Positions 1 through 64,000 of a DNA stretch of 64,000 nt are shown here, in pieces. Origin of the DNA: an uncultured Actinomycetes bacterium (GTDB taxonomy: Bacteria; Actinomycetota; Coriobacteriia; Coriobacteriales; Atopobiaceae). The translations under genes and the position numbers were made by a program. The notes beneath the pieces were generated by a model. The model ran no database searches. It was not told where the DNA came from and saw only the letters and a program-made list of their open reading frames with translations. The number at the start of each line of letters is the position of its first letter. Within the stretch, counting starts at the first letter, position 1. The stretch covers positions 1 through 64,000 of the forward strand of contig OMWE01000004.1 of the NCBI GenBank assembly GCA_900314685.1, given 5' to 3'.

Positions 1-156
1 GTGAGCGCCGGCACCGGCGAGATGCGCAAGCGCTACGGATTCATCCACGTGGACAAGTACGACGACGGCACGGGCGACTACAGCCGCCGCCGCAAGGACT
101 CCTTCTACGCCTACCAGAAGATCATCAAGTCCAACGGCGCGGAGGGCCTGGACTAG
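1..156 (+). CDS. C-terminal fragment of a GH1 beta-glucosidase / 6-phospho-beta-glucosidase (5' end outside window)
   Basis: The frame is open from base 1 to the TAG at 154-156 and gives the last 51 residues of a protein. The stretch [15 protein letters not shown] followed by a basic patch and [11 protein letters not shown] is the usual C-terminal strand and helix of glycoside hydrolase family 1, where YGFIYVD followed by RxxKxSFxWY is conserved. GH1 enzymes next to PTS genes usually hydrolyse phospho-beta-glucosides in the cytoplasm, but the catalytic residues lie outside the window, so the substrate cannot be told. A stem-loop follows at 247-279. Confidence 0.7.
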
Positions 157-246
157 GAGAGCCAGACGCTCTCCGCGGGCACGCAAGCCCTCGTGGCGCC
201 CCTGCTCGCACGCAGCGTAAGCCCGAGAACACAGACCTCCAGTGCA

Positions 247-285
247 AACCCCCGTCCCGGACAATCCGGGGCGGGGGTTCGTCTT
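247..285 (+). terminator. Terminator-like hairpin between the GH1 gene and the convergent deacetylase gene
   Basis: AACCCCCG at 247-254 pairs with CGGGGGTT at 272-279, and the inner TCCCGGA/TCCGGGG segments extend the stem. A short T-containing tail (CGTCTTT) follows. It lies between two convergent genes, 91 nt after the upstream stop, and could serve both strands because AACC and GGTT flank it. Confidence 0.6.
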
Positions 286-322
286 TGCGTATCTGGCGCG
301 AGGGCGGGGAGGATAGAGCTTA

Positions 323-1093
323 TTACAGGTCGCGGTAGTCGACAAGGCGCAGGTCGGCCCGCCCCTCGAGCCAGGCGCGCAGGTCCGGGTCGATCAGGGC
401 GTCGACCTCCTTGGTGCGGTCGGTGGTGAGGCTGCTGTTCTCGAGGATGAAGCGGTCCAGGTAGCCGGGGTGGCAGACGAAGACGACCGTCTCCCCGTCG
501 GCCATGTCCTCGACCGCCGCGCGGATGCTGGCGGCCGGCTCGTAGTCGGGCGACATCGACCGCATCACCATGCGGAGCTCGGTGGAGCCGCAGGTCACGC
601 GGGCGGTGGGGTCGAAGGACATGGGCTGCTCCTTGAGCCCCTCCTGCTCGGCCACGTAGGTGATGGCGCGCATGAGGTTGTCGCTCATCACGGCGTGGGC
701 CTCGAAGTAGGCGGGCTCGGTGCCGGCCAGCTCGCGGAAACGGGCCAGCTGGGCGCGGATCTCGGTCACGGCCTCCTCGAAGACCACGAAGTCGCTGCCT
801 TCTTGATAGCAGGCGCGGTAGGTGCGGCTGCTCTTGAAGGTGCCGTCCTCCTGCAGCAGGCTGGGGATGAGCGCGGGGTCGGCGCAGGGGCGGCCCAGGC
901 AGACGTTGGTGTGCTGGCCGAGCGCAACGTCGACGCCCGTTTCGCGCAGCCACGCGAGGCCGCGCTCGGACTCGGGCATGTTGGGCATGAGGCCCACGGA
1001 GCGCACGAGCCCCTCGCGGACGGCGCGGACGATGCCGAGGTCGACGGCGTAGGAGTAGCCGAGGTCGTCGGCGCGGATGAGCAGCTGTTTCAT
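323..1093 (-). CDS. YdjC/ChbG-family carbohydrate deacetylase
   Basis: A 256-residue protein that opens MKQLLIRADDLGYS, the metal-binding signature of the YdjC/ChbG (HpnK) family. Known members remove an acetyl group from N-acetylated sugars such as chitobiose, using a divalent metal bound by the Asp-Asp pair and downstream His residues. HTNVCLGRPCADP and EAHAVMSDN supply the expected His motifs, and FVCHPGYLD near the C terminus is also typical. The ATG at 1091-1093 (read leftward) was chosen because GGAAGGA lies about 7 nt upstream; a longer frame to 1207 lacks such a site. The neighbourhood (GH1 end, PTS) fits amino-sugar or oligosaccharide use, but the substrate is inference. Confidence 0.85.
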   Translation of the reverse strand: MKQLLIRADDLGYSYAVDLGIVRAVREGLVRSVGLMPNMPESERGLAWLRETGVDVALGQHTNVCLGRPCADPALIPSLLQEDGTFKSSRTYRACYQEGSDFVVFEEAVTEIRAQLARFRELAGTEPAYFEAHAVMSDNLMRAITYVAEQEGLKEQPMSFDPTARVTCGSTELRMVMRSMSPDYEPAASIRAAVEDMADGETVVFVCHPGYLDRFILENSSLTTDRTKEVDALIDPDLRAWLEGRADLRLVDYRDL

Positions 1094-1316
1094 GGTGGTC
1101 CTTCCGCAGGTGCCCGCCGGGGTCGATTCCGGCGGGCGATTGAATATTGATTCTAGCGGGGTGCAGCGTGCTGGGAAAAGAGGCCGACTTTGTTGTAATA
1201 GAGTCAATTTGACGCAAGCCTCGTCTAGAAACCGGCAGCGCCTGGGTCGGTGCCCACCTTTGCGTTAAAAGGGGCGTGGAGCCACAAACCCTACGCCGAA
1301 CGGTGGCGCGACATCG

Positions 1317-1329
1317 TATGATGTGGGTA
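1317..1329 (+). promoter_or_regulatory. Candidate -10 element of a possibly leaderless promoter for the YgiQ gene
   Basis: TATGAT at 1317-1322 ends six bases before the A of the ATG at 1329. No Shine-Dalgarno sequence precedes either the GTG at 1323 or the ATG at 1329. A -10 hexamer at that distance would place transcription start on the start codon. A clear -35 is not visible. The same string CGTATGATGTG occurs upstream of the MscS gene (from about 19984), where a normal ribosome site follows. Confidence 0.35.
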
Positions 1330-3374
1330 TGAGTACACAGGCAAACAGACACCACGGCAAGACAAACGTACGCAGCAACGCCGGCGTGCGCTGCAAAAGC
1401 GATGTGCATGGCAATAAAGGCACGCACGCCGCGAAGACACCCGTGCGCGTCGCGAAGACACCCGTGCACGCAGCGACCTTGCCGGACCGCAGCGCCTTCC
1501 TGCCGGTAAACCGTGCCGATATGGATGCCCGCGGCTGGGACCAGTGCGACTTTGTCTACGTGATCGGCGACGCCTACGTGGACCACCCCTCTTTCGGCCC
1601 CGCAATCATCAGCCGCGTGCTCGAGGCCCACGGCTACCGGGTGGGCATCATCTCGCAACCCGACTGGCGCGACCCAGCGAGCGTCACGGTGCTGGGCGAG
1701 CCGCGGCTGGGCTTCCTCGTCTGCGGCGGCAACATCGACTCCATGGTCTGCCACTACACGGTGGCCAAGCACCGCCGCAGCTACGACTACTACACCCCGG
1801 GCGGGGAGATGGGCCGCCGCCCCGACCACGCCGTGGTGGTCTACAGCAACCTCATCCGCCGCACCTACAAGCACAACCCGATCGTCATCGGTGGCATCGA
1901 GGCGTCCCTGCGTCGCCTGGCCCACTACGACTACTGGTCCGACAGTCTCAAACGCTCAATCCTGATCGACTCCGGCGCCGACCTCATCTCCTACGGGATG
2001 GGGGAGCGCAGCATCGTCGAGATCGCCGACGCGCTCGCCGCAGGCATCGACGTCCGCGACATCACGTGGATCCAGGGTACCTGCTATCGCGCGCGCACGC
2101 TCGACGCCTGCGACGACCCCGTGATCCTGCCCACCTGGGACGAGATCAGCCACAGCAGGCGCAAGTACGCCGAGTCCTTCGGCATCCAGTACCGCAACCT
2201 CAACCCCTTCCTCAGCAAGTCGCTGGTGGAGGAGTACCCGCACGGCGTCTATGTGGTCCAGAACCGTCCCGCCCTGCCCCTGCCCACCGAGGAGATGGAC
2301 GAGGTCTACGAGCTGCCCTACGCGCGCACCTACCACCCCGACTACGAGGCGGCGGGCGGCGTGCCGGCCATCAAGGAGATCAAGTTCAGCCTCGCGATCA
2401 ACCGCGGCTGCCTGGGCGACTGCGCCTTCTGTGCGCTCAATTTCCACCAGGGCCGCATCATCCAGGCGCGCAGCGAGGAGTCCATCCTGCGCGAGGCCGA
2501 GCTCATGACCCACGACCCCGACTTCAGGGGGACGATCACCGACGTCGGCGGTCCCACGGCCGATTTCATGGTGCCCGCCTGCCAGAAGCAGCTACGGGCT
2601 GGCGCCTGCACCGACCGCCGCTGCCTCTCGCCCCGGCCCTGCCGCAACCTCACGGTCACGCACAAGAAATACGTGCACCTCCTGCGCAAGCTCTCCGAGG
2701 TCCCGGGCGTCAGGCACGTCTTTGTGCGCTCGGGTATCAGATTTGACTACGCACTCTACGACAAGGACCACACCTTCATCCGCGAGCTGGCCGAGCACTA
2801 CACCTCCGGCCAGCTGCGCCTGGCGCCCGAGCACGTGTCCAACGCGGTCCTGCAGGTGATGGGCAAGCCGCCGATCGAGGTCTACGAGGACTTCGTCAAG
2901 GAGTACGAGCGCTACTCGCGGGCGGCCGGCAAGGAGCAGTACGTCCTGCCCTACCTGATGAGCAGCCACCCCGGCTCCACGATGAAGGAGGCCGTGAAGC
3001 TCGCCGAATTTGTGCGCGATATGGGCTTCAACCCCGAGCAGGTCTCGGACTTCATCCCCACGCCCTCGACGATCAGCACCTGCATCTATTACACGGGCCT
3101 CGACCCGCGCACCATGGAGCCCGTCTATTGCCCGACCAACCCGCACGAGAAGGCCATGCAGCGCGCGCTCATCCAGTACCGCGACCCCAAGAACTACGAC
3201 CTGGTAGTGGAAGCCCTGCATCGCGCCGGCCGCACGGACCTGATCGGCTACGATCCCAAGTGCCTGGTGCGCCCCGAGCGTCCGCGGACCGACAGTCGCA
3301 AGAGGGGCGGCAACAAGGGCGGTCATAGGGACGGTAGTAAAAACCCTAATGGTGGTAGCGGTAAAAAACGTTAA
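1329..3374 (+). CDS. YgiQ-family radical SAM protein
   Basis: About 681 residues. The motif GCLGDCAFCALNF carries the CX3CX2C triad that binds the [4Fe-4S] cluster of radical SAM enzymes. The N-terminal part (GWDQCDFVYVIGDAYVDHPSFG, written here as two runs: GWDQCDFVYVIG and DAYVDHPSFG) and the C-terminal part (DFIPTPSTISTCIYYTG) match the large YgiQ family, whose reaction is not established. Residues 1 to about 60 form a basic, repeat-like extension not found in short homologues: KTPVRVA is followed by KTPVHAA, a 21-nt tandem duplication near 1431-1472. The C-terminal 25 residues are Gly/Lys-rich and probably disordered. GTG at 1323 is an alternative start. Transcribed alone between a divergent deacetylase and the PTS operon. 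Confidence 0.9.
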   Translation: MSTQANRHHGKTNVRSNAGVRCKSDVHGNKGTHAAKTPVRVAKTPVHAATLPDRSAFLPVNRADMDARGWDQCDFVYVIGDAYVDHPSFGPAIISRVLEAHGYRVGIISQPDWRDPASVTVLGEPRLGFLVCGGNIDSMVCHYTVAKHRRSYDYYTPGGEMGRRPDHAVVVYSNLIRRTYKHNPIVIGGIEASLRRLAHYDYWSDSLKRSILIDSGADLISYGMGERSIVEIADALAAGIDVRDITWIQGTCYRARTLDACDDPVILPTWDEISHSRRKYAESFGIQYRNLNPFLSKSLVEEYPHGVYVVQNRPALPLPTEEMDEVYELPYARTYHPDYEAAGGVPAIKEIKFSLAINRGCLGDCAFCALNFHQGRIIQARSEESILREAELMTHDPDFRGTITDVGGPTADFMVPACQKQLRAGACTDRRCLSPRPCRNLTVTHKKYVHLLRKLSEVPGVRHVFVRSGIRFDYALYDKDHTFIRELAEHYTSGQLRLAPEHVSNAVLQVMGKPPIEVYEDFVKEYERYSRAAGKEQYVLPYLMSSHPGSTMKEAVKLAEFVRDMGFNPEQVSDFIPTPSTISTCIYYTGLDPRTMEPVYCPTNPHEKAMQRALIQYRDPKNYDLVVEALHRAGRTDLIGYDPKCLVRPERPRTDSRKRGGNKGGHRDGSKNPNGGSGKKR

Positions 3375-3661
3375 CGGCGCAATTGTGTAGGCGGGCGGGA
3401 AATAGGGCTTGTTACCTGCGGTGATGTGCTGATTCCGTATCGGATTGATGTCTGCGGAAGTCCGCCGATCGTGCAATGGGCCTACCGCTCACCCCGCAAT
3501 TCATACCGTTCATGGAATGAAATAATTTCAGTGCGCAATTATTTCTCCGTTCATTTATCCTTCACATTGTCAGGTTCAGGCAGAGGCCCGACATGGCCAA
3601 ATCACCGATGTCTGCCCTTGGAAGATTTGGTCAGCCCATTCGAACGAAAGGAAGAAGGACC

Positions 3662-4090
3662 ATGCGCTATTTGCTCCTCGTAAGCCACGGTACGTTCGCC
3701 CCCGGCCTTCACAGCGTGCTCGACATGCTGGTCGGCAAGCGCGATGACATCCTCAGCTGCAGCATGGAGGACGGCATGGGCGCCGATACCTTCGTTGAGC
3801 TCGTGGACAAGACCATCGAGCCGATTGGCCCGGACGACACCGTCTTTGTCTTCGGCGACATCATCGGCGGCTCCCCGCTCACCAATACGCTCAACGAGCT
3901 GGCGGGCAAGGGTCTTCTTCCCAAGGTTACCGCTTTTGGCGGCATGAACCTCCCCATGGTGCTCGTGGCTGCCACGGAGTCCGACGAGGACGACGCGACG
4001 CTCATCGAGGAGATCCAGGACGAGGGCAAGGCCGCCATCAGGCTCGTCGAGCTCGACCTCGGCGAGGACGACGACGAGGAAGACCTGTAG
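3662..4090 (+). CDS. PTS mannose/fructose/sorbose-family EIIA component
   Basis: 142 residues beginning MRYLLLVSHGTFAPG. The His in VSHG (residue 9) is the phospho-acceptor of the EIIA-Man fold, and the length equals the family norm. It receives phosphate from HPr and passes it to EIIB. The C terminus is very acidic (GEDDDEEDL). The ATG at 3662 was chosen over an in-frame ATG at 3593 because AAGGAAGAAGGA directly precedes it and the family starts here. First gene of a four-gene PTS operon. EI and HPr are not in the window. Confidence 0.93.
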   Translation: MRYLLLVSHGTFAPGLHSVLDMLVGKRDDILSCSMEDGMGADTFVELVDKTIEPIGPDDTVFVFGDIIGGSPLTNTLNELAGKGLLPKVTAFGGMNLPMVLVAATESDEDDATLIEEIQDEGKAAIRLVELDLGEDDDEEDL

Positions 4091-4160
4091 TCTCCCGCCG
4101 TCACCGCACTATCAGATGTAAGCCCGTGCGCGGGCTAGGGATATCAAGAGAGGGGAAGCA

Positions 4161-4658
4161 ATGATTTCATTTGTCCGTATTGACGACCGTATGATCCACG
4201 GCCAGACCGTCACCCGCTGGGCGCTCGAGTACCCGTGCGACGGCATCATCGCTGTCAACGACGTCGCTGCCAGCAACCCGGTCCTCAAGAGCGCCTACAA
4301 GGGCGCGGCTCCCGACAAGAAGATCTTCATCTGGACCATGGACCACTTCAAGGAGAGCATGGAGAAGGTCCTGGCGAGCAAGACCCGCTACTTCCTGATC
4401 ACCAAGAGCCCGCTTGACATGAAGCACATCCTCGTTGACCTGCAGTTCAAGCCGTCCGACGTTAAGCGCGTCATCGTCGGCCCCTGCAACGATCGTCCCG
4501 GTACCGTGAAGCTGGGCAACAACCAGTCCATCACCGCCGAGGAGGCCCAGGCCTTCGAGGACATGACCAAGGCCGGCTACACCGTCGAGTTCGCCCTCCT
4601 CAAGGAGACCTCGATCGGCGAGTGGCCCAAGTTCCGCGGTCAGTTTGACGTGAAGTAA
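4161..4658 (+). CDS. PTS mannose/fructose/sorbose-family EIIB component
   Basis: 165 residues opening MISFVRIDDRMIHGQTVTRW. This is the EIIB-Man signature, with the phosphorylated His at position 13 (RMIHGQ). It takes the phosphoryl group from EIIA and transfers it to the sugar brought in by EIIC/EIID. A good ribosome site (AGAGAGGGG) precedes the ATG. 70 nt after the EIIA stop and 15 nt before EIIC, so clearly co-transcribed. The sugar cannot be told from sequence; members of this family carry mannose, glucosamine, fructose, sorbose or N-acetylgalactosamine. Confidence 0.94.
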   Translation: MISFVRIDDRMIHGQTVTRWALEYPCDGIIAVNDVAASNPVLKSAYKGAAPDKKIFIWTMDHFKESMEKVLASKTRYFLITKSPLDMKHILVDLQFKPSDVKRVIVGPCNDRPGTVKLGNNQSITAEEAQAFEDMTKAGYTVEFALLKETSIGEWPKFRGQFDVK

Positions 4659-4673
4659 GGAAGGAGTTAGGTA

Positions 4674-5540
4674 ATGACCATTAGTCTTTTCCAGGCGATT
4701 CTGCTGGGCCTGTTTGCCTGCCTGGCGTCCCTGCCCGGCATGGGTGGCACCACCATCGGTAACTACACCCTCGGTCGTCCTCTGGTCGGCGGTCTGATCG
4801 TCGGCATCATCATGGGCAACATGCAGCTCGGCATCATCGTGGGCGCCGCCATCCAGGTCGTCTACATCGCCCTCGTGACCCCCGGCGGCACCGTGTCCGC
4901 CGACGTCCGTGCCGTCACCTACATCGGCATCCCCCTGTCCATGCTGGCCATCCAGGCCCAGGGCCTCGACCCCACCTCCACTGAGGCCGCCAGCCTCGCC
5001 GCCGCTCTCGGCGCCGCCGTCGGTACCCTCGGCACCGTCCTCTTCTATGGCACCGCCACGATGAACCTGATCTGGCAGGGCATCGGCTGGAAGGCCATGG
5101 AGACCGGCAAGTGGGATCAGATCAAGAAGACCATCCCCATGGTCGAGACCGTCCTTCCCTGGGTCTCCCACATCTGCTTCTCCTTCATCCCCACCGTCAT
5201 CATCTGCCTGGCCGGCGCTCCTATGGTCGACCTCATGAAGACCTACCTGCCCATGGACGGCTACGCGATGAAGGTCCTCTTCACCGTCGGTTCGCTGCTT
5301 CCTGCCGTCGGCGTCGGCATCCTGTGCAAGCAGGTCATCACCAAGCCGCTCGACTGGGTCACCTTTGGCTTCGGCTTCATCCTCGCGGCCGTCATGGGCT
5401 GCAACCTGATCGCCTCCGCGGTCATCGCCGTGTTCTTTGCACTGATCAACTTTGAGCTTCAGTCCCTCAAGTCCGGCAAGCATGCCATCGCGGCTGCTTC
5501 CGCCGCCGACGTCGACGATGAGGAAGAGGAGGACATCTAA
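4674..5540 (+). CDS. PTS mannose-family EIIC membrane component
   Basis: 288 residues, highly hydrophobic, with PGMGGTTIGNYTLGRPLVGG near the N terminus, typical of EIIC-Man/ManY. Several membrane segments are visible (for example near residues 3-20, 38-65, 100-125, 160-190, 205-260). The tail ends in an acidic cluster (DVDDEEEEDI), echoing the acidic tail of EIIA. It forms the translocation path with EIID. Two bases separate its stop from the next start, which suggests translational coupling. Confidence 0.94.
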   Translation: MTISLFQAILLGLFACLASLPGMGGTTIGNYTLGRPLVGGLIVGIIMGNMQLGIIVGAAIQVVYIALVTPGGTVSADVRAVTYIGIPLSMLAIQAQGLDPTSTEAASLAAALGAAVGTLGTVLFYGTATMNLIWQGIGWKAMETGKWDQIKKTIPMVETVLPWVSHICFSFIPTVIICLAGAPMVDLMKTYLPMDGYAMKVLFTVGSLLPAVGVGILCKQVITKPLDWVTFGFGFILAAVMGCNLIASAVIAVFFALINFELQSLKSGKHAIAAASAADVDDEEEEDI

Positions 5541-5542
5541 TC

Positions 5543-6394
5543 ATGGCAGAGCTTAAGAAAGTCTCCGAGGCTGCGCGCAAGCAGTCCTTCCAGCGCTGGA
5601 TCTACGGTAACCTCACCTGCTTCTCCCAGGAGCACATGCAGACCTTTGGTTACCTCTGGGCTATGATGCCCATCGTGGACGACCTCTATGAGAAGGAGGA
5701 GGACAAGGTCGAGGCGCTGCGCACCTACACCACCTTCTTCAACACCGAGCCTCAGATCGGTACCATGGTCGTCGGCCTGACCGCCGGCCTCGAGGAGGCC
5801 CGCGCCAATGGCGAGGCCATGGACGCCGAGACCATCAACGGCATCCGCGCCGGCCTGATGGGCCCGCTCGCCGGCCTGGGCGACTCCATCATCGTCGGTA
5901 CCTTCATCCCCATCCTGCTCGGCATCGCCCTCGGCCTCTCCACCGGCGGCAACCCCATGGGCCCGATCTTCTACATGATCGTGTGGAACGTGCTCATGTA
6001 CTTCGGCATGAAGTTCGCCTACGACCAGGGCTACACGCTCGGCGGCTCCGCCGTCGAGGCCCTCGTCGGTCCCGACTCCGCCGCCCTGCGCAGCTCCATC
6101 GTCATGGTCGGTACCATGGTCATCGGCGCCGTCGCCGCGACCTGGATCTCCATCTCCACGAGCTTCAACCTGCAGTTCACCGAGGACTCCGCCTTCAGCC
6201 TGCAGGGCACCCTTGACGGCATCATGCCCAAGTTCCTGTCCTTCTTCTTTGTGTGGCTGTGCTGGTGGCTCATGACCAAGAAGAAGATCAGCCCCACCAA
6301 GGTCATGCTGATCCTCGTGATCATCGCCATGATCGGCTGCATCACCATCCCGGGCATCAACACGTCCCTCTTCGACCCGGGCCTGTCCTACTAG
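5543..6394 (+). CDS. PTS mannose-family EIID membrane component
   Basis: 283 residues. WIYGNLTCFSQEHMQTFGY matches the EIID-Man/ManZ N-terminal region, and GLMGPLAGLGDSIIVGTFIP is the highly conserved EIID motif. The C-terminal half holds several membrane segments. It completes the EIIA-B-C-D set, so the operon encodes an intact permease that still needs EI and HPr from elsewhere. Confidence 0.94.
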   Translation: MAELKKVSEAARKQSFQRWIYGNLTCFSQEHMQTFGYLWAMMPIVDDLYEKEEDKVEALRTYTTFFNTEPQIGTMVVGLTAGLEEARANGEAMDAETINGIRAGLMGPLAGLGDSIIVGTFIPILLGIALGLSTGGNPMGPIFYMIVWNVLMYFGMKFAYDQGYTLGGSAVEALVGPDSAALRSSIVMVGTMVIGAVAATWISISTSFNLQFTEDSAFSLQGTLDGIMPKFLSFFFVWLCWWLMTKKKISPTKVMLILVIIAMIGCITIPGINTSLFDPGLSY

Positions 6395-6554
6395 TAGTAC
6401 TTTTTCGTACGCATGTGGACTGTGGGCGTCGGCCGTTTCGCGAGAGCGGCCGGCGCCCTTCTTCATGAATCCTGCTGGTCCTGCCCAATCGAATCTGTCG
6501 GCACGACCAAAATCCGAATTCCGGCGGCACAACCCATCGCAAGGAGCACCCTTT

Positions 6555-6998
6555 ATGACGGCAGAGGTACACAAGGCAGGCAAGGCGGCAAGCAAGGCCG
6601 AACGGGAGGCCCTCATCACCGAGGCGGATCGCCAGACACAGGCCATCATGCGCCTGGAGGTGTACAAGCGCCTGGCCTACACCGGCGTCGTTGCGGGCAT
6701 CCTGCTGATCTACTGGCAGAACTACCTGGGAGGGGCCTCGTGGTTCATGCCGGTGGGCATCGCCCTGATCGTGGTCTTTGGCATCGCGTCCGTCTTTCTG
6801 ACCGTGGGCATCGGCAACGCCAAGAAAAACGTGAAGGCTATCATGGCCGCCGCGGGTGTCGACTTGGACTCTGTACCGCTGGGCAATCCCAATAAGGACA
6901 GCAAGGTCGCCGACGCCATCCGCCGTGCCAACGCGCGGGCAGAGGGCTTCCTGGAGAAGCACGGTCAGGACGGCGGGTCCGACACCAAGCAGAAGTAG
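6555..6998 (+). CDS. Small membrane protein of unknown function after the PTS operon
   Basis: 147 residues; not recognised. The start at 6555 has AAGGAG at 6541-6546 with good spacing. Residues about 42-60 and 66-88 are two hydrophobic helices (GVVAGILLIYW and IALIVVFGIASVFLTVGI), flanked by a charged N-terminal helix rich in Ala/Lys/Glu and a charged C-terminal tail. It lies 160 nt after EIID on the same strand, so it may be the last gene of the PTS operon, but no domain supports a transport role. Its last codons are the first unit of a tandem repeat (see 6981-7057). Confidence 0.7.
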   Translation: MTAEVHKAGKAASKAEREALITEADRQTQAIMRLEVYKRLAYTGVVAGILLIYWQNYLGGASWFMPVGIALIVVFGIASVFLTVGIGNAKKNVKAIMAAAGVDLDSVPLGNPNKDSKVADAIRRANARAEGFLEKHGQDGGSDTKQK

Positions 6999-7057
6999 GC
7001 TGCGCGACACGGGCAGGGCCGCTGCCTATATGACACAGGCAGAGCCGCTGCCTATTG
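6981..7057 (+). repeat. Stop-codon-spanning tandem repeat, three units of 25-26 nt
   Basis: GACAC begins units at 6981, 7006 and 7032. Units two and three share GGCAG(G/A)GCCGCTGCCTAT. Unit one is more diverged (GACACCAAGCAGAAG then TAGGCTGC) and contains the TAG stop (6996-6998) of the membrane-protein gene. Units two and three are each self-complementary (GGCAG pairs with CTGCC) and could fold as small hairpins. Confidence 0.6.
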
Positions 7058-7219
7058 TCCCTTTGCCTGGCCATTGCGACGGAACGTTTCAGATATTGAA
7101 GCATGCCGATGGTTGTCAGGTGGGTAAAATAATCTCAGTCGTAAACTTTATTGGCGCAAGATATTCAAATAAAGAAATTACAGTTCTGGGATATCGTGGC
7201 GCCGCCGGAAGGAGGGCAC

Positions 7220-7681
7220 GTGGCAACGCACAATAGCAGCGAAGAGGCCGCACGCAAGCTGCTCGTGTATTCGCGTGCCCTGCCCAAGGGACTGATCGGG
7301 TCGGGGAAGGGCACCAACGAGAGCGAGGCCGCCGTCCTGCTCTACCTGTGCAACAAGGGCGAGAAGGACGAGGTGATCCCCTCGGAAATCGCCTCGGAGC
7401 TCGGATATTCCCGCGCCCGCGTCACGCGTATCCTGGATGCGCTCGAGTCGCGCGATGAGATCAGGCGCGTCCACGACAAGCAGGACCGCCGCCGCGTGCT
7501 GGTGTACGCTACCGAGAAGGGGCGCGCCGCCTCCCGCGATACGGACGCCAAATCCACCGAGGGTCTGGTCAGATTCATCGACAGCCTGGGCGAGGATGAT
7601 GCCAACGAGCTGCTCCGGATCCTGCGCAAAGGCTACGAGAACACCTACGACTCGCATGTCCCGAGCGACCTGGACGTCTAG
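7220..7681 (+). CDS. MarR-family winged-helix transcriptional regulator
   Basis: 153 residues from a GTG at 7220, preceded by GGAAGGAGGG. An in-frame ATG at 7151 has no ribosome site and would add 23 atypical residues. The segment IASELGYSRARVTRILDALESRDEIRRVHDKQDRRRVLVYAT (given as its parts: SRARVTRILDALE, recognition helix; DKQDRRRVLVYAT, beta wing) is the MarR DNA-binding fold. Members respond to small aromatic compounds or redox signals. It lies alone between the PTS cluster and a HAD gene, so its target is unknown; the AT-rich leader at 7110-7200 is a plausible site for its own promoter. Confidence 0.82.
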   Translation: MATHNSSEEAARKLLVYSRALPKGLIGSGKGTNESEAAVLLYLCNKGEKDEVIPSEIASELGYSRARVTRILDALESRDEIRRVHDKQDRRRVLVYATEKGRAASRDTDAKSTEGLVRFIDSLGEDDANELLRILRKGYENTYDSHVPSDLDV

Positions 7682-7780
7682 TTTTCGGCGTCCGGCGGAC
7701 TGTCAGCGTTCAGCAGACTTTCTGACCGACCCGCGCGCCGCGTACCAAGCCGCATACCGCACATATATAACGGAGGTCCC

Positions 7781-8605
7781 ATGCAGCCAAAGATCGTCTT
7801 TACCGATGTAGATGGTACCTTTGCCGACAAGGGGCACCAGCCGCTGCCGTCCGACGTCCCGACGGTCGCCCGCCTGATGCAGGCCGGTGTGCCACTGTGC
7901 CTGGTGTCGGCCCGTTCCCCCGAGGGGCTCTATCCTTTCCAGCGTACGCTGGGCTTCACGGGTCCGCTGGTCTGCTACTCGGGTGCCTATGTGCTGGACG
8001 AGCAGGGCAGGGAGCTCGCGAGCAAAGTCATCCCCGCGCAAGACGCGACAGACATCTACGCCTACCTCCACCGCGAGCTGCCCGAGCTCTGCGTCAACAC
8101 GTACGGCTTCCACGACTGGATCTGCGACGACCGGAGCGACCCGCGCGTCCGCCGCGAAGAAGGACTGGTCCACGCGCAGGCCCGTGAGACCGACGACCTG
8201 ATGGGCGTCTTTGGCGGGAGGGGAGTGCACAAATTCCTGCTGATGGGCGAGCCGGCGCAGATCGCCGCAGCCGAGCAGACGGTGGGCGCCCGCTACCCGC
8301 AGCTCAATGTGGTGCGTTCGAGCGAGATCCTGTGCGAGATCATGGACGGTACCGCCTCGAAATCCGCCGGTGTCGACTGCCTCTGCCGCCACTACGGCGT
8401 CTCTTCCGCGGATGCAGTCGCATTCGGCGACGGCTACAACGACCTGGACATGCTCGGCGCGGTCGGCAGGAGCTATGCGATGGCGAACGGCGTGGATGCC
8501 GTGAAGGCCGCGGCGACCGATGTGACGCGCTGGACCAACGACGAGTCGGGTGTAGCGCGCACCGTGGCGGAGCTTTTCGGCTGGACCGACTTGCTCGTCC
8601 GTTAG
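7781..8605 (+). CDS. HAD-superfamily phosphatase, Cof/YidA type (subclass IIB)
   Basis: 274 residues. FTDVDGTFAD near residue 7 is HAD motif I (nucleophile Asp and DxDGT), SARSPEG gives motif II, the Lys near the C-terminal third motif III, and AFGDGYNDLDML motif IV. The large type IIB cap lies between motifs II and III. Such enzymes dephosphorylate sugar phosphates or flavin cofactors in the cytoplasm. CGGAGG precedes the ATG. Monocistronic as far as can be seen; a hairpin follows at 8609. Confidence 0.92.
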   Translation: MQPKIVFTDVDGTFADKGHQPLPSDVPTVARLMQAGVPLCLVSARSPEGLYPFQRTLGFTGPLVCYSGAYVLDEQGRELASKVIPAQDATDIYAYLHRELPELCVNTYGFHDWICDDRSDPRVRREEGLVHAQARETDDLMGVFGGRGVHKFLLMGEPAQIAAAEQTVGARYPQLNVVRSSEILCEIMDGTASKSAGVDCLCRHYGVSSADAVAFGDGYNDLDMLGAVGRSYAMANGVDAVKAAATDVTRWTNDESGVARTVAELFGWTDLLVR

Positions 8606-8608
8606 GCT

Positions 8609-8658
8609 CGGTCTAAAGCCACAACGTGAGAGCGGCGGTCGCGCGAACTCTTAGACCG
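8609..8658. terminator. Imperfect hairpin after the HAD gene
   Basis: CGGTCTAA at 8609-8616 pairs with TTAGACCG at 8651-8658, enclosing a GC-rich loop. It begins four bases after the HAD stop codon. There is no long T tract, so it may be a weak or Rho-assisted terminator, or a control element for the next gene. Confidence 0.4.
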
Positions 8659-8734
8659 TTAAACAATTCCTTGCGTCCGTCTTTCAGGGATAATGTTCCA
8701 CTGCTTATTGTGCGTATGCAGCGGAAGGAACCCC

Positions 8735-9508
8735 ATGTCGGATAGCCAGTCCCAGGGCAAGACCCTTGCCCTTTGTTTTATCGTCGGCGGCGTGTACGGT
8801 GTGATCGGTCAGCTGATCGGCGTCGCGCTCGAGTCGGTCGTCGGTCCTGGCCTCGCGGCACCGCTGACCCTTGTCTGCCTGGGTGTCCTGGCCGTGCTCC
8901 TCTACACCCCCGGCATCCATCAGCGGATCGCGGCGGTGTCCAGCTTTGGCTCCATCCTGCCCTTCAATGGCTTTGCCTGCGGCATTGCCGACGCCTTCCA
9001 GGCCGGCCATGCCAACGGGGGCGGCTTTGCCGGCGGCCTGAAGTCCGTGGGTCAGCTCTTCTTCCACGTCATCGTGCTCTCCAGCGCCATCAACATGACC
9101 GCCGGCGTCTTGGACCATTTCGTCGCGTTCCCCAAGCTCGCGGCTCCCGCGGCGGTGCCGATGCCGGTGGCGCTCTGCGCCGGTTTTGTGGTCGCGGGCT
9201 GCGTCTGCCTGGTCTGGCACCTGCTCTACGGTGCCGTCGGCAAACCCGCCATGCCCGACTTTCTGCTGGCCAGCCAGTCGCTCGGCGGCATCCTGTCCCT
9301 CTTCGGCGTGACCGACGTGCTCGCCTCGCTGGGCGGCTACAGCTTCAAGATTCTGATTCTCGGCGCCGGCCAGGCGGTCGAGGCGACCACGGCGCTCTGC
9401 TTCGCCGCGGGCCCGGCCAACCTGCTCATCACCTGGGGCACCTTCTTTGCCCTGGCCTTCTTCGGCATCCTCGCCGCCAATCTCAACCTCAAGGTCAAGG
9501 GTGAGTAG
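8735..9508 (+). CDS. SpoVA-like integral membrane protein
   Basis: 257 residues from an ATG preceded by GGAAGGA. The N-terminal half (GGVYGVIGQLIG, then LPFNGFACGIADAF, then GFAGGLKSVG) resembles the SpoVAC/SpoVAE family, in which a GG-x-IGQ helix and a P-x-GF-x-x-G-x-A helix followed by a glycine-rich turn are conserved. About seven membrane segments are visible, and the C-terminal half looks like a second copy of a similar helix set. In spore formers SpoVA proteins form the dipicolinate channel. Coriobacteriia are not known to sporulate and no other sporulation gene is present, so the role here is unknown. The family call is pattern-based. Confidence 0.55.
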   Translation: MSDSQSQGKTLALCFIVGGVYGVIGQLIGVALESVVGPGLAAPLTLVCLGVLAVLLYTPGIHQRIAAVSSFGSILPFNGFACGIADAFQAGHANGGGFAGGLKSVGQLFFHVIVLSSAINMTAGVLDHFVAFPKLAAPAAVPMPVALCAGFVVAGCVCLVWHLLYGAVGKPAMPDFLLASQSLGGILSLFGVTDVLASLGGYSFKILILGAGQAVEATTALCFAAGPANLLITWGTFFALAFFGILAANLNLKVKGE

Positions 9509-9949
9509 GGTAGCGCAGCTCGACCTTGCTGCCCCACGCGGTACCGGATATCCCGTACTTTCACGCTTGCCCCTCCAACGCGGGGTTTGCCGAAAATTTG
9601 TAGGAAACCTCGCCCCAGAGGGGGATTCGGGAAAATCCGAGGACCTGGAATTACCCTCCGACATGGGGTTTTCTGCAGTAACGTGCAAAACCCTACGTTG
9701 GAGGGCGAACGGAAGAGCTTGCGGAAAACGAGATTACCCTTTTGGACAGGGATTTTCGCAAATCCGCGTAAAACTCCGCTTAAGAGGGTTGGTCGCTTTC
9801 CGCCCTCCGCACGCAAAGCTCCCTCAGGCCAGGTTTTGTAAATCTGTGGCGAGCTCTGTGCCCGAGTGCCCCGCATCAGAGGATGATTGCTGATGCCTGC
9901 ATGTGGCGAAGGCGTGCAGCAACGGGGCGCTTACGCATTAATTACACAC
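9509..9949. other. Non-coding stretch holding the 83-nt hairpin array
   Basis: There is no credible gene in these 441 bases. Short frames on both strands are Arg-rich and interrupted. Base composition drops relative to the flanking genes. The only structure is the tandem hairpin array at 9571-9865, annotated separately, followed by about 85 bases without visible features up to the TetR promoter. Confidence 0.6.
9571..9865. repeat. Tandem array of diverged 83-nt units, each an imperfect hairpin
   Basis: Units begin at 9571, 9654, 9737 and about 9820, a spacing of 83 each time. Units one to three start with CCCTC or CCCTT and close 48-52 nt later with the complementary GAGGG or AAGAGGG. The middle unit is best: CCCTCC and GGGTTTT pair with AAAACCC and GGAGGG (9654-9705). 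The linkers before units two and three both end in ATTA. The fourth unit (CCCTC, AGGTTTTG) is incomplete. The units share pairing ability more than sequence, which implies structure is the conserved trait. No repeat-spacer logic of a CRISPR is present. Confidence 0.7.
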
Positions 9950-9993
9950 GTTGTGCAATAATACTCACACTGTGCAAAATACACATAGTGTGA
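9950..9993. promoter_or_regulatory. Candidate TetR operator with repeated CACA/TGTG half-sites
   Basis: TCACACTGTG (9965-9974) and CACATAGTGTGA (9982-9993) form an inverted repeat, and a further CACACGTTGTGCAAT element lies just upstream near 9944-9958. All lie within 60 bases of the TetR start, in a locally AT-rich stretch suitable for a promoter. Self-regulation by the downstream TetR protein is the usual arrangement and is inferred here. Confidence 0.55.
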
Positions 9994-10005
9994 AAGAAGT
10001 GCCAC

Positions 10006-10785
10006 GTGCAACAAACGTTGGAATCTCAGAAAGGCAGGCGAGCCGACAAGCCGCAGTGCTCCACGCGAGACCCGCGCAGCACCCGCACACGCCGGGCCCT
10101 GCGCAGCGCCTTGGCGACCGAGATTATTACGTCGGGCGACCTGACCCAGGTCACCGTCACGGGCGTCACGGACCGTGCGGGCGTCACGCGCCGTACCTTC
10201 TACTCGCATTTCCGCGATATCGCCGACCTCGTGGATCAGACCGAGCAGGAGACGGTCGACGACCTCAAGCCGCTCATCGCCGATCTGGCACAGGTCGACC
10301 TCGACAGCCTGTCGCAGGCGATCGGCCGCCACGAGGCGTGCCCCGGTGCGGCGGAGATCCTCACCTACTTCAAGGAGCGCGAGGACTATCTGGCCCCGCT
10401 TTTGGGCGAGGGCGGAGACCCCGCCTTTGCCAACCGCCTCGAGGCGACAGTACGCGGGCAGGTGGAGCAGCGTGCGAAGAGCGGCCTCGACCTCGAGCTG
10501 CTGGGCCATATCTTCGACTACTACCTCACCTTTGCCATCTCGGCCGAGGTTGGGGTCCTCGTGCGCTGGCTCACGACCGGCGCCCGCGAGAGCGTCGAGG
10601 TCATGGCGCGGGTGATGACGGCGCTGATGTTTGTGCGTCCGGGCGACCTGTACGGCAAACAGATCGACTTCGACGTGCCGTCCTTTGGCTTGGCCCTGCT
10701 GACCAGCTTGTCGGACGACGACCTCGCGCGGCTCGTGAACGCCGCAGGGGAGACACATACCGAGGGGAAGACACACAATGACTAA
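10006..10785 (+). CDS. TetR-family transcriptional regulator
   Basis: 259 residues from a GTG at 10006. Residues 1 to about 28 are charged and probably disordered. The following helix-turn-helix (LTQVTVTGVTDRAGVTRRTFYSHFRD, here abbreviated to its core GVTRRTFYSHF) is the TetR signature. The C-terminal domain carries DYYLTFAISAEVG, like TetR proteins of the DhaS/AcrR_C type. The ATG of the giant activase-like gene lies inside its last codons (8-nt overlap), so the two are translationally coupled and the regulator probably controls that gene. Confidence 0.88.
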   Translation: MQQTLESQKGRRADKPQCSTRDPRSTRTRRALRSALATEIITSGDLTQVTVTGVTDRAGVTRRTFYSHFRDIADLVDQTEQETVDDLKPLIADLAQVDLDSLSQAIGRHEACPGAAEILTYFKEREDYLAPLLGEGGDPAFANRLEATVRGQVEQRAKSGLDLELLGHIFDYYLTFAISAEVGVLVRWLTTGARESVEVMARVMTALMFVRPGDLYGKQIDFDVPSFGLALLTSLSDDDLARLVNAAGETHTEGKTHND

Positions 10786-13700
10786 CACCGCACACAGCAA
10801 CCAGGTCCAAAGCGAGGCCCGCGCGTCCATCTCGCTGGTCGAGCGCGGGGCGGAGCTGGTGCCCAAGCATCGCACCGACCTGCGCCATGCGCATCTGCGC
10901 CTGGGCATCGACGTCGGCTCGACCACCGTCAAGCTGGCCGTGATCGATGACAACAACAACCTCGTCTACGCCAACTACGAGCGCCACCACACCGACGTCA
11001 AGGCCACGGCCCGCGCGCTCTTTGCCAAGGCCCGCGAGACGGTCGGCGACGTGCCGATGCGCGTGTCCATCACGGGCTCGGGCGGCATGCTGCTGGCCCA
11101 GTGGCTGGACCTGGAGTTCGTGCAGGAGGTCATCGCCTCCAAGCGCGCCGTCGAGGTCCTCATCCCCCAGACGGACTGCGCGATCGAGCTGGGCGGCGAG
11201 GACGCCAAGATCATCTTCTTCGACAACGGCATCGAGCAGCGCATGAACGGCACCTGCGCGGGCGGTACGGGTGCCTTCATCGACCAGATGGCCTCACTGC
11301 TCGAGACGGACGCGCCGGGCCTCAACGAGCTGGCCAAATCCTCCACCCACATCTACCCGATCGCGAGCCGCTGCGGTGTCTTCGCCAAGTCCGACGTCCA
11401 GCCCCTGCTCAACGAGGGCGCGCCGCGCGAGGACATCGCCGCCTCCATCTTCCAGGCCGTCGCCAACCAGACGGTCTCGGGCTTGGCGTGCGGTCACCCC
11501 ATCCGCGGCTACGTGGCCTTCCTCGGCGGCCCGCTCCAGTACCTCTCCGAGCTGCGCCACCGCTTCTACGAGACGCTCAACCTGGACGAGGAGCACCGCA
11601 TCGTCCCGCAGAACGCGCACCTCTTCGTCGCGACGGGCGCCGCGCTGGCAGGCGAGTCCGGCAAGCGCGTAACCTTCGGCGAGGTCATCGATGCCCTCGA
11701 CAACCTGGGCGACACCCAGGGCAGCGAGGTCGCGCGCCTCGACCCGCTCTTTGCGACCGAGGAGGAGTACCGCGAGTTCAAGGAGCGCCACGACGCCCAG
11801 GTCGTGCCCAAGGGCACGCTCGAGGGCTACCAGGGCCGCGTCTTCATCGGCATCGACGCCGGCTCCACCACCATCAAGACGGCCGTGGTCGGCGAGGACG
11901 GCGAGCTCCTCTGGACCTGGTACGGCAACAACAACGGCGACGTGATCGGCATGGCCCGCAAGATCATGGACATGATCTACGACCTTCTGCCTGCGGGCTG
12001 CACGATCGGCCATGTGACCACGACCGGCTACGGCGAGGGCATCCTGCAGGCCGCGCTCAAGGCCGACTCCGGCGAGGTCGAGACGGTCGCCCACCTGCGC
12101 GGCGCCAAGGCCTTCGTCCCCGACGTCGACTTCATCCTGGACATCGGTGGCCAGGACATGAAGTGCCTGCAGATCAAGGACGGCGTGATCGAGCACATCA
12201 GCCTCAACGAGGCCTGCTCCTCGGGCTGCGGCTCCTTCATCGCGACCTTCGCCGACTCCATGGGCATGACTGTCCAGGAGTTCGCGCAGGCTGCCGTGCA
12301 CGGCGAGGCCCCGGTCGACCTGGGCTCCCGCTGCACCGTCTTCATGAACTCCCGCGTCAAGCAGGCGCAGAAGGAGGGCGCGACCATCGGCGACGTGGCC
12401 GCGGGTCTCAGCTACTCCGTGATCAAGAACGCTCTCTTCAAGGTCATCAAGCTGCGCGACTACGACGAGGTCGGCGAGTACATCGTCGTGCAGGGCGGCA
12501 CCTTCATGAGCGACGCCACGCTGCGCGCCTTCGAGCTGCTCACGGGCCGCGACGTGATCCGCCCGGACATCGCCGGCACGATGGGCGCCTACGGCGCGGC
12601 GCTGCTCGCCCGCGACCGTGCGGGCGCCGCTGGCACCTCCGAGATCCTCTCCCGCGAGGAGATTGACGCCCTCCAGGTCAAGCACACCAACGTCCACTGC
12701 GGACGCTGCTCCAACAACTGCCTGCTCACCGTCAACACCTTTGGCGAGGGCCGCCGCTTCATCACGGGCAACCGCTGCGAGAAGGGCGCGGGCAAGACCA
12801 ACAAGGACAAGAAGGACGCACCGAATCTCTTTGCCTTCAAGAACAAGCTCCTCTTCGACCGCCCCGTGCTGGATCCCGACGAGGCGCCCCGCGGTACCGT
12901 CGGCATCCCCCGCGCGCTCAACATGTACGAGAACTACCCCTTCTGGCACGCTTTCTTCACCAAGCTGGGTTTCTCGGTCGTGCTCTCCGACCAGACCAGC
13001 AAGCACACCTACGAGGCGGGCATCGAGTCCATGCCGTCGGAGTCCGTGTGCTACCCGGCCAAGCTCAGCCACGGCCACATCATGAACCTGCTGGCAAAGG
13101 ATCCAGACTTCATCTGGATGCCCTGCGTGCGCTGGGAGCGCCAGGAGGACGACGGTGCCACCAACCACTACAACTGCCCGATCGTGATGAGCTACCCGCA
13201 GACGCTGGAGCTCAACGTGGACGAGCTCGCCGACCCCTCGGTCGAGTACCTGGCACCCTTCATCCCGTACGACAACAAGCAGACGCTCAAGCGCCGCCTG
13301 TACGAAATCATCTCGGAGCAGCGCGAGGCCGATGCGAAGCAGGGCAAGGGCCGCTGCAAGGGTCAGCACATCACGCGCGCCGAGATCGACGCCGCTGTCA
13401 ATGAGGCCTGGGAGGCCGACCTCGAGTTCAAGGAGCAGATGCACCGCAAGGGCGACGAGGTCCTCGACTGGATCGAGAAGACGGGCGGTCACGGCATCGT
13501 GCTGGCTGGCCGTCCCTACCACAACGACCCCGAGATCAACCACGCGATTCCCGAGCTGATCAACGGCTTTGGTTTCGCCGTGCTGACGGAGGACTCCGTC
13601 GCGCACAAGATGGAGCCCGAGCGCCCGATCCGCGTGGTCGATCAGTGGATGTACCACAGCCGTCTCTACCGTGCGGCCCGCTTCGTCGCCACCCGCAACG

Positions 13701-15448
13701 ACGTGGACCTCGTGCAGCTGCAGAGCTTCGGCTGCGGCCTGGACGCCCTGACCACCGACGAGGTGCAGGAGATCCTGGAGGCCTCGGGCAAGATCTACAC
13801 CGTGCTCAAGATCGACCAGGTCTCCAACCTGGGCGCCGTCCGCATCCGCATCCGCTCGCTGATGGCAGCGCTGCGCGAGCAGGATGCCGAGCTGCGCCGC
13901 GAGGCCGCCGCGGGCCTCGTGTCCGAGGAGGTGCCCGCGGGCGTACACACCGCCGACGGCTCGCTCGAGCACGCACGTCAGACCGACCTCTCGCGCCGCG
14001 CGCCGGTGTACCGCAAGGCTGCCTCGGCCGCCTTCCCCAAGGTGCGCTTCACCAAGGAGATGCTCAAGGAGGGCTACACCATCCTGGCCCCGCAGATGAG
14101 CCCCATCCACTTCGAGCTGGTGGAGCCGCTGTTGCGCGCAAACGGCTTCAACCTGGTGCTGCTGCCCTCCGTCGACCACGGCGCGGTGGAGACCGGCCTC
14201 AAATACGTGAACAACGACATCTGCTACCCCTCGATCCTCACGGTGGGCCAGCTGATGGAGGCCGTGCTTTCGGGCAAGTACGACCTGGACCGCACCGCGC
14301 TGCTGATCAGCCAGACCGGCGGCGGCTGCCGTGCGACCAACTACATCTCGCTGATCCGCAAGGCCCTGCGTGACTCCGGCCACGACAACATCCCCGTGAT
14401 CAGCCTGTCCATGGCCGCCGGCCTCGACGAGGACAACCCGGGCTTTGACATCAAGGACCCCCAGCTGCTCGTGCATGCCGCCTACGCGCTGCTCTACGGC
14501 GACGTGATTATGCAGCTGCTGTACCGCGTGCGCCCCTATGAGGCGGAGAAGGGTGCGGCCGAGCGTCTCTACGAGGCCTTTATGCGCCGTGCCAAGGTGC
14601 AGCTCATCCATTGCAGCCGCAAGGAGTTCTACCAGCTCTGCCAGGACACGATCGACGCCTTCGACCGTCTGCCGCTCGTCGACGACCGCTCCAAGCCGCG
14701 CGTGGGCGTGGTCGGCGAGATCCTCGTCAAGTTCCACCCGACGGCCAACAACGAGCTCGTGAAGGTCATCGAGGCCGAGGGCTGCGAGGCCAACGTGCCC
14801 GGCCTCATCGACTTCTTCCTCTACGGCATGGTCAACCCCATCGGCATGAACCACGAGCTGGGCACCCAGGCCTCCAAGCGCCTGATCAACAGCGCGGGCC
14901 TCAAGCTCTTCGCCGGCGTGCGCGGCCCGATCGACCGCATGCTCGCGCGCTCCGAGCGCTTCGAGCCCTACGAGGACATCCTCGAGCTGGCCAAGAAGGC
15001 CCAGACGGTCCTGTCGCTCTGCAACAACATGGGCGAGGGCTGGCTGCTGACTGCCGAGATGATCGACCTGATCGAGCACGGCACGCCCAACATCGTCTGC
15101 GCCCAGCCCTTCGCCTGCCTGCCCAACCACGTGGTCGGCAAGTCCGTGATCAAGCGCCTGCGCCAGATGCACCCCGAGTCCAACATCGTCGCCGTGGACT
15201 ACGACCCCGGCGCGTCCGAGGTCAACCAGCTCAACCGCATCAAGCTGATGATCTCTGTGGCCAAGGAGAACTACAAGAACGGCCTGGGCTTCCGTCTGGC
15301 GAGTGACGACGACCCGACCATGCGTCCCGACCGTCCCGAGCTCGACGACTCTATCGTCAACGAGCGCGGCGGCTCGCACGCGATCCACCTGACGCCCGAG
15401 CAGCTTGCCCAGATCGAGCAGGCCAAGGTCGAGGCCGGCGTGAAGTAA
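10778..15448 (+). CDS. Giant 2-hydroxyacyl-CoA-dehydratase-activase-like protein (two ASKHA ATPase domains + DUF2229 + HgdB-like region)
   Basis: 1556 residues. Two BcrAD/BadF/BadG-type ATPase domains are visible: one from about residue 47 (LGIDVGSTTVKLAVID) and one from about 350 (IGIDAGSTTIKTAVV). Each has the Cys motifs that hold a [4Fe-4S] cluster in dehydratase activators: NGTCAGGTGAF and SRCGVFAKSD in the first; EACSSGCGSF and SRCTVFMNSR in the second. A CGRCSNNC motif follows near 640. A DUF2229 region starts at about 705 (GIPRALNMYENYPFW) and the C-terminal third resembles the HgdB/FldB substrate subunit. Stand-alone activators use ATP to inject an electron into 2-hydroxyacyl-CoA dehydratases; the fused giant form is common in anaerobes but its substrate is unknown. 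Coupled to the TetR gene and closed by a strong terminator at 15499. Confidence 0.88.
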   Translation: MTNTAHSNQVQSEARASISLVERGAELVPKHRTDLRHAHLRLGIDVGSTTVKLAVIDDNNNLVYANYERHHTDVKATARALFAKARETVGDVPMRVSITGSGGMLLAQWLDLEFVQEVIASKRAVEVLIPQTDCAIELGGEDAKIIFFDNGIEQRMNGTCAGGTGAFIDQMASLLETDAPGLNELAKSSTHIYPIASRCGVFAKSDVQPLLNEGAPREDIAASIFQAVANQTVSGLACGHPIRGYVAFLGGPLQYLSELRHRFYETLNLDEEHRIVPQNAHLFVATGAALAGESGKRVTFGEVIDALDNLGDTQGSEVARLDPLFATEEEYREFKERHDAQVVPKGTLEGYQGRVFIGIDAGSTTIKTAVVGEDGELLWTWYGNNNGDVIGMARKIMDMIYDLLPAGCTIGHVTTTGYGEGILQAALKADSGEVETVAHLRGAKAFVPDVDFILDIGGQDMKCLQIKDGVIEHISLNEACSSGCGSFIATFADSMGMTVQEFAQAAVHGEAPVDLGSRCTVFMNSRVKQAQKEGATIGDVAAGLSYSVIKNALFKVIKLRDYDEVGEYIVVQGGTFMSDATLRAFELLTGRDVIRPDIAGTMGAYGAALLARDRAGAAGTSEILSREEIDALQVKHTNVHCGRCSNNCLLTVNTFGEGRRFITGNRCEKGAGKTNKDKKDAPNLFAFKNKLLFDRPVLDPDEAPRGTVGIPRALNMYENYPFWHAFFTKLGFSVVLSDQTSKHTYEAGIESMPSESVCYPAKLSHGHIMNLLAKDPDFIWMPCVRWERQEDDGATNHYNCPIVMSYPQTLELNVDELADPSVEYLAPFIPYDNKQTLKRRLYEIISEQREADAKQGKGRCKGQHITRAEIDAAVNEAWEADLEFKEQMHRKGDEVLDWIEKTGGHGIVLAGRPYHNDPEINHAIPELINGFGFAVLTEDSVAHKMEPERPIRVVDQWMYHSRLYRAARFVATRNDVDLVQLQSFGCGLDALTTDEVQEILEASGKIYTVLKIDQVSNLGAVRIRIRSLMAALREQDAELRREAAAGLVSEEVPAGVHTADGSLEHARQTDLSRRAPVYRKAASAAFPKVRFTKEMLKEGYTILAPQMSPIHFELVEPLLRANGFNLVLLPSVDHGAVETGLKYVNNDICYPSILTVGQLMEAVLSGKYDLDRTALLISQTGGGCRATNYISLIRKALRDSGHDNIPVISLSMAAGLDEDNPGFDIKDPQLLVHAAYALLYGDVIMQLLYRVRPYEAEKGAAERLYEAFMRRAKVQLIHCSRKEFYQLCQDTIDAFDRLPLVDDRSKPRVGVVGEILVKFHPTANNELVKVIEAEGCEANVPGLIDFFLYGMVNPIGMNHELGTQASKRLINSAGLKLFAGVRGPIDRMLARSERFEPYEDILELAKKAQTVLSLCNNMGEGWLLTAEMIDLIEHGTPNIVCAQPFACLPNHVVGKSVIKRLRQMHPESNIVAVDYDPGASEVNQLNRIKLMISVAKENYKNGLGFRLASDDDPTMRPDRPELDDSIVNERGGSHAIHLTPEQLAQIEQAKVEAGVK

Positions 15449-15498
15449 GACGGACGTACGTGCCGCTGACCGAGCACCTCGCCGAGTAATCAGAGCAA

Positions 15499-15537
15499 GC
15501 CCCTGACTCACCGCATAATGAGTCAGGGGCTTTTTTT
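15499..15537 (+). terminator. Strong Rho-independent terminator
   Basis: GCCCCTGACTCA (15499-15510) pairs perfectly with TGAGTCAGGGGC (15519-15530), with an 8-nt loop and a run of seven T directly after. It ends the TetR-activase transcript, 50 nt after its stop codon. Confidence 0.95.
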
Positions 15538-15650
15538 GCGTTGTACCGTCGGAGGGCTTTTTGGCAAGGGAGGGCCGCCGAGGAATGCCGCTTGGTTTTC
15601 TGCCAAAGATCCCCTGCCGGTTTCTTTCACGTCTTGTCAGGGGAGGGGAT

Positions 15651-16385
15651 ATGCCGCACGTGCTGCACGTCGCCTCGGGCGAAAACGTCCGCGAGCTCGG
15701 CGGCTATCCGGTCGATGGCGGCGAGACGCGCTACCACCGCTTCCTCCGGTCGGGATTTACGAGCGACCTCACCCCGCGCGACCTGCGCTACCTCGAGCGG
15801 TACGGGGTGCGGATGGTGCTCGACCTGCGCAGCGCCGCCGAGGTGCGCGCCCATCCCGACCCCTTCGCGCAACGGCCCGACGTGCGGTACTGCAACGTGA
15901 GCTTCTATGAGTTCAACCTGCACGACCCCTCGCTCGAGGCGTTGGCGGGGGACGACGAGACCCTGGTTGGCTTTCTGACCTCCAGCTATCTGGACATGCT
16001 TGCCACAAGCGAGGCGGTTCGCCTGATGTTTGCCTTTCTTGCCACCGCACAGGAGGACGAATGCGTGCTCTTCCACTGTACGGCGGGCATGGACCGCACG
16101 GGCGTTCTCGCGATGCTGGTGCTGGCGTTGGCTGGGGTGGACCGGACGCACATCATCGCGGATTATGCCTACTCCTATGCGACCACCGAGGAGGTCGACA
16201 GCTGGATTTTTGACGGCAGCACGCCTTCGGCGGGTGTCGACCCCTCTCTCTACGACGCGGCGATGCAGGTCATGGCCACGGTGTACGACCGGCTGCGCTC
16301 GGTATACGGGGATGTGGCCACCTACCTGCGGTCCTGCGGGGTGACCGAGGAGGAGCTGGACGCGGTCCGTACCCACCTGCTGTGA
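15651..16385 (+). CDS. Tyrosine-protein phosphatase (IphP/lipid phosphatase-like)
   Basis: 244 residues; the ATG at 15651 follows GGGGAGGGG. The P-loop HCTAGMDRTG contains the CX5R catalytic motif with nucleophile Cys. ENVRELGGYP at the N terminus and LRSGFTSDLT are typical of the bacterial IphP family (PF13350), which removes phosphate from phosphotyrosine or phosphoinositides. An in-frame ATG 90 nt upstream would read through the terminator region and was rejected. The gene converges on the ECF operon, leaving only 5 bases between stops. Confidence 0.9.
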   Translation: MPHVLHVASGENVRELGGYPVDGGETRYHRFLRSGFTSDLTPRDLRYLERYGVRMVLDLRSAAEVRAHPDPFAQRPDVRYCNVSFYEFNLHDPSLEALAGDDETLVGFLTSSYLDMLATSEAVRLMFAFLATAQEDECVLFHCTAGMDRTGVLAMLVLALAGVDRTHIIADYAYSYATTEEVDSWIFDGSTPSAGVDPSLYDAAMQVMATVYDRLRSVYGDVATYLRSCGVTEEELDAVRTHLL

Positions 16386-16390
16386 GGGTG

Positions 16391-17188
16391 CTATACCGCC
16401 AGTGCGGCAAGTCCGGCGATATAGGCGCAGACGGCCAAGACGGCGACGACGTCGCCCCTGCCGAAACGCAGCGGATGGTAGTGCGTGCGCTGCGCCCCGC
16501 CCTCGTAGCAGCGGGCGTCGAGCGCGCGCGAGAGGCCGTTGGCATGGTTGAGCGAGCTGGCCATCAGGGCTACCAGCACGGGGACGATCGCGCGCACGCG
16601 CCGCAACGGGGATCCCTGGCCTATCTCGGCCCCGCGCGAGGTCTGCGCGTCGACGACGGCTTGGGCCTCGTCGGCCAGCGTCGGGATGAAGCGCAGCATC
16701 AGGGAAAAGACCATCGCGAGCTCGTGACCGGGCAGACCGATGCGCGAGAGCGGGGCGAGCCCCGCGTCGAAGGCGTCCGTGAGCTGCGTCGGCGTGGTCG
16801 TGAGCAGCATGAGGGCGGCGGCAACCACCGCGATGACCAGGCGGAGGCTGTAGAGCAGCGCCACGCGCAGGCTGTCGGTCGTGACGGTGAGGACGCCCCA
16901 GCTCCACAGCACGTCGCCGGTCTTCACAAGGAAGAGGTTGAAGAGCGAGAGGACGAGCAGGGCCACGACGATGGGCCGGATGGATTCCACGGCCTTCGCG
17001 GCGGGGATGCGTGCGAGGTGCAGCAGCATCAGCACAAAGGCGTAGCCAAAGACGAGCTGCCAGGGATCGGTGATGAAGAAGACCGAGACCATCAGCACGA
17101 GCGCGGCGCCGACCTTGGTGCGCGGGTCGAGGCGGTGCACGACGGAGTCTGCGGGATAGTACTGGCCGAGTTTGATGCGCAGCGCCAT
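16391..17188 (-). CDS. ecfT: ECF transporter transmembrane component EcfT
   Basis: 265 residues with about five to six membrane helices in the N-terminal two-thirds. LDPRTKVGAALVLMV is the family's opening motif. The two cytoplasmic coupling motifs appear as TSRGAEIG and ALDARCYEGG, variants of the Ala-Arg-Gly signatures that contact the ATPases. Last gene of the riboflavin transporter operon; its start lies one base past the stop of the ATPase gene. Confidence 0.92.
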   Translation of the reverse strand: MALRIKLGQYYPADSVVHRLDPRTKVGAALVLMVSVFFITDPWQLVFGYAFVLMLLHLARIPAAKAVESIRPIVVALLVLSLFNLFLVKTGDVLWSWGVLTVTTDSLRVALLYSLRLVIAVVAAALMLLTTTPTQLTDAFDAGLAPLSRIGLPGHELAMVFSLMLRFIPTLADEAQAVVDAQTSRGAEIGQGSPLRRVRAIVPVLVALMASSLNHANGLSRALDARCYEGGAQRTHYHPLRFGRGDVVAVLAVCAYIAGLAALAV

Positions 17189-17189
17189 G

Positions 17190-19106
17190 CTAGCCCTCCT
17201 TCCCGGAGAGAGCCCGGACGAGCGCGTCCGCCAGCGCGTCGAGCGAGAGCGGGTCGGCGAGGCCTGGGAAGCCGAGGCTGCCCAGGCGGCGGGCATAGCG
17301 CAGGGCGTGGGGCAGGCCGAGGCCCGACTCATGGAGCAGCGCCTCGTGCTCGGATGCAAAGACCTCGGCAGGCGCGCCGACCATCAGGACCTCGGACTGG
17401 TTGAGCACGACGACGCGGTCGCAACCCGCGGCCTGATCCATCGAGTGCGTGACCGTGAGGATGGTGACGCCATGAGCGTGCAGGTCGCGCAACAGCTCGC
17501 GGATCTGCCTGCGCCCGCGCGGGTCGAGGCCCGCCATCGGCTCGTCGAGCACGAGGACGTCCGGGTGCATCGCGAGCACGCCGGCGATTGCGCACAGGCG
17601 CTGCTGGCCCCCGGAGAGCTCAAAGGGGGAGGCGTCCTCCTTGCCCGCGAGGCCCACGAGCCGCAGCGCATGCGCCACGCGCCGGTCGACCTCGTCGGCG
17701 GGCAGCCGTAGGTTGGTGGGGCCAAAGGCGACGTCCTGCCGCACCGTCTCGGCGAAGAGCTGCCGCTCGGGATGCTGCATCACGTAGCCGACGTGTCCGT
17801 GGAGGCGACGCCGGTCACGGCGGGCGGACGTGCCGATGCCGCTCACGGTGACAGTGCCCGCGTCGGGCGCCTCGAGCGCGCAGACCAGGCGCACGAGCGT
17901 GGACTTGCCCGAGCCGGTCTGGCCGATGATGGCGCAGGAAGACCCGCGCGGCACCTCGAAGCTCACGTGGTCAAGCGCGGGCCGTGCGTCGGTGCGCGCA
18001 TCCCCATCGTGGTAGGAGTACACGACATCGTGTAGGGCGATCGCGGCACTCCCGTCGGGGGAAGGCATGCCGTCGGACTCAGTGCTCACACCCGAAAAGG
18101 CGAAGACGGCTTGCACCCTCGAAACTCGGCCTGCGGCCTCAGACAGTCTCGGGTCCCGCAAGTCGCCTTCGCCTTTTCTGCTCGCAAAATCGTCCGCCAT
18201 CACGCCTCCCCCCGACGGGAGCGCTGCGATCTCAGGTCCTGTCCGTGCGTCTTCCCTCGCGAGGGAGATGAGCTCGTCTGCCAGCGCGTCCTCGTCGCAG
18301 GTCCAGGTGACGGGAACGCCCGCCCGCCGGAGCCTGCTTGCCAGCTGGGCCGTGAAGGGCTCGTCGAGGCCCAGGCGCTCCAGCTCCTCTCCGTGGGTGA
18401 AGACCTCGGCCGGCGTGCCCTGGAGCGCGACGCGGCCGTGGTCCATCACGATCGCGCGGTCTGCGGGAAGCGCCTCTTCCATGAAGTGGGTGATGTGCAC
18501 GATGGTGGTGCCTGCCGCATGCAGGCGGTCCATCACGTGCAGGATCGAGCGCCGGCCGCGCACGTCGAGCAGCGCGCCCGGCTCGTCGAAGACGATCGCG
18601 GCGGGCTCCATCGCGAGGGCGCCGGCGATGGCGACGCGCTGCTTCTGTCCGCCGGAGAGCCTGGTGGGGTCCGCCTGGGCATAGTCGTCGAGGGCGACGC
18701 GGTGCAGCTCGCGTGCCACACGTGCGGCGATCTCCTCGGTGGGGACGGAGAGGTTCTCGGGCCCAAAGGCGACGTCGTCGGCGACGACGGAGGTCACGAT
18801 CTGGTCGTCGGGGTTTTGGAAGACGAGCCCGAGCTCGCGGCGGGCGGTGCGGTAGGCGTCGAAGTCGGGCTGACCGTCCGTGCACACCCGCTGCCCCGCA
18901 AGCGTCACGTCGCCGGCGTCCGGGGCGAGCAGGCCGCAGAGCACGCCCGCCAGCGTGGACTTGCCCGAGCCGTTGGCGCCCAGGACCACGAGACGCTCGC
19001 CGCGGCGTATGCGCAGCGTCACGTCGTCAAGGGCTCGCACGCCGCCCTCATAGACGAGGGTGACGTGCGAGAGGTCGAGCAGGATGTCGTCGGGTCCGGT
19101 GGGCAT
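17190..19106 (-). CDS. Fused ECF transporter ATPase (EcfA-EcfA')
   Basis: 638 residues with two complete ABC ATPase domains in one chain. Domain one has Walker A GANGSGKST (residues 43-51), signature LSGGQKQRV (150-158) and Walker B AIVFDEP (170-176). Domain two has Walker A GQTGSGKST, signature LSGGQQRLC and LVLDEP. They correspond to the two ATPase subunits that normally form a heterodimer, which hydrolyses ATP to drive EcfT and tumbling of the S component. The linker (residues about 285-345) is unusual: residues about 310-338 are encoded by a hairpin repeat element (18094-18178) found elsewhere in the window only in intergenic positions. The operon order is S component, ATPase, EcfT. Confidence 0.93.
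   Translation of the reverse strand: MPTGPDDILLDLSHVTLVYEGGVRALDDVTLRIRRGERLVVLGANGSGKSTLAGVLCGLLAPDAGDVTLAGQRVCTDGQPDFDAYRTARRELGLVFQNPDDQIVTSVVADDVAFGPENLSVPTEEIAARVARELHRVALDDYAQADPTRLSGGQKQRVAIAGALAMEPAAIVFDEPGALLDVRGRRSILHVMDRLHAAGTTIVHITHFMEEALPADRAIVMDHGRVALQGTPAEVFTHGEELERLGLDEPFTAQLASRLRRAGVPVTWTCDEDALADELISLAREDARTGPEIAALPSGGGVMADDFASRKGEGDLRDPRLSEAAGRVSRVQAVFAFSGVSTESDGMPSPDGSAAIALHDVVYSYHDGDARTDARPALDHVSFEVPRGSSCAIIGQTGSGKSTLVRLVCALEAPDAGTVTVSGIGTSARRDRRRLHGHVGYVMQHPERQLFAETVRQDVAFGPTNLRLPADEVDRRVAHALRLVGLAGKEDASPFELSGGQQRLCAIAGVLAMHPDVLVLDEPMAGLDPRGRRQIRELLRDLHAHGVTILTVTHSMDQAAGCDRVVVLNQSEVLMVGAPAEVFASEHEALLHESGLGLPHALRYARRLGSLGFPGLADPLSLDALADALVRALSGKEG
18094..18178. repeat. Hairpin element E3, in frame within the EcfA-EcfA' linker
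   Basis: GAAAAGGCGAAGACGGCTTGC (21 nt; given as GAAAAGGCGAAG and ACGGCTTGC) at 18094-18114 pairs with 18158-18178 with two mismatches. The apex carries AACTCGGCC (18123-18131), a 3-nt loop region and GGCCTCAGACAGT (to 18148). The same apex occurs at 42315-42341 and, on the other strand, at 60253-60278. Flanking CTTGC and GCAAG are also shared, at the same distances, with the 60170 element. Read leftward it encodes RKGEGDLRDPRLSEAAGRV and the next dozen residues without a stop. Confidence 0.8.
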
Positions 19107-19127
19107 CGTGTGTCTTCGTTGGCGAGA

Positions 19128-19712
19128 CTAGTTGCCGAGCGCCCTGGTCACAGGCTTGTAGATGAGCGCGGTCACGACGCAGTTGATGCCGATCTTGATG
19201 AGGTTGAAGGGCAGCAGTGCCGGGACGATGAGCGCGGCGACCTGGTCGGCGGGCATGCCGGTGTAGAAGGGCGTGATGATGAGGTTGCCCACGATGCAGG
19301 CGGCGAGGCACACCACGGCGCCCACGACCATGCCGACGATCGCGCCCTTGAGGGTCGTGTTGCGGCGATAGATGAGCGACGCGGGCATGACCAGCGTGAA
19401 CGTCGCCAGGATCGCCATGATCACGCCGTAGACGCCCGAGGACGTGGCGAAGTGTACGAGGTAGGGCAGGATGGAGACGACCGCACCGGTGGCGGGACCA
19501 AAGACAAAGCCGGCGATCAGCGCGACGATGCCCGAGGGGTCGTACTTGAGCCAGGGGACGCCCGGCAGGATCGGGAACTCCAGGATGAGCGTCGAGATCG
19601 CCGCGGCTGCGCAAAAGAGCGCCGTGACGGCGATGCGCTTGGTGGACCAGCCGTTCGCCGCGGTGGTCGTGGAATGGGTGTCGTGCCTGTTGGTGCTGGA
19701 GATTTGTGCCAT
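19128..19712 (-). CDS. ribU: Riboflavin ECF transporter S component (RibU-like)
   Basis: 194 residues. A short polar N terminus is followed by about six membrane helices; TKRIAVTALFCAAAAISTL and the helix ending FPILPGVPWLKYDPSGIVALI (here cut to PWLKYDPSGIVALIAGF) are characteristic of RibU, where the KxDPSD/G segment is conserved. The S component binds riboflavin outside and hands it across with the EcfT/ATPase module. The FMN riboswitch directly upstream supports riboflavin as substrate more strongly than the protein alone. GAGGAG lies about 9 nt before the ATG, just downstream of the riboswitch. Confidence 0.92.
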   Translation of the reverse strand: MAQISSTNRHDTHSTTTAANGWSTKRIAVTALFCAAAAISTLILEFPILPGVPWLKYDPSGIVALIAGFVFGPATGAVVSILPYLVHFATSSGVYGVIMAILATFTLVMPASLIYRRNTTLKGAIVGMVVGAVVCLAACIVGNLIITPFYTGMPADQVAALIVPALLPFNLIKIGINCVVTALIYKPVTRALGN

Positions 19713-19725
19713 GGTGGCTCCTCGT

Positions 19726-19852
19726 TTCTCCCATCCGGACTATACCGTTGGTCCCGGACTCGCACCGGGTCAACCGCTCCCGCGGGTCGCGGACTTCGGG
19801 CGTCGCCACGACGCACCGTCACCGCCAGTGGGGAATCTCACCCCGCCCTGAA
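19726..19852 (-). promoter_or_regulatory. FMN riboswitch (RFN element) controlling the riboflavin transporter operon
   Basis: Read leftward, the sequence contains the conserved RFN segments in order: TCAGGGCGGGGTGAGATTCC, CCCACTGGCGGTGA, CCCGCGA with GAGCGG, GACCCGGTGCGAGTCCGGGA and TATAGTCCGGATGGGAGAA. These form the multi-helix junction that binds FMN. The last helix ends 13 nt before the ATG, close to the GAGGAG ribosome site, so control of translation start is likely. High FMN would shut off uptake of riboflavin. Confidence 0.96.
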
Positions 19853-20025
19853 ACTGACACATGCACTATAGCCGTTATCGCAGCGCGCCTCAAGGGAGCC
19901 GGTTAAATCCCACTGATGCGCTATGAGAAGACATACTTCACACATTTTACGCGGTGCCGTTTCAGAGCATGTCCGCCGCGTCGCGTATGATGTGACAAGA
20001 CGGACATGGGGTATCGGAGGCCGCG

Positions 20026-20760
20026 ATGACAGAGCTGGTGGGAAAGATCGTGTACCTGGCGGTGGCGGTTGCCGTGGCGCTGGTGGTGCAGCGCATCCTG
20101 GTGCGCATCGCGCGCAAGGCGTTCGCGGCGTCCGACCTGCCGTCCGCCTCGATCTTTATCAACGTGCTGCGCGCCCTGATCTGGTCCCTTGCGCTGATCT
20201 CCGTGCTGCAGCCCGTGTTTGGCGTGCAGCCGACGGCCTTTGTGACCGCCCTGGGCGTCGTCTCCGTCGCGATCTCCCTCGGCCTGCAGGACACGATCTC
20301 CAACCTGATTGGCGGTTTCTCGCTGTTGCTGTTCCGCGTGATCCAACCGGGCGACCATGTGACGGTCGGCAGCGTGACGGGTACGGTCCGCGACGTCACG
20401 TGGCGCTCGACCGCGGTCGTCGACCTGGCCGGCAACCTGCAGATCATCCCCAACTCGGTCCTCAACAGCACCTCGCTGACCAAGGTCACGGACAAGAACT
20501 TCAATTGCGCCAAGCTCCCGCTGCTGGTGCGCGCCGATGCCGACCTCTCTGACGTCGAGGCCGACATCCGCGCCGCCGCGGCGTCCGCACTGGTCGGCCG
20601 CACCGACCCGGCAAACGACCTGGTCCTGCACTACAGCGGCACCCAACTCGGCGGTGCCCCCCTTACCTGCTATATCTATCTCGTGCCCGATGCGAGCACG
20701 TTTGACGCGGTGGACGATATGATGCGTGCCCTGTCGGGCGCGGAGTGGCTGGCCGCATAG
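20026..20760 (+). CDS. Small mechanosensitive channel (MscS family)
   Basis: 244 residues, shorter than E. coli MscS (286). Two to three membrane segments lie at about residues 5-25, 45-65 and 70-100. The pore-lining and following region (GVVSVAISLGLQDTISNLIGG, core SLGLQDTISNLIGGF) is the MscS signature. The cytoplasmic beta domain (VQPGDHVTVG-like: IQPGDHVTVGSVTGTV) follows. It opens under membrane tension to protect against osmotic downshock. GGAGG precedes the ATG. A TATGAT -10 candidate is at 19986-19991. Confidence 0.92.
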   Translation: MTELVGKIVYLAVAVAVALVVQRILVRIARKAFAASDLPSASIFINVLRALIWSLALISVLQPVFGVQPTAFVTALGVVSVAISLGLQDTISNLIGGFSLLLFRVIQPGDHVTVGSVTGTVRDVTWRSTAVVDLAGNLQIIPNSVLNSTSLTKVTDKNFNCAKLPLLVRADADLSDVEADIRAAAASALVGRTDPANDLVLHYSGTQLGGAPLTCYIYLVPDASTFDAVDDMMRALSGAEWLAA

Positions 20761-20810
20761 GTGCGGCCGAGCGACCGGGCGCAATGAGACGGACGGAGGA
20801 AGACCCGCCT

Positions 20811-21443
20811 ATGGCACAGAAGATCACCCATGTGTACCTGATCCGGCACGGTCAGGCGTATTGGAACGTGGTGCACAAGATGCAGGGCCAAGTCAACATC
20901 CCGTTGACCGATACCGGGCGCGCCCAGGCGCGCGCCCAGCGCGACCGTTTGGCCGGCGTCCCCTTTGACCTGTGTTTCACGAGCCCGCTCGGCCGCGCGC
21001 GCGAGACGGCGGCCATCGTTTTGGTGGACCGCCGCACGCCCGTGGTCGTGGAGCCTCGCCTGATCGAGCAGGCATACGGTATCTGCGAAGGTGCGTCTCA
21101 CGAAGAGTTTTTCCGCAGGGAATCGCCTGTCTACGGCTACCTCAACGACCCGGCACACTACACGCCTGCGATCGGGGGAGAGACATTCGACGAGCTCAAC
21201 GACCGTGTGGCTGCCTTCATCGACGAAACCCTGCTACCGGCGACGGCCGACGCGCACGACATCCTCGTCGCCGCGCACGGCGCCGTGCTCTGCTCGCTTG
21301 TGAACACGCTGGTCGGCGGGGTGCCGGTCGCCGATTTCTGGCAACGCAAGCTGCCCCATGCGGGTGTCGGGTCCTTTGCCGTAGTGAACGGGGTGCCCGA
21401 CATGGCCACGCTCGACCTCGACCGCACGGCAATCGAGGTCTGA
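20811..21443 (+). CDS. Histidine phosphatase family protein (phosphoglycerate-mutase-like)
   Basis: 210 residues. LIRHGQAYWN near the N terminus is the RHG motif with the phospho-accepting His; TDTGRAQA, SPLGRARETA and AAHGAVLCSL complete the family pattern. GGAGGAAG precedes the ATG at 20811. The enzyme probably dephosphorylates a small metabolite; the substrate is not readable from sequence. It lies 50 nt after the channel gene and 60 nt before the nucleosidase gene, all in one direction, so a small operon is likely. Confidence 0.9.
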   Translation: MAQKITHVYLIRHGQAYWNVVHKMQGQVNIPLTDTGRAQARAQRDRLAGVPFDLCFTSPLGRARETAAIVLVDRRTPVVVEPRLIEQAYGICEGASHEEFFRRESPVYGYLNDPAHYTPAIGGETFDELNDRVAAFIDETLLPATADAHDILVAAHGAVLCSLVNTLVGGVPVADFWQRKLPHAGVGSFAVVNGVPDMATLDLDRTAIEV

Positions 21444-21503
21444 CGCGGGGTGGTGCCGGGGCTGGGATTTAGACGCACGGGTACGCCGCAGGAGGAGGTC
21501 GAT

Positions 21504-22223
21504 ATGAAAATCGGGATCATCGGTGCCATGGACGTCGAAGTCGCCCCGATTCTCGAGAAGATGCGGGATGCGCGGACGGACGTGCGGGCCCGGATGGGGT
21601 TCACGGAGGGCACGCTCGGCGGCGCATCCATCGTCGTGGCCCGAGCGGGCGTCGGCAAGGTCAACGCCGGCATCTGCGGCTATGTGCTGACCTGCGAGTA
21701 CGGGTGCGACACGGTCGTCTTCACCGGTGTCGCGGGGTCGGTCGCACCCGAGGTCCGCGTGGGCGACGTCGTGATCTCCACCGACTGCGTCTACGACGAT
21801 GTCGATGCGACCAATCTGGGTTATGCGCCGGGCGAGGTGCCGCAGCTGGGCACGGCGCATTTCGATGCGGACCCGGCTTTGCGTAGCGCGGCGGTCGACG
21901 CGGCACGCAAAGCGGCAGCCGAGGTCTCGCCCGGCACACACGTCCACGAGGGTACGGTCGCCTCGGGCGACAGCTTCGTCTGCACGGTCGAGGACGCAAG
22001 CCGCTCCCATGAGGTGTACGGAGCCCTCTGCCACGAGATGGAGGGTGCGGCGGTCGCGCAAGCCTGCTGGCTCACGCAGGTACCCTTCGTTGTGATCCGG
22101 GCCATCTCCGACTCCGCGTACGGTTTCGACCTCGATGAGTACAACGCAGGCGAGCTGGCTGCGGCGGAGCTGGCGGGTGCCGTCACTGTGCGGCTGGTCG
22201 CTTCCCTCGTCCACAGCGGCTGA
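21504..22223 (+). CDS. mtnN: 5'-methylthioadenosine/S-adenosylhomocysteine nucleosidase
   Basis: 239 residues. MKIIGAMDVEV-type opening (MKIGIIGAMDVEVAPI), VVARAGVGKVNAG, and the active-site parts CHEMEGAAVAQ and ISDSAYG with catalytic Asp match the MTAN/Pfs family. It splits the glycosidic bond of MTA and SAH, recycling the methyl cycle and producing the autoinducer-2 precursor. The start was set at 21504 with GGAGGAGG upstream. Its 3' end overlaps the convergent nhaA gene by 41 bases. Confidence 0.94.
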   Translation: MKIGIIGAMDVEVAPILEKMRDARTDVRARMGFTEGTLGGASIVVARAGVGKVNAGICGYVLTCEYGCDTVVFTGVAGSVAPEVRVGDVVISTDCVYDDVDATNLGYAPGEVPQLGTAHFDADPALRSAAVDAARKAAAEVSPGTHVHEGTVASGDSFVCTVEDASRSHEVYGALCHEMEGAAVAQACWLTQVPFVVIRAISDSAYGFDLDEYNAGELAAAELAGAVTVRLVASLVHSG

Positions 22224-23619
22224 CGGCGTCGGCGATGTGCGCGTAGAGTAGGCCGACTGCACTGGATACGACCGCCGCGGCCAGGATTGCGCACTTCGCG
22301 GCGTTGGTCTCGGCGGGGCTGAAGGCGAGGCCTGCGATCAGGATGGACATGGTGAAGCCGATGCCGCCCATGATGCTCACGGCGACGATCTGACGCCAGT
22401 TCACGTGCTCGGGCAGCGAGAAGAGGCCCGTCTTGACCAGGATGAAGGTGATGCCGATGATGCCGATCGGCTTGCCGAGGACGGCGCCCGCAAAGACGCC
22501 CTGTGCGATGGGGTCGGCGAGTATCGCCATCGGGTCGGCGCCCACGACGCGTACCTGCGCGTTCACAAAGGCAAAGAGCGGCAGGATGATGAAGTTCACC
22601 GGCGCGGAGAGGTTGCGCTCGGCGCGCTGCAGGGGCGGGCGCACATGGTGCATCACGCGCTCCACAGCCCAGGCGGCGGCGGTGAAGTCGTGCTGGCCGA
22701 GGACGTGCGACTCGTCGTCGTACTCGTCGTCGAGCTTGACGCCCTCGGTGTGGAGCCAGCCGCGCAGGTCGTCCAGGCGGACGTCGGAACGCACGGGCAG
22801 GAAGAAGGCCAGGATCACGCCGGCGAGCGTCGCGTGGATGCCCGAGTTGTACATGCAGAACCACAGGATGATGCCGACGACCGTATAGGGTTTGAGCGAG
22901 TAGACGCGCGCGCGGCTGAGGAGCCACAGGCCAAAGACGGCGGCGAGCGAGGCGGCGACCCACATCACGTCGATCGTCTGCCCGTAGAAGAGCGCCAGGA
23001 CGACGATCGCGAGGATATCGTCGGCGATCGCCAGGGTCTGGAAGAAGATCTTGGTCTCAGGCGCGATGCGGTCGCCGAGCAGGGACATCACGCCGATGGC
23101 AAAGGCGATGTCGGTGGCGATGGGGGTGGCCCAGCCGTGTGTGGCACCGCCGGCGTTGATCGCGAGGTAGATCAGGGCGGGTGCCGCGACGCCGCCGACC
23201 GCGGCGAGCATGGGGAGGGCTGCCTGTTTGGGGTGACGTAGCTGACCGACGGTCATCTCGTATTTGAGCTCCACACCCACGAGCATAAAGAAGAGCGTCA
23301 TCAGGCCGTCGTTGATGAACTGCTCGAGCGTGATGGAAAAGGCGAAGGGGCCGAGCCCGAGCGAGAAGGGGGCCTCAAACACCTCGTGCACGGCCTCGTA
23401 TGCGGGGGAGTTGGCGACAAACACCGCGGCGATCGCGGCGAAGACCATCACGGCGGCGGCGACCGACGAGTCGGAGGTGAACCTCTCGAGCTCGCTGCGC
23501 TGCTCGAGTCGGTGGACGACGGCGGGCTCGTCGATCATGCTCGTGAGGGCGTCGATGGGCGTCTCGTTTTGGAGCTCGCTTGTATCCACGTTCGTCTTGT
23601 CCACGTTCGTCTTGTCCAT
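22183..23619 (-). CDS. nhaA: Na+/H+ antiporter NhaA
   Basis: 478 residues. PIATDIAFAIGVMSLLG and AIADDILAIVVLALFY carry the paired Asp residues that bind Na+ and H+ in NhaA; GVELKYEM and GGIGFTMSILIAGLAF are further signatures. About 12 membrane helices. A hydrophilic loop with DDEYDDES after the eighth or so helix is longer than in E. coli. The N terminus contains a 15-nt tandem duplication giving DKTNV twice. GGAGGGG precedes the ATG at 23619. It shares an upstream region with the divergent degV gene. Confidence 0.95.
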   Translation of the reverse strand: MDKTNVDKTNVDTSELQNETPIDALTSMIDEPAVVHRLEQRSELERFTSDSSVAAAVMVFAAIAAVFVANSPAYEAVHEVFEAPFSLGLGPFAFSITLEQFINDGLMTLFFMLVGVELKYEMTVGQLRHPKQAALPMLAAVGGVAAPALIYLAINAGGATHGWATPIATDIAFAIGVMSLLGDRIAPETKIFFQTLAIADDILAIVVLALFYGQTIDVMWVAASLAAVFGLWLLSRARVYSLKPYTVVGIILWFCMYNSGIHATLAGVILAFFLPVRSDVRLDDLRGWLHTEGVKLDDEYDDESHVLGQHDFTAAAWAVERVMHHVRPPLQRAERNLSAPVNFIILPLFAFVNAQVRVVGADPMAILADPIAQGVFAGAVLGKPIGIIGITFILVKTGLFSLPEHVNWRQIVAVSIMGGIGFTMSILIAGLAFSPAETNAAKCAILAAAVVSSAVGLLYAHIADAVSRCGRGKRPAAQ

Positions 23620-23787
23620 TACCGTCCCCTCCGGCGGTGGCCGTGTCGATCGTCTCGCCTTAGCACGATTATCCCGTATAGGAGTTTGCGCACACAAGAT
23701 ATTCAGTATCGCGCAACGGTATTGTGCAAGGGTTATAGTTAGAGGCGACAAGAGGCACGGGCGCGCTGGCGCACGGGAGGGGATCGC

Positions 23788-24660
23788 ATGAACGAGCAGC
23801 GTATCGCTGTCATCACCGATTCGGGCACGGACGTGCCTGCCGACTTTTGCCGCGAGCACGATGTGCGCGTCGTACCGCTGCGCATCAATTTCAGCGACGG
23901 CACGAGCTATCGCAGCGGCGTCAACATCACCCCGCCCGAGCTGCTCGACCGTATGCAGGCGGAGATACCCAAGACGTCCCTGCCGTCTCCCGACGAGATC
24001 CGCCGCGCCTTTGAGCAGGCGCGCAGCGACGGTTACGAAAAAGCGGTCATGGTGACCCTGTCGTCCGGCCTGTCCGCCACCAATCAGACGGCGATGATGG
24101 TCGCCTCACAGGTCGAGGACTTCCCGATCATCGTCGGCGACTCGCTCTCGATCGGTATCGCCGCCGGCATGATCGTGATGGAGACCGTCCGCCTGATCGA
24201 GGAGGGTGTGCCTTTCGAGGAGCTGGAGGCGCGCATCGAGGGTCTCGCACACGCGGGGCGTGTCTTCTTTGCCGTCAAGGACATGGGCTATCTGCACCGG
24301 GGCGGCCGCATCAACGACACGATCTACCGTCTGGGCAAGGTGCTCAACATCAAGCCCGTGCTGATGTGCGACCCCGAGGACGGTCACTACATCCTCTCCA
24401 AGAAAGCCCGCGGTTGGGAGCGCGCCCTCGACACCGAGGTCAAGCTCGTGGTCGACCAGGCAAAGGGCTACAAGAAGGTCTGCCTGGCTGTGTGCTGCTA
24501 CGAGACGAGCGACCTTTTCGACAAGCTCGATGCGCGGCTGCGCGAGGCGGTCGCGCCGTATGCCGAGGTCGTCGACGTGATCCACGCCAACCTCTCGCCC
24601 GACCTGCTCGTGCACACCGGCCCCGACCTGGTGGGGTTGGGCGTCCTCGGTCTGGAGTAA
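23788..24660 (+). CDS. DegV-family (fatty-acid-binding, FakB-like) protein, copy 1
   Basis: 290 residues. IAVITDSGTDVPADF, TSLPSPDEI and TLSSGLSATNQ are DegV motifs; the Thr/Ser residues hold the carboxylate of a bound fatty acid. In Firmicutes FakB proteins present the fatty acid to the kinase FakA. No fakA is in the window. KDMGYLHRGGRINDT in the second half is also conserved. GGGAGGGG lies upstream of the ATG. Its stop codon is part of a tandem repeat running to the convergent gene. Confidence 0.92.
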   Translation: MNEQRIAVITDSGTDVPADFCREHDVRVVPLRINFSDGTSYRSGVNITPPELLDRMQAEIPKTSLPSPDEIRRAFEQARSDGYEKAVMVTLSSGLSATNQTAMMVASQVEDFPIIVGDSLSIGIAAGMIVMETVRLIEEGVPFEELEARIEGLAHAGRVFFAVKDMGYLHRGGRINDTIYRLGKVLNIKPVLMCDPEDGHYILSKKARGWERALDTEVKLVVDQAKGYKKVCLAVCCYETSDLFDKLDARLREAVAPYAEVVDVIHANLSPDLLVHTGPDLVGLGVLGLE

Positions 24661-24740
24661 GACGGGCTACTTGGCTTGAGTAAGACGGGCTATTCGGTCT
24701 GGAACAAGACGGATACCCGGGCTCAGGAATGACCCGCTAC
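24648..24740. repeat. Tandem repeat of 23-25 nt spanning two convergent stop codons
   Basis: GAGTAAGACGGGCTA occurs at 24655-24669 and 24678-24692; a third, mutated unit (GAACAAGACGGATA) begins at 24702 and a fourth (GAATGACCCGCTA) at 24727. The first unit contains the TAA of degV, and the last CTA (24737-24739) is the complement of the stop of the leftward gene. The whole gap between the two genes is thus made of repeat units. Confidence 0.7.
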
Positions 24741-25048
24741 TCCACGGTGCCGTAGACGTAGGCCCAGCCGTGCGCGGTGATGATGGAGTTGAGCTGGTCG
24801 CAGAGCCGTGCGCGCTTGTAGCGGCCCGCGGGTAGCAGTTCGACTACCTCGATGAGGTCCTCCGGCAGGTCGTCTACCTCGGCACGCACGACGACGTCCA
24901 TCCGCGAGACCGCCTGCGAGGGTCCGACCGCATAGAGCTCGTCCACCAGCTTTTGCAGCTCGCCGTACTCGGGGGCGGGGCGGCTCCCGGCGGGGGAGGC
25001 CTCGTGCCTGCGCTTGTCTGTGTAATCAGTATCTTTCATGTGCTCCAT
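24737..25048 (-). CDS. Small conserved-looking protein of unknown function
   Basis: 103 residues; not recognised. The first 25 residues are polar and Lys/Arg/Glu-rich. The rest looks like a compact alpha/beta domain: YGELQKLVDELYAVG, VSRMDVVVRAEVDDLPEDLIEVV, then PAGRYKRARLCDQLNSIITAHGWAYVYG. It has normal codon use for the region. The start is uncertain between the ATG at 25048 and one nine bases later; neither has a good ribosome site. Confidence 0.6.
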   Translation of the reverse strand: MEHMKDTDYTDKRRHEASPAGSRPAPEYGELQKLVDELYAVGPSQAVSRMDVVVRAEVDDLPEDLIEVVELLPAGRYKRARLCDQLNSIITAHGWAYVYGTVE

Positions 25049-25197
25049 AGTAGCGGATATGGTGTCGGCGCGGGCGATATACTCATATCAACCGACCCGT
25101 ACGATTGTCGGCATGCCACCCAAGATGTTGGGCGGGCGTTTTTGAGACGGGCCCTCTCGGGGCCCCGTACAAGAGACTCACGTTTGGAGGCTCACAC

Positions 25198-26478
25198 ATG
25201 GCAAACATCTACGAGCAGATGGACGCGGCGCAGCTCGATGCCGAGATCGCACAGCTCGAGCAGAAGGTCGAGGAGATCCGCGGCCAGCAGCTCGCGCTCG
25301 ATATGGCGCGCGGTAAGCCCTCGCCCGAGCAGACCGCTCTCTCGCGTCCCATGCTGGACCTGGTCAATTCCCAGACGGACTTCACGGCGGCGGGCGGCGT
25401 GGCCGACAACTACGGTTTCCCCGACGGCCTGCCCGCGGCCCGTGCGCTGGCGGCTGACCTGCTCGACGTCGACCCGGCAAACGTGATCGTCTCGGGCTCC
25501 GCGAGCCTCCACATCATGTTCGACCTCGTCAACCATGGCTTCGTCAAGGGCGTCGCAGGTCATGAGCCCTTCTACAAGCAGGGCCCTGTCAAGTGGCTCT
25601 GCCCCGCTCCCGGCTACGACCGTCACTTCCGCGTGACCGAGTACCTCGGATTCGAGAATGTCCCCGTGCCGATGGGCCCCGACGGTCCCGACATGGACGT
25701 GGTCGAGGAACTCGTGCGCGACCCTGCGGTCAAGGGTATCTGGTGCGTGCCCAAGTACGCCAACCCCACGGGCGTCACCTATTCCGACGAGGTCGTCCGC
25801 CGTTTCGCCGCGCTCGAGCCGGCGGCGCCGGACTTCCGCATCTACTGGGACAACGCCTACATCGTCCACGACTTCGAGGACGAGGGCGACGAGCTGCTCA
25901 ACATCTTCGACGCCCTCGCCGAGGCGGGCAAGACGGACCTGGTCTACGAGTTCGCCTCCACGTCCAAGGTCACCTTCCCCGGCTCCGGCATGTCCTGGGT
26001 CGCGGCGAGCCCCGCGGACATCGCCGAGGTGCGCTCCGCGCTCGCGGTCGAGCAGGTCGGCCCCGAGAAGTTCACCGAGCTCGCGCACGTGCTCTTCCTG
26101 CACGATGCCGCGGGTGTCCGCGCCCACATGCGCAAGCACGCCGCAATCGTGAAGCCCCGCTTCGACCTCGTGGCCTCCAAGCTCGCCGAGGGCCTGGGCG
26201 AGACGGGCGTCGCCACCTGGAGTCACCCGCGCGGCGGCTATTTCGTGAGTTTCGACGGTCCCGAGGGCTCGGCCAAAAAGATCGTGGCCACGATGGCCGA
26301 CCTCGGCGTCAAGATGACCGGAGCTGGCGCGACCTGGCCCGGTGGCAACGACCCCCACGACACCAACATCCGCATCGCCCCGACCTACCCCTCGCTCGAG
26401 GACCTCGGCGCCGCGCTGGATGTCTTTGTGGTGGTCGTCAAGCTGGTCTCGGCCCGGCTCGCGCGCGCGGCGAAGTAG
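25198..26478 (+). CDS. Class I PLP-dependent aminotransferase, aspartate type (subgroup Ic)
   Basis: 426 residues from an ATG preceded by TGGAGG. YANPTGVTY and YWDNAYIVHD are the cofactor-contacting Asn and Asp/Tyr motifs, and STSKVTFPGSGMSW contains the Lys that binds pyridoxal phosphate. NIRIAPTYPS supplies the substrate Arg. The N-terminal LDMARGKPSPEQ and overall pattern match the PF12897 group that includes actinobacterial aspartate aminotransferases. It links aspartate with oxaloacetate and glutamate metabolism. Monocistronic; GC-rich inverted repeats follow the stop. Confidence 0.9.
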   Translation: MANIYEQMDAAQLDAEIAQLEQKVEEIRGQQLALDMARGKPSPEQTALSRPMLDLVNSQTDFTAAGGVADNYGFPDGLPAARALAADLLDVDPANVIVSGSASLHIMFDLVNHGFVKGVAGHEPFYKQGPVKWLCPAPGYDRHFRVTEYLGFENVPVPMGPDGPDMDVVEELVRDPAVKGIWCVPKYANPTGVTYSDEVVRRFAALEPAAPDFRIYWDNAYIVHDFEDEGDELLNIFDALAEAGKTDLVYEFASTSKVTFPGSGMSWVAASPADIAEVRSALAVEQVGPEKFTELAHVLFLHDAAGVRAHMRKHAAIVKPRFDLVASKLAEGLGETGVATWSHPRGGYFVSFDGPEGSAKKIVATMADLGVKMTGAGATWPGGNDPHDTNIRIAPTYPSLEDLGAALDVFVVVVKLVSARLARAAK

Positions 26479-26612
26479 GGGGTCGGACGTCCGGCCACAC
26501 CCCGCGGCCGGGGCGTTCCGCAGCCCCGGCGCCGCGCTTGCTGCAGGATCGTTCCTCTAACCTGCGCTTTGTATGGGCGCCAACAAAAAGGGAATACCTG
26601 TCGGAGATAATC

Positions 26613-26638
26613 CACGGCGGCTTCACGGAGTCGCCGTG
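26613..26638. terminator. Hairpin between the aminotransferase and TPR genes
   Basis: CACGGCG (26613-26619) pairs with CGCCGTG (26632-26638), followed by ATATTTC. It lies about 135 nt after the aminotransferase stop. It could be a terminator for that gene or a leader hairpin for the next one. Confidence 0.4.
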
Positions 26639-26692
26639 ATATTTCTGTACAATATTGGCTCGTCTGTGTCGACGGGAAGGCAAAGCAAGACG

Positions 26693-27586
26693 ATGGCAAA
26701 CAACAAGAGCGGTAGGAAATCGGCCTCCAAGATGAAGCCGGCTGCCGCGAGCAAGAAGGACGCGCCCCGCCAGGAGGCGGCCGCAAAGGGCAAGAAGAAG
26801 CACAACGTGCGCAAGACCGCGACCACCGTGGTCATCGTCTTCTTTGCCGTGTTGATGGCGCTCTCCATGATGCTGCCTTCCTTTGTGCAGATCTTCTCCT
26901 CCAACAGGGCGGCGGAGCAGGCCCAGCCCGAGGAGGAGGCGCCCACCTACGGCAGCGACGCCGAGGTGTCCGCCGACACCAACACGGCCAGCGTGGACGG
27001 CGTCTTCAACACCTACGCCGACGAGATCTCCTCGCTCAAGGACAAGCTCTCGGGCGACAGCGACAACCTCGCCTATATCCTCAACCTCGGCCAGGCGTAC
27101 ATGAACTGCGCCTACCAGGCGTCCCAGTACGCCAGCACGGACGACGACAGGGTGCGCGTCAACGAGTATTTCGACAGTGCCATCGGGTATTTCGACCAGT
27201 ACCTCGGGCTGCAGGAATCCGACGCGGTCAAGGTGGACCGCGCGCTCTGCCAGCTCTACGAGGGCGACACGTCCGGGGCGACCAGCGCGCTCGAGCAGCT
27301 GACCGCCGACTCGCCGGACTACGGTCCCGCGTGGGCCAACCTCGGCCTCGCGTACGAGGTCTCGGGCGACACCGCAAAGGCAAAGGAAGCCTACCAAAAG
27401 GCTGAGGAAGCCGACCCCGACGACACCTACGGTTCGTACTCGTTTGCCCAGCAGCGCCTGGCCCAGATCAACGAGAGCGCGGCGCAGGCTGCCGAGCAGG
27501 CGGCCGGCGCATCGGAGGGCTCGGACGCGTCGGACTCAACGGGCGTGTCGGGCCTCACAGAGGCGCTCGGCGGCAACGGCAATTAG
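26693..27586 (+). CDS. Membrane-anchored TPR protein
   Basis: 297 residues. A Lys/Ala-rich cytoplasmic N terminus (residues 1-43) precedes one membrane helix (TATTVVIVFFAVLMALSMML, about 44-65). The outside part has an acidic linker and then tetratricopeptide-like helices, clearest at YGPAWANLGLAYEVSGDTAKAKEAY (core AWANLGLAYEVSGDTAKAKE, about residues 215-240). The C terminus is low-complexity Ala/Ser/Gly. Such proteins act as scaffolds; no partner is evident. First in a run of six genes (STAS, TatA/B, TatC, TopA, VOC) in one direction with short gaps. Confidence 0.8.
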   Translation: MANNKSGRKSASKMKPAAASKKDAPRQEAAAKGKKKHNVRKTATTVVIVFFAVLMALSMMLPSFVQIFSSNRAAEQAQPEEEAPTYGSDAEVSADTNTASVDGVFNTYADEISSLKDKLSGDSDNLAYILNLGQAYMNCAYQASQYASTDDDRVRVNEYFDSAIGYFDQYLGLQESDAVKVDRALCQLYEGDTSGATSALEQLTADSPDYGPAWANLGLAYEVSGDTAKAKEAYQKAEEADPDDTYGSYSFAQQRLAQINESAAQAAEQAAGASEGSDASDSTGVSGLTEALGGNGN

Positions 27587-27606
27587 GACGTGAAGGAGCA
27601 CAGGAT

Positions 27607-27924
27607 ATGGCAGTGACCATTGACATCGTTCCGGATGCGGAAAAGACGCAGGTCAAACTAGCCGGCGAGGTCGACGTCTCGAACGCCGACGAGCTGCGGC
27701 AGGCCCTGGCGGGTGTCTTTGCGCAGGACACAAAGGCTCTCGAGATCGATATGGCCAATGTGCCCTATATCGACTCGACCGGCATCGGCGTACTGGTCGG
27801 GGCGGCGCACGAGGCGTCCGACGCCGGCGTCGCATTTGCCGTCGTCAACCCGCAGCGCAACGTCGCGCGTGTGCTCACGCTGCTCGACGTGGCGGACAAG
27901 CTAGGTGTCCGGACCCGCGACTAA
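27607..27924 (+). CDS. STAS-domain anti-sigma factor antagonist
   Basis: 105 residues, the full length of a SpoIIAA/RsbV-type protein. IDSTGIGVLVGAAHEA contains the conserved DSTG(I/L)G segment whose Ser is phosphorylated by an anti-sigma kinase. In its unphosphorylated form such a protein frees a sigma factor by binding the anti-sigma factor. No kinase or sigma gene is adjacent, so its partner lies elsewhere. 20 nt after the TPR gene. Confidence 0.92.
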   Translation: MAVTIDIVPDAEKTQVKLAGEVDVSNADELRQALAGVFAQDTKALEIDMANVPYIDSTGIGVLVGAAHEASDAGVAFAVVNPQRNVARVLTLLDVADKLGVRTRD

Positions 27925-27958
27925 GATAGTCTCGAGGGGGCAATAGAAAGGATCCCGC

Positions 27959-28543
27959 GTGTTTGGCATAGGTTCCAACGAGCTACTCATCATCCTTGTA
28001 TTCGCATTCCTGCTCTTCGGCCCGGACAAGCTCCCGGGCATGGGCAGGACGATCGGCCGCGCCCTGCGCCAGTTCCGCGAGGCGCAGGAGGGCTTCACCT
28101 CGGTCGTGCAGTCCGAGGTCGTCGACCCGCTGACCGAGGCCATCAACGACCCCGACGCGGCCAAGAAGAAGCGCGAGGCCGCAAAGGCCGGTGCGGCGGA
28201 GGACGCCGACATCGACGATGCTCCCCAGGTCGCGCAGCACGAGGAGACCTTCGCCGAGCGCCGTGCCCGCCTCAAGAAGGAGAAGGAGCAGCGCGAGGCC
28301 GCGGAGGCGGCCGCAGCGGAGGCGGCCGCAGCCGAGGGCTCCGAGTCGCCTGCCGCAGGCGCCGATGCCCCCGCCGCGGTTGAGGCGCCCGCCCCCGTCG
28401 CGGACGACAACTCAGATTCCGATGCGGACACCGACGCCGATGCCGACGCGTCCGCCCAACCCGCGCCCGAGCCGGCCAAGCCCGACACGAGCGCCGCGGC
28501 GCTGTACTCGCTTACGCCCAGGAAGGAGGGCGGGGACGAGTAA
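27959..28543 (+). CDS. Sec-independent translocase subunit TatA/TatB
   Basis: 194 residues from a GTG with AAAGGA upstream. MFGIGSNELLIILVFAFLLFGPDKLPGMGR (shown as ELLIILVFAFLLFGPDKLPG) is the Tat hairpin: one membrane helix, the FGP hinge and an amphipathic helix. The long Ala/Glu/Asp-rich tail is more like TatB than TatA. It works with TatC, the next gene, to export folded proteins with twin-arginine signals. Only one TatA/B-type gene is present here, so it may do both jobs or a second copy lies elsewhere. Confidence 0.92.
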   Translation: MFGIGSNELLIILVFAFLLFGPDKLPGMGRTIGRALRQFREAQEGFTSVVQSEVVDPLTEAINDPDAAKKKREAAKAGAAEDADIDDAPQVAQHEETFAERRARLKKEKEQREAAEAAAAEAAAAEGSESPAAGADAPAAVEAPAPVADDNSDSDADTDADADASAQPAPEPAKPDTSAAALYSLTPRKEGGDE

Positions 28544-28561
28544 GCACGTCCCCCAACGCTT

Positions 28562-29356
28562 ATGCCTGTAGGACCAGCACGCATGCCGCTGATGGATCAC
28601 CTCGGTGAGCTCCGTCGGCGCCTGACCATCATCGTGGTGTCCGTCCTTGCCACCACGCTTGTCGTCTATTTCGCGACCCCGACCCTCATCGACGTGATGA
28701 TGGACGCCATCCGCAACGCCATGCCCAAGGGCACGGAGCTCACGGTGCTGACCGCCCTGGGCGGCTTCACCATCCGCTTCAAGGTCGCGCTCTTCTTTGG
28801 CGCCATCGTCTGCACGCCGATTATCGTGTGGGAGATCATGGGCTTCATCCTGCCCGCGCTCAAGGAAAAGGAGAAGCGCTGGGTTGTGCCGACCGTGGCC
28901 ACGATGATCGCGCTCTTCTTCGTCGGCATGGTCTTTTGCTACTTCATCATCCTGCCCGCCGCCTTTGGCTGGCTGATCGACCAGACCACCGCCTTTGCCT
29001 CCGCGACGGCCAACGCCGAGGACTACCTCGACATCATGATGCTGATCGAGGTCGCTTTCGGCGTGATGTTCCAGCTGCCGCTCGTGATCTTCTACCTGTC
29101 GGTGCTGCACGTCATCCCATACGCCACCTTCCGTGGCAACTGGCGCTACGTCTACGTGATTCTGCTCACGCTCTGCGGCATCTTCACGCCCGACGGCTCG
29201 CCGGTCACCATGATCCTCATGTATTTCCCGATGCTGCTGCTCTATGAGGCCGCGCTCGCCGTCGCCCGCAGCGTGATCACCCGACGGGACGGCAAGCAGG
29301 CCCTCAAGTGGACCCGCGAGGACTACGAGGAGCACGCGTTCGAAAACGAGGACTAG
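28562..29356 (+). CDS. tatC: Sec-independent translocase subunit TatC
   Basis: 264 residues with six membrane helices. MPLMDHLGELRRRL is the conserved N-terminal segment that recognises the twin-arginine signal, and FELPLVIF-like FQLPLVIFYLSVL is the usual helix-4 motif. The start could be the ATG at 28562 or the one at 28583; the second has AGGA about 10 nt upstream and matches the usual length better. 18 nt after TatA/B. Confidence 0.95.
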   Translation: MPVGPARMPLMDHLGELRRRLTIIVVSVLATTLVVYFATPTLIDVMMDAIRNAMPKGTELTVLTALGGFTIRFKVALFFGAIVCTPIIVWEIMGFILPALKEKEKRWVVPTVATMIALFFVGMVFCYFIILPAAFGWLIDQTTAFASATANAEDYLDIMMLIEVAFGVMFQLPLVIFYLSVLHVIPYATFRGNWRYVYVILLTLCGIFTPDGSPVTMILMYFPMLLLYEAALAVARSVITRRDGKQALKWTREDYEEHAFENED

Positions 29357-29451
29357 GCGCGTCCGGCCACAATCGCAATACGCCCGCGGGCGAGGACCAA
29401 ACGAGGCATCAAACGCAGCAGTAAGAGGCACACATACAGAAGGAACAGCGC

Positions 29452-31998
29452 ATGAAGCTGGTCGTCACCGAGAAAAACGACGCCGCACAGCAGATCGCAC
29501 GACTCTTGTGCGACGTGGGCCGTCCCAAGGCGGACAAGGTCTACAGTACCCCCATCTACCGGTTCACCCACGAGGGCGACGAGTGGGTGACCATCGGCCT
29601 GCGCGGGCACATCATGGCCCCGGATTTCCCGCCGGCGCTCAAGTACAGCAAGACCGAGGGCTGGTACGGCGAGACGGCCGACGGTGAGCATCTGCCCGCA
29701 GACATCCCCGACACCCTCGCGCGGCCGCCCTACGACTCCAAGCGCAAGCCGTATCTCAAGGACGGCATCGATATCAAGGGCTGGAAGGTCCCGAGCCTGC
29801 CGTACCTGGTCTGGGCCCCGATCGAGAAGGACCCCGCCGAGAAGGAGATCATCCGCTCGCTCAAGAACCTGGCCAAGAAGGCCGATTTCATCGTGATCGG
29901 CACCGACTTCGACCGCGAGGGCGAGCTCATCGGCTCCGATGCCCTGCGCCAGATCCGCGAGGTCGCGCCCGACACCGAGGTCGCGCGTGCCCGTTACTCC
30001 GCCTTCACCAAGGCCGAGATCGACCATGCTTTCGCCAACCTCGTCCCGCTCGACCAGGACCTGGCCGACGCCGGCGAGAGCCGCCAGTACATCGATCTGA
30101 TCTGGGGTGCCGTCCTCACGCGCTACCTCACGATGGCCAAGTACGGCGGGTTCGGCAACACCCGCCCCGCCGGCCGCGTGCAGACCCCGACGCTGGCGTT
30201 GGTCGTGGCGCGCGAACGCGAGCGCCAGGCTTTTGTTCCCAAGGACTACTGGGTGATCGCCGGTACGGCCAAGCGCCCCAAGGACGACGAGGACGCCGCC
30301 TTTAAGATCTCGCACCCCGGCCACGGCACCAAGAAGGACGGGCGTTTCTGGAACGAGGGCGAGGCCAACGCGACCTACGACCGCGTGAAGGATGCCCGGA
30401 CGGGCACGGTGACCTCGGTCGAGAAGAAGAGCCGTACCGTGCGCCCGCCTGCACCCTTTAACACGACCTCGCTGCAGGCCGCCGCGGCCGGCGAGGGCAT
30501 CTCGCCGGCACGCACGATGCGCCTGGCCGAGTCGCTGTACATGGACGGCCTGATCTCGTACCCCCGTGTGGACAACACGGTCTACCCCGCGTCGCTGGAC
30601 CTGCGCGACGTGGTCAAGACCCTCTCCGCGGTGCCCAACTACCGCGAGGTCGCGAGCGCACTGCTGCGCCGCGACAAGCTCACCGCCACGCGCGGCAAGC
30701 AGGAGACCACCGACCACCCGCCTATCTACCCGACGGGCGCGGCCGACCCCGACCGGCTCGAGCCTGCGGCGTGGAAGCTCTACAACCTGATTGCGCGCCG
30801 CTTCCTGGCCACGCTCTGCGACGCGGCCGTCGTGGAGGACACCAAGGTCGAGATCGATATCGCGGGGGAGGGCTTCCGCGCGTCGGGCTCCGTGCTCGCA
30901 CGTGCCGGCTTCCGCGCGATCTACCCCTACGGCCTGCGCAAGGACGAGCAGTTGCCCGTGCTGGTGCAGGGCGACACGGTGGACATCCTCGGTATCAAGG
31001 AGGACCACAAGCAGACCGAGCCGCCGGCGCGCTACAGTCAGGGCCGTCTGATCCAGGAGATGGAGAAGGCGGGCCTGGGCACCAAGTCCACGCGCGCGTC
31101 CATCATCCAGCGCCTGTACGACGTGAAGTACCTCAAGAACGACCCCGTCGAGCCCAGCCAGCTGGGCATGGCCGTGATCGACGCCCTCTCGACCTATGCA
31201 CCGCACATCACGACGCCCGACATGACCGCCGAGCTCGAGGGCGACATGACCAAGGTGGCTGAGGGCCACGAGACCCAGGAGCAGGTTGTCACGCACTCGC
31301 GTGCGCTGCTCGCGAGCATGATGGACGGGCTGATCGACCACAAGGACGACCTGGGTGAGGCGATCTCGGACGCCGTGACCGCCGACGCCAAGGTCGGCAC
31401 CTGCCCCAAGTGCGGCAAGGACCTCGTAATGAAGCACTCGGCCAAGACGCGTTCGAGCTTCATCGGCTGCATGGGCTGGCCGGACTGCGACGTCACCTAC
31501 CCCGTGCCGACCGGCCGCATCGAGCCGCTCGAGGGCGACGCGGGCGTGTGTCCCGAGTGCGGCGCGCCGCGCATCAAGGTGCACCCTTTCCGCTCGCGCG
31601 CGTACGAGACCTGCGTGAACCCGCAGTGCCCGACCAACGCCGAGCCCGACGTCGTGGTGGGCGACTGCAAGACCTGCGCCGAGATGGGACGCGTCGGCCA
31701 GCTGATCGCGCACAAGTCCGAGCGCACGGGCAAACGCTTCATCCGCTGCTCCAACTACGACGAGTGCGGCACCAGCTACCCGCTGCCCCAGCGCGGTAAG
31801 CTCGAGGCGACGGGCGAGACCTGCCCGGACTGCGGCGCGCCCATGGTCATCGTGCACACGCAGCGCGGCCCCTGGAAGATTTGCGTCAACATGGACTGCC
31901 CGGGCAAGGAAAAGAAGACCACGACGCGCAAGCGCGGCTCCTCGGCAACCAAGCGTAGCTCCTCTGCATCCAAGAAGACGACTAAGCGCTCGAAGTAA
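29452..31998 (+). CDS. topA: DNA topoisomerase I (type IA) with four C-terminal zinc ribbons
   Basis: 848 residues. The Toprim domain starts at residue 1 (VVTEKNDAAQQIA; acidic IGTDFDREGELIG). The active-site Tyr is residue 370 in GLISYPRVDNTVYP. The Toprim wording (VTEKNDAAQQIARLL) is closer to archaeal topoisomerase I/topo III-like enzymes than to E. coli TopA. Four Cys4 ribbons follow from about residue 650: CPKCGK, CPECGA, CKTCAE and CPDCGA, each with a second Cys pair. The Lys/Ser/Thr-rich tail would bind DNA. It relaxes negative supercoils. Confidence 0.93.
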   Translation: MKLVVTEKNDAAQQIARLLCDVGRPKADKVYSTPIYRFTHEGDEWVTIGLRGHIMAPDFPPALKYSKTEGWYGETADGEHLPADIPDTLARPPYDSKRKPYLKDGIDIKGWKVPSLPYLVWAPIEKDPAEKEIIRSLKNLAKKADFIVIGTDFDREGELIGSDALRQIREVAPDTEVARARYSAFTKAEIDHAFANLVPLDQDLADAGESRQYIDLIWGAVLTRYLTMAKYGGFGNTRPAGRVQTPTLALVVARERERQAFVPKDYWVIAGTAKRPKDDEDAAFKISHPGHGTKKDGRFWNEGEANATYDRVKDARTGTVTSVEKKSRTVRPPAPFNTTSLQAAAAGEGISPARTMRLAESLYMDGLISYPRVDNTVYPASLDLRDVVKTLSAVPNYREVASALLRRDKLTATRGKQETTDHPPIYPTGAADPDRLEPAAWKLYNLIARRFLATLCDAAVVEDTKVEIDIAGEGFRASGSVLARAGFRAIYPYGLRKDEQLPVLVQGDTVDILGIKEDHKQTEPPARYSQGRLIQEMEKAGLGTKSTRASIIQRLYDVKYLKNDPVEPSQLGMAVIDALSTYAPHITTPDMTAELEGDMTKVAEGHETQEQVVTHSRALLASMMDGLIDHKDDLGEAISDAVTADAKVGTCPKCGKDLVMKHSAKTRSSFIGCMGWPDCDVTYPVPTGRIEPLEGDAGVCPECGAPRIKVHPFRSRAYETCVNPQCPTNAEPDVVVGDCKTCAEMGRVGQLIAHKSERTGKRFIRCSNYDECGTSYPLPQRGKLEATGETCPDCGAPMVIVHTQRGPWKICVNMDCPGKEKKTTTRKRGSSATKRSSSASKKTTKRSK

Positions 31999-32060
31999 GC
32001 CGGGTGCTCGAGATAAGGTAACAAGCCGCCGAAGCGACGGCCCGTCGAAAGGTGGAGACA

Positions 32061-32438
32061 ATGGCACAGACAGACGATCCGGTCGAGCTCTTCGATATGC
32101 ACGTGGCTCACATCGGTATCAACACCGACAGCCCCGAGGAGGCGGACGCCGTCGCCGGGCAGTTCGAGACCCTGATGGGCCTGCCTGCGCGCCATCCCGC
32201 GCCTGTCTCCACCTTTGCGGGCACGCTCGTCGAGGTCATGAACAACGGCGGTCGCGGAGAGAAGGGCCACATCGGCTTCTACGTCAACGACATCCCCGCA
32301 GCTGAGAAGTGGTTCGCCGCGCGTGGCTTTGAGATCAACGAGGACTCCCGCGCTCTCAACCCCGACGGCACCACCCACCTGGTCTACTTCAAGCAGGAGA
32401 TTGCTGGCTTCGCCATCCACCTGACCGAGGACAAGTAA
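32061..32438 (+). CDS. Stand-alone VOC-fold protein resembling the C-terminal domain of some KDPG aldolases
   Basis: 125 residues from an ATG with GGTGGAG upstream. MHVAHIGINTDSPEEADA, GLPARHPAPVSTFAGTLVEVM, GHIGFYVNDIPAAEKWF and YFKQEIAGFAIHL together resemble the small domain attached to lactobacillar 2-dehydro-3-deoxyphosphogluconate aldolases and also general glyoxalase/VOC proteins. Here it is free-standing. Function unknown. It is the last gene of the TPR-to-TopA run and converges on the flavoprotein gene, with 9 nt between stops. Confidence 0.65.
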   Translation: MAQTDDPVELFDMHVAHIGINTDSPEEADAVAGQFETLMGLPARHPAPVSTFAGTLVEVMNNGGRGEKGHIGFYVNDIPAAEKWFAARGFEINEDSRALNPDGTTHLVYFKQEIAGFAIHLTEDK

Positions 32439-32447
32439 GCGGCGGAG

Positions 32448-33065
32448 CTATCGCACGAAATTGGTGTGGAGATGCTCGTTGTCGGGATGCGGCAGGCAGT
32501 TCTGCTTGCCCAGCTCGATCAGCTTGAGCATCCACGCCATGTTCTTGCCCAGGTTGTACATGGTGTTGAGGCCCTCGACGTCCGTCTTGACCTCCTCGGC
32601 CTCGGCGCCGTAGACGTGGTTCCAGTAGGTCGATGACACGATCGGCATCTGGTTGATCGAGAAGTACTTGTTGATCACGTCCATGGAGCAGACCTGGCCG
32701 GCGCGACGGGCACTGAAGACGGCCGCGGCGGGCTTGAAGGCGAGGCTGCGACCGGCGGAGTAGAAGAGGCGGTCCATGAAGGTGATGAGCCTGCCGGACG
32801 GGTGCGCATAGTAGACGGGCGAGCCAAAGACGAAGCCGTCGGCCTCCGCAGCCTTCACCGCGAACTCGTTGACGCAGTCGTCGAAGACGCACCTGCCCAG
32901 CTCGCTGCACTTGTGGCAGGCGATGCAGTCGGTCATGGGCTTGTTGCCGATGAAATAGATCTCGGAATCGATGCCCTCCTCAGCGAGCGAGCGGGCGATC
33001 TCTTCCAGTGCCGCGTTGGTGCATCCCTTGGGGTGCGAGCTGCCGTTGACCAGAAGTACCTTCAT
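32448..33065 (-). CDS. Flavodoxin-like iron-sulfur flavoprotein / NADPH-dependent FMN reductase
   Basis: 205 residues. VNGSSHPKGCTNAALEEI is the FMN-phosphate-binding loop of the flavodoxin-like reductase fold. CIACHKCSELGRCVFDDC contains four Cys that may bind an iron-sulfur cluster, and GSPVYYAHPSGRLITFMDRL is the second flavin-contact segment. It probably passes electrons to small oxidised compounds in the cytoplasm. The ATG at 33065 has AGGAG-like GGTCTCC complement upstream (GGGGGTCTCCT region). Physiological partner unknown. Confidence 0.88.
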   Translation of the reverse strand: MKVLLVNGSSHPKGCTNAALEEIARSLAEEGIDSEIYFIGNKPMTDCIACHKCSELGRCVFDDCVNEFAVKAAEADGFVFGSPVYYAHPSGRLITFMDRLFYSAGRSLAFKPAAAVFSARRAGQVCSMDVINKYFSINQMPIVSSTYWNHVYGAEAEEVKTDVEGLNTMYNLGKNMAWMLKLIELGKQNCLPHPDNEHLHTNFVR

Positions 33066-33171
33066 AGGAGACCCCCTCTGCTCTCATCGACGGGCTGACG
33101 GGACGAGAAGAACAGCGCAGTGCCGTCAGGACCGATACGGTGCAAACTATACTATACCGCAGCGCGGCTGA

Positions 33172-33264
33172 CAAACATGCCAGTCCGCCGAGGCATGCGA
33201 CTGGGAGATGAGCCGCGAGGAGTGGTACGAGATCTACCTCGCCGGCGGTCACCGTCTGCCGTGA
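33172..33264 (+). pseudogene. Possible gene remnant: 30-residue C-terminal fragment
   Basis: Between two leftward genes the rightward frame after a TGA at 33169 reads CQSAEACDWEMSREEW, then YEIYLAGGHRLP, then stop at 33262-33264. The run of Glu, Trp, Tyr and a CxxxxxC pair looks like the end of a real small zinc-binding protein and has ordinary codons. There is no start codon except an internal ATG at 33208 giving 18 residues. It overlaps the 3' end of the GGDEF/EAL gene by 16 bases. This is a weak call and may be chance. Confidence 0.3.
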
Positions 33265-35540
33265 GCGGACTCGAGCACCAGCTCGCCTGCGGGATTCAGC
33301 TCGAGCGGCGTCGGCGGCCGGAAGAGGTAGCCCTGCAGCATCTCGCATCCCATGTGTTGCAGCAGGAGGCGCTCCTCTTCTGTCTCGACGCCTTCGACGA
33401 GCGTGCAGGAGCCTAGGCGTCTGGCCAGGTCGAGCACGGAGACGAGCACGTCGCGCGCCCGCTGGTTGCGGTCGAGGCCCTCGAGGAAGCCCATGTCGAC
33501 CTTGAGCACGTCGAACCGGTAGTCCTTGAGCATACTCAGCGAGGAGTAGCCGGTGCCGAAGTCGTCCAGCCAGATCTCAAAGCCGGCGTCGTGCAGGCGG
33601 GCGAAGACGGACCTCACCTTCTCCTCGGCGAGGACGCTCTCGGTGACCTCCAGGTTGACGAGCCCGTGGGGGACGGCGAAGCGGTCGCAGGTGTCCGTGA
33701 CCGTCTTGCAGACATCCATGAGGGAGAAGTCGAGCGGGGAGAGGTTCACCGACACCGGGACGACAGGGCGTCCTGCCGCGAGTGCCGCTGCAAGGTCGCG
33801 ACAGACCAGCTCGAGCATGCGGCGGTCGAGTCGGTGGATAAGACGTGCTCGCTCGAGCACGCCGACGAACGACGCGGGGGGCAGCAGCCCGTACACGGGG
33901 TCGTCCCAACGGGCGAGGGCCTCAAAGGCGCAGACGTCACCGGTAGCCGCGCGGACAATCGGCTGGTAATAGGCCCTGACGGTCTCGGACGCGAGAGCCT
34001 CCGGCAGGCGGGTGATCACGTACTGCCCGGTGCTGACCGAGCGGTCGAGGTCCTCGTCGTAGCGGCGCACGAACCGGTCGTAGCGGCCTTTGATGCTGTC
34101 GCAGGCCACCTTTGCGCGGTCCAGCAGGATCTGTGCGTCGCTGACGCTGCTGTCGAACGGGGCCACGCCCGCCTTGACCTCTATCGGTACGCCCGGACGA
34201 TAGCGGAGGAACTTCTGGTGGATGCGCCCGATGTGCCCGCCGAGTCCGCTGCGCGGTGCGAGGACCGCGAAATGGTCCGTGCCGAGACGGGCGGTCGGCT
34301 CGGCGGGGAATTCGTCGCGGAGGGCGTCCGCGAGGCAGCGCAGCACGATGTCGCCCTCGCGGAAGCCCCGGGCGTGGTTGAACGCCTTGAGGTCCTCGAC
34401 GTCAAAGATCACGAGGTCGCGGACGGGAGGCACCTGCCCGTCGTCGGTGTTCATAACGTTGTCGTCGTGCAAAGCCTCGCGGAGGGTATCCAAAAAGCGC
34501 TGGTAGGAGAGCAGGCCGGTGAGCCGGTCACGTGCGGGGCCATCGGCAGCGTGGAAGAGGTGCTCCTCCGGTGCAGCCACGGGGATGTTGGGCCGCTGCG
34601 GCGTCTGGGGGTCACGCTCGAGAGCAACGGGCGTCTTCGCGTCGGTCTGGTCGATAAGGCGCAGGGCGTCGGCGACGAGCTCGGAGGCCTTGCCGTCGCG
34701 TTCGATGCCGACGACGCGGACATCAGGTGCGGGCGTCTCGTCGTTTTCCGCGCACGCGCTGCGTGCGGCCTCGTAGACGGCATGCAGACGGGAGCCAAAC
34801 ACGTCTGCGGGCAGGTTGTCGAACTGCAGGTAGAAGACGTCAGGCTCGTAGCGGATCAGTGTGTCTTGGGCGCGTACGCTGCGTTGGACCGCAGCCGCCA
34901 CGGCATGCGCCAGGCGGTTTGCAGCCTGCTGGCCGTGGCTTTCGCCTACCTCGAAATAGTTGGCGATGCGGATCACGACGACCCGCTGCGCCTCAAGCGA
35001 ACGGATGCCCGTGTCGAAATACGTGCGGTTGTAGGCGCCGGTGACGCCGTCGTGGGCGGAGCGGCTTGCCGCGCCAGCGGCATCCATGGCAAATGCGCTG
35101 AGGTCGTCGGGGAGACCCGCGTCGGCGCTCACCTTGTTGATGGCCTCGATGGAGCGGGGCTCGCCGTCGACTTCGACGTAGTGGGCGGTGATGAAATAGG
35201 CGTCGGGCCCGACGAACTCGAACTTGGACGCAGGCCGTCCTGTGTCCACCGCACGGGCGGAGATGCAGTTGTCGCAGCGTCGGCCCTTCCCGAGGGCGCT
35301 GTAGCAACGGTAGGGATGGCGGAGCTTGCCCGTGGCGGGGTCGTAGTTGCTGGCGGCGCAGGCGGACGGCTCGACCACGCGCACGGCGTCGCAGCCGTGG
35401 CTCATGATCGCGAGCAGTCGGTCGAGCTCCTCCCGTGTGATGCCGGGCTGACGGTCATCGGTTCGCCGGTCGTCGGCACCGATCGTCTTGACGCCCGTGC
35501 CATGAGTCTTGCCGTCGGTGCTGCTTGTCTTGTCAGCCAT
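33249..35540 (-). CDS. PAS-like / degenerate GGDEF x2 / EAL protein, probable c-di-GMP phosphodiesterase
   Basis: 763 residues. Residues about 36-150 form a PAS-like sensor with a Cys-rich loop (CYSALGKGRRCDNCIS). Two GGDEF-type domains follow (about 160-300 and 335-500). Both have lost the catalytic signature: the first reads RYEPDVF and the second RLGTDHF where GG(D/E)EF is expected, so no cyclase activity is predicted. The EAL domain (about 510-760) keeps every catalytic motif: AFEALARW, VNLSP, LEVTES, WLDDFGTGYSSL, LKVD, EGVETEEE and LQGYLF. It should therefore cut c-di-GMP. No transmembrane segment, so it acts in the cytoplasm. Confidence 0.9.
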   Translation of the reverse strand: MADKTSSTDGKTHGTGVKTIGADDRRTDDRQPGITREELDRLLAIMSHGCDAVRVVEPSACAASNYDPATGKLRHPYRCYSALGKGRRCDNCISARAVDTGRPASKFEFVGPDAYFITAHYVEVDGEPRSIEAINKVSADAGLPDDLSAFAMDAAGAASRSAHDGVTGAYNRTYFDTGIRSLEAQRVVVIRIANYFEVGESHGQQAANRLAHAVAAAVQRSVRAQDTLIRYEPDVFYLQFDNLPADVFGSRLHAVYEAARSACAENDETPAPDVRVVGIERDGKASELVADALRLIDQTDAKTPVALERDPQTPQRPNIPVAAPEEHLFHAADGPARDRLTGLLSYQRFLDTLREALHDDNVMNTDDGQVPPVRDLVIFDVEDLKAFNHARGFREGDIVLRCLADALRDEFPAEPTARLGTDHFAVLAPRSGLGGHIGRIHQKFLRYRPGVPIEVKAGVAPFDSSVSDAQILLDRAKVACDSIKGRYDRFVRRYDEDLDRSVSTGQYVITRLPEALASETVRAYYQPIVRAATGDVCAFEALARWDDPVYGLLPPASFVGVLERARLIHRLDRRMLELVCRDLAAALAAGRPVVPVSVNLSPLDFSLMDVCKTVTDTCDRFAVPHGLVNLEVTESVLAEEKVRSVFARLHDAGFEIWLDDFGTGYSSLSMLKDYRFDVLKVDMGFLEGLDRNQRARDVLVSVLDLARRLGSCTLVEGVETEEERLLLQHMGCEMLQGYLFRPPTPLELNPAGELVLESAHGRR

Positions 35541-35693
35541 AGAGCCTCATTCCCTCGCACCGTATTAGCACAGTCTAGTCGTTTTCCGGGGCGCGCAGGC
35601 ATAGCATCGCGCGACCCTGCGTATGCCGGTCTGGGGCTGGACACGCGCGGGGTATGGGCATGCGCTGGAGGGTTGGGGCGGCACACGCAGGCG

Positions 35694-35728
35694 TGGGACC
35701 CGCTACCCCGTCGGCCTGGGACCCGCTA
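35694..35728 (+). repeat. 23-nt direct repeat overlapping the likely tmk promoter
   Basis: TGGGACCCGCTA occurs at 35694-35705 and again at 35717-35728, a 23-nt spacing. The second copy runs into TATAGT, a good -10 hexamer at 35726-35731, about 30 nt before the tmk start. A duplication may thus have produced or relocated the promoter. No convincing -35 is seen. Confidence 0.45.
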
Positions 35729-35755
35729 TAGTTGTGAGTCGTTGAAAGGGGAGAC

Positions 35756-36391
35756 ATGGGTATGCAGGGTGTGTTCGTGACGCTCGAGGGCGTGGACGGC
35801 AGCGGCAAGACGACGCAGGCGGCGTTGCTGACGCAGGCGCTCGAGGACGCGGGCCGCGAGGTTGTGCGCCTGCGCGAACCGGGCGGTACGCAAATATCCG
35901 AGCAGATCCGGCACATCCTGCTCGACCCGCAGAACGACGAGATGTGCGTGGAGGCGGAGCTGCTGCTCTATGAGGCCTCGCGCGCCCAGCTCACGCGCCA
36001 GGTGATCGAACCGGCGCTTGCGGCGGGCAAGGTCGTCGTGTGCGACCGCTACTACGACTCGACCTATGCCTACCAAGCGGGTGGTCGCGGGCTCGACGAG
36101 GCGCTGGTCAGACAGGCAAACGCGCTCGGGAGCTGCGGCCGCGTGCCCGATGCCACGATCGTCTTTGACCTGGACCCGCACGTGGGTTGGGGCCGGGCGA
36201 TAGCCAACGGTGCCGACCGTATGGAAGCTGCGGGGCTTGCCCTGCAGGAACGGGTGCGCGCCGCCTACCTGCGGCTGGCTGCTGAGGAGCCCGACCGTGT
36301 GCGCACAGTCGACGCCGACGGGACGATCGACGAGGTCAACGCCCGTCTTTGCGCCGCGCTGGCCGACGTCCTGCCCGAGCTGGGGGCGTGA
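35756..36391 (+). CDS. tmk: Thymidylate kinase
   Basis: 211 residues. LEGVDGSGKTTQ is the P-loop, REPGGTQISEQIR the DR(Y/E)PGG substrate loop and CDRYYDSTYAYQAGGRG the lid-side motif. It phosphorylates dTMP to dTDP. GGGGAG lies directly upstream of the ATG. First of a four-gene run with the DUF1287 gene, holB and ricT; tmk next to holB is a common bacterial arrangement. Confidence 0.96.
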   Translation: MGMQGVFVTLEGVDGSGKTTQAALLTQALEDAGREVVRLREPGGTQISEQIRHILLDPQNDEMCVEAELLLYEASRAQLTRQVIEPALAAGKVVVCDRYYDSTYAYQAGGRGLDEALVRQANALGSCGRVPDATIVFDLDPHVGWGRAIANGADRMEAAGLALQERVRAAYLRLAAEEPDRVRTVDADGTIDEVNARLCAALADVLPELGA

Positions 36392-36398
36392 CCGGGAC

Positions 36399-37106
36399 GT
36401 GGGGAAGACAAACGCGCACGCTGCAGGCAATACCAGGAAGACCGTAGCGCGGGCGTGCTGCGCGCTGGCCGTAGTGATTGTGGTCGCCGCTGTCGCCTGG
36501 TTTGTCTTCCTGCCCCTGCAGACGATGCCGGGGCGCGCTTACACGGATGCAGACTTCGGGATCGAGGCGCCGGCGGACGGGCACGACGAGGACGGCGACG
36601 GCGTGGGGGACCAGCCCGACATCCTGGCAGGCGCCCGTGCCTACGTGGCGACGCGCCCGCGCTACGGCAGCGCCTACTACCAGGGCGGCCGTCCCGACGA
36701 CGGGCGGGGTGTGTGCACCGATGTGGTCGACCAGGCGCTGCTCGCGGCGGGTTACGACCTGCAGGCGCTCGTGGATGCCGACCGGCGCGCGAACCCGGCC
36801 GACTATGGCTCGGATCCCATTGACCCAAACATCGACTTTCGCCGCGTGCGCAACGTGCGTGTCTACCTGGGGCACACGGCCGAGTCGCTGACCTGCGACC
36901 CCGAGCGGATCGACCAATGGGAGGGCGGCGACATCGTCGTCTGGGGCAACCACATCGGTATCGTCTCGGACCGGCGCGACGCGGACGGCGTCTGCTACGT
37001 GATCCATCACTCGAGCCCGCTGCAGCTCTGCTACGAGCAGGACCTGCTCAGGTCGGACCGCTTCGGGCCAATCGTCGGCCACTACCGCATGGTTGGAAAA
37101 CCCTAA
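36399..37106 (+). CDS. Exported DUF1287-type protein with an EF-hand-like calcium motif
   Basis: 235 residues from a GTG at 36399 (start not certain; ribosome site weak). Residues about 18-40 form a signal anchor (CCALAVVIVVAAVAWFVFL). DEDGDGVGDQPD shortly after is an Asp-rich loop like calcium-binding EF-hand or thrombospondin type 3 repeats. VCTDVVDQALLAAGYD with its Cys, then GDIVVWGNHIGIVSD and YVIHHSS, match DUF1287, an NlpC/P60-like fold with a Cys-His pair. A role in cell-wall peptide cleavage is inferred from the fold. Its last codons (ATGGTTGGAAAACCC) start a 33-nt tandem repeat. Confidence 0.8.
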   Translation: MGKTNAHAAGNTRKTVARACCALAVVIVVAAVAWFVFLPLQTMPGRAYTDADFGIEAPADGHDEDGDGVGDQPDILAGARAYVATRPRYGSAYYQGGRPDDGRGVCTDVVDQALLAAGYDLQALVDADRRANPADYGSDPIDPNIDFRRVRNVRVYLGHTAESLTCDPERIDQWEGGDIVVWGNHIGIVSDRRDADGVCYVIHHSSPLQLCYEQDLLRSDRFGPIVGHYRMVGKP

Positions 37107-37180
37107 GATTCGGTCACTATGTAGGTTGGAAAACCTGGAAAATTGGTCACTAGATAGGTTGGAAAACCCGGAGTATGACC
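37091..37180 (+). repeat. Stop-codon-spanning tandem repeat, three units of 33 nt
   Basis: GGTTGGAAAACC begins units at 37091, 37124 and 37157, exactly 33 nt apart. Units one and two also share CGGTCACTA/TGGTCACTA. The third is truncated to GGTTGGAAAACCCGGAG followed by ATGACC. Unit one contains the last codons and TAA stop of the DUF1287 gene. Each GGTTGGAAAACC is nearly self-complementary (GGTT/AACC). Confidence 0.8.
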
Positions 37181-37249
37181 GTGCCCGCCCCATTCGCTAA
37201 AGTGATTGGGTACGAATAGAGGACGCGACACGCGGTAGGGAGGTGCGGC

Positions 37250-38410
37250 GTGGCAGACAAGAACGTGCGGGTACCGAAGGCGCGGGTGCCCCAGGCGCTC
37301 GAGCGCCTATCGGGGCAGCCGCGCGTGCAGGAGTTTCTTTCCGCCGCGGTGAACGAGGGCCGGCTCTCCCACGCGTACCTCTTTGTGGGACCTCCCGGCG
37401 CGGGCAAGACCGAGGCGGCCCGCATGCTGGCCAAATGCGTGATCGCGGGGCAAGACGAGCCGGGTCACATCGACGAGTGGATGCGCGTGGACCACGGCAC
37501 CCACCCCGACGTCCACGTGTATGCCCCGGAGTCCGCGACGGGCTACCTGGTGGCGCAGGTCCGCGCCCTGATCGAAGACGTGCCGCTCGCTCCCGTGCGC
37601 GCGAAGTCAAAGGTCTATATCCTGCGCGATGTGGGCCTGCTCCGCGGCACGGCGGCAAACGCGCTGCTCAAGACCATAGAGGAGCCCCCCGCCGGAGTCA
37701 TGTTCATCCTGATAGCGCGCTCGGTGGCGCAGGTCATGCCGACCATCGCGTCGCGCTGCCAGCAGGTGCCCTTCCGCGTGATTGCGACCGATGCGGCGAC
37801 GCAGGCCGTAGTGTCCGTGACGGGCGCGGAGCCCGAGCAGGCACGCATCGCGCTCGCCGTGGCGGGGACGCCGGAACGTGCGCGGCAGTTCCTCGCCTCG
37901 CCGGAGCGACGACAGGTGCGCCGCCTGATGGTGCGGGTGATCGGCGAGCTGCCGCGAGACGACGACGGGGACGTGCTCGACGCGGCGCGCACGGTGGTGG
38001 AGGCGGTCCGCGCCCCGCTCGCCGGCATCAAGGCCGACCAGGAGTCCGCGACGGAGGAGAAGGCGGACTATCTGAGCAGCGCGGCGCTCAAGCAAATCGC
38101 GGATGCCAACAAACGCGAACTCACGGCGCGCGAGCGTTCGGGTATGATGGAAGCGCTCGCTGCGGCCTCGTCGCTCTTGCGCGACGTGCTGCTGCGTTCC
38201 GAGGGAGTCGCGCAACCCATCGTCAACGGCGATATGGAGGGCGTGGTAGACCGCCTGGCACAGGCGGCGAATCCGACCGGCGTGCTCGCTGCGCTTGACG
38301 CCATCGGCGCCGCGGCCGACAACCTCACGCACAACGTAACACCCCAGCTGACCTTCGAGGTCATGCTTTTGCACGTCAAGGAGGCACTATGCCCACCGTC
38401 ATCCCGGTGA
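37250..38410 (+). CDS. holB: DNA polymerase III delta' subunit (clamp-loader AAA+ ATPase-like)
   Basis: 386 residues from a GTG with GGGAGG upstream. FVGPPGAGKTEAARMLA is the P-loop. LLKTIEEPPAGVMFILIA and IASRCQQVPFR are the clamp-loader signatures (the SRC motif gives the arginine finger). The zinc-binding Cys set of longer family members is not obvious. It opens the sliding clamp for loading. Overlaps ricT by 22 nt, so the two are co-translated. Confidence 0.92.
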   Translation: MADKNVRVPKARVPQALERLSGQPRVQEFLSAAVNEGRLSHAYLFVGPPGAGKTEAARMLAKCVIAGQDEPGHIDEWMRVDHGTHPDVHVYAPESATGYLVAQVRALIEDVPLAPVRAKSKVYILRDVGLLRGTAANALLKTIEEPPAGVMFILIARSVAQVMPTIASRCQQVPFRVIATDAATQAVVSVTGAEPEQARIALAVAGTPERARQFLASPERRQVRRLMVRVIGELPRDDDGDVLDAARTVVEAVRAPLAGIKADQESATEEKADYLSSAALKQIADANKRELTARERSGMMEALAAASSLLRDVLLRSEGVAQPIVNGDMEGVVDRLAQAANPTGVLAALDAIGAAADNLTHNVTPQLTFEVMLLHVKEALCPPSSR

Positions 38411-40107
38411 GATTCCGCTTTGCGTCATGCGACCTGTGGTTCGACCCGCGCGACACCGACGCCCTCGAGGGCGACCATGTGATCTGCGAGACCGAGCGCG
38501 GCCAGGAGATCGGCCTGGCCACCGACGACCCGTGCGACCTCGATGCGGGCGAGCTCAAGCGCACAATCGGCGAGGCGACGCTGCGTCCCGTGCTGCGCAT
38601 CGCGACGGAGGAGGACCTCGACCATGCCGACGAGCTGGCCCAGCGTGGCGACGAGGCCATGCCGACCTTCCGCCGGCTGGTCAAGGACTCCGGCCTCGAC
38701 ATGAAACCCGTGGGCGTCGAGTACCTCTTCGACGGCAGCAAGGTCGTCTGCTACTTCTCGGCCGACGAGCGCGTGGACTTCCGCCAGCTCGTGCGCGACC
38801 TGGGCCGCGAGCTGCACCAGCGCATCGATATGCGCCAGATCGGCGTGCGCGAGGAGGCGGCGATCGTCGGCGGGTTCGGCCACTGCGGGCAGGAGCTGTG
38901 CTGCAAGCGCTTCGGCCACCAGTTCGAGCCCGTCTCCATCCGCATGGCCAAGGAGCAGGACCTCCCGCTCAACTCGGCCAAGATCTCGGGTGCGTGCGGA
39001 CGCCTGATGTGCTGCCTGCGCTACGAGTTCGAGGCCTACCGCGACTTCAAGCAGCGCGCGCCCAAGCGCAACGCCGTGATCGACACCCCGCTCGGCAAGG
39101 CCAAGATCGTCGAGTACGATACGCCCAAGGAGCAGCTCGTGCTCCGCATCGAGAACGGCAAGCAGATCCGCGTGGCCCTCGCCGACATGCAGACGAGCGA
39201 GGCCGCGGTCAAGAAGAGCGAGGAGCTGCACTGCCCCTGCCGTCCCGACACGGTGACGCGCGACGTGCTGGAGCGCCTCCAGTCGCCCGACGTGCAGATG
39301 GCCCTGGCCGAGCTCGACCGCCAGAACGGCGTCGCGCCTGAGGAGACCTTCGACGAGTCCGACCTCTTCGTGAACGCCAAGCCGCGCCGCCGCAGGCGCG
39401 ACAGCGGGGACGATGCCGGCAATGGCGGCAAGACCACTGCCGCAAGGGGCGCAAGGAACGCCTCGGCCGACGCCTCCGCCGACAAGACGGACGCGCAGCC
39501 CCAGGCCCCGACGCGCAAGCGCCGTCATCGCAAGGCCAACGGCGCCGGCGCCTCGGGCGGAACTGTTGCTGCCGCGGCAGGCAACGGCTCCGGCCAGCAA
39601 CAGGACCAGGCCCCGCAGCAGGGCAAGAAGCGCACGCGCCGTGTCGCGCAGGCCGATGCGGCGGCCGCATCTGCTGCCGGGCAGCCGACGCATCACCGCC
39701 GTCGCCATCACACTGCCAGTGAGGGAGAGGGTGCTGCAGCCTCACAGCAGCAGTCACCCAAGGCAAAGCGGTCCACCGGTGCAAAACAGGACGCGACGTC
39801 GAGGCAATCAGCCGCACAGAAGCAGACCTCCTCTCAGAAGCAGACCTCCGCGCCGAGGCCGCGCCGCCATCCGGGCGATCACGGCGGCGTGCAGGACGAT
39901 GCCCAGCGCGCAAACGGGTCCCAGCACATGCCCAAGCACGCCGCCCGCCCGTCGGCGCAGGGGGGTGCGTCGCCCAACGGCGCGCCTTCAGACGCCACTC
40001 AACCGGCCGGCGAGGGCAAGCGCCGCCGTCGCCGCCACAGGCGTGGCGGAGGCAACGGCGGGTCCAACGGCGCTGGCGGTAGCGGCGGCGAGTCGGCTAC
40101 CGAGTAG
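38389..40107 (+). CDS. ricT: PSP1-domain protein RicT (YaaT) with long basic disordered tail
   Basis: 572 residues, about twice the usual length. Residues 1-300 are the PSP1/RicT core: VRFRFASCDLWFDPRD, DFRQLVRDLGRELHQRI, FGHCGQELCCKRFG and SGACGRLMCCLRYE, whose Cys bind an iron-sulfur cluster in the B. subtilis RicAFT complex. There RicT helps RNase Y process mRNAs. Residues about 335-572 are low-complexity, rich in Arg, Lys, Gln, Ala and Gly with RRRHRR-type patches, resembling RNA-binding tails. The holB-ricT order matches Firmicutes. Confidence 0.92.
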   Translation: MPTVIPVRFRFASCDLWFDPRDTDALEGDHVICETERGQEIGLATDDPCDLDAGELKRTIGEATLRPVLRIATEEDLDHADELAQRGDEAMPTFRRLVKDSGLDMKPVGVEYLFDGSKVVCYFSADERVDFRQLVRDLGRELHQRIDMRQIGVREEAAIVGGFGHCGQELCCKRFGHQFEPVSIRMAKEQDLPLNSAKISGACGRLMCCLRYEFEAYRDFKQRAPKRNAVIDTPLGKAKIVEYDTPKEQLVLRIENGKQIRVALADMQTSEAAVKKSEELHCPCRPDTVTRDVLERLQSPDVQMALAELDRQNGVAPEETFDESDLFVNAKPRRRRRDSGDDAGNGGKTTAARGARNASADASADKTDAQPQAPTRKRRHRKANGAGASGGTVAAAAGNGSGQQQDQAPQQGKKRTRRVAQADAAAASAAGQPTHHRRRHHTASEGEGAAASQQQSPKAKRSTGAKQDATSRQSAAQKQTSSQKQTSAPRPRRHPGDHGGVQDDAQRANGSQHMPKHAARPSAQGGASPNGAPSDATQPAGEGKRRRRRHRRGGGNGGSNGAGGSGGESATE

Positions 40108-40616
40108 ACCCGCTGGCGCCGAGAGGGTGTCTTTGCGCTTTGCCTCGCACAGGGTCGTGCCAGGAAAATACGCTCGAATGAAAATTCATAACGCAGGAGT
40201 GCGCGTTTGAGGCGGAAAGAATCGCTCCGAACGCTCACTTTTGCGTTTTCCTCAAGCATCAAATGCGTACTTGCTTGTCGCGAGCCAATGCGTGTACCGT
40301 CGCGTGCCGCGCATCTCTCACCATAGCAAGCCCATATGGACGGTAGTGCCTGCTTGTATGACACGCCGCTCGAAACTCATGTCGATGGGACACCGCAGGT
40401 CGGTTATCATGCTATGTATTGTAAAGAATAGGTAAAGAGTTTACTCAAGCATTACAGACGGCCATGCTCTGGGACGGTGGCTTTCAGCCGAGGACCGTAC
40501 CTGCGGCAACACGCGCCATACCGCAGCGGCATTCGTGGGCGCTGCATCTCGGAGGCCCGTCTCGATTTGGAGCGTTATCTCGGGCACTTTCTCTCAAGCA
40601 TTCCTTAGGGGGCACC
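40108..40616. other. 509-base non-coding region before the phosphate operon
   Basis: No believable gene; the longest frame (64 residues at 40241) has no ribosome site and atypical composition. It holds an imperfect hairpin at 40190-40247, a locally AT-rich stretch at 40400-40450 suitable for a promoter (TATGTATTGTAAAGAAT), and the decamer CTCAAGCAT(T/C) three times at 40251, 40444 and 40593. Confidence 0.6.
40190..40250 (+). terminator. Imperfect 25-bp hairpin downstream of ricT
   Basis: The arm 40190-40214 (AACGCAGGAGTGCGCGTT and on) pairs with 40223-40247 at about 19 of 25 positions, closing an 8-nt loop. TTTTCC follows. It lies 83 nt after the ricT stop and is a plausible terminator of the tmk-holB-ricT operon. 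Confidence 0.5.
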
Positions 40617-41232
40617 ATGAGTCGTGTCAAACAGCGCGAAGACGTGTTTTACCGCATGCTCGGCCAGTTCGGCTCGGAGCTGGTCAAGACGAGCGACCTC
40701 TACCTCAACGTCTTCGACGCCTACCCCGCAGCCGACGACCTGATAGTGCGGATGCACGAGCAGGAGCATGCCTGCGACGACTGCACGTATCAGATGATGG
40801 TCGAGCTCGCCCAGTCGTTCATCACCCCCTTTGACCGCGAGGACATCGTGGCGCTGACCCGCTGCCTCGACGATGTCGCGGACGCGATGGACAACGTCGC
40901 CGCCCGACTGGAGATCTTCCACGTCAACAAGATGCATCCCGACGCCGTGCGCATGGCCGAGCTGACGGTCCAGACCGTCGCTCAGGTCAAGCAGATGCTC
41001 GACTGCCTGCCCGACTTCAAGAAAGACAAGCACGTGGTAGAGGTGTGCAAAAAGATCAGCGACCTCGAGGATCAGGGCGACGAGGTCTATCACAGCGCGC
41101 TGTCGACCCTCTACGAGGAGGATGTCAACCCGCTCCACGCGCTCAAGTGGACCAAGCTCTTTGACAAGATGGAGGATGCGCTCGATTCCTGCAAGGAAGC
41201 GGGCAACGTGGTCCTGGGCGTGGTCATCAAGA

Positions 41233-41240
<8 letters not shown>
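40617..41240 (+). CDS. DUF47 / PhoU-like phosphate transport accessory protein
   Basis: 207 residues, almost entirely helical. HEQEHACDDCTYQMMVEL and ALTRCLDDVADAMDNVAAR are the metal-ligand helices of the PhoU-like DUF47 family (Pit accessory protein). LHALKWTKLFDKMEDALDSC forms the C-terminal bundle. It regulates the adjacent Pit transporter, and the two genes overlap by 8 nt, a common pairing. GGGGGC precedes the ATG. Confidence 0.92.
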
Positions 41241-42228
<988 letters not shown>

Positions 42229-42237
42229 CGGGCTTAA

Positions 42238-42418
42238 CCCTCCCGCGCCCGTCGCGGAGCCAAAATGCTCACCTTCGCCTAAGCGTGCCAACAAAAACGT
42301 CGTGCTCGGCGCAAAACTCGCGGCTGCGCCGCTCAGACAGTTGCGCCGACCCGCACGACGTTTTTGTCAGCACAGGCTCAGAGCTACGCATTTCCGCTCC
42401 GCGACAGGCGTGGGAGGG
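42238..42418. repeat. Long hairpin element E1 between convergent pit and pth2 genes
   Basis: The arms 42238-42305 and 42353-42418 are inverted copies. The outer 31 bases match at 27 positions (CCCTCCC, CGCC, GTCGCGGAGC, AAATGC) and the inner 15 bases (ACAAAAACGTCGTGC) match perfectly. Inside, TCGGCGCAA (42306) pairs with TTGCGCCGA (42341). The apex holds AACTCG, the GC stem CGGC-TGC-GCCG and CTCAGACAGT, shared with elements at 18094 and 60170. It starts 10 nt after the pit stop and ends 24 nt before the pth2 stop. Confidence 0.85.
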
Positions 42419-42442
42419 TCAAGCTGCGATTGAAGGTGCTGG

Positions 42443-42892
42443 CTAATACAGCGGCAGGTCACCCGTGATCGGGTCGATGTCGTCGGCTCGCAGCGGCTCG
42501 AAGGCGAGGCAGGTGTAGGTGGCCTCGCCGTGGAACTCCGTGAGCCCCGCGTCGCGGATCAGCGCCACGAGGAAGCCCTGGTCGCGGCCCCGCTGCGCGA
42601 TGTCGAGCAGGGCCTCCTCGGAATCGACGTACACGCAGACCTTGGCCACGCCGTAGCGGAACCAGTCGGTGAGCGGGGAGGGGTCGCCGTGGTCGTCCAC
42701 GACGATCCACACGGGCTCGCCGTCCTCGTTGTAGGAGAGGCTCACGTCGGAGAGGCGGTCCTCGCGCGCCAGCGCCATCAGCACGGCCTCGACGCAGGCG
42801 TGGCCCGCCTGGGCCGCGATCTTGCCCTTGCGCATCTTGAGGTCGCGCCGCATCACGATGAGTTGCTTTGCTTTGTAAGAAGAGACGGGCAT
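42443..42892 (-). CDS. Archaeal/eukaryotic-type peptidyl-tRNA hydrolase (Pth2 family)
   Basis: 149 residues. KQLIVMRRDLKMRKGKIAAQ followed by AGHACVEAV is the Pth2 signature (KxVVRxDLKMxxGKxAAQxxHA). The C terminus, LIRDAGLTEFHGEATYTCL and then DDIDPITGDLPLY, also matches Pth2, where IRDAGxT and the final ITGxLxLY are conserved. Pth2 recycles peptidyl-tRNA; bacteria normally use the unrelated Pth1, so this gene is notable. An insertion near YNEDGEPVWIVVDDHGDPS is longer than in archaeal forms. Confidence 0.88.
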   Translation of the reverse strand: MPVSSYKAKQLIVMRRDLKMRKGKIAAQAGHACVEAVLMALAREDRLSDVSLSYNEDGEPVWIVVDDHGDPSPLTDWFRYGVAKVCVYVDSEEALLDIAQRGRDQGFLVALIRDAGLTEFHGEATYTCLAFEPLRADDIDPITGDLPLY

Positions 42893-42913
42893 GCTGCTCC
42901 CTCGGGTCTGCTT

Positions 42914-42965
42914 CCGTAGCTGACGGCTACGGGCTGCTGACGGCTACGGGCCGCCGGCCGGCTAC
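42914..42965 (-). repeat. Stop-codon-spanning tandem repeat, three units of 17-18 nt
   Basis: Read leftward from 42965: GTAGCCGGCCGGCGGCCC, then GTAGCCGTCAGCAGCCC, then GTAGCCGTCAGCTACGG. The first unit contains the TAG stop of the FKBP gene (42962-42964). The rest fills most of the gap to the pth2 start. Confidence 0.75.
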
Positions 42966-43390
42966 TCCTCGACCTCGAGCAGCTCGATCTCGAAATTGAG
43001 GTCCTTGCCGGCCATCTCGTGGTTCATGTCAAAGGTGACGGTGGTGTCGTCCATCGCGGAGACCACCGCGGGGAAGCGGCCGCCGGCCTCGGAACCCAGC
43101 ACGAGGTGCATGCCCACCTGCAGCTGCTCGGCGCCGGGGAGCTGCGCGATGGGGAAGGACTGGATGAGCTCTAGGCGGCGCGGGCCGTAGGCCTCGGCTG
43201 CCGGGATGTGCACGTTGCGGGTCTCGCCGACCTCCATCTCGTTGACGGCGGCGTCGAACCCGCGGATCATCTGACCGGCCATGCAGGTAAAGGCCAGCGG
43301 TTCGCCGCGGTCGCGCGAGCTGTCGAACTTGGTGCCGTCGTCCAGCGTGCCCACGTAGTGGACCTTGACCTTCTTGCCTGCGTTGCTCAT
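42962..43390 (-). CDS. FKBP-type peptidyl-prolyl isomerase (SlyD-like)
   Basis: 142 residues. VKVHYVGTLDDGTKFDSS is the FKBP opening strand, then the IF (insert-in-flap) segment with VNEMEVGETRNVHIPAAEAYG and MNHEMAGKDLNFEIELLEVE at the end, which is the SlyD arrangement. It speeds proline isomerisation and acts as a chaperone. The His-rich metal tail of E. coli SlyD is absent. The ATG at 43390 follows AGGAG; a longer frame to 43489 was rejected. Confidence 0.93.
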   Translation of the reverse strand: MSNAGKKVKVHYVGTLDDGTKFDSSRDRGEPLAFTCMAGQMIRGFDAAVNEMEVGETRNVHIPAAEAYGPRRLELIQSFPIAQLPGAEQLQVGMHLVLGSEAGGRFPAVVSAMDDTTVTFDMNHEMAGKDLNFEIELLEVEE

Positions 43391-43502
43391 GTGAACTCCT
43401 GTCGCTTTGGGGCATACTAGTACCCGTCGCACGGATGCGTGCGTCTGTTGATATGCGGGCGTACGGTGGTACGCTGCCGATGTTGGCATTCTAGCGTTTG
43501 TC

Positions 43503-43537
43503 GCACGGCGTTTGTAGGTGCGGCACGGCGTTTGTAG
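43503..43537 (+). repeat. 20-nt tandem duplication in the murI leader
   Basis: GCACGGCGTTTGTAG occurs at 43503-43517 and 43523-43537. A shorter GCGTTTGT lies just upstream at 43494. The second copy ends 11 nt before the murI start and leads into its ribosome site AGAGAGG. Confidence 0.6.
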
Positions 43538-43548
43538 AGAGGCGCGGT

Positions 43549-44310
43549 ATGGCGGGGGATTTTGTCGGGGTGATGGACTCGGGCCTGGGCGGCATCAGCG
43601 TCCTGCGCGAGCTGGTGCGCGTGCTGCCGCACGAGGATTTCCGCTTCTTCGGCGACTCCGCGCACAACCCCTACGGCGAGAAGACGGACGAGCAGGTCCG
43701 GGCCCTCACGGGCGATATCGTCGGCCGCATGGTGGACGACGGGGCCAAGGCCGTGGTGATTGCCTGCAATACCGCGACCAGTGCCGCCGCCGCGAGCCTC
43801 CGCAGCCAGTACGACCTGCCGATCATCGGCGTGGAACCCGCGCTCAAGCCCGCCTGCGAGGCGCTGCCCGGCGGCCGCATCCTCGTGATGGCGACGCCCG
43901 TCACGCTGAGGCTCGACAAATTCCAGCAGCTCGAGCACGAGTTCGACCACACCTGCGATATCGTCCCGGTACCGTGCGCGGGGCTTGCGGGCCGCATCGA
44001 GCAGGGCGACCTCGACGCCCCCGACCTGCACGGACTCCTCGAATCCCTGGTCGGCCCGTATGCCGGCGCGGTCGACGGCGTGGTGCTCGGATGCACGCAT
44101 TATCCCTTCGTGCGCCGTCAGATCGCAGAGGTCCTGGGGGATGTGCGTTTCTTCGACGGCGCCGCGGGCACCGCGCGACAGACGCGGCGCCTGCTCGCCG
44201 CCCGCGGCGAGCTGCGCGAGAGCGGCGAGGGGGAGGTCACGCTGCAGAGCAGCATCGACACGCCCGAGGAGCTCGCGCTCTACCGGCGCTTCTTCACCTG
44301 CGAGATGTAG
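43549..44310 (+). CDS. murI: Glutamate racemase
   Basis: 253 residues. MDSGLGGISVLRE and FGDSAHNPYGEKT are the family motifs, with catalytic Cys in IACNTATSAA and LGCTHYPF. It makes D-glutamate for peptidoglycan. The ATG at 43549 follows AGAGAGG. Its last 17 bases overlap the convergent GH2 gene. Confidence 0.95.
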   Translation: MAGDFVGVMDSGLGGISVLRELVRVLPHEDFRFFGDSAHNPYGEKTDEQVRALTGDIVGRMVDDGAKAVVIACNTATSAAAASLRSQYDLPIIGVEPALKPACEALPGGRILVMATPVTLRLDKFQQLEHEFDHTCDIVPVPCAGLAGRIEQGDLDAPDLHGLLESLVGPYAGAVDGVVLGCTHYPFVRRQIAEVLGDVRFFDGAAGTARQTRRLLAARGELRESGEGEVTLQSSIDTPEELALYRRFFTCEM

Positions 44311-46522
44311 CGGCCGGCAGCGGACGGACGGGCTGCGTGCGGCGGCTGCCCGACAGCTTGTCCACGCGACGGTCGTAGGTGAGGATGCCGTTGGTCTCTT
44401 CTTCCACGTCGTTGAGCTGCGTGTAGACGTAGCCGGCCAGGCCCTTGTCCCACAGGCGCCGCAGCCGGTCGCGCAGGGCCTGCACCGCCGCCGCGTAGCT
44501 CTCGGCGCTGTCGTGCATCTCGTATCCGTAGCCCTCGGGCAGCACGCTGTGCTCGGGCAGGTGGTAGGTGAGCCCGCCGCATTCGGAGACCACAAAGGCG
44601 CGCCGCCCGTCCCGGCCGTACACGTGCAGCCGGCGGAAATAGTTGTGCACGTCGAGGAAGTCGCCGACCCCCTGGTCGTACCAGCCGCTTGTCGCGGAGA
44701 CGGGGCGCGTGAGGTCGAGCGCCCGCACATCGCGGCAGGCGCGCGCGGCGTCGAACTGCCCCCACGACTCGTTGAAGAGCCCCCAGGCCACGATACAGGG
44801 GTGGTTGCCGAGGCGGACGATCGTGTCGTGGCAGGTTGTGCGCCATTCGGCCTGATAGGCGAGGTCGTCCGAACCGAGCTCGCGACGGTGGCGCGGCGTG
44901 TCGTCGCGGAAGTGCCGCTGGCGCAGCTCAAAGACCGTGGGGAAACTGAGCGACCTATTGGGCTCGGGGACGGCGCCGCCCGACGGCATGTCCTGCCACA
45001 CCAGCATGCCGAGGCGGTCGCAGTGGTAATAGAAGCGCTCCTGCTCCACCTTGATGTGCAGACGGAGCAGGTTGAAGCCCAGGTCGCGCACGGCCTGGAT
45101 GTCCGCGACGTACGCCTCGTCGGCGGGCGGGGTGAGCAGGCCGTCGGACCAGTAGCCCTGGTCGAGCACGCCCTCGAGCAGCAGCGGCCGGTGGTTGAGG
45201 CAGAATCGCGGCGTGCCCTGTGCGTCGGGCACCACCTCGCAGGTGCGAAAGGCGCAGTAGCTGTGCACGACGTCCGCGTCGCGGGCCATGTCTGCGTCCG
45301 CGTCCGAGCTAGGCTGGGTGCTCGCGTCCGCGCCGCCAAGCAGAGCGCTGACGTCCGATCCGAGCTGGGCACCGACGCCCGATCCGGGCCGGGCAGCGAC
45401 GCCCGTACCATCCTGCTCGCCTATAGATGCGTCAAACCGCAGCTCGACGTCGTAGAGGTAGGGATCGTCTGGACTCCATAGGTGCGGATTCGCGACAGGA
45501 AGTGTGACATCGACCGTCCCATTCACAGCATCCGCACGACCGGTTGCCAGCGGTGCGCCGCATGGCTTGAAGACCGAGCTGCTGTTGGCACGTTTGTCTT
45601 CGCGGGTCTTTTCCTGTGCCGCTGGGGTCTCTGATAACGCCGGCGCCTCCTGTGCCGCTGATACCTCCGATGCCGTTGGTGCCGATGGCCGTGCCTGCCC
45701 CTCACAAAGGCGGACGGTGAGCGTACCGCGGCCCCTCGTCTGTGCATGCACGCGCAGTCGCCCGGTGTCGGGGTCGGCCTCGAGCGTAGCGGTGACGATG
45801 TGCGCCGCGGGGACTTCCTCCAGCCAGACCGGCTGCCAGATGCCCGACTGCGCCGTGTACCACATCGTGCCGCGGTCCAGTCGCTGCTTGCCGCGCAGCT
45901 GGGTGCCGGCGCTGCTGGGGTCATACACGCAAAGGGCCAGGTCACAAGTATCGTTGCCCGCGCGCAGGGCGTCGGTCAGGTCCACCGTGAAGGGGAGGTA
46001 GGCACCCGTGTGCTCCGTCGCTTTTGTGCCGTCGACCCATACCGCGCAGGCCCAGTCGACCCCGTCGAGGTGCAGGATCACATGGTGATCGGGGGTGTCG
46101 GCTCCCGGCGCATCAGCACTGAGCCCACAGGTCCCAGCCCCGCCGGTCCCCAGCGCGGTCGTGATGCGACGGTGGTACCAGAGCAGCTCGTCGGGCTGCA
46201 GCTGGCGGTTGACCTGGGAGAGCAGGGCCTCGGGGGAGAAGGGCACGACGATGCGACCGTCCCACGCGTCGGGGATCGCGGCGGTGCGCCATGCCGACGC
46301 AGCCTCGGCCTGTCCGTCCGTCTTCACAAAGGCGTAGTCCCACCAGCCGTCGAGCGACTGCCAGCGGTCGCGGCGCAGCTGAGGGCGGGGGTGGGGCGTG
46401 CTCTCGGCGAGGCGGTCCGGGTCGAGCCGCTCGCCCCACGGGGTCATGAGCTGCGCAAACCGCTGACCGGGGCTCGGGTGCGGCATGCTGCGGGCGACGC
46501 GGAACAGGTCGAGATCAAACAT
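44294..46522 (-). CDS. Glycoside hydrolase family 2 protein with two repeat-rich insertions
   Basis: 742 residues. The sugar-binding domain (RRDRWQSLDGWWDYAF), immunoglobulin-like domain and TIM barrel follow GH2 order. The acid/base Glu lies in AWGLFNESWG (about residue 579) and the nucleophile Glu in VVSECGGLTYH (about 646). No signal peptide, so it acts inside the cell, probably on beta-galactosides, glucuronides or similar. Two insertions are unusual. One (about 285-330) is Ala/Glu/Ser-rich. The other (about 375-415) is built from 8-residue repeats such as GVAARPGS, GVGAQLGS and DVSALLGG, i.e. 24-nt tandem repeats at 45290-45420. Confidence 0.88.
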   Translation of the reverse strand: MFDLDLFRVARSMPHPSPGQRFAQLMTPWGERLDPDRLAESTPHPRPQLRRDRWQSLDGWWDYAFVKTDGQAEAASAWRTAAIPDAWDGRIVVPFSPEALLSQVNRQLQPDELLWYHRRITTALGTGGAGTCGLSADAPGADTPDHHVILHLDGVDWACAVWVDGTKATEHTGAYLPFTVDLTDALRAGNDTCDLALCVYDPSSAGTQLRGKQRLDRGTMWYTAQSGIWQPVWLEEVPAAHIVTATLEADPDTGRLRVHAQTRGRGTLTVRLCEGQARPSAPTASEVSAAQEAPALSETPAAQEKTREDKRANSSSVFKPCGAPLATGRADAVNGTVDVTLPVANPHLWSPDDPYLYDVELRFDASIGEQDGTGVAARPGSGVGAQLGSDVSALLGGADASTQPSSDADADMARDADVVHSYCAFRTCEVVPDAQGTPRFCLNHRPLLLEGVLDQGYWSDGLLTPPADEAYVADIQAVRDLGFNLLRLHIKVEQERFYYHCDRLGMLVWQDMPSGGAVPEPNRSLSFPTVFELRQRHFRDDTPRHRRELGSDDLAYQAEWRTTCHDTIVRLGNHPCIVAWGLFNESWGQFDAARACRDVRALDLTRPVSATSGWYDQGVGDFLDVHNYFRRLHVYGRDGRRAFVVSECGGLTYHLPEHSVLPEGYGYEMHDSAESYAAAVQALRDRLRRLWDKGLAGYVYTQLNDVEEETNGILTYDRRVDKLSGSRRTQPVRPLPAATSRR

Positions 46523-46692
46523 CGGGCCACCTCTTTCCGCACCCAGTGTACGTCACGCTGCCGCGCGGGGCGCCGCGACGTGACGCCTGCGGTGCGACAA
46601 GTTGGTGGAAGGCGGGCGTTGCCACCCGGTCTGAAGAAATATCATCGGAAGACGCGCATTCCGATGGCGTCTTGATCGCGCGCGGGGCGGTC

Positions 46693-46723
46693 TTGCTCAA
46701 GGGGTTATTCAAGGGGCTATACT
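46693..46723 (+). promoter_or_regulatory. Candidate promoter of the SNF2 helicase gene, with a direct repeat
   Basis: TATACT at 46718-46723 is a strong -10 hexamer. TTGCTC at 46693-46698 could be the -35 at a long 19-nt spacing. TCAAGGGG occurs twice between them (46697 and 46709). About 105 bases separate it from the GTG start. The rest of the 46523-46829 gap holds a perfect 12-base palindrome GTCGGCGCCGAC but no gene. Confidence 0.4.
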
Positions 46724-46829
46724 AGAGGGATGGTTTCTCGCGGGGTCGGTGCTGACGCTGAGGCCGGCGCCGTCGGGGTCGGCGCCGACGCGGGACCGGC
46801 GTCACACGGCGCATGGGAGGGGAGGGCGC

Positions 46830-49800
46830 GTGTTCACAACCGACGCATTGGCGCGGGCGGCGCGCCCGGCTTTCCTGGCGCGCGGGCGTATGATCGCCCG
46901 GCACGACACCGCCGTCAGCGAGCGCAAGCTCACCTACCGGGATGGCAATACGCAGCTGTCCGCCCGCGTTGCGAGCGCTTCGGGCTATCAGCAGTACTAC
47001 ACGACGACGCTCGTCCTCGACGAGAAGCGCGACCGTGTGGTCTCGTTTGCCTGCGACTGCCCCGCGGCGTATACGTACCCGGGACCCTGCAAGCACGCGC
47101 TCGCGCTCGGGTACGACTACGCGGCGAACCCCGACCGGTGGCGCGGCTACGACGCGATGCGCAACCTGACCACGTCCCCGGTACTCGCGGACTACCTCGA
47201 CCGGGCCCAGCAGGTCGCGCCTCCCGCGCAGCGCATGCGTGCAGCGGCACCGGGTACCGTGTCGCTCGAGCTGACGCTGGCGGTCGGCAACGGCAGCGAC
47301 ATCCGGGCCCGCTTCCGCGTCGTCGGCCCCGACGGTGCCTACGTAATGAAAAACATCGGCGACTTCATCCGCTGGGTCCAGGACGGCGCCTACGTGGAGT
47401 ACGGCAAGAAACTCGCCCTCGTCCACGAAGAGGCCACCTTCGACCCGCACTCGTGGCAGGTGGTGCAGTGGCTCGAGCGTTGCGTGCTCAATCGACGCGC
47501 ATTCTCCGCCGAGCGCCTGTACGGGCGCTATTACGCCACCTACAGCTCCGGCTCCGCCGCGACGACGGGGCGCGAGCTGCACCTGTCGCCCCCGGAGGTC
47601 GACGACCTGCTCGCGCTCTACAGCGGCACGTCGCTCATCCTGGAGCCGGAGGGCAGGCAGCGTACGGTGACGGTGGTCGACGGCAACCCCGACCTCAGCC
47701 TCACCGTGCGGGCGGCGCAGGACGGGGCCTACGAGCTCGTGCGCGGCAAGGAGCGCCTGTTTTTCTTCTCCTCGCAAAAGCGCAGCTACGCGGTCGGCAA
47801 GACCCGCCTCTACCGCATGGAGGGAAACCTCGACGCGGTCAGGGACTTCCTCTCGACGGTCTACGCCAGCCGTACCGAGCGGCTCTATGTGTCGGCGCAG
47901 GACGCGCCGCGTTTCGCGGCCACCACGCTGCCGGCGCTCGAGGACGCGCTCGGCACCACGGCGCCGCCCGAGCTCGATGCGCTGAAGCCGGTGGCGTGCG
48001 CGCTCTCCTTTTACCTCGACCGCGATGCGGACAGCGTCACCGTGGACGTGGTCGCGGCGTACGGGGACAAGACGTACCGCGTGCTCGAGCGTCGCGCGGG
48101 GGAGGCCCGCGACCTGACGCGCGACCTCGCGGCGGAGACGGCGGCGCGGCAACTGGTCTCGATGTACTTCATGCAGGTGACGCAGGCGGGCGGGCCGGCA
48201 GGAGCGGGCGGCTTGCCGGCGGCGGGTAGCCCGGTAGCCGCAGGCGTCCGGCAGACGGCGGGCGGCCCGTCAGGCGCGGACGCGACGTCACGTGCCGCCG
48301 CGCTGGGCGAGCCAGTGTGGATGATTCCCGCAAAGGACAGCGGTGCGGTGGCACGGCTCGTCTTTGGCGGCGTGGCCAAGATGCGCGAGCTGGGCGCGGT
48401 CTACACGACGCCCGCCTTCGACCGCCTGGTATCGGGTGCGCGCCCGCGCGTGCACCTGGGCATCTCCGCGGGGGAGAAGACGGGCCTGATCAAGCTGACG
48501 GTCGAGACGGACGACCTGCCGCTCGACGAGCTGTACGCGCTGCTCGGCAGCTACCGCCAAAAGAAGCACTACCACCGGCTGCGCGACGGGAGCTTTGTGG
48601 ACCTCTCGGGGCTCGACCTCGACGAGGCGGCCAACCTCGCCGACGAGCTGGGGCTCACCTCCAGACAGCTGGCGTCGGGCGTCGTGGAGATGCCCTCGTA
48701 CAAGGCCTTCCTGCTCGACAACATGCTGAGCGACGACGAGAAGGACGCGTCCTTTGACCGGTGGATCGACGATTTCCGCAGCGTGGACCCGTCGGTCTAC
48801 CGCCTGCCTGCAGGTCTCGCCCTCGGCCTGCGCGGCTACCAGCGCCAGGGCTACCAGTGGCTGTCGGCGCTCGCGGACATGGGATTCGGCGGCATCCTGG
48901 CCGACGAGATGGGCCTCGGCAAGACGGCCCAGCTGATCGCCTTTTTGCTCGCGCGGCGCGGCCGCGGCCGCAGCCTGGTCGTGTGCCCGGCCTCGCTCGT
49001 CTACAACTGGGAGGCCGAGTTTGCCAAATTCGCCCCGCAGATGGACGTGGCGGTGGTAGCGGGCAGCGCCCATCAGCGCGCGCAGATCATGGCGCAGGCG
49101 GGGCACGAGGTCCTGATCACCAGCTACGATCTGCTGCGGCGCGATGTGGAGCACTACGCCGGGGAGGAGTATTTCTGCATCGTCCTCGACGAGGCCCAGT
49201 ACATCAAAAACCAGCAGACGCTCGCGGCGCGCGCCGTCAAGGTGCTCGCGGGCAAGCACCGCTTTGCCCTGACGGGCACGCCGATCGAGAACCGCCTGTC
49301 GGAGCTCTGGAGCATCTTTGACTTCCTGATGCCGGGCCTCTTCGGCAGCTACGAGCGGTTCCGCGACCGGTACGAGCAGCCGATCGTCTCGGGCGACGAG
49401 GCCGTGACGGAGCGTCTGCGCGCCGCCGTCGGCCCCTTCATCCTGCGCCGGCTCAAAAAAGACGTGCTGACCGACCTGCCCGACAAGCTCGAGACGCCCG
49501 TCGTGGCGCAGATGGGCCGCGAGCAGAGCAAGCTCTACCGTGCCCGCGAGCAGGCGCTGCGTATATCGCTCTCCCGCGAGTCGGGGGCCGAGGGGATGAG
49601 CAAGCTGCAGGTCCTGACGGAGCTCACGCGCCTGCGCCAGCTCTGCTGCGACCCGAGGCTCGTCTACGAGGACTACAAGGGCGGCAGCTGCAAGATCGAC
49701 ACCATCTGGCAGCTCGTCGCGGCATCGGTCGACGCCGGGGCAAAGGTGCTCGTCTTCTCCCAGTTCACGAGCTTCCTCGCCCTGATTGCGGACCGCCTGC

Positions 49801-50198
49801 GCCGGGAGCACGTGGCCTACTACGAGCTCACGGGCAAGACGCCCAAGGAGCAGCGCGTGCGCCTGGTCGACACCTTCAACGCCGACGACACGCCCGTCTT
49901 CCTGATCTCGCTCAAGGCGGGTGGCACGGGCCTCAACCTCACTGGCGCGCAGGTCGTGATCCATGCGGACCCCTGGTGGAACCTCGCTGCCGAGGACCAG
50001 GCGACCGACCGCGCGCACCGTATCGGGCAGCAGAACGACGTCACGGTGTACAAGGTCATCTGCAAGGGCACGATAGAGGAGCGCATCCTGGCGCTCCAGG
50101 CCGCCAAGGCCGACCTCGCCGACGCCGTCGTGGGCACAGGCGGCGGTGGCGGCCTCGGTTCGCTCGACAGGCAGGACTTGCTCGAGCTCTTGGGGTAG
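46830..50198 (+). CDS. SWIM zinc-finger SNF2-family DEAD/DEAH helicase
   Basis: 1122 residues from a GTG with GGGAGGGGAGGG upstream. The SWIM motif is near residue 75: CDCPAAYTYPGPCKHALAL (CxCx-n-CxH). The SNF2 ATPase core starts near 680: GLRGYQRQGYQWL, DEMGLGKTAQ, LDEAQYIKN, LTGTPIENRLSELWSIFDFL. The C-terminal helicase lobe has LKAGGTGLNLTGA, HADPWWN and TDRAHRIGQ. It remodels or translocates on double-stranded DNA; the bacterial role is usually unknown. A Gly/Ala/Pro-rich insertion (about 450-490) separates the two halves. Alone in its transcript or followed by the transpeptidase. Confidence 0.93.
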   Translation: MFTTDALARAARPAFLARGRMIARHDTAVSERKLTYRDGNTQLSARVASASGYQQYYTTTLVLDEKRDRVVSFACDCPAAYTYPGPCKHALALGYDYAANPDRWRGYDAMRNLTTSPVLADYLDRAQQVAPPAQRMRAAAPGTVSLELTLAVGNGSDIRARFRVVGPDGAYVMKNIGDFIRWVQDGAYVEYGKKLALVHEEATFDPHSWQVVQWLERCVLNRRAFSAERLYGRYYATYSSGSAATTGRELHLSPPEVDDLLALYSGTSLILEPEGRQRTVTVVDGNPDLSLTVRAAQDGAYELVRGKERLFFFSSQKRSYAVGKTRLYRMEGNLDAVRDFLSTVYASRTERLYVSAQDAPRFAATTLPALEDALGTTAPPELDALKPVACALSFYLDRDADSVTVDVVAAYGDKTYRVLERRAGEARDLTRDLAAETAARQLVSMYFMQVTQAGGPAGAGGLPAAGSPVAAGVRQTAGGPSGADATSRAAALGEPVWMIPAKDSGAVARLVFGGVAKMRELGAVYTTPAFDRLVSGARPRVHLGISAGEKTGLIKLTVETDDLPLDELYALLGSYRQKKHYHRLRDGSFVDLSGLDLDEAANLADELGLTSRQLASGVVEMPSYKAFLLDNMLSDDEKDASFDRWIDDFRSVDPSVYRLPAGLALGLRGYQRQGYQWLSALADMGFGGILADEMGLGKTAQLIAFLLARRGRGRSLVVCPASLVYNWEAEFAKFAPQMDVAVVAGSAHQRAQIMAQAGHEVLITSYDLLRRDVEHYAGEEYFCIVLDEAQYIKNQQTLAARAVKVLAGKHRFALTGTPIENRLSELWSIFDFLMPGLFGSYERFRDRYEQPIVSGDEAVTERLRAAVGPFILRRLKKDVLTDLPDKLETPVVAQMGREQSKLYRAREQALRISLSRESGAEGMSKLQVLTELTRLRQLCCDPRLVYEDYKGGSCKIDTIWQLVAASVDAGAKVLVFSQFTSFLALIADRLRREHVAYYELTGKTPKEQRVRLVDTFNADDTPVFLISLKAGGTGLNLTGAQVVIHADPWWNLAAEDQATDRAHRIGQQNDVTVYKVICKGTIEERILALQAAKADLADAVVGTGGGGGLGSLDRQDLLELLG

Positions 50199-50242
50199 GA
50201 TGATGGCTGGGATGCGGACGTCATGCCTGGGGAAGAAGGACG

Positions 50243-51406
50243 ATGTCTGACTGGCGGGATGAGCGAGAGGCGGAGTTTGAGCGCTCGCAGGAGCAGCGCG
50301 AGCGCCGCCGCGAGGAGAAGCGCATACGTGAGCAGCAGCGCGAGCGCCTGGTGCGCCTCGTGGCGATCGGCGTCGTGTGCGGCATCGCGCTCATCGTCCT
50401 GATATCGCTGCTCAAGCCGCACGGCGGCGCTTCGCCGTCAGCCCAGACGCAGCAGACGGAGCCCTCGGGCCAGACATCGAATTCCTACACGCCCGGCACG
50501 GACGGCGGGAGTGGTGACGGCGGCCTCTCCGACGAGGCAAAGGCACGCATCGCCGAGGTCAGCGAGCGCGCCTCCGCGAACTGCACGGGCGCCCAGCCCT
50601 CGGATCTGACCGACCCCGACACCTACAACGAGCGCGGCAAGCACATCATGCAGTGGATCGCCGACACGTACGCCGACGACCCGGACTTTGACAACGCCGA
50701 CTCCCTCAGTTTCGCCACGCACTACGCAAGCGACGGCAGCGTGGCCCCCTACCTGATTGCGGTCAATAGGGCGCAGAATACCGTGACCGTCTACGTGCTC
50801 GACGGCGACGGCAACTACACGGTGCCTTACCAGGCGTTTGTCTGCTCGACGGGTGACGCGACCCCGATTGGCTACTACACGACGCCGGGTAGCTCGTCGT
50901 GGGGCTACCTCTACGGGGACGTCTACGGGCAGTACGTGACGCGCATCACCGGCGACATCCTCTTCCACAGCGTGCCGTACTACTCGCAGCACCAGGACGA
51001 CCTCGAGTACCAGCAGTACAACAAGCTGGGCACGAGCGCGTCGCTGGGCTGTATCCGACTGCAGGTCTGCGACACGAAGTGGATCTACGACAACTGCCCC
51101 GCCGGGACCCCGGTGATCATCTACGACGACAAGGTGCCCGGCCCCCTGGGCAAGCCCGGTACCATCCGCGTGGACGAGACGGACGACGACGTCCGGAGCG
51201 AGACCTACCGCGGTTTCGACCCGACCGACCCCAATGCCGAGAACCCCTGGGACGAGCAGTACCGCTCGGGTACAGCCATCCGGACGAACGTGGCGCAGCG
51301 GGAATGGGAGCAGGCCCAGGACCGGGGGACCTGGAGCGCCACGGTCAACGCGACGGACCTGCAGGGCCACTCCACCGACGCCTCGACCGCCGGCAACCCC
51401 GGCTAG
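50243..51406 (+). CDS. L,D-transpeptidase (YkuD domain), membrane-anchored
   Basis: 387 residues. Residues 1-40 form a strikingly charged Arg/Glu helix (EREAEFERSQEQRERRREEK) inside the cell, then one membrane helix (about 41-62), a Ser/Gly/Thr linker and the YkuD domain (about 160-300). The domain contains ILFHSVPYY and SASLGCIRLQVCD: the catalytic Cys motif reads S-L-G-C-I-R where most YkuD proteins have S-H-G-C-(I/V)-R. It should cross-link peptidoglycan via 3-3 bonds. The tail (residues 310-387) is acidic and of unknown function. Confidence 0.88.
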   Translation: MSDWRDEREAEFERSQEQRERRREEKRIREQQRERLVRLVAIGVVCGIALIVLISLLKPHGGASPSAQTQQTEPSGQTSNSYTPGTDGGSGDGGLSDEAKARIAEVSERASANCTGAQPSDLTDPDTYNERGKHIMQWIADTYADDPDFDNADSLSFATHYASDGSVAPYLIAVNRAQNTVTVYVLDGDGNYTVPYQAFVCSTGDATPIGYYTTPGSSSWGYLYGDVYGQYVTRITGDILFHSVPYYSQHQDDLEYQQYNKLGTSASLGCIRLQVCDTKWIYDNCPAGTPVIIYDDKVPGPLGKPGTIRVDETDDDVRSETYRGFDPTDPNAENPWDEQYRSGTAIRTNVAQREWEQAQDRGTWSATVNATDLQGHSTDASTAGNPG

Positions 51407-51671
51407 GCGTAGCGTTTTTCTTCGCCCGGTATGCACTATGCATGGGTGAAAATGAATAATGGACGCGCTTACCTTTTCATGAGCTGGGAAAATGCGTTTT
51501 TTGAACCACGATTTTATTCAAAATATATTGCATATATTAAATGAATGATTCGTGAAAATGAACCATCACCGCATCATCTGCTAGTATTTTGCCAACAAAG
51601 ACACACAGGCCGCCAAGACCGTGTGTAAGAACGGCGCACAAGCGCGGCGCGTGACGAGAGGGGACGCACAC
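51407..51671. promoter_or_regulatory. AT-rich regulatory region upstream of the B3/4-domain gene
   Basis: These 265 bases are far more AT-rich than the surroundings. AATATATTGCATATATT (51522-51538) contains a perfect 6-bp inverted repeat AATATA/TATATT. GTGAAAATGAA occurs twice (about 51445 and 51551). TGCTAGTAT at 51579-51587 looks like an extended -10. No gene is present. An operator plus promoter is the simplest reading. Confidence 0.5.
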
Positions 51672-52397
51672 ATGAAGAACTTTGTGGTGGAGGATTCATT
51701 CTGGGAGCTCTTCCCCGATGTGACGATCGGCGTGCTGGTGGTGGACGGCATCAAGCCGACCGACCAGATCGACCCCGAGCTCGTGGCCCGCGCCGAGAAG
51801 GAGCTCAAGCGCGCCAATATCGTCGCGCGCAAGTGGGTGCCCGACAACACCATCAGCAAAAACGAGGCCGCGGCCGTCTGGCGCGAGGCCTACCGCAAGT
51901 TCAAGACCAAGAAGGGCGTGCGCAGCTCCGTGGAGAACCTCCTCAAGCGCGTGCTCAAGGACAACCCCGTCGGCCACATCAACCCGGCCGTCGACACCTC
52001 TAATGCCGTGTCGCTGACCTACGCGCTGCCTATCGGCGTCGAGAACGTCGACGCGATCGAGGGCACCTTCCGCCTCAAGATGACCGAGGGCGGCGACGAG
52101 TTCCTCGCCGTGGGCGAGGAGGAGAGCGACCCGACGCTGCCGGGCGAGATCGCCTACATCGACGACGCCGGCGCGGTCTGCCGGTGCTGGAACTGGAGAG
52201 ACGGCCAGCGTACCGAGGCCACGGACGACACGCCCCACTGCATGTTCATCATGGAAAACATCGATCCCGCCCGCGTGGACGACCTGCACGCCGCAATCGA
52301 CCAGATGGAGGTCTACGCGACCGAGATCCTCGGCGCCCACACGACCAACAAGGACTATCTGACGATCGACCACAAGGAGACGGTGATCGCCGAGTAG
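51672..52397 (+). CDS. B3/B4 tRNA-binding-domain protein (PheT-related)
   Basis: 241 residues from an ATG with GAGAGGGG upstream. FPDVTIGVLVVDGI, WREAYRKFKTKKGVRSSVE and AVSLTYALPIGVENVDAIEG (core LPIGVENVDAIEG) match the B3/B4 domain found in the phenylalanyl-tRNA synthetase beta chain and in free-standing proteins. The region FLAVGEEESDPTLPGEIAYID is typical of the stand-alone form. A role in editing or binding of mischarged tRNA is inferred from the domain only. Preceded by an AT-rich control region. Confidence 0.85.
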   Translation: MKNFVVEDSFWELFPDVTIGVLVVDGIKPTDQIDPELVARAEKELKRANIVARKWVPDNTISKNEAAAVWREAYRKFKTKKGVRSSVENLLKRVLKDNPVGHINPAVDTSNAVSLTYALPIGVENVDAIEGTFRLKMTEGGDEFLAVGEEESDPTLPGEIAYIDDAGAVCRCWNWRDGQRTEATDDTPHCMFIMENIDPARVDDLHAAIDQMEVYATEILGAHTTNKDYLTIDHKETVIAE

Positions 52398-52484
52398 CGG
52401 TATGGTGTAGCGACAGGCGGTCGACACGGCGCCGATACGCCGGACCGCCTCGTCTGACAGGCCTCTTGAGAATACGGGCATTAC

Positions 52485-53375
52485 GTGATCCAGGAGATCG
52501 GCGAGCACAGGCTCGACAACCGCTTCTATACCGTGACGCCGCGCGCGGGGGACTATGTGCTGCTTTGCCGTGGTCTCACCGTGTGCGCGCGTCTGTGCGG
52601 CGAGAAGGTCGAGGACAACAGCGGGTTTGCCCTGGGAGGCGAGCTCGGGCTGCCGCGCCTGGCCGACTTTGGGATGAGTCCCGACGAGCTGCAGCTCGTC
52701 TACCTGCTTGCGGTCGACGGCAAGCCCCTCTTCCTCGCGCGGGCCGAGATGGCGGAGCCGCCCGCCGGCTTTGGCTGGACGTCCATCCGCGAGCTGCGCA
52801 TGGCCGAGCCGCGCTGGCTCGCCTTTGCCGCGGTCACCGGTCATCACCTCGCCGGTTGGTACCGCTCCAACCGCTACTGCGGGGTCTGCGGGCATCCGAC
52901 GGAGCTTGTGCCCACCTCGCGTGAGATCTGCTGTCCCGCCTGCAACAACGTGATCTACCCCCGCATCAACCCCGCCGTGATCGTTGGCGTGCTCGACCCC
53001 TCCCACGAGCGCATGGTCTTTACCAAATACGCGGCCGCGCACGAGCGCTACGCCAATTACGCGCTGGTCGCGGGCTTCACCGAGATAGGGGAGACCTTCG
53101 AGCAGACCGTGCAGCGCGAGGTCGCCGAGGAGGTGGGGCTCACGGTGGGGCGGGTGCGCTACTGGGCCGATCAGCCCTGGCCCTTCTCGGGGTCGATCCT
53201 GGCGGGCTTCTGGTGCGAGGTCGAGGGCTCCTGCGAATTCACGGTCGATCACGGCGAGCTCAAATGTGCCGTCTGGCTGACGCGCGACGAGGTGCCTATG
53301 CCGCGCCGCGACACCTCGAGCCTCACAAACGCGATGATCACGGCCTTTGCGACGGGCTACGACCCCTACCGCTAG
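52485..53375 (+). CDS. nudC: NAD+ / NADH pyrophosphatase (NudC-type Nudix hydrolase)
   Basis: 296 residues. The zinc ribbon YCGVCGHPTELVPT ... CCPACNNVIYPRINPAVIV sits in the middle. The Nudix box GFTEIGETFEQTVQREVAEE followed by VGL fits GX5EX7REUXEEXGU. These together define NudC, which cuts NADH and removes NAD caps from RNA. The start is taken as the GTG at 52485; no clear ribosome site precedes it, so a later start is possible. The post-box SQPWPFP motif is present as DQPWPFSGS. Confidence 0.9.
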   Translation: MIQEIGEHRLDNRFYTVTPRAGDYVLLCRGLTVCARLCGEKVEDNSGFALGGELGLPRLADFGMSPDELQLVYLLAVDGKPLFLARAEMAEPPAGFGWTSIRELRMAEPRWLAFAAVTGHHLAGWYRSNRYCGVCGHPTELVPTSREICCPACNNVIYPRINPAVIVGVLDPSHERMVFTKYAAAHERYANYALVAGFTEIGETFEQTVQREVAEEVGLTVGRVRYWADQPWPFSGSILAGFWCEVEGSCEFTVDHGELKCAVWLTRDEVPMPRRDTSSLTNAMITAFATGYDPYR

Positions 53376-53526
53376 GCATGCGCAGGACCGTGGAGTCAAT
53401 AGATAAGGAATTGTTCTTCTTGCCCGCGGTGTGCGCGAGCACCCCGTATGCGCGCTCCTTCGCTACAATGGTCAAGTTGGACTTTACCGATTGGCGCGCC
53501 GACCGGGCCGCCAGAAAGGTGTGCGC

Positions 53527-54408
53527 ATGCCCTCCTATGTCCTGAGCTGCTGCTCTACCGTCGACCTGCCGCAGGCGATGCTCGACGAGCGCGATATCAA
53601 ATACGTCTATTTCAACTACGAGCTCGACGGTGTCCAGCTCAAGGACGATTTCGGCCGGACGAACTCCCCGGCGCAGCTCTATGCCAAGATGGTCGCCGGC
53701 GCGGACGCCAAGACCTCCCAGGTGAGCGTGGGCGACTATGTGCAGCATTTCACACCGTATCTCGAGCAGGGGCTCGATATCGTGCACGTCACGCTCTCGA
53801 CGGGCATCTCGGGCACCTACAACTCGGCCATCGCCGCGTCGGACGAGCTCGAGGCGCTGTATCCGGGGCGCCGCGTGTACATCGTCGACTCGCTCGCGGC
53901 CTCCGCGGGCTACGGCCTGCTGGTCGACAAGCTCGCCGACCTGCGCGACGAGGGCATGGGCGCCGCCGAGCTCGTGGCGTGGGCAGAGGAGCACAAACGC
54001 GAGCTCAACCACTGGTTCTTCTCTTCCGACCTGAGCTTCTTCATCCGCGGCGGGCGCATCTCCAAGGCCGCGGGCCTCGTGGGCGGCGTCCTCAAGATCT
54101 GCCCCGTGATGGATGTGGACCACGACGGCGCCCTCGCCGTGAGGGAGAAGATCCGCACCAAGGCGCGTGCCGCCAAACGCGTGGTGGACATCATGCGCCG
54201 CCGCGCCGCGGGCGCTACCGACTACACGGGCAAGGTCTACATCAGCCAGAGCGAGTGCCTCGACGACGCGCATATGGTCGGTGACGCGATCGAGGCGGCC
54301 TTCCCCCACATGGACGGGCACGTGCTCTACACCAACGTCGGCGCCACCATCGGCGTGCACACGGGTCCCGGCACCGTCGCCCTTTTCTACTGGGGCGAGC
54401 CGCGCTAG
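53527..54408 (+). CDS. DegV-family (fatty-acid-binding) protein, copy 2
   Basis: 293 residues. It starts MPSYVLSCCSTVDLP, then TSQVSVGDYVQHF, TLSTGISGTYNSA and FIRGGRISKAAG, which are DegV motifs. It differs clearly from copy 1 at 23788 (N-terminal SCCSTVD in place of TDSGTD), so it is a separate subfamily, likely with another fatty-acid preference. AGAAAGG precedes the ATG at 53527. Followed by a strong terminator at 54483. Confidence 0.92.
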   Translation: MPSYVLSCCSTVDLPQAMLDERDIKYVYFNYELDGVQLKDDFGRTNSPAQLYAKMVAGADAKTSQVSVGDYVQHFTPYLEQGLDIVHVTLSTGISGTYNSAIAASDELEALYPGRRVYIVDSLAASAGYGLLVDKLADLRDEGMGAAELVAWAEEHKRELNHWFFSSDLSFFIRGGRISKAAGLVGGVLKICPVMDVDHDGALAVREKIRTKARAAKRVVDIMRRRAAGATDYTGKVYISQSECLDDAHMVGDAIEAAFPHMDGHVLYTNVGATIGVHTGPGTVALFYWGEPR

Positions 54409-54482
54409 CGGGGCGGTCCCGTCTCGCTGCGCCGACGGCTCCATGATGCGAGCGCGGGTAGCACAAGTCAGTCGTCAAGCAA

Positions 54483-54534
54483 AGGCAATCTAGCTGCAGA
54501 AATGCAAAAATGCAGCTAGATTGCCTATTTATTT
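54483..54534 (+). terminator. Perfect 16-bp stem-loop downstream of degV copy 2
   Basis: AGGCAATCTAGCTGCA (54483-54498) pairs perfectly with TGCAGCTAGATTGCCT (54511-54526) around a 12-nt loop, and ATTTATTT follows. The stem is only moderately GC-rich and unusually long and perfect for a terminator. It would work on either strand (AAA precedes it). Confidence 0.75.
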
Positions 54535-54735
54535 CTGATGGAGATTTGTGCCGTCATTCGCCGAAAAAACCTGCGAAGAATATCGGCCCTGTTTTATGCA
54601 TTCTTGGAGTTTTCACCATCAACGAAGAATGGGGGAGCCATAGGCATGACCTGCGGGTCGATGAAAAGTCAGCCTGCCGCGGCTCCGCTTTCAACAATCC
54701 ACAATGAGTTTTCAACGGGTTTCTGAACACTCATC

Positions 54736-54784
54736 CACAAGATGTAGATGTGATTATGGGTGCAAGCCCCAAGAAATTGTGTAT
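54736..54784 (+). promoter_or_regulatory. Candidate pair of NrdR boxes upstream of nrdD
   Basis: CACAAGATGTAGATGTG (54736-54752) and CCCAAGAAATTGTGTAT (54768-54784) start exactly 32 bases apart, about three helical turns, the spacing usual for NrdR box pairs. Both hold CAAGA and a TGTG-type right half. A related half-site (ACTTGTGTAAAT) lies upstream of nrdG near 62828-62839. NrdR represses ribonucleotide reductase genes when dATP is high. The boxes are imperfect, so this is a candidate only. Confidence 0.4.
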
Positions 54785-54873
54785 AGTAAGTGCTCGGTAC
54801 CTACGCAGCTCAAGCAAAGCAGCACGTGTTACCACCTCATACACTCGCTCGACCAGCACAAGGAGCCCACGAG

Positions 54874-57099
54874 ATGAAGATCATCAAGCGCAACGGTTCG
54901 GAGGTCGCCTTCGACCTGACCAAGATCATCAACGCCATCGCAGCCGCCAACCGCGAGGTCCCCGCCGACGAGCGCCTCAAGGACCGCGAGGTCACCTTCG
55001 CCGCCCTCAACGTCGAGGACCAGTGCAAGGAGGCCGGTCACACCGTGACGGTCGAGGAGATCCAGGACATGGTCGAGGACCAGCTGATGGCGCTCGACAA
55101 GTTCTCCGTGGCCCGCAAGTACATCATCTACCGTTACCTGCAGAACGAGAAGCGACGTAAGAACACGACCGACGACAAGATCCTGTCGCTCATCGACTCC
55201 AACAACGAGGTCGTCAAGCAGGAGAACTCCAACAAGAACCCGACGGTGGTCTCCGTCCAGCGCGACTACATGGCCGGCGAGGTCAGCCGCGACCTCACGG
55301 ACCGCAAGCTGCTGCCCGAGGACGTGGTCAAGGCCCACGAGGAGGGTATCATCCACTTCCACGACTCCGACTACTACGCGCAGCGCATGCACAACTGCGA
55401 CCTCGTCAACCTCGACGACATGCTGCAGAACGGCACCGTGATCTCCGGCACCATGATCGAGAAGCCGCACTCCTTCTCCACCGCCTGCAACATCGCGACG
55501 CAGATCATCGCGCAGGTCGCCAGCTGCCAGTACGGCGGCCAGTCGATCTCGCTGGAGCACCTCGCGCCTTTCGTCGACATCAGCCGCAAAAAGATCCGCC
55601 GCTCGGTCTACGCCGAGATGGAGACCATCGGCTTCAAGGCCTCCGAGGACCAGATCGAGGCCATGGTCGACAAGCGCCTGCGCGAGGAGATCGCCCGCGG
55701 CGTCCAGACCATCCAGTACCAGGTCGTCACGCTCATGACCACCAACGGCCAGGCGCCCTTCATCACGGTCTTCATGTACCTCAACGAGGCCCGCGACGAG
55801 CAGACCAAGAAGGACCTGGCGCTGATCATCGAGGAGACCCTCCGCCAGCGCTATCAGGGCGTGAAGAACGAGGCGGGCGTCTGGATCACCCCCGCCTTCC
55901 CCAAGCTCATCTACGTGCTCGAGGACGACAATATCCACCAGGGCGACCCCTACTGGTACCTCACGGAGCTCGCGGCCAAGTGCACTGCCAAGCGCATGGT
56001 GCCCGACTACATCTCCGAGAAGAAGATGAGGGAATACAAGCTCTCCCGCGGCGAGGTCGAGGGTCAGGGCGACGTGTACACCTGCATGGGTTGCCGCTCC
56101 TTCCTGACCCCGGACCGCTCCGGCAACGGCTACGACAACGTGGCCCGCGCCAAGAACTACGTCCCCGGCAAGCCCAAGTACTACGGCCGTTTCAACCAGG
56201 GCGTCGTCACCATCAACCTGCCCGACGTGGCGCTGTCCTCCGGCGGCGACATGGACAAGTTCTGGCAGATCTTCGACGAACGCCTGGAGCTCTGCCACAA
56301 GGGCCTGCGCTGCCGTCACGACCGCCTGTGCGGCACGCTGTCCGACGCCGCCCCGATCCTCTGGCAGTTCGGTGCGCTCGCCCGTCTGGACAAGGGCGAG
56401 AAGATCGACAAGCTGCTCTACGGCGGCTACTCCACGATCTCGCTGGGCTACGCCGGCCTCTACGAGTGCGTGAAGTACATGACGGGCAAGAGCCACACCG
56501 ACCCCGAGGCCAAGCCCTTTGCCCTGCAGGTAATGCAGCACATGAACGACAAGTGCGCTGAGTGGAAGGCTGCTGAGGACATCGACTACAGCCTCTACGG
56601 CACGCCGATCGAGTCCACGACCTACAAGTTCGCCAAGAGCCTGCAGCGCCGTTGGGGCATCATCCCCGGTGTCACGGACAAGGGCTACATCACCAACAGC
56701 TACCATGTCCACGTCGGCGAGAAGATCGACGCCTTCACCAAGCTCAAGTTTGAGAGCGACTTCCAGCGCCTGTCGCCCGGTGGTGCCATCTCCTACGTCG
56801 AGGTGCCCAACATGCAGGACAACCTCGAGGCCGTGCTCGCCGTGATGCAGTTCATCTACGACAACATCATGTACGCCGAGCTCAACACCAAGTCCGACTA
56901 CTGCCAGGTCTGCGGCTACGACGGCGAGATCAAGATCGTGACCGACGACGACGGCAAGCTGGTGTGGGAGTGCCCCAACTGCGGCAACCGCGACCAGTCC
57001 AAGATGAACGTCGCCCGTCGTACCTGCGGCTACATCGGCACCCAGTACTGGAACCAGGGCCGTACGCAGGAGATCAAGGACCGCGTCCTGCACCTGTAG
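54874..57099 (+). CDS. nrdD: Anaerobic ribonucleoside-triphosphate reductase (class III, large subunit)
   Basis: 741 residues; the ATG at 54874 follows AAGGAG. Residues 1 to about 95 form an ATP-cone (IIKRNGSEVAFDLTKI), the allosteric activity domain. The catalytic barrel follows (EEGIIHFHDSDYYAQRMHNC). Near the end CQVCGYDGEIK and CPNCGNRDQ bind zinc, and RRTCGYIGTQYWNQGR holds the Gly that carries the stable radical. It reduces NTPs to dNTPs without oxygen and needs NrdG for activation. nrdG is not adjacent but lies 5.8 kb downstream on the same strand. A terminator follows directly. Confidence 0.96.
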   Translation: MKIIKRNGSEVAFDLTKIINAIAAANREVPADERLKDREVTFAALNVEDQCKEAGHTVTVEEIQDMVEDQLMALDKFSVARKYIIYRYLQNEKRRKNTTDDKILSLIDSNNEVVKQENSNKNPTVVSVQRDYMAGEVSRDLTDRKLLPEDVVKAHEEGIIHFHDSDYYAQRMHNCDLVNLDDMLQNGTVISGTMIEKPHSFSTACNIATQIIAQVASCQYGGQSISLEHLAPFVDISRKKIRRSVYAEMETIGFKASEDQIEAMVDKRLREEIARGVQTIQYQVVTLMTTNGQAPFITVFMYLNEARDEQTKKDLALIIEETLRQRYQGVKNEAGVWITPAFPKLIYVLEDDNIHQGDPYWYLTELAAKCTAKRMVPDYISEKKMREYKLSRGEVEGQGDVYTCMGCRSFLTPDRSGNGYDNVARAKNYVPGKPKYYGRFNQGVVTINLPDVALSSGGDMDKFWQIFDERLELCHKGLRCRHDRLCGTLSDAAPILWQFGALARLDKGEKIDKLLYGGYSTISLGYAGLYECVKYMTGKSHTDPEAKPFALQVMQHMNDKCAEWKAAEDIDYSLYGTPIESTTYKFAKSLQRRWGIIPGVTDKGYITNSYHVHVGEKIDAFTKLKFESDFQRLSPGGAISYVEVPNMQDNLEAVLAVMQFIYDNIMYAELNTKSDYCQVCGYDGEIKIVTDDDGKLVWECPNCGNRDQSKMNVARRTCGYIGTQYWNQGRTQEIKDRVLHL

Positions 57100-57121
57100 G
57101 AGCACACAACAAGGCAGGTAG

Positions 57122-57164
57122 CCGCCCTCTTGTTCGGGTCCTACCGGGCGAGAGGGCGGTTTTT
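57122..57164 (+). terminator. Rho-independent terminator of nrdD
   Basis: CCGCCCTCT (57122-57130) pairs with AGAGGGCGG (57151-57159), with a 20-nt loop and TTTTTATT directly after. It lies 22 nt after the nrdD stop, so nrdD is transcribed alone. Confidence 0.93.
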
Positions 57165-57333
57165 ATTCGCCGCGAGAGGATACGGGCAGAGCGGCGGTCG
57201 CGATGGGGGAGGCAGCACCGATGAGGGAAGCTGTCTTGTTGAGCGGAGCCAACACCTACCGTGCGCAGGGCTTACTGCAGCCTTACATGCTGCCGCTATG
57301 CTGCAGAGATAGCACACGGCAGAATGAGGACCC

Positions 57334-58125
57334 ATGAGCGACAACTCACATGCAGACGACCACGTTGCCCGCCTTCCCTACAGCAAGGTGCGGGAGGAGC
57401 TCGGCGACCTTGGCCTGTCTTCCTGGAGGGACGAGAATAAGGACCGTCGGATCCTGGCATACCTGCTCAGAAGCCGGTGGCCGGTCCGCCAACTCAAGGC
57501 GGTCCTGCTGGCCCTGGTCAGACGTCATCAAAAGAAAAACGATACCAAAGGCACCAAGCCCGTGTGCTGGGTGATCCTCTTGGTAGTGCTGGGGATCGCC
57601 TTGCCCATTGCGGCCCTCATGCTCCTGTTTGGTTGGCTTTTCGCTGATATGGGTCCCAAGGCGCTTACGGGCCGGATAGCCCTCGGAGCGATACTCATCG
57701 CGCTGGGAGTTGCCCTGATCGTGCGCGGCGTGCGGCTGGATGGCAAGGCTGCCAAGCGTGTCGGATACCTCGCAATCGGCGTGGCCTTGGTGGCGGGAAG
57801 CGCCCTGTTGTGCGAAAAGGACGCCCTGCTCGACCTGCCTTACCTAGCGGCTCCCAGACAGGAGCAGATGGTTGCTCTGGGCACCTGGTACAGCAGCGGC
57901 GAATACAGCGACACCTACAGCATCTGGTTCGATTCGGGCGACGGACGCCACTACACGCCCAACGTGACGAGCGAAGTCTACGACCAGGCAGAGCGGCTGG
58001 GCCTGCGCGAGATCCACAACTGGCCCTCCGGGGGCTACCAGCCGGAGGGCTCCATGCCGGCGCAGGTCACCTACTACCCGCACACGGGAATCCTGGTGGA
58101 TGTGCAGTTCGAGCCGCGCTCGTAG
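57334..58125 (+). CDS. Membrane protein of unknown function
   Basis: 263 residues; not recognised. A charged N-terminal region (residues 1-72, ending in RRHQKKNDTKG) precedes three hydrophobic helices at about 78-102, 112-130 and 141-158. The C-terminal 95 residues (from about 170) are soluble, with WYSSGEYSDTYSIWFDSGDG and YYPHTGILVDVQFEP, a probable beta-rich outside domain. The start at 57334 has AGGACC upstream. It lies in the segment that separates nrdD from nrdG and converges on the tyrosine phosphatase gene. Confidence 0.7.
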   Translation: MSDNSHADDHVARLPYSKVREELGDLGLSSWRDENKDRRILAYLLRSRWPVRQLKAVLLALVRRHQKKNDTKGTKPVCWVILLVVLGIALPIAALMLLFGWLFADMGPKALTGRIALGAILIALGVALIVRGVRLDGKAAKRVGYLAIGVALVAGSALLCEKDALLDLPYLAAPRQEQMVALGTWYSSGEYSDTYSIWFDSGDGRHYTPNVTSEVYDQAERLGLREIHNWPSGGYQPEGSMPAQVTYYPHTGILVDVQFEPRS

Positions 58126-58193
58126 GACCGAGGGCCTCCCAGGGCCATACGGTCTGTCTTTGTGCTCTTGGCCTTCGGGAACGGGGATTGCGC

Positions 58194-58697
58194 CTAGAGC
58201 CGTGCGAGCATGGCGGAGCAACCGGCGAGGACATCGTCCAGGGTTACCTGGAAATTGTGCGTGTACCAGGGGTCGGCGACATCGCGGGGATGGTCGGTCC
58301 AGTCGAGCAGGAGCGATACCTTGTCTTCCGGGTCGGCTCGTCGGGCCTCCGCCTCGCTCACGGGGTCCCAGCTCCAGCCGTAGCCCCGCTCGCCCATGAG
58401 CAGCCGGTAGATGCCAGCAAGGTTCTCCGCGTCCATCCCCACGATGTAGTCAAACTCTCGGTAGTCGGCAGGTCCCATCTGGCGAGACCGATGGTGGCCG
58501 CAGGGGATGCCCGCCCTCTCCAGTGCACGACGCGTGCCGGGATGGACGTCGTTTCCCAGCTCCTCGCGGCTGGTGGCCGCCGAGTCGACCACAAACTCGT
58601 CGGCGCGCCCCGCCTGGCGCGCGAGGTCGGCAAAGACGAACTGGGCCATGGTGGACCGGCAGATGTTGCCGTGGCAGACGAAGAGGATGCTGGTCAT
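58194..58697 (-). CDS. Low-molecular-weight protein tyrosine phosphatase
   Basis: 167 residues. MTSILFVCHGNICRSTMAQF carries the P-loop CX5R (CHGNICRS) with nucleophile Cys at residue 8. DPWY with its general-acid Asp lies at about residue 142 (VADPWYTHNF). It removes phosphate from tyrosine, often of kinases that control polysaccharide export. The ATG at 58697 has GGAGACC upstream; long frames reading through to 59618 are not credible. Confidence 0.93.
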   Translation of the reverse strand: MTSILFVCHGNICRSTMAQFVFADLARQAGRADEFVVDSAATSREELGNDVHPGTRRALERAGIPCGHHRSRQMGPADYREFDYIVGMDAENLAGIYRLLMGERGYGWSWDPVSEAEARRADPEDKVSLLLDWTDHPRDVADPWYTHNFQVTLDDVLAGCSAMLARL

Positions 58698-58834
58698 GTG
58701 GTCTCCTATGCGCGAGCTATGCACCCTAATCGTATCGTTAGCCGCAGTCGAATCAAATTGCGGTTGTGACAGCGGCTGAGAATAGCCGAAAAAGACCAAT
58801 GCCATTATCCGCGCCGCGCGAATGCTCAGAAACA

Positions 58835-58924
58835 TTGGTGGTAAATGGTAGTCCATGGAAAAAGCTGATAGCAAATAGTAGTCAAACGGAAGCATTGGTA
58901 GATAATGGTGGCATAAATGTATGT
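58835..58924 (+). repeat. Three 30-nt direct repeats upstream of the AAA+ ATPase gene
   Basis: Units start at 58835, 58865 and 58895. They share a G-G-T-(A/G)-G-x-x-A-A-T-(A/G)-G-T-(A/G)-G core: GGTGGTAAATGGTAGTC, GATAGCAAATAGTAGTC and GGTAGATAATGGTGGC. The last ends 15 nt before the ATPase ATG. They are low in GC and sit like iterons or a multi-site operator directly over the promoter. Confidence 0.6.
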
Positions 58925-58938
58925 GCAGAGGAGGAGTT

Positions 58939-60096
58939 ATGGGACCGAACCCCTTTAAACCGACCGCAGGGAAGATGCCGCCTATCCTCATCGGCCGCCA
59001 AGCAGTCATCGACGACTTCACCGATGGCCTGCGTAACGGGGCGGGTGCGCCAGGCCGCCTGATGCTTGTCACAGGGCAAAGGGGCTTTGGTAAGACGGTT
59101 GTCCTTACCGAGCTGGGCAACGTTGCCCGAAAAGCCGGATGGGTGGAAGTAGCTGAAACCGCCTCCCCTGGCTTCGTTGGACGGCTTGTCGAGAGGCTTG
59201 CGGCAACAGCGCACAATGGAGCCCGCATTACTGCGAACCCACAGCTTACGGTCCCTATGGTCGGCAGCCTGAGCCTAGGGTCGGTTGAAATAGGCAATAC
59301 TGCTGCGCCCTCAACCCTTCGCGATGCAATCAACCATCGTCTCAAGCGCATGGACAAAGGACACGGCATCCTCATCACGCTGGATGAGGCGCAGGGAGCC
59401 GATATCGACGAGCTTGTGGCTCTGGGCACCGCCGTGCAGCACGTGATCCGCGACCAGGATGCCACAGGCCTTTCCGATACCGATAAGTGGGGAGTGGCGC
59501 TCGTCATCTCGGCTCTGCCATCAATGGTGGACGATCTCTTGGACCAGAAAGTCCTCACCTTCCTGCGCCGCGCCTTACGGGAGGATCTAGCCGAGGTCCC
59601 CGTACCCGACGTGCGCAACGCCTATCTGAAAACCGTGCGTGAAAACGGTGCGGAAATCTCTCTGGAGGACGCGCAAATGGCGGCCAAGGCATCTGGCGGC
59701 TACCCCTATATGGTGCAGCTTGTCGGGTACTACATGTGGCAGTCGGCCGATCGGAAGGGGGCTGACACGATTGAGACTGACGATGTCCGACAAGGCATAG
59801 AGGACGCTGGGATGGCCTTCGAAGAGGCCGTCTGTGCGCCAGCATTCAATCGTCTTACTGAGCCGCAGCGTCGTTTCGTGATCGCGATGGCGAAAGACTT
59901 GCCAAAGCCTTCAGCTCTGGTGGATGTTGCTGACAGGGCTGGTAGATCGCGCGGTTGGGCGGGAAAGTACCGTCTCAGTCTCATCCAGGAACATGTTATC
60001 CGTGCCGAGGGTCGCGGTTTGGTGGGGTATGCAATTCCTCATTTTGGCCCATACGTTCAGCGGCTGCTCTCAACTGGCGTCGTATCGCTGGATTAG
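58939..60096 (+). CDS. Solitary AAA+ ATPase (ORC/Cdc6-like, AAA_16 type)
   Basis: 385 residues from an ATG with GAGGAGG upstream. ILIGRQAVIDDFTDGL opens the AAA_16-type domain; TGQRGFGKTVVLTEL is the P-loop and GILITLDEAQG the Walker B. ASGGYPYMVQLVGYY marks sensor 2 in the lid. From about residue 320 a winged helix follows (GRSRGWAGKYRLSLIQEHVI). This is the layout of Orc1/Cdc6-like and related STAND-type ATPases. Its GC content and codon use look lower than its neighbours, suggesting transfer. The upstream 30-nt repeats would be natural binding sites. Function unknown. Confidence 0.8.
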   Translation: MGPNPFKPTAGKMPPILIGRQAVIDDFTDGLRNGAGAPGRLMLVTGQRGFGKTVVLTELGNVARKAGWVEVAETASPGFVGRLVERLAATAHNGARITANPQLTVPMVGSLSLGSVEIGNTAAPSTLRDAINHRLKRMDKGHGILITLDEAQGADIDELVALGTAVQHVIRDQDATGLSDTDKWGVALVISALPSMVDDLLDQKVLTFLRRALREDLAEVPVPDVRNAYLKTVRENGAEISLEDAQMAAKASGGYPYMVQLVGYYMWQSADRKGADTIETDDVRQGIEDAGMAFEEAVCAPAFNRLTEPQRRFVIAMAKDLPKPSALVDVADRAGRSRGWAGKYRLSLIQEHVIRAEGRGLVGYAIPHFGPYVQRLLSTGVVSLD

Positions 60097-60169
60097 ATGG
60101 TGCGGCTTGTGCCTTGTGCCCAATTCGTCTACCTGTACGCATCCGCGACGCGTACCGATAACTCGCGGA

Positions 60170-60359
60170 GATCCAGACAGCCCAGGGCAGCCCGTAGGGG
60201 TTGCAAACATCTTGCGAAGCAGATCCGCCGAGGGGCACTTGCGGGAGCGAGGACTGTCTGAGGCCGTAAGGCCGAGTTCCGCAGCTGCAAGCGCCTCTCG
60301 GCGGATCGGGTGCGGAGCGTGTTTGCAACCCCTACGGGCCGCCCTGGGCTGTCCGGGTC
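60170..60359. repeat. Long hairpin element E2 between convergent ATPase and deoB genes
   Basis: Two arms of about 76 bases (60170-60249 and 60280-60359) are inverted copies with about 60 identical positions, including CCCGTAGGGGTTGCAAACA and GATCCGCCGAG. The apex (60253-60278) on the minus strand reads AACTCGGCC, TTAC, GGCCTCAGACAGT, the same as in elements at 18094 and 42238. CTTGC and GCAAG flank the apex at the same distances as in the 18094 copy. It ends 13 bases before the deoB stop. Confidence 0.88.
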
Positions 60360-60372
60360 AACGGTACAGCTA

Positions 60373-61551
60373 TCAGACGAAGATCTCGTCGGCGACGCTG
60401 GTGCCGGAGAGCTTATCGTGCGCGACGCCCAGATAGTCGCAGACCGTGGCAGCCACGGTGCCGAAGCCGTCGCGGGTGCCGAGGTCGACGCCGGGACGGA
60501 CGTGCTTGCCGTAGACCAGCATGGGCGTGTACTCGCGGGTGTGGTCGGTCGTCTTGGTGTAGCTGGGGTCGCAGCCGTGGTCGGCGGTGACGATGAGGAT
60601 GTCGTCGTCGCGCATGTGCGGCAGGAAGTAGGCGAGCGAGGCGTCGTATTCGCTGATGGCACGGGCATAGCCGGGGATGTCGCGGCGGTGGCCATAGATC
60701 ATGTCGGTGTCGACGAGGTTCACGAAGCACAGGCCGTCGAAGTCGCGCGTGAGCAGGGCGCGTGTGAAGGCGATGCCGTTGGTGTTGCCCGTGGTCTTGA
60801 TGGTCTCGGTGAGACCCTTGCCCGCGAAGAGGTCGTAGATCTTGCCGACGCCGATCACGTCTTTGCCGGCGCGGGACAACACGTCGAGCATGGTATCCGC
60901 GGGCGGCTGCAGGCTGAGGTCGTGGCGGCGCGGCGTGCGGTAGAAGCTGTCGGTGTCGCGGCCCAGGAAGGGGCGGGCGATCACGCGTCCCACGCCGTAG
61001 GGCCCCTGGCACATCTCGCGCGCGATCTCGCAGTAGCGGTACAGCTCGGCGACGGGGATGTGGTCCTCGTGTGCAGCTACCTGAAAGACGCTGTCGGCCG
61101 AGGTGTAGACGATGAGCGCGTCTTCCGCGATCGCCTGCTCGCCGTAGTCGTGCAGGGCCTGGGTGCCGGAGTAGGGGAGGTTGCAGAGCACCTTGTGACC
61201 GGTCGCCTGCTCGTAGCGCTCGATGAGCTCGGCGGGGAACCCCTGGGGGAAGGTCGGCAGCGGGCGCTCGCTGATGTGGCCGGCGATCTCCCAGTGCCCG
61301 ACGGTCGAGTCCTTGCCCTGGCTGAATTCGCGCAGGCGGGCATACGCGCCGAACGGTGCCTCGACGCGCGGACCAAAGTCGATGCCGTCCAGGTTGAAGA
61401 GGCCGAGGTCGGCGAGGTGCGGGGCGTGCAGCTCGGGGCTGCCCGCGACGGCGCGCAGCGTATTGGTGCCGGCATCGCCAAAGGCCGCAGCGTCGGGAGC
61501 GGCGCCGACGCCGAAACTATCGAGTACCACGACAAAGACTCTGCGTGCCAT
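60373..61551 (-). CDS. deoB: Phosphopentomutase
   Basis: 392 residues. VVVLDSFGVGAAPDAAAFGD is the alkaline-phosphatase-superfamily metal site with the phosphorylated Ser/Thr region; GKDSTVGHWEIAG and TADHGCDPSYTKTTDHTREY (shortened to ADHGCDPSY and DHTREY) complete it. It interconverts ribose 1- and 5-phosphate in nucleoside salvage. The ATG at 61551 follows GGAGG. It is downstream of the AI-2E permease gene (13 nt gap), so the two are probably one transcript. Confidence 0.95.
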   Translation of the reverse strand: MARRVFVVVLDSFGVGAAPDAAAFGDAGTNTLRAVAGSPELHAPHLADLGLFNLDGIDFGPRVEAPFGAYARLREFSQGKDSTVGHWEIAGHISERPLPTFPQGFPAELIERYEQATGHKVLCNLPYSGTQALHDYGEQAIAEDALIVYTSADSVFQVAAHEDHIPVAELYRYCEIAREMCQGPYGVGRVIARPFLGRDTDSFYRTPRRHDLSLQPPADTMLDVLSRAGKDVIGVGKIYDLFAGKGLTETIKTTGNTNGIAFTRALLTRDFDGLCFVNLVDTDMIYGHRRDIPGYARAISEYDASLAYFLPHMRDDDILIVTADHGCDPSYTKTTDHTREYTPMLVYGKHVRPGVDLGTRDGFGTVAATVCDYLGVAHDKLSGTSVADEIFV

Positions 61552-61564
61552 GAAAGCCTCCTGG

Positions 61565-62767
61565 CTATGAATCAACCTCTTCTTCGAGGGGCGGGATGTC
61601 CCTGCGTTTGCCGATATAGTCGACGAGACGCTGGAAGAGCGTCTTGATGAGAGCGGCGACGGGGACGGCGATGAGCATGCCGACGAAGCCGCCGACCTCC
61701 CCGCCCAGCAGGAGCGCGGCGATCACGAGCAGGGGGTGCACCTCGACATTGGTGGAAAGGAGCTTGGGGTTGACGATGTTGGCATCGACGAACTGCACGA
61801 TGGCCAGGGCGATTACGCCGTAGACCAGGGTCTGCAGATCGCCCTCGAGCAGGCAGACGATGGCGGTGGAGGCAAAGGCGATGATCGGGCCCACGTAGGG
61901 AATCAGGTTGCCGATGCACGAGAGGATGCCGATGAGGAAGGAGAACTTCACGCCCGCGAGCGTCAGCACGATACCTGCGGCAAAGCACATGAAGAGCGCG
62001 TCGAGGAGCTGGCCGTGGATGTAGCCCGAGAAGGCATGGTCGGCATCATCGAGGAATTCGTGCGCCACCTGATGCACACGTGCGCCAAAGAGGCGCAGGA
62101 GGACACCGTCCCAGTAGGATGCGATATTGTCGGTGTCGAGCAGCAGGTAGATGGCAAAGATGACGGAGAAAAGCAGGCTGGAGAAAAACTCGGGGAGGTC
62201 CTTGAGGCTGACGATGACCGTCTCGCCGAAATTGTCGAGCATGTCCCCGAGGGAGTCGGTCAGGTACTGCACCGCCGTGCCGAGCTGGTCGGAGGAGACG
62301 TTGACGGCGGCAAGCCAAGTCTCGAACTCGCGATAGGCCTCCTGGAAGGCCGTGCCGAAGGTCTCGAGCAGGGTGTCGAAGTGCGTGAAGTCGAGCTGCT
62401 GCACCTCGCCGACGACGGTTGCCAGGGCGACGACCAGGGCCACCAGCAGCAAGACAACCAAGATGATGACGGTGACCACGATCGCGAGGGTGCGCGCGAT
62501 GCCGGCCTTGTCTCGGAGCGCGGGAATAGCCTGCAGGCGCCTCTGCAGGCGTGTCACCGGCGGCAGCAGAAGGTACGCGATCACGAGCCCGCCTACCAGC
62601 GGCGTGGTGACGATACCGAGCGGCGAGATGAGCCGGGCGGTGCCCGCGAGCAGCGCTGGCATGTTGCCAAAGATGGCGTAGGTGATGAGCAGCGCGATGA
62701 ACGTCAGCACCACGTAGAGGGAGATCTGCGTGTACTTGGGGTTCGAGAACTCATGGGGCTTCTTCAT
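61565..62767 (-). CDS. AI-2E family permease (YdiK/PerM-like)
   Basis: 400 residues, about eight membrane helices. A long soluble segment (about 125-205) with amphipathic helices follows the first helices, as in the AI-2E transporter family. NLIPYVGPIIAFASTAIV and VEVHPLLVIAALLLGGEVGG (shortened to HPLLVIAALLLGGEVGGF) are signature loops. Members export small molecules or act in Na+/H+ exchange; the substrate here is unknown. GGAGGTGCC precedes the ATG. The region at the start of the next divergent gene carries nrdG. Confidence 0.9.
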   Translation of the reverse strand: MKKPHEFSNPKYTQISLYVVLTFIALLITYAIFGNMPALLAGTARLISPLGIVTTPLVGGLVIAYLLLPPVTRLQRRLQAIPALRDKAGIARTLAIVVTVIILVVLLLVALVVALATVVGEVQQLDFTHFDTLLETFGTAFQEAYREFETWLAAVNVSSDQLGTAVQYLTDSLGDMLDNFGETVIVSLKDLPEFFSSLLFSVIFAIYLLLDTDNIASYWDGVLLRLFGARVHQVAHEFLDDADHAFSGYIHGQLLDALFMCFAAGIVLTLAGVKFSFLIGILSCIGNLIPYVGPIIAFASTAIVCLLEGDLQTLVYGVIALAIVQFVDANIVNPKLLSTNVEVHPLLVIAALLLGGEVGGFVGMLIAVPVAALIKTLFQRLVDYIGKRRDIPPLEEEVDS

Positions 62768-62867
62768 GGCACCTCCTATCCGTCCGTCTCATCCTATCAG
62801 ACGTCGCGGACATGCGGCGGTCCTCCACCCCCTATACTTGTGTAAATCGCAATACGAGGGGAGGGCC

Positions 62868-63437
62868 ATGAACTACTCGAACATCAAATATTGTGACATC
62901 GCGAACGGTCCCGGCGTGCGCACCACCCTCTTTGTCTCAGGCTGCCGCCGCCATTGCAAGGAATGCTTCAATCCCGAGGCGTGGCCGCTCGCGGCGGGCA
63001 TGCCCTTCACCGAGGAAGTCCAGCAGGTGATCATCGACAGCCTCGCTCCGGACTACATCTCTGGCCTCACCCTGCTGGGCGGCGAGCCCTTCGAGCCTGA
63101 GAACCAGCGGGGGCTCGTGGACTTTGTGGAGCGCGTGCGCGCGACCTACCCAACCAAGTCGCTGTGGTCGTTTTCGGGCTTCACGATCGAGGAGCTGCTG
63201 GGCCGCGAGCCGGTGCACGCCCCCTACACGATATCGCCGGTGACCGAGGTCACCGACCGCCTGCTCATGTGCCTGGATGTGCTGGTCGACGGCCCCTTTG
63301 AGATCGAGCAGAAGGACATCTCGCTGCGCTTCCACGGCTCGCGCAACCAGCGCCTGCTCGACGTGCCCCGGACACTCGCGGCCGGCGAGCCGGTCCTCTG
63401 GGAAGACGAACCCATCTTCTCGAAGCACGAGCTGTAA
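62868..63437 (+). CDS. nrdG: Anaerobic ribonucleotide reductase activating protein
   Basis: 189 residues from an ATG with GAGGGGAGGG upstream. LFVSGCRRHCKECFNPEAW holds the CX3CX2C radical-SAM motif, and LTLLGGEPFEPEN the GGEP strand. It cleaves S-adenosylmethionine to make the glycyl radical on NrdD. It is separated from nrdD by five genes. A possible NrdR half-site (TATACTTGTGT) is about 35 nt upstream. Confidence 0.95.
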   Translation: MNYSNIKYCDIANGPGVRTTLFVSGCRRHCKECFNPEAWPLAAGMPFTEEVQQVIIDSLAPDYISGLTLLGGEPFEPENQRGLVDFVERVRATYPTKSLWSFSGFTIEELLGREPVHAPYTISPVTEVTDRLLMCLDVLVDGPFEIEQKDISLRFHGSRNQRLLDVPRTLAAGEPVLWEDEPIFSKHEL

Positions 63438-63443
63438 AGCACT

Positions 63444-63470
63444 GCGGGCCCGCCGATGGGACGGGTCCGC
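63444..63470. terminator. Hairpin between nrdG and the convergent hydrolase gene
   Basis: GCGGGCCCG (63444-63452) pairs with CGGGTCCGC (63462-63470) with one mismatch. It sits 6 nt after the nrdG stop and 21 nt before the stop of the leftward gene, so it can serve both. Confidence 0.55.
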
Positions 63471-63491
63471 ATCAATCTCTATGCGCTCCCT

Positions 63492-64000
63492 CTACAGGGA
63501 CCTGCGGAAATAGGCGCACTCGTCGTCGTTCGCGCGGGCGGCGTCTGCCGAGCGCACGTCGCAGTGAAAGACATGAGGGAGCCGGTGAGCTTTGTCCCCG
63601 TAGACGTGTAGCTCAAAGGGGATCTCCTGCTCGATGAGCACCTGCGCGAGCGGGAGCGCCTGGGGCCTGAGGAAGTCGTCGTTGGCGGTCATCACAAAGG
63701 CCGGCGGAAAATCGGGCGTGACCCAATAGAGCGGCGAGGCCAGGCGCAGCTCGTCGGCGGTCGGCTCATGACCGAAGAGGTCGGCCATGAGCGAGGCGGT
63801 CAGCTCGTTGGTGTCTCCGTCGAGCGCATAGTCGCCGCAGTTGAGCGCGACGGCCGTCAGGTGGGCGCCAGCGGGTACGTCGAGTGCGAACCGCGCGGCG
63901 TAGGCGGGGTTGGTGAGGATACCCGCGTAGGTCGCGAGCAGGGTGCCGCCCGCCGAGTCGCCGACGGCAAAGACGTGCGCGGTGTCGAGGCCATACTCGT
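63492..64000 (-). CDS. Alpha/beta hydrolase (hormone-sensitive lipase-like), C-terminal part; 5' end outside window
   Basis: About 169 residues are visible. FAVGDSAGGTLLATYAG contains the nucleophile elbow G-D-S-A-G-G of the esterase/HSL family. The Asp lies in VMTANDDFLRPQ and the catalytic His in HRLPHVFH. The C terminus (DDECAYFRRSL) is short, as usual. The N-terminal oxyanion HGG motif is outside. It hydrolyses an ester in the cytoplasm; the substrate is unknown. Confidence 0.88.
   Translation of the reverse strand, partial: EYGLDTAHVFAVGDSAGGTLLATYAGILTNPAYAARFALDVPAGAHLTAVALNCGDYALDGDTNELTASLMADLFGHEPTADELRLASPLYWVTPDFPPAFVMTANDDFLRPQALPLAQVLIEQEIPFELHVYGDKAHRLPHVFHCDVRSADAARANDDECAYFRRSL

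Follow-up and report, generated by a model that had tools for sequence, protein, structure and literature searches.

A lone bacterial AAA+ ATPase family, apparently with gene-specific rows of sites one DNA turn apart before each gene's own start

The ATPase gene analyzed here belongs to a large bacterial family of lone genes, each of which apparently carries a gene-specific row of sites, one DNA turn apart, before its own start codon. The gene lies in a contig stretch of 64,000 nucleotides, hereafter the window; its features are given in Table 1. In the literature searched, a limited search, the family is apparently undescribed. We consider it likely that the gene forms an autoregulated single-gene module, whose ATPase assembles on a private array and so keeps the promoter of its own gene repressed. 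Recognition of the array by the protein encoded next to it is a well supported prediction, based on the covariation of protein and leader and on the uniqueness of the array to its own leader.

Table 1. Features of the ATPase locus (window positions).
Feature	Position	Strand	Description and basis
Private array	58836..58915	+	Eight half-sites of 10 bp each, in strict register; consensus TGGTRGNNAA; sequence, periodicity
Sigma-70-like promoter match, inside the array	58879..58906	+	TAGTCA-16-GATAAT; only such match in the leader
Likely ribosome-binding site	58926..58936	+	AGAGGAGGAG; sequence
Solitary AAA+ ATPase with winged helix	58939..60096	+	385 aa, N-terminal signature GPNPFKPTAGKMPPILIGR
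Walker A	59074..59097	+	GQRGFGKT, residues 46-53; GKT invariant in the 31-member alignment
Walker B	59371..59388	+	LITLDE, residues 145-150; DE invariant in the 31-member alignment
C-terminal winged helix-turn-helix	59854..60078	+	Residues about 306-380; AF2 secondary structure, H-H-H-strand-strand
Putative recognition helix	59950-59988	+	Residues 338-350; AF2 secondary structure
Hairpin	60170-60359		80-nt arms, 81% complementary; dispersed genomic repeat

The only confident Pfam domain of the window protein is AAA_16 (E 1.3e-11), and its sequence has no match in NCBIfam, PADLOC, or PDB. Besides the Walker motifs, Arg211 is invariant across the 31-member family alignment. The AF2 model built from these 31 members (pLDDT 88) shows an AAA+ core followed by the winged helix, whose H-H-H-strand-strand elements span residues 308-364; this confirms the domain layout that an earlier note on this DNA had given for the gene. 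The top Foldseek matches of the model in PDB are archaeal Orc1/Cdc6 and ORC2 (for 2qby_A, E 7.5e-12, TM 0.54), the next ones being RuvB and two ATPases of archaea, 2fna and 2qen; of the PDB matches listed, 2qen has the largest query-normalised TM (0.64). The label "Orc/Cdc6-like" given in the earlier note is thus upheld by the structure search at the level of the fold; by sequence the window protein is not an Orc1/Cdc6, though its modelled fold is closest to the archaeal ones. A second in-frame ATG lies upstream of the ATPase start, at 58921. As also noted earlier, GC content is lower than in the neighbourhood, with 55-61% in the leader and ORF vs 64-67% in the flanks.

The units of the window array, 10 bp each, are TGGTGGTAAA/TGGTAGTCCA/TGGAAAAAGC/TGATAGCAAA/TAGTAGTCAA/ACGGAAGCAT/TGGTAGATAA/TGGTGGCATA, of which half-sites 3 and 6 are degenerate. 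What had been described as three 30-nt repeats before the ATPase gene are real repeats, but with a unit of 10 bp: since every third unit is degenerate, blocks of three turns are perceived. On its other side the array is bordered by a phosphatase gene (58194-58700) that is divergent from the ATPase gene; its last full unit stops about 23 nt 5' of the ATPase ATG, and this gap holds the likely ribosome-binding site, which leaves no promoter space between the array and the start codon. The sigma-70-like match is weak (one found vs 0.7 expected by chance in the leader), and Rfam gives no match. When the window leader is compared with 5000 dinucleotide shuffles, its summed lag-10/20/30 score is reached by 3 (p about 6e-4), and its best single lag by 50. 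The window array is moderately improbable by itself, and the decisive statistics are family-wide. Related arrays are seen at L013/L040, whose protein is 72% identical, and at L129, which has no ORF.

Leader periodicity was assessed by ungapped self-match scores of non-redundant 160-nt leaders, compared with dinucleotide shuffles. For 88 leaders, the combined Z values at lags 10, 20, 30, and 40 are 73, 69, 41, and 27, respectively, and a second class of arrays has lags of 9/18 bp (Z 38/25); at most remaining lags Z is close to zero, and the leaders of 150 other genes, taken as controls, stay near background. At the single-gene level, 71% of 112 genes (<80% identical) score above the 99th percentile obtained from off-phase lags; the other 29%, including the window gene, fall below this strict threshold. 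Orthologues hence carry arrays, their lack of repeats being one of the two findings that the earlier note had named as speaking against its proposal. The median distance from the array end to the start codon is 34 nt. The arrays are AT-rich (GC about 35%) within GC-rich genomes; along the leaders, GC is 35-38% at -40 to -80 and about 60% beyond -200.

Half-site sequences usually differ between divergent copies, e.g., GGTATAAGTT x5 (L007), AACGAAGAAT/AACGAAAGAT (L206), TTATGCGTC x5 (L144), CTATAATTTG x5 (L110), and TTTTTGATA (L085), and leader similarity stays at background below about 50% protein identity. The motifs are not all fully separate, since some paralogues within a genome share related arrays, as do L002/L003. 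Selection for unlike arrays among paralogues of one genome was rejected, no divergence in excess of that given by protein identity being seen. The leaders of the Coriobacteriia/Bifidobacteriaceae set show no palindrome signal (combined Z 0.2), while some is present in those of more distant homologues from actinomycetes (combined Z 9.8), without obvious tandem arrays; own-leader recognition may therefore be older than the tandem layout. Individual palindromes near the start codon, not tandem arrays, are observed in the distant homologues L231, L233, L240, L243, and L247.

Whole-genome motif search covered four genomes. In G000, sites with 0-1 mismatch are confined to the own leader, and sites with 2 mismatches outside it are close in number to those of the backwards control. 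In G064, G074, and G004, every match with up to 3 mismatches is in the own leader, and the controls give zero. Given this confinement in the genomes tested, each gene apparently encodes a protein addressed mainly to itself. At the window locus of the sister genome G004, the ORF is absent and a recognisable array is retained beside the inverted phosphatase gene.

The best predictor of array similarity, controlling for the rest of the protein, is winged-helix identity. Covariation by single columns was noisy, and analysis by segments worked better. The partial rank correlation of segment 316-345 with leader similarity is 0.20 for all pairs, and 0.31 and 0.36 in narrower identity bands; ATPase segments mostly give values about 0 or negative, with the exception of 166-195 (up to 0.20). 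With one gene taken per >60% cluster, segment 331-360 has r 0.20 (95% range 0.10-0.30) and ranks first in 115 of 200 resamples, some signal also being seen for ATPase segments 181-210 and 76-105. In the model, residues 331-360 comprise the putative recognition helix and wing. The covariation is correlational, with modest r, and points to the protein's own DNA-binding domain as the candidate reader of the array; the tie between repeats and neighbouring protein, proposed earlier, is strengthened by it.

Coriobacteriia and Bifidobacteriaceae are the main hosts of the ATPase family, and the copy number in a genome ranges from 0 to 11. Within the same bacterial family, 87 of 140 genomes (62%) are positive, as are 46 of 296 genomes of the phylum at a stricter cut-off (E <= 1e-15). 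Named relatives occur in Olsenella, Collinsella, and Bifidobacterium, and more distant ones on plasmids of Rhodococcus, Arthrobacter, and others, one of them near parA/parB. The window genome has six copies, the other five being 27-35% identical to the window protein and located at unrelated loci. Several Bifidobacterium proteins are 51-56% identical to it, above these paralogues, a pattern that may reflect transfer between classes or else old duplications followed by loss. Among up to 216 loci compared, none of the neighbouring genes is conserved (the largest neighbour cluster touches 16), which confirms the absence of a partner gene reported in the earlier note, and the protein is under strong purifying selection (median dN/dS 0.07); of the two options left there, a single-gene system or a remnant, both observations favour the former. 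Constant membership of an unrelated well-known operon, the other finding that would have spoken against the proposal, is not seen, as the orthologues are not part of an operon.

Phage origin of the family was rejected: a single one of 50,697 phage records has a match, and so do 14 viral contigs. The PHROGs family phrog_6841 (function unknown) matches 30 of the 31 members, and relatives are therefore present in a few phages. Family copies with a single in-frame stop are seen in G131, G133, G135, G099, G093, G087, and G066, suggesting frequent decay. The homologue at L252 (Bacillus subtilis plasmid CP123774) is annotated with a longer ORF and adjoins two genes, one for an AbiEii-type nucleotidyltransferase and one hypothetical.

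In the autoregulated module that we propose, the AAA+ winged-helix protein would directly bind gene-specific 9-10-bp half-sites in its own leader. Since the half-sites are one turn apart, identical subunits would align along one DNA face, one per helical turn; the AAA+ core suggests that assembly is probably ATP-gated. The assembled protein would cover the promoter or 5' region and repress the gene: as the gap is only ~23 nt and the sole promoter-like match is inside the array, array occupancy would block the promoter or early transcription. A changed nucleotide or ligand state would release repression. Negative autoregulation appears to be the simplest reading; the array could also activate rather than repress. 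Of the elements of this scheme, data support the intact ATPase motifs, the helical phase, the own-leader restriction, the winged-helix covariation, and the solitary patchy distribution. A bolder version, to which we give a small but real chance, is that these genes form a new class addressed to themselves, in which the polymer on the private array, with one subunit per turn and dozens of separate reader/array pairs, is itself the functional state (a switch, an immune polymer, or a silencing complex), and not merely feedback.

Archaeal Orc1/Cdc6 and ORC2 as best structural matches, the presence in one genome of several paralogues beside gene-specific repeats, which parallels haloarchaea (PMC3528665), and plasmid-borne relatives, one near parA/parB, would all suit an origin-like element, in which every ATPase would act as initiator of replication with the array as its origin, as in haloarchaeal origins adjacent to orc/cdc6. 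Origin function is nevertheless unlikely, and we give this reading very little credence: low GC is restricted to the array region, so that there is no separate AT-rich unwinding zone beyond it; the sites form a direct 10-bp tandem, not spaced boxes; there are up to 11 copies per genome and the gene is frequently absent; the window has no sustained GC-skew switch; and the window protein matches no Orc1/Cdc6 model at E up to 1, TIGR02928 being reached at E <= 0.01 by only 3 of the 31 members. For the first and last of these reasons we do not follow the earlier note as far as it likens the gene to a replication initiator. That AT-rich low-complexity leaders merely mimic repeats has next to no probability: the AT-richness of arrays in GC-rich genomes would allow it, but neither dinucleotide-preserving shuffles nor off-phase lags give a comparable signal, the signal is restricted to lags near 9, 10, and multiples, and a related array survives without an ORF in L129. 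The family-wide periodicity test refutes such an artefact.

The ATPase might instead be a conventional SARP/OmpR-like regulator of other genes, acting via tandem 10-bp sites, with its own gene as one target. SARP proteins do sit next to each other on direct repeats of 11 bp (PMC10936776), and the array also faces the divergent phosphatase gene; however, in the four genomes searched the array is at the own leader only (weak single half-sites elsewhere would escape this search), and the phosphatase gene is no common target because neighbours are not conserved, which makes such a role improbable. Somewhat more room, though still on the doubtful side, should be left for a single-gene defence or stress ATPase of STAND-like type, with output by ATPase oligomerisation elsewhere in the cell and incidental autoregulation. 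Here, ATPase_2 (PF01637) is matched by 10 of 31 members and nSTAND_NTPase5 by 12 of 31, by the window protein neither; among the listed PDB matches, 2qen leads in query-normalised TM, and the distribution is patchy and multi-copy. Against it, there is no effector domain, the window protein has no PADLOC match and other members match generic ATPase models weakly (best mad8, 2.9e-6), and no defence neighbour recurs in up to 216 loci. This reading is compatible with the autoregulated module, as its output; as to what the protein may do apart from autoregulation, our leading guess, held tentatively, is a STAND-like accessory sensor for stress or defence.

In haloarchaea, several orc/cdc6 paralogues per genome each lie by their own gene-specific repeats, some having been acquired with new genomic content (PMC3528665); no other known system is closer in organisation. 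Like archaeal Orc1/Cdc6 with ORB repeats (PDB 2qby, 1w5t), the present family combines AAA+ with a C-terminal winged helix and has diverged paralogues by their own repeats; unlike them, the window sequence falls outside the Orc1/Cdc6 family, tandem 9-10-bp half-sites are directly 5' of the start codon, there is no distinct unwinding zone, and the bacterial gene is accessory and often absent. Archaeal ATPases of the ATPase_2/SSO1545/PABY2304 type (PF01637; PDB 2fna, 2qen) have a similar fold (TM up to 0.64), although the PF01637 match is weak in the 10 members and missing in the window protein; following a limited literature search, we know of no phased own-leader arrays for them. The closest DNA-site logic is that of SARP/AfsR of Streptomyces, with 11-bp direct repeats one helical turn apart and one winged-helix protomer per repeat (PMC10936776). 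An NTPase domain (NOD) is likewise part of AfsR; SARPs, however, use two 11-bp repeats at target promoters, whereas here a long 9-10-bp array is confined to the own gene. In SARPs, DNA is bound by an N-terminal domain of OmpR type, while the winged helix of the ATPase model is C-terminal, and no SARP/BTA model is among the Pfam results shown for the window protein and members. In plasmid iteron/initiator pairs, the gene of a RepA/RepE-type initiator is downstream of tandem repeats and autoregulated; gene position and proposed autoregulation are similar here, but the location is chromosomal and the fold is Orc-like AAA+.

An anonymous "ATP-binding protein", present in 62% of one family's genomes and on actinobacterial plasmids, thus becomes a testable protein–DNA system and a bacterial parallel to archaeal Orc1/Cdc6 genes beside their own repeats. 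The readers fall into 65 sequence clusters, most of which have arrays of their own; together they offer a natural library from which winged-helix recognition can be learned and separable repressors can be built.

The downstream hairpin, taken in the earlier note for the end of the element, is unrelated to the ATPase family. Over 120 bp it recurs with 97% identity at G000:C12:45144-45263, there are partial copies elsewhere, and it is not found beside other family genes examined; as a dispersed repeat absent from these loci, it is placed outside the ATPase system. At L129, the array at 5170-5260 (G004:C63) keeps its 10-bp register and adjoins the inverted low-molecular-weight phosphatase gene; it is apparently an orphan from gene loss. 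Inverted sets of roughly 21-bp sub-terminal repeats, seen by eye at 4895-4955 and 5085-5135 of L129 around AT-rich DNA, resemble a small transposon relic close to the inversion breakpoint.
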